Shown here piece by piece: positions 1 to 23,526 of a stretch of 23,526 bases of DNA. Source of the stretch: a virus. Position 1 is the stretch's first letter. Every line of letters begins with the position of its first letter. The stretch spans positions 1 through 23,526 of IMG/VR virus record IMGVR_UViG_3300032273_000007, one strand, 5' to 3'. Made by a program: the position numbers and the translations under genes. The notes under the pieces are model-generated. The model ran no database searches. It saw only the letters and a program-made list of their open reading frames with translations, and was not told where the DNA came from.

Positions 1-1372
1 CAAGGCTAGCCCACATATCAGTGATAAGTTTGTATCGCTCTTGCTCACGCTGGTAAGCTTTTTCAACAGTTGGGTTGATTGTATACTCGTTACCTTTACT
101 CCTAGCAAACTCTGCGCGTTTGTTTTCTGAAGCCATAGCTTCATCTGCAGCTTCCATGCTCTTAGCAGCAGTGTTCATCCTCTGCAACAAATCGTTACGC
201 TTGGCGAAATAGGTCTTGCCAGCTGCCTTAGTACCACCACTTGCATAGTATGCGGATTTAGCTTCAAGCTCCTTAATTTCAGCCTTAGTCTTTTGGCGTT
301 CTAGTTCGCGCTGGGCACCACCCTGAATATTATCAATCTGCTCTAGTTTCAGCTTAGCAGCGTCAATTTCCATATCCGCTTTCATTTTCTCAATAGAAGA
401 CTCAGCCTTGTTAATATCCGCTTCAGTCATATCGTCAGCACGCTTGGAAGCTTTAACCAGTTCCTCCATGTTGCCCACGATTTGCGCGATCTTCTGGCGA
501 GATTCCTCGTTCTGTACGCCAGACCTAGTCGCGTCAATAGCAGCTTGACCTTCCTGCATCTTCAGTCGGCGCTCACCAAGGGTCATATCGTTACTGACTT
601 GTTCTGATAGGCGACCTTCGGTGATATCAAAGCGGGTACGATCTTCTGCAGCTGCAGCTGCGTCGAGTTCCGCTTGACGAACAGCGTCAGCGTATGCGAC
701 AGGGTCCTCAGATATCCTGACGATGTCAGCCATATCTTGTGGACCAATAGGCTTACTTTCTACCAGCTGTCCAGTATCCTCGTTGTATATATTTGCAACC
801 AGTTTTCCGTCAACTTCTTCAATCTCCGCACGGTTGCCATCAGGGAAGCTAGTGTACGCTTCCTGTAGGGCATCCTTAGCGGTCCTGAGGTCACCTGCCC
901 TCATAGCTGCCATAGCAGTAGCTGCGTTCTCACGCAACGAACCCTGCTTTGTAGAGGCTATGTGGGCATTAGCGTCTGCAAGTGCTTTGGGTCCCATAGC
1001 CCCGGCTTTTTTCCGAATACCTTCTTCCCAAGACTTCCAATCTTTACTGGTAGTGGTCTTCTTCCGCTTGCCCATTTGCTGCACCGCAGCCTCAGATTCA
1101 GGAATAGCAGTTACTTGGTGGGGATTTGCTATCACCGGCTCATCAGCAAAGTCAGCAGTCTGGTCTGCGAGCATGTTGCTTTGCTCTGAAGCAACCATTT
1201 GTGTCGTCTGCTCAGCTTCAGGAATAGCTGCCATCATAGAACCAAGTTCTTCTTGGTCTCGAATGCCTTTTTGCTCTTGCCCGAATCTGTATCCCGCAAT
1301 GCCCTGATTGACAGCATTAGTGAGCCCTAAATCTTGGACTCTCAGTGCATCAGCACTTACCCATTTAGCCAT
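1..1372 (-). CDS. Large Ala/Glu/Lys-rich coiled-coil protein, internal virion protein position (C-terminus outside window)
   Basis: The minus-strand frame is open from an ATG at 1372 to the window edge, giving at least 457 residues and starting MAKWVSADALRVQDLGL. An AGGAG sits about 9 bases before the ATG, and the gene starts one base after the upstream stop codon, so translational coupling is likely. The visible protein is highly charged, rich in Ala, Glu, Gln and Lys, with long runs compatible with coiled coil and no membrane segment or catalytic motif that I recognise. In T7-type genomes the genes after nozzle, gp13 and gp14 encode large ejected internal virion proteins (gp15, gp16), and position and composition suggest that role. 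This is inference from synteny. It could also be another long structural protein. The missing 3' part may carry a lytic transglycosylase or other domain. Confidence 0.7.
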   Translation of the reverse strand, partial: MAKWVSADALRVQDLGLTNAVNQGIAGYRFGQEQKGIRDQEELGSMMAAIPEAEQTTQMVASEQSNMLADQTADFADEPVIANPHQVTAIPESEAAVQQMGKRKKTTTSKDWKSWEEGIRKKAGAMGPKALADANAHIASTKQGSLRENAATAMAAMRAGDLRTAKDALQEAYTSFPDGNRAEIEEVDGKLVANIYNEDTGQLVESKPIGPQDMADIVRISEDPVAYADAVRQAELDAAAAAEDRTRFDITEGRLSEQVSNDMTLGERRLKMQEGQAAIDATRSGVQNEESRQKIAQIVGNMEELVKASKRADDMTEADINKAESSIEKMKADMEIDAAKLKLEQIDNIQGGAQRELERQKTKAEIKELEAKSAYYASGGTKAAGKTYFAKRNDLLQRMNTAAKSMEAADEAMASENKRAEFARSKGNEYTINPTVEKAYQREQERYKLITDMWASL

Positions 1373-1373
1373 T

Positions 1374-2822
1374 TCAATTTGCTCCTACTGCATTCACTGC
1401 ATTCGGTGGCGGCGGGTATTTATCCGCTGGCCACTTAGTTTCCGGACCTGCATAAGCGTGAGCACGTGGGTCTCTGGTCATTTGGTAGCCAGCCCGTATA
1501 TCTGGATTAGTTGGTATGGCTGAGACCTCCCCACCAGCTGCGAAACTTGGGCCATCATATACGGGTGTAGGAGTATACCGTGCGTTAGGGCGAGCCCTCA
1601 TCGCTGGTGCTGGTGCTGGTGCTGGTGCTGGTGCTGTTACGACTGGGGTTACAACCGGCTGCGCTTCTGCTTGGTTAGCACGAAGCTGGTCGAGGCCACT
1701 AGCGATAGCAGCTGCCCCTCTAGCCATACCGGAACGTGCTGCGGGTTGCTCGATATCTACCCAACCGCCTTGAGCAAAACCCATTACCTCGCCACCTTTG
1801 TACATACCCATATCTGGTGCTACGGCCTCAGGAGGTGGTATGCCTAAAGCTTCATCGGTGACCTGTGCAGTTTGCTCACGTTCAGCAAGTTCTTGCTGCA
1901 CCTTCACGATCATCTTGTCGAAAAACTCTGTTCCTTTGCGCTTAACAACATCAGCTGGAATGACGAATTCACCATCGGATAACTTGGCATCAATAGCGTC
2001 ATCGGTCGGGCCACCCGGGCCTTCAATTTCGCCACCTTCAGCCATAAATGGAATAGCTGCGGCACCGATAGTCGCGACAGAACCCAACATATCACCACCC
2101 GCAGCATTTTTATTCGATTGGTTCGCTGCGGCAGTCTCCGCTTTAGAGCCAATTGCGCTGCCCCACGCATCTAATGCGGCGTTACCTTGCCCATACAATT
2201 CACCAGCGTCTTGCCCATACGTGGGGATAGCACTAGCGCCAGCTGCAAAGTTACTTTTCCCCTGTGTATCGAGGCCGCGACCTTGGTTTATGGTCCCTTG
2301 CTCAAGCGCCATGCCTGTCTGCTCTACACTACGGCGTGCATCGGTAGCAGCGCCAGCTTTCGCTTTCGCTTCCTCCATACGAACACCCACATCAAGGGCT
2401 TGGTTTCTTGTTTGAGAGGGATCAACACCATACGACTCTAACCGACGAAGGGCGCTTTGCCGCGCGGCTTCGGATTGTGCGGCAACTTCCGTCTGTGCGG
2501 CGGCGGCTTCGGAAGTCCGTCTTTCCGCTGTGTCAAAATTCTTAACCTTATCAAGATACTGTTCCTCAATTGGTTGGTAAAGTTCCTCGTATCGGGCTCG
2601 GTCTTCACCAGCTCGGCGCATTGAGTCCTCGGAGTAATCCAGCATTGAATCATCAATGCCAGATAGCCGGTCCCTGTTTTGCCGCCATTGTTCTTGATCG
2701 TATTTTTGGCGCTCATCGGCCATCCCATACTGCGATTCAAGCTGGGCTTTCGAGATTTCGCCAATCTCGTCAAAGCCTTTCAGCGCATCACTAGTGCCAG
2801 AAGGTGTGGATTTCTTTCCCAT
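1374..2822 (-). CDS. Internal virion/ejection protein candidate with AEGGE-type motifs (T7 gp14 position)
   Basis: The protein has 482 residues. The N-terminal half (about 20-190) is rich in Gln, Glu, Ala and Arg and probably helical or coiled coil. Around 240-262 a short Ala/Gly/Ile-rich hydrophobic stretch precedes AEGGEIEGPGGPTDDAID and LSDGEFVIPADVV (261-293), a glycine/acidic motif I know from many phage minor structural and tape-measure-like proteins. Two further GGE motifs follow (343-345 and 430-432), with an Ala-Pro run at 398-407 and a proline-rich tail. The start overlaps the upstream stop as TAATG. Its place between the gp13-like gene and a second large coiled-coil gene supports a role as an internal head or ejection protein. 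That is inference: no enzymatic domain is visible. Confidence 0.75.
   Translation of the reverse strand: MGKKSTPSGTSDALKGFDEIGEISKAQLESQYGMADERQKYDQEQWRQNRDRLSGIDDSMLDYSEDSMRRAGEDRARYEELYQPIEEQYLDKVKNFDTAERRTSEAAAAQTEVAAQSEAARQSALRRLESYGVDPSQTRNQALDVGVRMEEAKAKAGAATDARRSVEQTGMALEQGTINQGRGLDTQGKSNFAAGASAIPTYGQDAGELYGQGNAALDAWGSAIGSKAETAAANQSNKNAAGGDMLGSVATIGAAAIPFMAEGGEIEGPGGPTDDAIDAKLSDGEFVIPADVVKRKGTEFFDKMIVKVQQELAEREQTAQVTDEALGIPPPEAVAPDMGMYKGGEVMGFAQGGWVDIEQPAARSGMARGAAAIASGLDQLRANQAEAQPVVTPVVTAPAPAPAPAPAMRARPNARYTPTPVYDGPSFAAGGEVSAIPTNPDIRAGYQMTRDPRAHAYAGPETKWPADKYPPPPNAVNAVGAN
1603..1632 (-). repeat. Hexanucleotide tandem repeat encoding (Ala-Pro)n
   Basis: Five perfect copies of GCTGGT on the plus strand lie inside the 482-residue protein gene. 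Read on the minus strand they give an alternating Ala-Pro hinge near residues 398-407. Such tracts change length readily by slippage, and a six-base unit would keep the frame. Confidence 0.85.
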
Positions 2823-3259
2823 TACGCTGCCTCTTTATACAGTTTTTCCATGCGTAGCCACTTGCATTCGGCCCGATACATAGTAAATATTATCAAATCC
2901 CCATCATCAGCACCGCCTTTTATTCGGCACTGCTCGGTAAACCCAGCCTGTAAATTCATTTTCACAGCTACAGGATTGCCCGTAGACACCCTTGATGTCA
3001 CGATCTCACGACCATGTACGATGAAAGGAAAGTGGAAACATTTGAACAAAAACTCCTTAGTCAGCCAGTAGCTGCCCGGGGTCCCCGCGCTGTGCATTTC
3101 CACCATATTCTCGGACCATCCGTCATACCCAATGGCCCCAATCAAATCTTGTTTCTTTTCATCGAACTGCCCGATACAAATAAACTCTGCCGTAGGGATG
3201 TATCCTATCTGGTCGCAAAGCCAGTGCTTGATTACACCTTGGGGTTCAACGATAAGCAT
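2822..3259 (-). CDS. GNAT-fold protein resembling T7 gp13 internal virion protein
   Basis: The protein has 145 residues, close to the 138 of T7 gp13. The second half reads like the end of a GNAT acyltransferase fold: a strand with GREIVTSRV, then STGNPVAVKMNLQAGF (the N..A..l...GF pattern of the acetyl-CoA binding helix), a charged turn, and the strand DGDLIIFTMYRAEC. The usual Q/RxxGxG/A pyrophosphate-binding loop is not evident, so catalysis is doubtful. Podoviruses commonly carry such a protein next to the nozzle gene, with a structural role in the internal core or its assembly. Synteny here (nozzle, small ORF, this gene, then large internal proteins) fits well. Both neighbours are joined by one-base TAATG overlaps. 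A working acetyltransferase is the alternative. Confidence 0.7.
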   Translation of the reverse strand: MLIVEPQGVIKHWLCDQIGYIPTAEFICIGQFDEKKQDLIGAIGYDGWSENMVEMHSAGTPGSYWLTKEFLFKCFHFPFIVHGREIVTSRVSTGNPVAVKMNLQAGFTEQCRIKGGADDGDLIIFTMYRAECKWLRMEKLYKEAA

Positions 3260-3531
3260 TATGGGATACCAGCGTCTGCTAAGCGTTTTTCAATATCAGC
3301 TACGCGTTGCTCCAGCGTTTTGCCAGTAGCATCGACGACCCCTATATTAATCATGTCCTGCACAGTAGTGAAGCTGTCGAGTATGTCGCCTTGCTCCCGG
3401 CCTTGTATCCTAGCCCGTTCATTCAATGCAACTACAGCAGAATTCAGTGATTGAATAGATGCCTCTGGCATGGGTAGCCCCGGCCATCTACGCTTACCAA
3501 ATATTCCTCTGAAAATTGGTGGGCTAAACAT
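3259..3531 (-). CDS. Small coiled-coil protein of unknown function
   Basis: The protein has 90 residues. It begins with a Phe/Pro/Arg-rich segment (FSPPIFRGIFGKRRWPGLP) and ends in heptad-like sequence (KTLEQRVADIEKRLADAG) suggesting a short coiled coil. The start overlaps the end of the nozzle-like gene by 8 bases and the stop shares a base with the next start, so it is embedded in the tail/ejection operon. I do not recognise the family. The position suggests a small virion or assembly protein. No signal peptide or membrane segment is seen. Confidence 0.65.
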   Translation of the reverse strand: MFSPPIFRGIFGKRRWPGLPMPEASIQSLNSAVVALNERARIQGREQGDILDSFTTVQDMINIGVVDATGKTLEQRVADIEKRLADAGIP

Positions 3532-5362
3532 CAGCTAACCCCTTACCAGTTTCAGCAACAGTAATTGAATACACCCTACGTCTACCCCTGACTTCGAATG
3601 TCCAAATATCATTCTTGAACCCACTCGGTAGCTTTATCATACGCTTATCACTGACCTGCTGCGAATAAACGATTCGGTCATCAGCCCAAACTGTAAAAGT
3701 TACATCAGAATTTCTTTTGAGCAGCTGCGCGAGGTCGATCAGTGGTGACCCACCTATGGCAAGTCTATTCTGTGGGACCAAATCGAATGGTGCTGGCATT
3801 TCCTGCACGTAAGAGCTACCCATGGCACTTGACCCAATGGGGTGAAGTCTGGTCTTTATGCGCTCGGTATTGTACTCACGAGCCGCTATTGCTACGTTCT
3901 CAATATCTTTTATCACATCAGCTATAGAGCACATATCAATCACTGCGGCACCGAGATTGCAGGGCTTTTGGAAATAAAATTCTTTGGACTTCCATTGGTA
4001 AGCTACTCGCTCGCGCATAGAATCGTCCCAGAGATAAACTGCCCCAGACCTGAGAACATAAACCTCGCCGGTACGCTCGTCAGTCTGGATCATGTCGACA
4101 CGGTTGAACGAATCGAACTCAATAAATGCTTCCTGTTCATCCCCCGGGTTAATCGATATGCCTTTATTCTCAGTATAAAAGCCAAGCCATTGGTCTTCAT
4201 ACTGTGCGGCCTTCAATGTGTTAGGGCTATAATCATTAAGCCATTCATCTTTAGTAATTATGTCCTGAGTTGACGGGATAACTCCTGTTTCATTAAGCAA
4301 GGATAATCCATTCTGGCTGGCGTAGAGCACTCCATAAGAAAGAGATACGATGGACAATGGTGATAGCCCCGGCTCAGCACTATTATGCTTGGTTAATGTT
4401 GTGTTCTCAGGAGCAGTGCCTGTTGCAAAATACGGGTGCCCCGCAGTAACAATACCCGCCGACTGACCAAATACGCCAGCACCGATGACTTCATACTGAG
4501 TGCTCAAATCATACGCTGCTGGCCACGCATGAGGACGATAAGTTTCACTAAAATGAATGTTCCTACCTTCCCATGCTAGAAAAAAACCATTAGGCATGAC
4601 AACGGCGTTTTCAAGACCTAGAGGTGGTGGGGCCCAATCTGTAGACTCCAGTATGTTGTTACGTGCAATTACATCCGAAGGCGCTGAGTCCGCATAGGCA
4701 GGATTTTCTATCGGGATTTGAGCAACGAAAAAGAACTCCGCTGTAGTAAACCCTGCTACTGTCCGATAAATATTTTTGAACAAAATAGGCTGTTCGTCTG
4801 GATTCGGCACTGACGTATCCATGTTGCTCAGAGTCCATATACCATCCTCTTTGCCTATGGCAGAAACAGGTATTGAAGGCTGACCTTCTTCTTGGAATTC
4901 AGATACCAGCGTATAGACGTAGAACCGTTCCTCATCGGGAGCTGTACCACCGGCAGCGCCGAGCGTTCCGGGAAGCACAGGCAGTGGGACTCCAAGCCAA
5001 TAATAAGGATCACCATTGCGTAGTCGCTCAAGCGTGTTGTATTGCGGCCTACCTTCACCAAACTTATAATAGCGATCATATACATCGTTAAGCAAAGGCC
5101 CCGGGTACAGGTTAATTAAGGGGCTGTTGAAGCCGACCCAGAGTTCTTGACTGACCTGTTCTGGATCAGGCAATCGATATGCTTTCTGAATAGTGATGTC
5201 GTTGAAGTTATGCAGCAATCCCCAATTACGCATACCCTCAATCGAACCAGAAGTTAGTCGAATGTTTCGCGCGATTTGTGCCTGTGAAGTAGATATTAAG
5301 CGATCACTCCGCTTAGGTATCTGCCCTTTAAAATCTTCAATCCTAACGCGTGCGCCCGTCAT
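3524..5362 (-). CDS. Tail nozzle-like protein (T7 gp12 / tail tubular protein B type)
   Basis: The protein has 612 residues, within the usual 580-800 range of podovirus nozzle proteins. It is beta-rich throughout with many Gly/Asn/Tyr turns, as expected of the propeller-like nozzle fold. The opening (RVRIEDFKGQIPKRSDRLI followed by SQAQIARNIRLTSGSIEGMR) matches the typical start of this class, in which the protein lists the dataset of tail-tube contacts 'ArNirl.sGsieg'. It would form the distal tube of the short tail and gate the DNA. The gene follows the holin with a 4-base ATGA overlap and precedes the gp13-like gene. The call rests on fold-like composition, N-terminal pattern and order. 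No direct alignment was possible. Confidence 0.7.
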   Translation of the reverse strand: MTGARVRIEDFKGQIPKRSDRLISTSQAQIARNIRLTSGSIEGMRNWGLLHNFNDITIQKAYRLPDPEQVSQELWVGFNSPLINLYPGPLLNDVYDRYYKFGEGRPQYNTLERLRNGDPYYWLGVPLPVLPGTLGAAGGTAPDEERFYVYTLVSEFQEEGQPSIPVSAIGKEDGIWTLSNMDTSVPNPDEQPILFKNIYRTVAGFTTAEFFFVAQIPIENPAYADSAPSDVIARNNILESTDWAPPPLGLENAVVMPNGFFLAWEGRNIHFSETYRPHAWPAAYDLSTQYEVIGAGVFGQSAGIVTAGHPYFATGTAPENTTLTKHNSAEPGLSPLSIVSLSYGVLYASQNGLSLLNETGVIPSTQDIITKDEWLNDYSPNTLKAAQYEDQWLGFYTENKGISINPGDEQEAFIEFDSFNRVDMIQTDERTGEVYVLRSGAVYLWDDSMRERVAYQWKSKEFYFQKPCNLGAAVIDMCSIADVIKDIENVAIAAREYNTERIKTRLHPIGSSAMGSSYVQEMPAPFDLVPQNRLAIGGSPLIDLAQLLKRNSDVTFTVWADDRIVYSQQVSDKRMIKLPSGFKNDIWTFEVRGRRRVYSITVAETGKGLADV

Positions 5363-5934
5363 TTCTGTTTCACCAATGCTTGGATAATGCCAGCTATACC
5401 CGCAGGGTTTGTGTTGCCGGTTGCGGCATCTAATTTATTTTTTTGCTCTTTGCCAAGCACCCCGAAGTACGCTCGCAATAGCACAATTAATGGACCAACA
5501 GCAGATAATAAAAACGGCCACCCGTTTACTATCGTTTTGACCATATCTGTATCCGCTGTGACAATACCATAGGCCCATAAGCTAATCGTGACGATGATAG
5601 CGAAAGCAACTACACGGAAAGACCCTAAAGCTATTTTAGGTCGTGTGGTATGAGGTGACGTAGCTTCAGTGGTCAACATCGCCCTCATGGTCTCACCACT
5701 TTGGGTTATCGTTGCCAGCTCCACATCAAATTTTTTACCCATAACTTCTGCCCTTTGCTTTGGGGGCAGTGCGCTGATAACGTCTTGAGCTTGCTGGCCT
5801 GTGGCATCAGCTGGCAGCTGCGCGTCATCTGGCAGTAAGGCGTTAATGCCAGCAAGGAGCAAGGGGCCGCCCGGGACCGCTGTACTGATGAGGTTACCAC
5901 CAACAGTCTTTACGATGTCCCAAAGCGAATTCAC
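5359..5934 (-). CDS. Holin-like membrane protein (GTA/3TM holin type)
   Basis: The protein has 191 residues. An amphipathic or hydrophobic N-terminus (about 8-35, VGGNLISTAVPGGPLLLAG) is followed by a polar, charged middle and two strong membrane segments (about 105-126, FRVVAFAIIVTISLWAYGIV; about 137-160, WPFLLSAVGPLIVLLRAYFG). This arrangement, with a polar region rich in Gln/Ala/Glu ahead of an Arg-Pro before the helices (TTRPKIALGSFR), resembles the three-helix holin family first described for gene transfer agents. It would make the lesions in the inner membrane that let the endolysin out. It overlaps the endolysin gene by 4 bases and lies directly downstream of it, which supports the lysis role. 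Confidence 0.7.
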   Translation of the reverse strand: MNSLWDIVKTVGGNLISTAVPGGPLLLAGINALLPDDAQLPADATGQQAQDVISALPPKQRAEVMGKKFDVELATITQSGETMRAMLTTEATSPHTTRPKIALGSFRVVAFAIIVTISLWAYGIVTADTDMVKTIVNGWPFLLSAVGPLIVLLRAYFGVLGKEQKNKLDAATGNTNPAGIAGIIQALVKQK

Positions 5935-6245
5935 TTTGACTTTCCCCGCGACTCGCCCCAGCTATAATGGTTGCCATCCTTGTTGCGGAAGCGTCCACCC
6001 CAAGTGCCACCCAGCTTTTCCCACTTTTCACCGATAGGGCGATGGGCTTCAGTGGTGGTCTGGTACTTGTCGTCGATGAACAGGTTAAGGTCAATCGCTA
6101 ATCTCTGGTAATGATAGCTACCATCGATATGGCCAGTCTTGGCCCATGCGTCACCGAGGCTAAACTCATAACCTTGCTTGTGCGCCCAGACCAATAGCTT
6201 TGTCAGTGCTGCCGTAAAATCCCTTTGCTTGCGGCTAAGTTTCAT
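5931..6245 (-). CDS. Endolysin, M15 family zinc peptidase (L-Ala-D-Glu or D-Ala-D-Ala peptidase type)
   Basis: The protein has 104 residues, a compact single catalytic domain. The M15 zinc signature SxHxxxxAxD is present as S43-Y-H45-Y-Q-R-L-A-I-D52, and the third ligand region appears as WEKLGGTWGGRF followed by D90-G-N-H93-Y. The first half (ALTKLLVWAHKQGYEFSLGDAWA) also follows the phage M15 endolysin pattern. Zn ligands would be H45, D52 and H93, with E or D near the C-terminus as catalytic base. It cuts the peptide cross-bridge of Gram-negative peptidoglycan. No signal peptide is present, so release depends on the holin encoded next. ATGA overlaps on both sides place it in a tight lysis cassette. 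Confidence 0.9.
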   Translation of the reverse strand: MKLSRKQRDFTAALTKLLVWAHKQGYEFSLGDAWAKTGHIDGSYHYQRLAIDLNLFIDDKYQTTTEAHRPIGEKWEKLGGTWGGRFRNKDGNHYSWGESRGKSK

Positions 6246-6535
6246 TTTTTAACCTCCAGTCGTTTTAATCGTTCTTCTAATACCGCTTTGCGTATCAACT
6301 CATCGTTGGTCACTGTCCCATTGTCAATGTGTCTTTGAATCTGTGCTAGTTCATCCTCGATGTTGAACTGAAGCTCTATGTTTTGCGCGGCAATAGTGAC
6401 ATACCTGTCATCAAGGATGTCATACAAAGGGTTACCAGCCACAGATATATACCCGCCGCTCCCTAAAACTAATGCTAAAAGTGTTCCTATTGTCACCTTT
6501 TTACCAGTTATTTGGTCCAACTCAACATTGGGCAT
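6242..6535 (-). CDS. Small membrane-anchored coiled-coil protein of the lysis cassette
   Basis: The protein has 97 residues. One hydrophobic segment (about 14-33, VTIGTLLALVLGSGGYISVA) follows a short N-terminus, and the C-terminal half is charged and helical (ELAQIQRHIDNG, then ELIRKAVLEERLKRLEVKK). One membrane helix plus a periplasmic or cytoplasmic coiled coil is the architecture of an inner-membrane spanin or of a small antiholin. It sits immediately before the endolysin (4-base ATGA overlap), which supports a lysis role, but no embedded outer-membrane spanin with a lipobox was found, so I do not name it. An AGGA about 5 bases before the ATG supports the start. Confidence 0.65.
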   Translation of the reverse strand: MPNVELDQITGKKVTIGTLLALVLGSGGYISVAGNPLYDILDDRYVTIAAQNIELQFNIEDELAQIQRHIDNGTVTNDELIRKAVLEERLKRLEVKK

Positions 6536-6551
6536 TTCTTTCCTTCTTCAT
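6522..6551 (-). promoter_or_regulatory. Nine-codon ORF with a strong Shine-Dalgarno overlapping the start of the lysis-cassette gene
   Basis: AGGAG at 6558-6562 lies 6 bases before an ATG at 6551 that opens a nine-codon frame (MKKERNAQC) ending at 6522, past the ATG of the 97-residue protein at 6535. The better-placed Shine-Dalgarno thus belongs to the tiny frame, and the real gene has only AAGGA. This could act as a leader that meters translation of the lysis cassette, or be chance. Confidence 0.3.
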
Positions 6552-6568
6552 AACCTACTCCTATAAAT

Positions 6569-7714
6569 CTATGCTACTTGTATCGCCACCAATACAGGAA
6601 TGTTTCTGCCTCGTGTTTCTGACCCACCATCAGCGTTTATGGTCAGGTTCGTCTTTGCTCCACCTGTGTTTGTGGTACTTGCGACACTACGCTGATCAGG
6701 AGAACCACCATTGTCAGTAAAGCCACCAATGTTTTGCTGAGCTGTAAATGGGTGCACGTGGTTGCTTTCAGTGGTCCCGTGAGCGTGGGATTTATTTTCA
6801 CTATCTTGCCAGTCAAGCGAGTTGTTGCCTCTGTCTGGATCGCGGCTATTGGAGCCGCCGCCACCGGGGTTCATGCCTCTGCGGAATTCACCTCTGAGGT
6901 CCACCATTCTGAAGTCTGTGACACCGTCTCCAGAGGAATAATAACCAACACCGTTGGCACCACCGTTCGATGCTGCTAACCACGTAGCATCAGTGATGAG
7001 TCCAGCGTTCGCTTGCAGGAAGTCCCAGAATGAAGGGTAATCCGCTCGGAGTAGGGTTTGTCCTGCGGCCTCAACAAGACCTATACCTGATGGGACGTTT
7101 ATCAACCCGGGAAGCTCAACGACTGACCCCAATGCTGAGCCACTACTGACTGCTGACCATGGTTGCCAGAAGCTACCTGTGAGGACGCGGGACCATTTGG
7201 CTTTGGCATCGTCATCTGTCAGAGCTGTCAGTGTCTGTGTCCCTTTGGTATTGGAACTCCACATAGTGGTCTCAAGGAAACCAATCCCAGAAAACCCAGC
7301 AGGGTGATTGAAGATGGTCGCATCATTCACGGTGTATAGGCTGTTCTTCAGAATGAGGTCAATATCACCGACGACTTCCTCGTGCAAACCTGTGGTCGCG
7401 TAGCCCAGCAGCCGTTTCTCAAAAGAGTCAGCTGACGTTGTCCAGTCAGTAGGAACGAATGGGCCGGGACCGTTCGCTTGGATGCACTGGTACTGCACAT
7501 TGTCGAGTGGATTTACAATGATGTCGTCAAGAAAATACTGTGCTGCTTCCGAGAAGAAACGGACAGCAATCAGGTCTATCGCATCTTGGCTTTCATCGAT
7601 GACACCGAGGCGCTTGTCTGTGAAGTTCACATACAGCTCGCCAACACTTCGAGTGCCGGGGTCGGGCTGCTTATTAGGCGTCGAACTTCTCAGACTTTTC
7701 GATCTAACGGTCAT
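6569..7714 (-). CDS. Tail fibre/receptor-binding protein with a phage tail collar domain and HxH pairs
   Basis: The protein has 381 residues. The N-terminal ~100 residues (SVGELYVNFTDKRLGVID pattern, then FVPTDWTT) look like virion-attachment modules of phage fibres. A middle stretch (about 115-195) is a generic trimeric fibre shaft or tip (FNHPAGFSGIGFLET, TKGTQTLTAL). Residues about 203-280 match the collar domain (GIGLVEAAGQTLLRADYPSF and FRMVDLRGEFRRGM). The C-terminus holds two HxH motifs, H310/H312 and H319/H321, and ends with ETRGRNIPVLVAIQV, the usual closure of this fold. In T4 gp12 HxH histidines bind iron along the trimer axis, so metal binding is likely here. It probably recognises the host surface. 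A 20-base gap with AGGGG precedes it. Confidence 0.85.
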   Translation of the reverse strand: MTVRSKSLRSSTPNKQPDPGTRSVGELYVNFTDKRLGVIDESQDAIDLIAVRFFSEAAQYFLDDIIVNPLDNVQYQCIQANGPGPFVPTDWTTSADSFEKRLLGYATTGLHEEVVGDIDLILKNSLYTVNDATIFNHPAGFSGIGFLETTMWSSNTKGTQTLTALTDDDAKAKWSRVLTGSFWQPWSAVSSGSALGSVVELPGLINVPSGIGLVEAAGQTLLRADYPSFWDFLQANAGLITDATWLAASNGGANGVGYYSSGDGVTDFRMVDLRGEFRRGMNPGGGGSNSRDPDRGNNSLDWQDSENKSHAHGTTESNHVHPFTAQQNIGGFTDNGGSPDQRSVASTTNTGGAKTNLTINADGGSETRGRNIPVLVAIQVA

Positions 7715-7734
7715 GCTAAATACCCCTAATTAAA

Positions 7735-9111
7735 TTAATCCCACGCTTTAAAGCCTAATGGTGGTGCGTAGGTTAGATCAGCAAGAGATGCAACTATTCT
7801 ATACTGCTGGTTACCGACTGCCCCCACAACACAACACCATGTTCCCCAATCAACTGTCGTGTCAATAGTGGTTACAGGGTTTACACCTGATGCTGGGTCT
7901 CCAGCTGCGAATGTTCCATTCTCACCATTCCACGCACCATCAGTGCCAACCCAAGTTTCCCCGGTAGACCAGTCAATTGCAAACATCAATGTTGTGCCTG
8001 TTAGCTGACCTACTAGCCCATGCTGGCTGGCGTTACCGTAAGGCAGAGTGACCGTTCCACGATATAAATTCGTGTTTTTCATGTACAGACTATCTGCGTC
8101 TGCCAATGGGTTGTCATCGCCTACAGGGTTGGGGTCAATTAATTTCCGTATACCGAGACTACCAAAAACGCTATCCCCTTGGTTGATTACATAAAGCTCA
8201 AAATACACTTTACCAACCCGAGGAATAGCAATCGACCGCACACCAGTGTCATCTGCCACGTCTCCCAGAAGCGCGTCTCTATTGCTTGCTCCAGCCACAA
8301 CCGTATTAACAGAATCCAAAGGATTCCATTCTGCAGGGGCTCCTAACCCACCAGCAGCTAGCTGCAAGTCCCAGATAGCTTGGCCCCATTCAATACCTTT
8401 GGCTTGTGGTATTGTGTCGCCACCAGCAACATTACCATATCGCAAAAAGAATTCATCTATCTCACCGTCAAACTGACCAAGAGTGAATCCCCCCAGATTA
8501 AGGTTGGGGAATCGTGTCGGAGAATAAGCGGCGGCGACCGAACCGGAGCCGGGGATTCCAGCAACATTGTATCGAACAGCAGCACCAGAAAAAGCTGCAC
8601 CAGTATCTTGGTATTGAACCCAAAAACTGATATTAGCCCGAACTCCAGCAACAACAAGACCGGCACCAGTAGTTGCGACCGAAACATCCGCGTAACGGAA
8701 GGTAACGGAGCCATCTGTGTTAATTACTATATTGAACCTTGTAGGGTCAGCACTGTTCAGTACGGTGATGGGTGCTGCTAAGGAGTCAACCAGAACCCAC
8801 ATTGAAAGCCAAAGTGTCTCAAGCGTGTTGCCATCTGGATTCCATGATATGGGTATAGAGTTAGGTACGGACAAACTTTCCAGATCATCCATAACAAGGC
8901 TCCCCGCGTCATCCGTGTAGTCGACTATAGGTAAGCCTTGAACATTCGTTGTTGACGCAAGCCCTAGATTCGACTGCGAAACCGAATCAAATAGCGCTGT
9001 ACCTGAGTTCTCATTAAGCCGATACCATGCATCAGGATCGATATCAGCTCTGAGTAGAGCATACGCACTCGGCGCTGGTGGCTTGCTTGCTGTGATGCCG
9101 GGGATTAACAT
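7735..9111 (-). CDS. Tail adhesin with LamG-like (concanavalin) and SPRY-like domains
   Basis: The protein has 458 residues. Residues about 17-228 form a LamG/concanavalin A-like lectin domain: it opens with AWYRLNENSGTALFDSV and closes with FDGEIDEFFLRYG, the conserved GxIDE strand. Residues about 255-458 look like a SPRY-type domain: GKVYFELYV (301-308 area), LMFAIDWSTGETWVGTDGAW with the NG loop, DPASGVNPV (405-413), and a PPLGFKAW end. Both are beta-sandwich carbohydrate- or protein-binding modules, so the protein most likely decorates the tail and binds host glycans. The start overlaps the stop of the 701-residue fibre gene by one base (TAATG). Which domain contacts the host is not visible. 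Confidence 0.8.
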   Translation of the reverse strand: MLIPGITASKPPAPSAYALLRADIDPDAWYRLNENSGTALFDSVSQSNLGLASTTNVQGLPIVDYTDDAGSLVMDDLESLSVPNSIPISWNPDGNTLETLWLSMWVLVDSLAAPITVLNSADPTRFNIVINTDGSVTFRYADVSVATTGAGLVVAGVRANISFWVQYQDTGAAFSGAAVRYNVAGIPGSGSVAAAYSPTRFPNLNLGGFTLGQFDGEIDEFFLRYGNVAGGDTIPQAKGIEWGQAIWDLQLAAGGLGAPAEWNPLDSVNTVVAGASNRDALLGDVADDTGVRSIAIPRVGKVYFELYVINQGDSVFGSLGIRKLIDPNPVGDDNPLADADSLYMKNTNLYRGTVTLPYGNASQHGLVGQLTGTTLMFAIDWSTGETWVGTDGAWNGENGTFAAGDPASGVNPVTTIDTTVDWGTWCCVVGAVGNQQYRIVASLADLTYAPPLGFKAWD

Positions 9112-11216
9112 TACGCAGCCTCTAGGTTACCGAACAATGTCCATTCCGTAGCAGACACTTTTAGTGCGGTTGCTACTGCGAACTGACCAGTAAGTTTCAA
9201 TGTCAGTGCCGCCTCAACATTAAGTGTGTCACTTGTTATCCCGACCGTAACCTGACCGGCACCAAGCTGCATAAAGTTGAGCTGGGTCCCGACTGGATAT
9301 GCCACCGAAGCATTAGCAGGGATCGTCATCGCGATAGCTGCTGCATTGTTTAGTGTGATCATCTTCTCAGCGTCACTCAGAACTGCGGTATAGGTTACCC
9401 CTACCTGTGGGTTGAGCGCTATCGGTCCTGCTGATGCAGTGCCACTACTGTACAAGAATGATACTGATGTCTTGTTGTTGTTGGCTATCGCGTCACCGCC
9501 GTTCACAAGCGTTACCGGGACACGGAACCAGCTACCTTCATCAGTAACAGCTGACGCTACTTCCCATACAGCAAAGTCAGCAGCATCTGCTTGGTCCTGA
9601 ACATAAATCTGGTTCCCTACGGATAGCGAATTGAGGAAATTCAGCGCATCGATCCCGTTGTCAGTTGTCTGCGAAATGAATATCTCAGTGACTGACCCCA
9701 AGGTCGCGTTGTTGAACCGGATTTGTCCTGCTGTGGGCGCGACTGCTACGCTGGTGCTGAATCTATACGCGCCAGTGATTGTGCCACCACCTTGCCCATT
9801 CAGTGCGACTCCGTCCCAATACAGATCACCACCTTCGTTGTACATTTTGTTGGTAGTGACAAGTGGGGCGACTATGTTGTCAGGAATGACAATGGCACCT
9901 CTGGATGATCCCGGTTCAGCTGCGCCCGGGGCCAGAAGAATATCACCACCAGAGCCAGAGACTGAGCCACCATCGGCACCTCTCAGAGCGATCTGCCCAC
10001 CGTTACCTACGGTCCCAAGTGGGGAACCACCATAAGCGACAACCTGACCACCGGCATATGCTCCTGAGGTGTTACCACCAACTAGCCTGACAGAACCGCC
10101 ACTATAGGCAGCGTTACCACCGTAGATATTGGTCCCACCACCGTAGTTGCCGGGGGCAGAAGAATCACCAGCCCTGATATTTACAGTTTGGCCCAGCACA
10201 TCGGATGCACCGCGAATATCGAAACCACCAGTGACTAAATCCGCAGTCAGGGGGTTGCTAACACCGCCACCGCCACCGCCAGCTGCCCATACCAGATTTC
10301 TCGCACCGCCAGAGAGTGTGTCTGTTGTCAGAACTTCCCCAGCACCGCTTGGTGGTGCCGCAGGGAGCCTTAGAACATATGCCGCTGGTACGTTATCCGG
10401 TGCTCGTATACCAATAAAGTTGTCTTTAATTCGTTCGCTATTAAGGCCCAAAGTAGTGTTGCTTTGCAGACCTTCAAATGCCAGAACTCCTGTTCGCTCA
10501 TCACCACCGTAGTTGCCAAGTGCTCCAGCATAAAGACTAGCCCTTATGACAACCATGCCATAGGCAGGGCTTTCGAGTCCTTCTGAGCCACCCGGTTCGA
10601 GCCAAATGTCACCGGGAAAATCATAGGCTTCACCAGCTTTAAGATGGATTCTTCCAGCAATAGATGTACCAGCTTGGGCATATGAATCACCACCTTTAAT
10701 GACGATGGACCCGCCCCAAGCTTCTGCCGCGTTGACTACATTACCACCCGTTAAATCAATCCCGCCACCGTATCCGCTGGGGGTTGCGTTAACTGAATCC
10801 AGTAAGGAACCACCTGTCAGAGTTATGCCACCGCCTTTACCGGGGCCTGTTGAATCGGTTAAATGGTTACCACCTACCAGATTAATCCCACTGGCTTGCG
10901 ACTCGTCGTTATCGTAATTTGTGGAGCCAGCGATAATATCGATGTCGTTTGTGTCTTCGCTATTAGCAACGGAAAAGATAGTGAACCCGTTGATATCAAG
11001 ACTGCCACCGAGCTGTGGTGTTAAGTCGTCAACAACAGCAGCTAAGCCACCGCCACCGGCAGATATGTAGGGCAGCAATGTCCATACGCTGACACCATCA
11101 CCGATCTTCTCTTGGCCGGTGTCTGTCTCGAAGCCCTTCTCACCATCTGCGAGTATAGGGTTGACCGCGCTCCAATTTGCTGCGATGTCGCGTCTTGTCT
11201 GTATGATGTCAGCCAT
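9111..11216 (-). CDS. Glycine-rich tail fibre with duplicated repeat module
   Basis: The protein has 701 residues. The N-terminus (about 4-50, RRDIAANWSAVNPILADGE, then FETDTGQEKIGDGVSVW) is the short N-terminal domain shared by many phage fibres and the Bordetella major tropism determinant. Two glycine-rich modules follow, about 89-226 and 342-446, each an array of short strands of the form xIxLxGGx spaced about 15-25 residues apart (ITLTGGS, IDLTGGN, IVIKGGD; NIYGGN, VRLVGGN). Each ends in a similar ILLxPG...xVVI strand. They may form a beta-helix or packed polyglycine helices. A short AAGGGGGGVS hinge separates the modules. The C-terminal ~105 residues match a common fibre tip (VGVTYTAVLSDAEKMITLNN...EWTLFGNL). 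It probably makes the long fibre. Confidence 0.8.
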   Translation of the reverse strand: MADIIQTRRDIAANWSAVNPILADGEKGFETDTGQEKIGDGVSVWTLLPYISAGGGGLAAVVDDLTPQLGGSLDINGFTIFSVANSEDTNDIDIIAGSTNYDNDESQASGINLVGGNHLTDSTGPGKGGGITLTGGSLLDSVNATPSGYGGGIDLTGGNVVNAAEAWGGSIVIKGGDSYAQAGTSIAGRIHLKAGEAYDFPGDIWLEPGGSEGLESPAYGMVVIRASLYAGALGNYGGDERTGVLAFEGLQSNTTLGLNSERIKDNFIGIRAPDNVPAAYVLRLPAAPPSGAGEVLTTDTLSGGARNLVWAAGGGGGGVSNPLTADLVTGGFDIRGASDVLGQTVNIRAGDSSAPGNYGGGTNIYGGNAAYSGGSVRLVGGNTSGAYAGGQVVAYGGSPLGTVGNGGQIALRGADGGSVSGSGGDILLAPGAAEPGSSRGAIVIPDNIVAPLVTTNKMYNEGGDLYWDGVALNGQGGGTITGAYRFSTSVAVAPTAGQIRFNNATLGSVTEIFISQTTDNGIDALNFLNSLSVGNQIYVQDQADAADFAVWEVASAVTDEGSWFRVPVTLVNGGDAIANNNKTSVSFLYSSGTASAGPIALNPQVGVTYTAVLSDAEKMITLNNAAAIAMTIPANASVAYPVGTQLNFMQLGAGQVTVGITSDTLNVEAALTLKLTGQFAVATALKVSATEWTLFGNLEAA

Positions 11217-11599
11217 TATGCTGATCCTCCGTCAATATTCTGGGATGCTAGATAAACACTCGAAGCGTTGCCACCGTCGATATTTGAGCCTTGGCGAAAT
11301 TCATCCAAAGCGCCTTTATTTATTCGGTTTTCTACCCGGGCCCCAGCGTCAAAAGCTTGCGGCGTAGAACCATCCTGCCCACGTTCTACTGTCAAGACGT
11401 TACCAACAGCATTGGTTACCTTCAGCACTTCGAATTTTGTTAGGGCTAAATCTTCAATGACTAGATAGTAAAACTCGTCTGGTGTGTTCAGGGTGGGGTA
11501 TGACGATGCGTTTACAACAGCAATGCCTAGACCCCCTATGGATAATGGGGAAGCTAGAAAGCTAGTCCCCTTATTAGAAAACTGGATTGGAGTACCCAT
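11216..11599 (-). CDS. Tail/fibre-associated structural protein, paralogue of the next upstream gene
   Basis: The protein has 127 residues. Residues about 42-100 (YYLVIEDLALTKFEVLKVT, VLTVERGQDGSTPQAFDAG, NKGALDEF) align without gaps over most of their length with the 106-residue protein encoded just upstream, so these are tandem paralogues. This beta-rich fold with the VxRGQDGT loop recurs in phage tail and fibre operons, where it is usually annotated as a virion structural protein. The copy differs at the C-terminus, with an Asn/Gly/Ser-rich tail (GSNIDGGNASSVYLASQ). Junctions on both sides are TAATG, so its translation is coupled to its neighbours. The exact position in the virion is not shown by the sequence. 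Confidence 0.7.
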   Translation of the reverse strand: MGTPIQFSNKGTSFLASPLSIGGLGIAVVNASSYPTLNTPDEFYYLVIEDLALTKFEVLKVTNAVGNVLTVERGQDGSTPQAFDAGARVENRINKGALDEFRQGSNIDGGNASSVYLASQNIDGGSA

Positions 11600-11919
11600 T
11601 AGTAAGTCCCTGCGTCCACAAATTCTTCGAAAAATCCTGCCGTAGCCCTGAGTTCTATTCGGGAACCCATATCATAGGATTGTGCAATAGTGCCTTCTTG
11701 CCCACGGACACAAGTGAGAACATCACCGACACGCTCGACCATGTGGACTACTTCTTTTATTCCAGAAATATCCTCGATGACTAACACTGAGTACTCAGCA
11801 CCAACTATAGGGGTAGGGAAAAACTGACCTTCCCCAACGTCTAGCTGTATTAGAGTGTCACTGCCCAATATACTGGAAAGCAAAGTGCCAGAAGCAAAAT
11901 TGTTAAACAAAACTTCCAT
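11599..11919 (-). CDS. Tail/fibre-associated structural protein, paralogue of the following gene
   Basis: The protein has 106 residues. Its core (YSVLVIEDISGIKEVVHMV, VLTCVRGQEGTIAQSYDMG, RATAGFFEEF) matches the 127-residue downstream protein motif for motif: LVIED, DVLT, VRGQ(E/D)G, and an end in a short helix F(F)EEF. It lacks the Asn/Gly-rich tail of that copy. It is most likely a small tail or baseplate-like component that carries fibres, judged from its place between an adaptor-type beta-sandwich gene and the big fibre gene. TAATG overlaps on both sides and GAGG ahead of the start support this frame. Confidence 0.7.
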   Translation of the reverse strand: MEVLFNNFASGTLLSSILGSDTLIQLDVGEGQFFPTPIVGAEYSVLVIEDISGIKEVVHMVERVGDVLTCVRGQEGTIAQSYDMGSRIELRATAGFFEEFVDAGTY

Positions 11920-12212
11920 TATATTTCCTCGCAGATAAAAATAATTTCATCTTGCCATGTTTGGCCTTCAGTCGTTGTCACTGTAATGTCAGCCTGATAA
12001 TCGTTAGCATCGAGCCCACCTTGGGTTGTCAAGATGACTTTTTTCAGGTCAACAGTCAGCTCACCCGTTACTGAAAACGCTGGTACTGTTACGACATCAA
12101 TAGCAATACTAGCGATAGTCGCTAATAGGTTTGGGTCTGGCAACCGTGCTGAGTAGTCAACAGTAAACTTCCGCACTTCGGCTGGTTGGACTCTGAATCT
12201 ATCTAGCAGCAT
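11919..12212 (-). CDS. Small beta-sandwich tail protein (fibre-tail adaptor-like)
   Basis: The protein has 97 residues. It reads as an Ig-like beta-sandwich: RKFTVDYSARLPDP, then IDVVTVPAF, VTGELTVDLKKV, and a last pair of strands DYQADITVTTTEGQTWQDEIIF. The ending 'xYxxxITVTTxxGQTxxDxixi' is typical of small phage proteins placed before fibre genes, sometimes called fibre-tail adaptors. AAGGAG lies 8 bases before the ATG and clearly fixes the start, although the gene overlaps the upstream cysteine-rich ORF by 10 bases. The stop overlaps the next start as TAATG. The role as a fibre attachment protein is inferred from order and fold-like pattern. Confidence 0.7.
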   Translation of the reverse strand: MLLDRFRVQPAEVRKFTVDYSARLPDPNLLATIASIAIDVVTVPAFSVTGELTVDLKKVILTTQGGLDANDYQADITVTTTEGQTWQDEIIFICEEI

Positions 12213-12412
12213 TGTTGCGGCTCCTTACTACATTTCTGGAACCCGGGAAGTTCGACAGTCGAGCATTCGTAGAACCCGGGGACACAAGTATAATTGTCAT
12301 GTGCTGGCACAATAACGCACTCGCCGACCTCAGCAACTTCATTGGGAGGTAAATAGCACGTGCCTGCCGCAATTGGCGAGCACCCTGCAATTGGCTTCGA
12401 CGCAATACTCAT
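12203..12412 (-). CDS. Cysteine-rich mini-protein of unknown function
   Basis: The protein has 69 residues with eight cysteines (11, 19, 32, 43, 50, 61, 68, 69) and several prolines, a spacing that suggests a disulfide-stabilised or metal-binding fold. It has no signal peptide or membrane segment. The ATG is 3 bases after the stop of the upstream adaptor gene, without a strong Shine-Dalgarno, so translation probably depends on termination-reinitiation. The alternative frame 12199-12405 is less protein-like (Arg- and Ser-heavy), so I prefer this one. Its place among head-tail adaptor and tail genes suggests a small virion part, but I do not recognise the family. Confidence 0.55.
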   Translation of the reverse strand: MSIASKPIAGCSPIAAGTCYLPPNEVAEVGECVIVPAHDNYTCVPGFYECSTVELPGFQKCSKEPQQCC

Positions 12413-12415
12413 AAT

Positions 12416-13078
12416 TTATATGAATGACTCACCCACACGTTGTTTTGCAAAATCAGGAAACGTCCACCCTGCTTGAGGGGAGAACTTAGCAGAGGTAATA
12501 GCTCTGCTACGCTTGATGTGATTGCGAAAAGACCTACCATGTATGATCGCTTGCTGTTGGTTGGTCCATGGCTTGGATATCATAGACATACAGCGTGCAC
12601 AGGTCCCATCAATGACAGCGTCCCTCCAGTGCGTCCTGAAGATATCAGGCAGCTTACAAGTAGATTCAGTAGGGATGACTGATAGATCAAATAAATACCG
12701 CTTGGACCAATCCCTGTTTGGAGTAGGCGCTAGCTGAACCGTTCCCGGCCCCACCATAAGGAATGCGCGAGGCTCGGTGGAAAACTGCTCATATAGTGGA
12801 TACTCTGGAGCTGGTAGCAGTATTTTCCGCACGTTAGAGTTGCCTTGAAATGTACACCGATGGACATAACCCACCCGCGCGCTCTGGAACAAAGGGTCCA
12901 GATAAATAGTTGGGTTATTTGCTTTACTGCTCATAGGTCCGAACAGTTCGGTCCACGCGCGACCGTCTTCGCAAAACTGGCGCACTGCTGCAAAAATTTC
13001 CTGCATCAGCAATTCCTCGGTGATGCCGGGGAGTCGGGTCATAATCTCGGGTAAAAAATCTGCTAGTTTAGTGCTCAT
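12416..13078 (-). CDS. Head-tail/tail adaptor-like protein (tail tubular protein A position)
   Basis: The protein has 220 residues, close to the 196 of T7 gp11. The opening (ADFLPEIMTRLPGITEELLMQEIFAAVRQFCEDG) is a helical segment of the kind found in phage adaptor and gatekeeper proteins, followed by a beta-rich middle (about 55-130, IYLDPLF, VGYVHRCTF, FLMVGPGTVQLAP) and a helical C-terminal part (HWRDAVIDGTCARCMSMI). Together with the previous gene it probably closes the portal channel and attaches the tail nozzle and fibres. The start overlaps the upstream stop as TAATG. The role is inferred from order and the split helix-strand-helix pattern. Confidence 0.65.
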   Translation of the reverse strand: MSTKLADFLPEIMTRLPGITEELLMQEIFAAVRQFCEDGRAWTELFGPMSSKANNPTIYLDPLFQSARVGYVHRCTFQGNSNVRKILLPAPEYPLYEQFSTEPRAFLMVGPGTVQLAPTPNRDWSKRYLFDLSVIPTESTCKLPDIFRTHWRDAVIDGTCARCMSMISKPWTNQQQAIIHGRSFRNHIKRSRAITSAKFSPQAGWTFPDFAKQRVGESFI

Positions 13079-13446
13079 TATCCAACACTCCCGGGCTGCG
13101 TATTGTTGTTGCCAAACGCTCTAAGCAACAGTGCTGCGCGAGAATCAACAGTATACTCGTCGTCTTTGAGTTCAGCGTAACCACTTATGAAATAAATGAG
13201 GCTTTGGTAAAACATGGGGTTTATTGGGATGACCATCGCTAGATCAAGCGGGACATCTGCATATTGGGGGAGTTCTTCGCCTACGCCTAAATAAGAAAGC
13301 CACGCATCTGGGCGCAGCCTTTTCAGTTCGTAAAGCCCACTGTTCAGTGCGACTAACAGGTCATCTACAGAGTTGCGGTAAGGGATTACCTCATCTTGTA
13401 AAATATACCGAGCATTACTCAGTATCTGCTCAACCGTCTTCGCCAT
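13078..13446 (-). CDS. Head-tail adaptor-like protein (DUF6682-type)
   Basis: The protein has 122 residues. The pattern ILSNARYILQDE, DDLLVALNSGLYELKRLRPDAWL and MFYQSLIYFISGYAELKDDE is a helical adaptor signature: an N-terminal helix, a loop with a partly unstructured insertion, then a long helix with an Ala/Glu face. The 'LLVALNSGLYELKRLRPDA' stretch is the hallmark of a small phage family I know as DUF6682, which occurs just after the major capsid gene. It most likely binds under the portal. Its first 17 bases overlap the end of the small basic gene upstream. The fold assignment is from pattern memory, not from a search. Confidence 0.7.
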   Translation of the reverse strand: MAKTVEQILSNARYILQDEVIPYRNSVDDLLVALNSGLYELKRLRPDAWLSYLGVGEELPQYADVPLDLAMVIPINPMFYQSLIYFISGYAELKDDEYTVDSRAALLLRAFGNNNTQPGSVG

Positions 13447-13696
13447 CCGTTTCTATCCCCGCAAGCAATTCGTCGAGTTCTTCAGCAGAATCTGCGACCA
13501 TTGGTTTCGTCGGGGCTTTGGCAGCTTTTTTCTTCACAGCTTTTTTAGCTGGAGCGTCAGGGGTACTGTCTGGCTTGGATTGTGGCTTATTCAAATCCAG
13601 CCAAGCTTCTTCAACTTTCGGGTTCCTCGCCATAGCAGCGTTCCACCCAAAGATTGCACCTGTCGTCTTATGCCGTAGCACTTTTCGTTTAGCCAT
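13430..13696 (-). CDS. Small basic protein with Lys/Ala-rich middle
   Basis: The protein has 88 residues. An ordered N-terminus (MAKRKVLRHKTTGAIFGWN...RNPKVEEAWLD) is followed by a Pro/Lys/Ala linker (APAKKAVKKKAAKAPTKP) and an acidic tail (EELDELLAGIETDGEDG). The alternation of basic and acidic stretches suggests binding to DNA or another virion protein. It is the first gene after the capsid terminator, and GAGAG ahead of the ATG serves as ribosome site. The last 17 bases overlap the next gene. I do not recognise the family. Confidence 0.65.
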   Translation of the reverse strand: MAKRKVLRHKTTGAIFGWNAAMARNPKVEEAWLDLNKPQSKPDSTPDAPAKKAVKKKAAKAPTKPMVADSAEELDELLAGIETDGEDG

Positions 13697-13708
13697 TATC
13701 TCTCTCGT

Positions 13709-13740
13709 AAAAAAAGAGGTGGGACCATCATAGCCCCACC
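13709..13740 (-). terminator. Rho-independent terminator after the major capsid gene
   Basis: Read on the minus strand, an 8-base stem GGTGGGGC/GTCCCACC (plus-strand arms 13733-13740 and 13718-13725, one G-U pair) with a 7-base loop is followed after two bases by a run of T (13709-13715). It lies 20 bases after the capsid stop. As with the terminator after T7 gene 10, it would cut transcription so that capsid protein is made in excess over the tail genes, which would depend on readthrough. Confidence 0.85.
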
Positions 13741-13759
13741 CCTAGATTACTTCAACTAC

Positions 13760-14749
13760 TTAGCCTTTGGTAGCTACGAGAGCAACGATGGCAGTACCAT
13801 CAGTTACCTTGTAACCATACACCTGAAGACCACGCATGATGGTGCCGAAAGTGCGTTCTGCACGAATCGTTTCCATCTTGGTCAGCTGGCTGGCAAACGT
13901 CAGACCATGACTGTGACCGGCAAATATGGTGGTTTCAACACCAGATACAGGCAACAGGTTGGACGCGTAAAGCGTGAAGCGGTCGATCATGCCCAGACGA
14001 CCGTTGCGAAGCATAGTCATACCGTCACCAGTAAGAGATGCGTCACGCAGTTCGCTTGACTTGATCATCGTAGCGGCCCATGCCGGGAGAATCAACCAAC
14101 GCCCCTGTTCGGGGATGTTAGCCTCATCGAGGACTTGGCCCATGCGAAGTAAGACATCGACGATGTCGAAAGTCGCAAGATTGTCGCCACCTTTCGGAAC
14201 TACGACTACGGGGTTAGCCGCGATACCGAGATTCAGATTGGCAGAAATCCGACCAGCGGTCAGACCTTGGTTACCGGAGTTACCAACGGTGCCGTTCGGG
14301 TAGTTGATGATAACGTCAGCTGCAATGTTGCCCAGCACGTCAGTATCAATTGCGATCTTCATCTGCTCGGAAGCATCGTCAGACCACATACCCAGAAGAT
14401 TCAGGTCAGCCTGAGTCTCCATAACGTCATCGACGATAGCGGCAAAGTACTTACCTTTGTCGATCAGCAGGTCGACGAGGTTTGAGCTGGGGCGCTCAAC
14501 GTCGATGTCTTGATCGGCTTCATAATCGTTGATGGTCAGAGTTGGCTTGGTGCGGATATGGACGGTGTCGCCCTGATTCGCAATCTCACCAGCGTAATCG
14601 GTATTCGCGATAGCAGCGAGGACCGTGGCATCGTAGAACTTCTCGATGAGCTTTCCCGACCACAGAGCCGGGATGAAAATGCCCGTATACGCGGGGGCGG
14701 CGACAGGGCCAGTTCCACCGGGATAGGGGGTTGCGCTTACTGGATACAT
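13760..14749 (-). CDS. Major capsid protein (HK97 fold)
   Basis: The protein has 329 residues, typical for an HK97-fold capsid protein of this phage group. KFYDATVLAAIANTDY (37-52), GDTVHIRTKP (60-69) and the dyad of acidic strand LTINDYEADQDIDVERP (71-87) are the conserved N-arm and E-loop pattern. ILPAWAATMIKSSELRDAS and GRLGMIDRFTLYASN in the last third belong to the A and P domains, and ERTFGTIMRGLQVYGYKV ends the protein. It follows the scaffolding gene by 22 bases, has a strong AGGAG 8 bases before the ATG, and is closed by a terminator, all consistent with the most abundant virion protein. No cleavage site for a protease or decoration site is evident. Confidence 0.92.
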   Translation of the reverse strand: MYPVSATPYPGGTGPVAAPAYTGIFIPALWSGKLIEKFYDATVLAAIANTDYAGEIANQGDTVHIRTKPTLTINDYEADQDIDVERPSSNLVDLLIDKGKYFAAIVDDVMETQADLNLLGMWSDDASEQMKIAIDTDVLGNIAADVIINYPNGTVGNSGNQGLTAGRISANLNLGIAANPVVVVPKGGDNLATFDIVDVLLRMGQVLDEANIPEQGRWLILPAWAATMIKSSELRDASLTGDGMTMLRNGRLGMIDRFTLYASNLLPVSGVETTIFAGHSHGLTFASQLTKMETIRAERTFGTIMRGLQVYGYKVTDGTAIVALVATKG

Positions 14750-14757
14750 AACAATAT

Positions 14758-14762
14758 CTCCT
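14758..14762 (-). promoter_or_regulatory. Strong Shine-Dalgarno of the capsid gene
   Basis: AGGAG lies 8 bases before the capsid ATG, in an A/T-rich leader between the scaffold and capsid genes. It fits high translation of the capsid protein and fixes its start. Confidence 0.7.
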
Positions 14763-14771
14763 AATTAAGTT

Positions 14772-15836
14772 TTATTGCCCGACCAAGATTCTGCCTTGGT
14801 TCATGGCATTCTGGATTTCACGTTCAGTCGCATCGTATTCCTCTTTGCGACCTTTAAAGAGACCCTTACGGGCATCCTCGTAGAAAGAACCAATTTCTGA
14901 TTCTCTCCATAAACGACCAGTTTCGTTGATATTGTCAGCCCCACCACCAGAACCTGATCCCGGTGATGCTAGCGAAGCCAAGTCCACTTTAGGGGTAGGT
15001 TTTGGAACCTCCACCTGAGGTGTGTCTGTCTCTGCTGCGGGTTGTAAAGCTGCGTTCTCACTCAAAAAGCCTTTAAAAAATTGAACGACCCTCGCGGTAT
15101 CATTCGCCCCAAACGCCTTTGTTAGCATCTGGCTTCGCGGTAATCCCGCGTACACGTCTTCTTGGTCAAGCCATAAAAGAAAGTCAGGGTGTGTATTAAC
15201 CTGCTTCCAGTTCGGGACTTGATCAGCTAGACCTGCATATAATTTTTCCTTACTCGTTTTCACCTGAGTCTGACCAACATGATTTACCGTGGCCTTCAGG
15301 TCAGCGTTCTCATTGCGTAAGGCGGTTAATTCACCCTGCACCGCTTCAACTGCAGCACGCTTCATAACATCGATTAATTCTGGACCATAGTCCTTAATCT
15401 CATCTTCTGTCAAGGTGCTTGCTGCTGCGGCCTCAACAGTAGATTCGGGCTCCGCGTTTTCTCGCGCTGTCCGCAAACCTGCGAGCAAACCTTCTAACTG
15501 GCCTACTCGTCCTGAGAGGTCAACAACATTCTGCTTCTCTCGGTTATACATACCCTGTAGGGTTTTGTACTTATGCTCCCAATTGTCAGCCTCTGGTATT
15601 TCCGTTGGCGCAACTGGCTCTGCGGGGTCAGCAACAAGTACCTCTGCAGTTTCTGGCTGTTCAGCCTCGAAGGATAGATTCTTGTCGTTGCTTGGCTTTC
15701 CTTCTTCAGTAGCATCTGCTGCTGGTTCATCACCAACAACTTGCAACTCTGGCTGTTGAGAAGCTTCAATTTCACTCGCAATGCGGTCAGCTTCTTCTAT
15801 CTGGTCCTGAACTTGCTTAGGTAGTGCCTTAGCCAT
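14772..15836 (-). CDS. Capsid assembly scaffolding protein
   Basis: The protein has 354 residues, very acidic and rich in Ala, Glu, Gln and Pro in the first 85 residues. A coiled coil follows (about 86-128), containing the motif HKYKTLQGMYNRE common to phage scaffolds, and further helices follow around 150-200. A folded stretch (about 205-265, YAGLADQVPNWKQVN...GFLSEN) and a Pro-rich linker follow. The last ~50 residues are charged (RLWRESEIGSFYEDARKG...), the part that in relatives contacts the coat protein. Position directly before the major capsid gene is diagnostic. It assembles the procapsid and then leaves. No protease domain is visible, so it is probably released intact. Confidence 0.88.
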   Translation of the reverse strand: MAKALPKQVQDQIEEADRIASEIEASQQPELQVVGDEPAADATEEGKPSNDKNLSFEAEQPETAEVLVADPAEPVAPTEIPEADNWEHKYKTLQGMYNREKQNVVDLSGRVGQLEGLLAGLRTARENAEPESTVEAAAASTLTEDEIKDYGPELIDVMKRAAVEAVQGELTALRNENADLKATVNHVGQTQVKTSKEKLYAGLADQVPNWKQVNTHPDFLLWLDQEDVYAGLPRSQMLTKAFGANDTARVVQFFKGFLSENAALQPAAETDTPQVEVPKPTPKVDLASLASPGSGSGGGADNINETGRLWRESEIGSFYEDARKGLFKGRKEEYDATEREIQNAMNQGRILVGQ

Positions 15837-15845
15837 TTTTTTGTC

Positions 15846-16073
15846 CTAACGTGGTTTAGGGTTTACTATATCTGCAGCTTTACCGAGCCCACGTAATACT
15901 TCGGTAGCGCCTCTTGCGATGCCTCTATTTACATCGGCCGCTTCTTTGGGGCCGTATAAAGTAAATTCAATCGCTTCTGCGCGGTAGGTATTGATGGCTT
16001 CGAGGATAGTCAAAAAATCTTCGTTTCCCCGTAGACGCATCGCTGCCTCCGCTTGTTTGACCGTAAGCTTCAA
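15846..16073 (-). CDS. Small helical protein between portal and scaffold
   Basis: With a TTG start the protein has 75 residues: KLTVKQAEAAMRLRGNEDF, then a helical ILEAINTYRAEAIEF and a C-terminal GATEVLRGLGKAAD. Small proteins of this pattern occur between portal and scaffold genes of podoviruses, function unknown. The start is uncertain: the TTG at 16073 has no clear Shine-Dalgarno, while an internal ATG at 16040 (residue 12) is preceded at 6 bases by GGAGG and would give 64 residues. The TTG lies two codons in frame after the stop of the previous gene, so coupled reinitiation is possible. Confidence 0.6.
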   Translation of the reverse strand: MKLTVKQAEAAMRLRGNEDFLTILEAINTYRAEAIEFTLYGPKEAADVNRGIARGATEVLRGLGKAADIVNPKPR

Positions 16074-16076
16074 AGC

Positions 16077-16316
16077 TTATGGTCGACGACTACGATATCT
16101 TGTAATCGGATAACTCAAATCCATTGTATCTGGTTGGCGTGATCTAGCCGAAGTATTACCCTTTGAGTAATCATTCATGCGGGTTCTATCCGCGTCACCA
16201 ATCAAATTTTGGTTGTCATAAAAACCCGTATCACGTTGGTCTGACAACTTCATGCCATTAATGACTGTTGCGCCGGGGGCTTTGCCTTTCTTACCTGCTT
16301 TTTCAAACCGATACAT
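16077..16316 (-). CDS. Small basic, Tyr/Asp-rich protein of unknown function
   Basis: The protein has 79 residues, beginning MYRFEKAGKKGKAPGATV and ending DLSYPITRYRSRRP, with an Asp/Asn/Arg-rich, probably disordered middle. I chose the ATG at 16316 because AGGAG overlaps the stop of the upstream gene and stands about 7 bases before it. A longer frame to 16364 would start inside that gene without a ribosome site. It is one of a run of small low-complexity genes between the portal and the scaffold, and I do not recognise it. Confidence 0.6.
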   Translation of the reverse strand: MYRFEKAGKKGKAPGATVINGMKLSDQRDTGFYDNQNLIGDADRTRMNDYSKGNTSARSRQPDTMDLSYPITRYRSRRP

Positions 16317-16326
16317 ATCAGTCTCC

Positions 16327-16560
16327 TTAGCGAGGAAGGCCCTGAAGCGCAGGGAACATACCACTGTAACCTTTGTGCTTGGGAAAAGTTTTCGGGGCCG
16401 GGGAACCGGAGCCGCAAATCTGCAAGTTGCAGACTACTTTGTTGTGGTCGTCTTCCTTGGTAGGCTTTTTGTCAGGGTAGGAATCCCCGAAGCCATCTTT
16501 CCAGCCAGACTTTTTACCGGCCTTACCGGCGCTTGGCTTTTTCGGATAAGTTTCGTACAT
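16327..16560 (-). CDS. Small Lys/Gly/Pro-rich protein of unknown function
   Basis: The protein has 77 residues. It begins with a lysine/glycine/proline-rich segment (YETYPKKPSAGKAGKKSGW) and has a cysteine pair in VVCNLQICGSG (about 43-53) and an aromatic, proline-rich end (KGYSGMFPALQGLP). It lacks any catalytic motif. An AGAGGA about 10 bases before the ATG overlaps the stop of the previous gene (GCTAAGAGGA), a junction repeated almost exactly at the end of this gene (GCTAAGGAGA). This argues for a real, coupled gene in the head-protein operon. Confidence 0.55.
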   Translation of the reverse strand: MYETYPKKPSAGKAGKKSGWKDGFGDSYPDKKPTKEDDHNKVVCNLQICGSGSPAPKTFPKHKGYSGMFPALQGLPR

Positions 16561-16573
16561 GGTCGTGGTCCTC

Positions 16574-16843
16574 TTAGCGGCTTTCGCCAGCAGACTGCGA
16601 GCGACCCAGAAAAGGACGGGCCCCTTTCTTGTTCATGTTGGCCCCAGAGCCATAGGCTTCAGTGCCCTTGACCATATAGTTGCCGTTGGGGTTCGCACCA
16701 GCGCGGGGGTTGAATGGACCAGCACCCAAATCGGCAGACGGACCAGACACAGCAACTTTCCGCGTGGTCTCGCCTTTCGACAGGTTGAGAGGCGTGCCAG
16801 TAATACTGACGAGGGCGGGATTGATGCGGTTAGCTTCTTTCAT
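16574..16843 (-). CDS. Small Asn/Gly/Pro-rich protein of unknown function
   Basis: The protein has 89 residues. NRINPALVSITGTPLNLSKG and VSGPSADLGAG precede a glycine/asparagine-rich tail (NPRAGANPNGNYMVKGTEAYG, ANMNKKGARPFLG). The sequence looks extended and disordered, compatible with a minor capsid-bound protein. A 92-base gap lies upstream with a weak promoter candidate, and GGAGAA stands about 7 bases before the ATG. I do not recognise the family. Confidence 0.6.
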   Translation of the reverse strand: MKEANRINPALVSITGTPLNLSKGETTRKVAVSGPSADLGAGPFNPRAGANPNGNYMVKGTEAYGSGANMNKKGARPFLGRSQSAGESR

Positions 16844-16883
16844 TTTGGATTTCTCCGTTGATTAGGTTTGTGCCTATTAGGCG

Positions 16884-16911
16884 ATAGTACCAGTAATCAA
16901 TCTAATTGCAA
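16884..16911 (-). promoter_or_regulatory. Weak sigma70-like promoter candidate in the largest intergenic gap
   Basis: Within the gene-free stretch 16844-16935, TTGCAA (16906-16911) and TACTAT (16884-16889) are separated by 16 bases, and TG-N before the second box gives an extended -10. Each box matches 4 of 6 consensus bases. It would drive the small genes, scaffold and capsid. The rest of the gap shows only a short GCCT/AGGC inverted repeat. Chance occurrence is possible. Confidence 0.3.
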
Positions 16912-16935
16912 ACTGGTGCTGAGTACGTGACATCA

Positions 16936-17589
16936 CTACAATTTGCGCTCGTACCACATATTCGCTTTAAGGATTGCCAAAGTGCCCAATTCCACTCCTT
17001 CACGTTTCATTTGCCAAACCATTTGTAATGGACCGCCTCCATGAATGTATGGGAAATTGTACGCGAAAGTAGTGACATCACTTTTGTCTTTGTGTTCCTT
17101 GGAGAAATCGAGCCAAGTTGCACCATTGTCAGTGCTGAATCGCCCCATTGCTGACTCTTTGTCTTCGTCCAGACTGTACACCGTACTCATGGATATAATG
17201 TATGTACCCGTGACTATATTATCCGTTAGCCGAATTTCGACTTGATCTGGCGCGGGGGCTCCCACTACAGCTGGATAATTAGTATCAACATCAACCCACC
17301 CGGGGTTGGTAATCTGGTCTTTTATATCGTACCCAAAAGGGTATACCGATGGTAGGTTCGACTCGTTCAGCGCCTGACTAGCACCGAAAACTATATTCGG
17401 AACAACACCAGCACCGAGCAAAACATTGAGGCTGGCTGTATCAACAACATTGTATGCGCCAAGCTTGATCGACGGTATGGACCCAGAGTCGAGGATTAAA
17501 GGCAAAGAGCCTTCATCGACAACTTTTTCAGGTCCTTGTTTTATAAGCGCAATGTCTCCACTCGCTAAGATTACCGCTAATTCAGTCAT
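16936..17589 (-). CDS. Protein with three 25-residue N-terminal repeats and beta-rich C-terminus; candidate head decoration/fibre protein
   Basis: The protein has 217 residues. Residues 6-30, 31-55 and 56-80 are three consecutive 25-residue repeats that align without a gap: a hydrophobic triplet (VIL, LIL, VLL), then S/A-G at positions 5-6, a hydrophobic strand, a conserved G at position 14, and an N/D-E/T-x-S/N-L end. Such an array suggests a beta-solenoid or a series of identical binding arms. The remaining ~120 residues are beta-rich with W/Y/F and Gly (GRFSTDNGATWLDF, FAYNFPYIHGGGPLQMVWQM), like a jelly-roll or trimeric tip. The place among head genes suggests a capsid decoration or head-fibre protein. 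That function is inferred. AGAGGA stands before the ATG. Confidence 0.7.
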   Translation of the reverse strand: MTELAVILASGDIALIKQGPEKVVDEGSLPLILDSGSIPSIKLGAYNVVDTASLNVLLGAGVVPNIVFGASQALNESNLPSVYPFGYDIKDQITNPGWVDVDTNYPAVVGAPAPDQVEIRLTDNIVTGTYIISMSTVYSLDEDKESAMGRFSTDNGATWLDFSKEHKDKSDVTTFAYNFPYIHGGGPLQMVWQMKREGVELGTLAILKANMWYERKL

Positions 17590-17601
17590 TACTATTTTCC
17601 T

Positions 17602-17754
17602 CTATGTGTGGTCGAAGGTAACAACGAAACCATTATAGGTGACAGTTATACCCAAGTGAGTTACCGGGGTTGGGCGATCATACGGCGTACCATCCCAGCC
17701 TGACGAGTCAACACCAAAGCGCCGACGATTAGATGCTTGTGACCGGCGAGCCAT
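17602..17754 (-). CDS. 50-residue basic protein of unknown function
   Basis: A short frame starts at an ATG sharing one base with the stop of the upstream gene (TGATG) and ends 12 bases before the next gene. The protein begins MARRSQASNRRRFGVDSSGW and ends ITVTYNGFVVTFDHT: a basic N-terminus followed by a beta-hairpin-like end. Tight packing on both sides and its non-random composition support a real gene. The N-terminus could bind DNA or an acidic virion partner. I know no family for it. Confidence 0.55.
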   Translation of the reverse strand: MARRSQASNRRRFGVDSSGWDGTPYDRPTPVTHLGITVTYNGFVVTFDHT

Positions 17755-18041
17755 CAGTTTTTCTTCTTCTTCTTGGGTGGGTTAACGCCTTTATCAGCAT
17801 CCTCAACAACCTTGTCAATTTGCTTACCGCGAAGGCCAGCACCGATACCAATATAATCCTTGACCGCATCCACGCCTTGATCCCAATAGCTCTTGTCTTC
17901 TTTGACCTCGCCACCTTCAGACATTTTCAGCTTGCTGCCTTTGCCCTTACTGGAGTAAGGCATTTTTTTGACCGTTGGCTTGCCCTTTTTCTTGGAACCA
18001 CCAACGCGTTTGTTTCCGGTATACGGATTAAAGTTTGTCAT
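17754..18041 (-). CDS. Small lysine-rich protein following the portal gene
   Basis: The protein has 95 residues, strongly basic: NKRVGGSKKKGKPTVKK at the start and a lysine run (NPPKKKKKN) at the end, with one folded-looking segment (SYWDQGVDAVKDYIGIGAGLRG). It also shows an SEGGEV motif like those of the large internal protein. The ATG overlaps the portal stop by four bases. Similar basic proteins near the portal in other podoviruses are head components, possibly binding DNA, but the family is not recognised here. Confidence 0.65.
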   Translation of the reverse strand: MTNFNPYTGNKRVGGSKKKGKPTVKKMPYSSKGKGSKLKMSEGGEVKEDKSYWDQGVDAVKDYIGIGAGLRGKQIDKVVEDADKGVNPPKKKKKN

Positions 18042-20191
18042 ACTGCTTGCCCTCCCGGGCCTCGTTGTGCACCTTTCATGCCTTCATCAACCGCGCCAGC
18101 TTCACCGGCCCCGGGCTTTTCTTCTTGAGTCCCCGGCGGTGGCTGCTGAGCGGCCATACCGGCCATCGCGTCCGCGTCTGGTACAATGTTAGCATAATCC
18201 AATCCAATCCTATCAGCAGTCTCACGCAGTAACTCAGCACGACCTTCCATGCCCACAATCTGAGCGTCCATCGGATTCGCGGTGAGCTGAAGAAACTCAA
18301 GTATTCTAGCCCTTTCAGTTTCCCTTTTATTTGCAAAAGTAACACCACGAACTCGAATATTTTCATCGCCCTGCAATCGACCACTTTCATCTGTCAGTAA
18401 CACCGTGTCATAAAGACGCTGTAGCAATGGGGTGAATATATCAGCATCAATATTCGCTGCAACTGATTGCATAACTTTACCTGCATTTTCCATCAGCATA
18501 CTTAATCCGGATGCTGTACGACCAGCAGGTCCTTGACCTCCCGCATTGCCAGTCATATACCGAGGTATTGCTGATATCTCATCAGCAAGTATGCTCATCT
18601 GCCCGTAGACGTTGAGTAGTTCAGCAGACCTTGAGTCAGGCTGGAAGAAATCAATTGCCTTCTCAGAAGAACCCATCGGATCAGTCAGTGTGTGCCAACG
18701 CTTCCACGGATATAGATCATCCGTGTTGGTGTTTGGTGACACGCGGTCGTCATTGATGATGACCTGTGGTCCTGAGGCAATAGACAAATTATTAACGAGT
18801 GCTCGTAGCGTAGCGTTTGCAACATCCTGAACATCCGACATAATTTCAGGCACACCGTTGCCAACTATGGCCCCGGGTATTTTTTCAAACGATGACTTGT
18901 AATAGGGATGGCGCTTGCGTGGGTTGGGGTCGATCTGAACCTTGATGATGTGGTATCCGACTAGCCAAGCCGTGCAAAAATAATCTTTTTCTGCATCTGG
19001 TATTTCCTCTACATCATACCCGTAATCCAGCAGCATTTTGCCTTGAATATTTCCATGCCATTCCAGTGTGTCTATTTCGTCTGAATGATTGATGTGTGGA
19101 TCTTGACGCAATTCCAAATGGGCTTTTTCGGTATCGGTATAGTCGAGCCAATCAGAAAGGCCACCTTGCCCGTATTCATCCAATGCCATTCGGATGGCAT
19201 CGTCGTCATATCCCGGGACACCCAAGAGATTATTAAGGTCTGAACGCTGGAGTCTAAGGTGCTCAATAATTGGGGAATTTTCGAAGTAATCAACTTGGCT
19301 GCTCCAGTAAATATCAAAGGGGGACGGAGCGGTCCAGTACATTTTTGGGATATCTTTTACAACTGCTTCACCGTTAGCCCACCTGACATCAGTAGCCATA
19401 CGCACGACTGGCCCCTTCATAAATGCAAACGGGAATATCGCTATGTTGTGTAGGAACTCGGTCAGCTTGTCATAGAAGTGACCTTCTACCAACATGTCGT
19501 CAAGATATCGCGTAGCTTTATCAGCGTCTTTTTTCGCTTCCTTCAGTGCTGCTTTTCGCGCACTGCCTGTGAGTTGTTTTATTCGATCAGTGACCGTGTT
19601 GTGGTCGACTGGTTCGCCAGCGTCTTGAAGTTTTTGGACCTCTGATGTTACAAGCTCCAGAACAGACTTGGTTACGTCTTCTGGTAGTACGGGGTCAGGA
19701 GTAGGTTCGATGAACCATGGCCGGTCACCGGCAAGATAAATATCTCGAAGCATCGAAGTAGCGCCACGGCACTTTACTTGGGTGAGTTTGGCGTAAACTT
19801 CACTGCCCCCGAACTGCGCTATAGATGCTTTCTTTTGTGGGGTGTACTCACCTCGGTATGCCCTAAGAGATTCCACAAGTCGATCTGATATACCACGTGT
19901 CTCGCGGTCAGACCTGAACTGGAAAAACATGGTCCTGATATGTCCTGCAATGCCTTGCTTCTTGTATTCATCAGCTTGCTGCGCTTCCGCGCGTATCGCT
20001 TCCTGCTCGGCCATTTCAGCGTTTTGCATCTCACCATTGGAGATGACGCGCAACATACCGTGCGTCCCTGCGGTATCTTTTACCGGAGAGGGTATGCCGA
20101 CAGTGTTACGATCTTGAGGGGGCCGCGCTGGATTGCCGCCGCCTAGCGACAGATTTCGGACATCCGCTTGTGTTGTGATGCCTGAAGGCAT
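18038..20191 (-). CDS. Portal protein
   Basis: With the ATG at 20191 the protein has 717 residues. I chose it over the TTG two codons upstream because AGGA lies 7 bases before the ATG. It forms the dodecameric channel at one capsid vertex through which DNA enters and leaves. The pattern fits large podovirus portals: a long helical N-terminal region (about 55-145), a conserved core (about 250-300, FYDKLTEFLHNIAIFPFAFM, WTAPSPFDIYW), PNPRKRHPYYKSSFEKIPG near 425-440, EIMSDVQDVANATLRALVNN before the stem, and GRTASGLSMLMENA near 557-570. The C-terminal ~60 residues are Pro/Gly/Ala-rich and unstructured. It follows TerL directly, with its own promoter candidate between. Confidence 0.9.
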   Translation of the reverse strand: MPSGITTQADVRNLSLGGGNPARPPQDRNTVGIPSPVKDTAGTHGMLRVISNGEMQNAEMAEQEAIRAEAQQADEYKKQGIAGHIRTMFFQFRSDRETRGISDRLVESLRAYRGEYTPQKKASIAQFGGSEVYAKLTQVKCRGATSMLRDIYLAGDRPWFIEPTPDPVLPEDVTKSVLELVTSEVQKLQDAGEPVDHNTVTDRIKQLTGSARKAALKEAKKDADKATRYLDDMLVEGHFYDKLTEFLHNIAIFPFAFMKGPVVRMATDVRWANGEAVVKDIPKMYWTAPSPFDIYWSSQVDYFENSPIIEHLRLQRSDLNNLLGVPGYDDDAIRMALDEYGQGGLSDWLDYTDTEKAHLELRQDPHINHSDEIDTLEWHGNIQGKMLLDYGYDVEEIPDAEKDYFCTAWLVGYHIIKVQIDPNPRKRHPYYKSSFEKIPGAIVGNGVPEIMSDVQDVANATLRALVNNLSIASGPQVIINDDRVSPNTNTDDLYPWKRWHTLTDPMGSSEKAIDFFQPDSRSAELLNVYGQMSILADEISAIPRYMTGNAGGQGPAGRTASGLSMLMENAGKVMQSVAANIDADIFTPLLQRLYDTVLLTDESGRLQGDENIRVRGVTFANKRETERARILEFLQLTANPMDAQIVGMEGRAELLRETADRIGLDYANIVPDADAMAGMAAQQPPPGTQEEKPGAGEAGAVDEGMKGAQRGPGGQAV

Positions 20192-20198
20192 AGACAAA

Positions 20199-20202
20199 TC
20201 CT
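20199..20202 (-). promoter_or_regulatory. Shine-Dalgarno that decides the portal start
   Basis: AGGA stands 7 bases before the ATG at 20191 and only one base before the TTG at 20197, so it serves the ATG. Confidence 0.6.
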
Positions 20203-20218
20203 AAGGTAGGTTTGCTCA

Positions 20219-20247
20219 AGAATAAGTTGATGCTGAGTGCTTGTCAA
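20219..20247 (-). promoter_or_regulatory. Sigma70-like promoter between terminase and portal
   Basis: A perfect TTGACA (20242-20247) is followed at exactly 17 bases by TATTCT (20219-20224, 4 of 6 consensus bases). It sits in the 58-base gap right after the TerL stop, and the start of transcription would fall near 20212, before the portal Shine-Dalgarno. It would let host RNA polymerase transcribe the head genes. Confidence 0.5.
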
Positions 20248-20249
20248 CA

Positions 20250-21653
20250 CTAAGTCCATGCTGCAGTAGGTGGTGGTGGTGCTACGGCGATCATAGGAGT
20301 CATCGCTCGCGCCAGCACATTCGACGCTGCTGATAGGCAGAGGTATTGCAGCCCATCTGCCAAATCGGACTCTGGGTGACCCTTATCAGGCTTCTCCGCA
20401 AGGACTCCTTTCTTATCGCGAGGATAGCGATAGTCTCTTTGTAGTGCCAAGAGTAGATCATTATTCAACCGCCTATCAATTAACAGACCACCTCCCCCAT
20501 CGATCTGCAGCCCCAAGTATCGTTCAACTGCTCTGAGCCTCGGAGTAATATCGTTGGTGGGAGCCAATATAACAGAAAACCCCAAACGCTCAACTGCCAT
20601 TTTTACAGATTCCTCACCTATCTGTGACCGCTGCCTACCAGCTGGGTCCATAGCCATGAAGAATTTCCCTCCTTGGAAGTTCTCTAACAGAAACGGACGG
20701 GCCGTGGTAGCGATAAACTTCTCGATGCCCATGTTTTCTGCCCACACCGAGCCCAACACAAGCAGCCTTCCGCGAGCATCGATTTGCCCCGCAACAAGTG
20801 CAGGGTTTCGTCCCGTATCGACCCCCAACACGATTGGCCTCCCAAAATCAGGATAGAGGCGTTCACGAATATGGAACTCGGGGTTGAACGATTTGGCGAA
20901 GACCGCTTGGCCCGATAGTGACGGGGTAATTTTATTGTGGATGTATTGTTCACACCAAGCCGGTGAGTTCGCCTCAAGGAGGTCTTCATAATACCGTGGC
21001 GGTAGGTTTTCTCTATTCTCCGCACCTTCTTCAAACGCCCCCGGCTGTACGAAATAATCAACATTGTTTGGCCTCTCCACTTCCAAAAAGTCATAGTAGT
21101 CGCTATCCTCAGAAAATGAGTTCGTTTCTCCGAACAGACCGTACCAATACTCTTTCACGTTCGCGCGTGAAGGATAGCGACCGCAGCGCGAAAAAACGGC
21201 CTGTAATATCTCTAAAGGGATTTCGCGGAACTCCGATACCCAAGCAAACGTCAGCTCGAGAGACAATAATCTTTGTTGGTTTTCCGGTGTGTCCAGAGGT
21301 AGCATTAAAACTTCGCACGATACTGGAATGCCATCAGCAGGAGTGAAAGAAACAAACAATGTCGCTTCCGAAACTTTCCACACTGAAATTGGCCGTATCC
21401 ATTCCTGCATGGTTACCAGACAAGTTGACTTCAATTGTTGTAAAGTATTCCGCACCACGACACAGCGTGACCGCCTCACCCCATCCTGACTTGGGGGAGT
21501 CTCGGATGCTCTACGCACCACTTCGATGGCACCGAGTGCAACGGACTTCCCTGACCCTACTGGACCTCGAACCAGACGAAACGGCGCGTCAGACGCGTGG
21601 AACTCCGCGAGTGTCGGAGTAGCGTTGTAAACCCGTGCGATGTCTTGAGCCAC
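20250..21653 (-). CDS. terL: Terminase large subunit (packaging ATPase-nuclease)
   Basis: The protein has 467 residues. The packaging ATPase shows Walker A as G30-P-V-G-S-G-K36-S37. Walker B is LTFAWVSE (134-141), with Ser in place of the usual first Asp. The RNase H-like nuclease follows: D279 in VLGVDTG, D336 in FMAMDPAGRQRS, and the C-terminal acidic pair in HPESDLADGLQYL (D430, D433). It powers DNA entry through the portal and cuts concatemers. A GTG start overlaps the sulfotransferase stop (TAGTG). No small terminase is identified in the window, so it probably lies upstream. A Pro/Ala tail ends the protein. Confidence 0.93.
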   Translation of the reverse strand: MAQDIARVYNATPTLAEFHASDAPFRLVRGPVGSGKSVALGAIEVVRRASETPPSQDGVRRSRCVVVRNTLQQLKSTCLVTMQEWIRPISVWKVSEATLFVSFTPADGIPVSCEVLMLPLDTPENQQRLLSLELTFAWVSEFREIPLEILQAVFSRCGRYPSRANVKEYWYGLFGETNSFSEDSDYYDFLEVERPNNVDYFVQPGAFEEGAENRENLPPRYYEDLLEANSPAWCEQYIHNKITPSLSGQAVFAKSFNPEFHIRERLYPDFGRPIVLGVDTGRNPALVAGQIDARGRLLVLGSVWAENMGIEKFIATTARPFLLENFQGGKFFMAMDPAGRQRSQIGEESVKMAVERLGFSVILAPTNDITPRLRAVERYLGLQIDGGGGLLIDRRLNNDLLLALQRDYRYPRDKKGVLAEKPDKGHPESDLADGLQYLCLSAASNVLARAMTPMIAVAPPPPTAAWT

Positions 21654-22486
21654 TATAGCTGTACTCTCAGTGGCCCACCAGCTGCTTCTTTTGGTCTCCA
21701 GAACTCAGCATCATCAAATTTATTGTATGCCTGTAACCCAATTAGTTGGTGACCATATGGGGGTAGTGGTTCGACCTTGTTGCGAATAACATGGAGCCCG
21801 GGTATCCCATGGAGGTCATCATTTTCTTGGGTGACCTGCTTAACATGATTGAAGTTGTGCTTGAACTGTTTAAGCTCCAGAAAATCATATATCCCCTGCA
21901 TGGTTTCTTGGGGTTTTTCTGCCAAGTCATTAAACTCGACAAGGTGTAGCCGGTTCCAATACCCCCGGCTGATTGCATCTTTAATTCGGTTGAACGCGAT
22001 GCCTACTGGCTGGTCGTTCCGCATCCATATATCAGATCGCCCCTCTACCGTCTGCCAGTCATAGAAATGATTTTTCTCTTGGGGGAACTGCCAGTCGTGA
22101 GCGTTCTTCCGGTACAGATTTTCAAACGACGATAGTATGTCGGTAATCTTCCGCACTGGCACGATGACCTTAGCCGGTCTACCGAGAATGACCTCAGCCA
22201 TTTCCATGTGTGCCAGCCATCCTCTCGATTTGTCGAAATAGACTGGACGGTCAACAATACTGCAATAATTATGGAGGATGGAATTTACAACCGCTGCCTT
22301 GCCTTTTTTGTTAGGTGACGCCTTGAATGCTGCCAGATTTTCCCATTGGTTGCGTATCGCTAAAATAACATCAAGAATCCCTGAGGTAGAAGTAGCATGA
22401 AACTCCGGATTTTGATTGAGGATGTTGCAAAGAAGTGTGGAGCCAGAGCGGGGAAGACCCGCAATAAAATGTATTTGTTTTGTCAT
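21653..22486 (-). CDS. PAPS-dependent sulfotransferase-like protein
   Basis: The protein has 277 residues. The 5'-phosphosulfate-binding loop is intact as G10-L-P-R-S-G-S-T-L-L, right at the N-terminus. FDKSRGW (84-90) is the strand-helix of many bacterial sulfotransferases, and VIVPVRKITDILSSF (107-121) is the 3'-phosphate-binding motif with R112 and S119/S120. The rest, including FYDWQTVEGRSDIW and VEFNDLAEKPQETMQGIYDFL (193 area), follows the family pattern. It should move sulfate from PAPS to a hydroxyl or amine on a sugar, peptide or small molecule; the acceptor cannot be read. No signal peptide is present, so it acts in the cytoplasm. TAATG upstream and TAGTG downstream lock it between a collar-like ORF and terL. 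Confidence 0.85.
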   Translation of the reverse strand: MTKQIHFIAGLPRSGSTLLCNILNQNPEFHATSTSGILDVILAIRNQWENLAAFKASPNKKGKAAVVNSILHNYCSIVDRPVYFDKSRGWLAHMEMAEVILGRPAKVIVPVRKITDILSSFENLYRKNAHDWQFPQEKNHFYDWQTVEGRSDIWMRNDQPVGIAFNRIKDAISRGYWNRLHLVEFNDLAEKPQETMQGIYDFLELKQFKHNFNHVKQVTQENDDLHGIPGLHVIRNKVEPLPPYGHQLIGLQAYNKFDDAEFWRPKEAAGGPLRVQL

Positions 22487-22770
22487 TAACGTATCCGTAG
22501 TTCGTCTAGTTCGTCGATCATGGTTGCCTGAGTACAGTATTCGCCTGTGCGGACATCAACGAAATATTCACGCTTGATATTCGCAAATGAAGATGGGTCC
22601 CGCATGGTTTCGGGATAGCGAGTTGGTAATGAAAACCTAGCGCCATCTTGCCATAACGCCCCGCCTATTCTAGCGTAGCACCGAGGCCAATCATGGCGGC
22701 TCAGCGTGCGGCCATCTGCTGGGAATAGTATAGGAGTGAGCCCTTGGTATGTAGGTGCTTCAGTGGTCAT
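22486..22770 (-). CDS. Mini tail-collar-like protein
   Basis: The protein has 94 residues. LFPADGRTLSRHDWPRCYAR and IGGALWQDGARFSLP (15-49) follow the core of the phage tail collar fold: a turn with (A/C)DGR.LSR.dyP.L, a short helix ending in IG, and the strand FxLP. Fibre proteins normally carry this domain near the end of a long shaft, as the 381-residue fibre in this window does. Here it is almost alone, followed by ~45 residues (SSFANIKREYFVDVRTGEY, then an acidic end). It may be a free cap, a chaperone or a remnant of a lost fibre. The gene overlaps the upstream one by 11 bases and the sulfotransferase by one (TAATG). Confidence 0.65.
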   Translation of the reverse strand: MTTEAPTYQGLTPILFPADGRTLSRHDWPRCYARIGGALWQDGARFSLPTRYPETMRDPSSFANIKREYFVDVRTGEYCTQATMIDELDELRIR

Positions 22771-23341
22771 ACTTTATATGGTTTGATACTGCATTATCGA
22801 TTGCCTGTTGTCCTGCTGGCTCAGCAGCAACAGCGTGCTCGTGATCAGGTAGATCATGGTTGTGAGCTACAGAGTCGTGTTCATGCTCGACCAACACAGG
22901 TGCTGGTGCTACGTGCTCGTGACTAAGGTCCTGTGCAGGGTGTTCGTGCTCAATAAGTTCCGCAGGAGCGTGTTCGTGAGCCTCATACGTGATCTTGTGG
23001 GTGTGGGGTACATGCTCGTGGTTGTGATCACTCACTTGATCCTGAAGCTGTAACATATCGGCTTGTAGCGCAAGCAGTTCATCAATATAAGGATCAGCGC
23101 TGGGGTTCAATGGCACCCGTTCATCAAGTAGGCCCATAGCAACTGCTGCCTCTCTTATGGGCTTGGTGTCAGTAGCTTCACCGACTACTACTGCTGTACC
23201 AGTGGCGAACACCAACGACCAGATCAGCGTGGCGACTTTCTTCGTAGCCACAACAATCTCGATCCATTGCTTGATTTTGTCCCACCGTGTTAGGACCACT
23301 TCCTCAGTGATTTCTTCGTCGTATTCAGTTTCATTACTCAT
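22760..23341 (-). CDS. Single-pass membrane protein with histidine-rich tail
   Basis: The protein has 193 residues from the ATG at 23341, which has GGA about 10 bases ahead; a GTG at 23365 lacks support and would overlap the upstream gene. An acidic N-terminus is followed by a basic stretch and one membrane segment (about 37-55, ATLIWSLVFATGTAVVVG). A short helical linker (IDELLALQADMLQLQDQV, about 86-103) precedes a tail with 17 His between 106 and 169, nearly all as HxH pairs (H106/108/110, 113/115, 122/124, 132/134, 141/143, 153/155, 160/162, 167/169). Positive residues before the helix place the tail in the periplasm. It is a plausible zinc-, nickel- or copper-binding segment. The function is unknown. 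Confidence 0.7.
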   Translation of the reverse strand: MSNETEYDEEITEEVVLTRWDKIKQWIEIVVATKKVATLIWSLVFATGTAVVVGEATDTKPIREAAVAMGLLDERVPLNPSADPYIDELLALQADMLQLQDQVSDHNHEHVPHTHKITYEAHEHAPAELIEHEHPAQDLSHEHVAPAPVLVEHEHDSVAHNHDLPDHEHAVAAEPAGQQAIDNAVSNHIKYDH

Positions 23342-23342
23342 A

Positions 23343-23526
23343 TCAAAATTTCCAGATCGCAGCACCGACTATGGGCCGGTGACCATTAAGTTCGTCGACA
23401 GTTGTCTTCAATGAGAATAAGACATCACCCACACGCTCAGAATCCCAGACTTTGCCGATACCTATTGCTAAGCTGTCTTCGCCATCATAGTACCCAACAG
23501 CTAGACCAACTTGGGTCTTAGTAGTC
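23343..23526 (-). CDS. C-terminus of a YadA-like outer-membrane anchor protein (N-terminus outside window)
   Basis: Sixty residues are visible, ending in IVGAAIWKF with a terminal Phe. The pattern VGLAVGYYDGEDSLAIGIGK, then VLFSLKTTVDELNG and the final strand matches the last beta-strands of the YadA-type trimeric autotransporter anchor (G.gxYxGxxalAxGxG...f.l...aaixf). An aromatic last residue is the classic recognition signal for the outer-membrane assembly machinery. A phage gene with this ending would display its missing part on the surface of the infected cell or take part in lysis. A fibre with a similar trimeric beta end is the alternative. The stop is one base before the next start. 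Confidence 0.55.
   Translation of the reverse strand, partial: TTKTQVGLAVGYYDGEDSLAIGIGKVWDSERVGDVLFSLKTTVDELNGHRPIVGAAIWKF

Follow-up and report, generated by a model that had tools for sequence, protein, structure and literature searches.

The window, the whole stretch of 23,526 nucleotides analysed here, is the entire IMG/VR record, and its edge holds the 3' end of a YadA-anchor gene on the minus strand (23343..23526; 60 codons and a stop). The reading frame (23343-23525) is open at its 5' end and encodes 60 residues with the C-terminus ...AAIWKF-stop; given that the record ends here, the gene is truncated by the contig end and the remainder had to come from relatives. In a Pfam search the fragment matches the YadA_anchor family (PF03895) with an E-value of 5.2e-6 and 26.9 bits, above the curated cut-off of 22.7, which bears out the YadA-type anchor that a sequence-only reading had claimed at this edge. 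These 60 residues recur unchanged in another contig, L002, whose DNA differs at 1 of 180 nt; a second contig, L003, is 93% identical. With L003 as the reference, dN/dS over these 60 codons is 0.07, indicating that the reading frame is coding and constrained.

The gene of an inner-membrane partner follows (22760..23341, minus strand), its ATG starting one base past the anchor-gene TGA. Next, all on the minus strand, come a 94-aa ORF (22486..22770; no Pfam match, and no PHROG match for its L003 homologue), a sulfotransferase (21653..22486; Sulfotransfer_3, PF13469, E 2.8e-15) and the terminase large subunit (20250..21653; its L003 orthologue is phrog_2 TerL, E 7e-21), a marker of the late genes. 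From anchor gene through membrane protein, short ORF, sulfotransferase and terL to portal, the order is the same in the window, L002 and L003. The earlier placement of the anchor upstream of terL, in the company of a sulfotransferase and a membrane protein, was thus correct, except that it left out the 94-aa ORF in between and did not recognise the membrane protein as a partner of the anchor. The sulfotransferase had also been tied to surface remodelling, a link that found no support: in the four further contigs that carry the pair (L009, L010, L027 and L031), neither a sulfotransferase-like ORF nor the 94-aa ORF was seen beside it, and the sulfotransferase is probably not part of the pair.

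The carriers comprise at least two phage types, given that the portal of L010 is SU10-type and that of L003 belongs to another family. Neither protein found matches in bacterial genomes, a defence-system library gave no match, and no integrase was found in the contigs of the group, which are fragments. Directly upstream of the pair or one gene off, L009 (9075-9284), L010 (5327-5548) and L031 (9290-9496) encode a conserved membrane protein of 68-73 aa with a YRVFPR motif, whose relatives in more than 100 phages, mostly Vibrio phages, are labelled hypothetical proteins. A holin identity for the two-TM ORF preceding the pair is unsupported, its relatives being annotated 'hypothetical protein'. 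Among the late genes, the window also encodes a PHROG acyl-CoA N-acyltransferase (2822-3259; phrog_4470, E 3e-29) that is kept in the L003 contig. In L002 (7600-7733), the portal reading frame terminates in ...SYTHLRAHETKANLVCRLL, which we take to be a translated sequencing-adapter artefact, and this contig end is probably non-phage.

The full-length anchor protein and its fold

The orthologues in the uncultured phage contigs L002 (1881-2411) and L003 (8372-8914) are full length, at 176-180 aa, and are built from a signal peptide (MRYLLLFLLLLPFTSEA), a Gly-X-Y stalk, a short helix with AGATAMAGL and a four-strand anchor. Their stalks match collagen (PF01391; E 1.7e-8 and 7e-11), and both PF01391 and PF03895 score above cut-off, the latter being matched in the window ORF as well. 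The L031 anchor taken alone scores under the Pfam cut-off, and the anchor protein of L027 has a non-collagen stalk. Over the whole anchor gene, dN/dS is 0.14. The window copy is truncated before the signal-peptide region, so the signal peptide is known from the full-length relatives: a crude Sec-signal rule was passed by all six full-length family members and by none of 44 other phage proteins, in line with the earlier anchor assignment. Past the signal peptide, the mature N-terminus is Gly/His-rich (DGGHH, NGGH, HKKHGHHH, EHDHPHDHD) in L009 (9567-9986), L010 (5545-6045), L027 (9594-9992) and L031 (9779-10216); judging from these residues, it is possibly a metal-binding tip. The C-terminal aromatic residue on which the sequence-only reading relied is found in the window, L002, L003 and L027, while L009, L010 and L031 continue 1-3 residues past it, such that the final residue is not aromatic in three of the six relatives.

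A profile of the six relatives' anchors, compared with the PDB, retrieved the Hia crystal structures 2gr8, 2gr7 and 3emo (E 2.5e-5 to 7e-5), the next match being LpoB at E 0.07 or worse; it also aligned with the profile built from 16 phage anchors (96% by hhalign, E 1.5e-9). An AlphaFold2 model from the six-row alignment, of modest confidence (pLDDT 64, pTM 0.42), has a helix at 5-19 and strands at 29-39, 42-55, 59-69 and 78-85. In a Foldseek search of the PDB, three Hia entries and the AtaA transmembrane domain came out on top (probability 1.00) and YadA 2lme seventh (0.97), with every E-value above 1e-3; among viral models, the top named matches were phage YadA-anchor proteins. With the modest confidence of the model, the fold is therefore anchor-like (helix and four strands) and not that of a fibre tip.

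YadA anchors in other phages

The anchor as such is not rare. The earlier view that phages seldom encode such anchors is contradicted by 96 of 50,697 phage records, which match the phiEco32 anchor, and by published yadA homologues: one in phiEco32 (PMC3728262, PMC10654107), others in Salmonella phages SP-058 and SP-076, where they lie apart from the tail genes (PMC3728262), and PF03895 in 19 N4-like genomes (PMC10654107). The layout of signal peptide, collagen and anchor is common to phiEco32 and N4-like phages, and collagen and anchor are both above cut-off also in phiEco32, SP-058 and RF1; we found no literature on a collagen stalk joined to a YadA anchor. Long phage YadA versions have extended stalks. 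Annotation usually places phage YadA proteins among tail proteins or virulence genes. The crude signal-peptide rule was nevertheless passed by 16 of 17 other phage anchor genes (also inspected by eye), the lone failure being XbC2, whose start may be mis-set, and by 22 of 25 in a second set, one failure there being 5'-open in its stretch. Given that nearly all sampled members have a signal peptide, we argue that most would be exported to the infected-cell envelope. Two cultured phages encode signal-bearing YadA-anchor proteins (L014:2769-3743 and L013:1526-2743) that are recorded as particle-associated or detected by LC-MS/MS; these may be either true virion parts or membrane carry-over.

The inner-membrane partner

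The partner in the window has 193 aa: a short, presumed cytoplasmic N-terminus, one predicted TM and an HxH-rich C-terminal part that is presumably periplasmic. It contains nine HxH motifs, a count matched by none of 2000 shuffles. The C-terminal part is likewise HxH-rich in L002 and L003 and consists of Gly-X-Y in L009, L010, L027 and L031. These last contigs were recovered with the partner as query (L009 and L010, later L027 and L031), and directly before each partner lies a small YadA-anchor gene with a signal peptide. Homologues of the partner adjoin every YadA-anchor gene of the group, in seven of seven loci (the window and its six relatives), with junctions that overlap or are one base apart; queries with either protein lead to an identical set of six contigs, each of which yielded one anchor in a profile search. 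The partner gene has a dN/dS of 0.16-0.39. Beyond the collagen repeats the partner has no recognised family, and its structure model was poor (pLDDT 52) and left unused. Because collagen forms triple helices and the HxH repeats of the trimeric T4 fibre tip bind metal, it is reasonable by analogy to read the partner as a trimeric rod. Beside the other sampled phage anchors, no such partner was observed, so it is not a general requirement, and it is the partnered, very short form of the YadA anchor that appears to be new.

Proposed function and comparison with known systems

The reading that we favour, and consider fairly probable, is that the pair consists of a minimal type Vc autotransporter, trimeric and made by the phage for display on the surface of the infected Gram-negative cell, and a helper akin to SadB or TpgA. 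At the level of sequence, this is suggested by the signal peptide, the short stalk (collagen-type or other), the pore helix and four-strand anchor, the tightly coupled one-TM gene and the constraint on both genes. From what is known of the family we infer an outer-membrane location and a trimeric state: the anchor chain would be exported by Sec, would trimerise and would be inserted into the outer membrane by the host BAM machinery, leaving a thread of collagen, tipped with His-rich sequence, exposed on the cell exterior. The inner-membrane partner, as a periplasmic trimeric rod, could then aid export or steady the anchor, by analogy with SadB-SadA and TpgA-AtaA. The earlier suggestion that the infected-cell surface is remodelled is thus a reasonable one, and the architecture makes such remodelling by these phages probable. 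Superinfection exclusion is a plausible role: the likeliest benefit, and the least certain part of the proposal, would be that, once its surface is altered, the infected cell or its debris no longer adsorbs other phages or the progeny of the resident phage; a benefit from infected cells aggregating or attaching would rank second. The short stalk leaves little room for a binding head, which counts against the proposal. Our boldest version, which we consider unlikely, is that the collagen-stalked mini-autotransporter and an inner-membrane collagen/HxH (metal-bound) rod are the products of a two-gene module shared by more than one uncultured lineage and together make a trimeric device that spans the envelope and closes the infected cell to later phages; if true, these phages would have a type Vc system dedicated to exclusion. 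The conserved partner gene in any case provides a small, testable two-protein system for phage rebuilding of the host surface.

Alternatively, rather than excluding phages, the protein might act as an adhesin on the cell surface, so that infected cells stick to one another or to particles and progeny meet new hosts more often. Bacterial type Vc proteins are mostly adhesins, and the extended stalks of the long phage versions would fit such a role, but here the passenger has fewer than 100 residues and no recognised head domain, and we regard this possibility as unlikely. Still less probable is a virion component, a short fibre or tip in which the YadA fold serves as a receptor-binding trimer. 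YadA domains do occur in a tail fibre (PMC3909814) and in the virion of cyanophage S-SZBM1, which includes a YadA-domain protein (PMC9146016), and some signal-bearing phage YadA-anchor proteins are detected by LC-MS/MS or annotated as particle-associated; carried-along membrane fragments could account for such detection, however, and what the protein resembles is the membrane anchor and not the head domains. The fibre-tip reading was dropped because all full-length members begin with a Sec-type signal peptide and a TM-protein gene is coupled to theirs. Least probable of all is a spanin-like lysis pair, in which an outer-membrane collagen protein and an inner-membrane rod would link the two membranes and break the outer one when the cell lyses. 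In its favour, the pair has one partner in each membrane, both likely trimeric rods; in L010 it is surrounded by genes for several small membrane proteins, close to a DUF5675 gene; and no lipoprotein o-spanin candidate was found in the surroundings of the lysis genes in the window, L003 and L010. Against it, the anchor protein is not a lipoprotein, type Vc stalks are normally exported and not periplasmic, and in the window about 16 kb separate the pair from the lysis-type genes (M15 peptidase, 5931-6245). Two pair-carrying contigs also have Rz/Rz1 elsewhere: L009 encodes Rz (phrog_739, E 9e-17) and, overlapping it, a lipoprotein ORF of the Rz1 type, with a DUF5675 gene adjoining, and in L027 Rz-like and Rz1-like ORFs come after an amidase-like one, all distant from the pair. 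The pair is thus probably not a spanin.

Among phage proteins, phi32_119 of phiEco32 (Kuravirus; 'agglutinating adhesin') and its homologues in Salmonella SP-058 and Erwinia RF1 resemble the window group in signal peptide, collagen repeats, C-terminal YadA anchor and anchor fold. There are also differences: (i), in the phiEco32 type a coiled coil separates collagen from anchor; (ii), its annotated neighbours include no such inner-membrane partner; (iii), the anchors are distant (38.8% over 49 residues, E 0.3). The Eib adhesins of E. coli P-Eib prophages are also phage-borne YadA-type proteins, but they are annotated as immunoglobulin-binding and reside on prophages, whereas no integrase was found in the window group. 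Like the phage protein, the type Vc anchors of Hia and YadA, its best PDB matches, consist of a pore helix and four strands; the phage protein differs in being phage-encoded, with a much shorter passenger, no head and collagen in place of the coiled coil. As for the helper, the phage partner is in neither the SadB nor the TpgA family. From the periplasmic side, TpgA binds to the anchor of AtaA (PMC13082670), while no peptidoglycan-binding domain is reported in the phage partner. SadB enhances surface display of SadA (PMC3953254); it is a lipoprotein, unlike the phage partner, which is a TM protein encoded downstream of the anchor gene. As in the phage pair, however, the SadBA operon joins a type Vc gene to that of an inner-membrane, periplasmic trimeric helper (PMC3953254).
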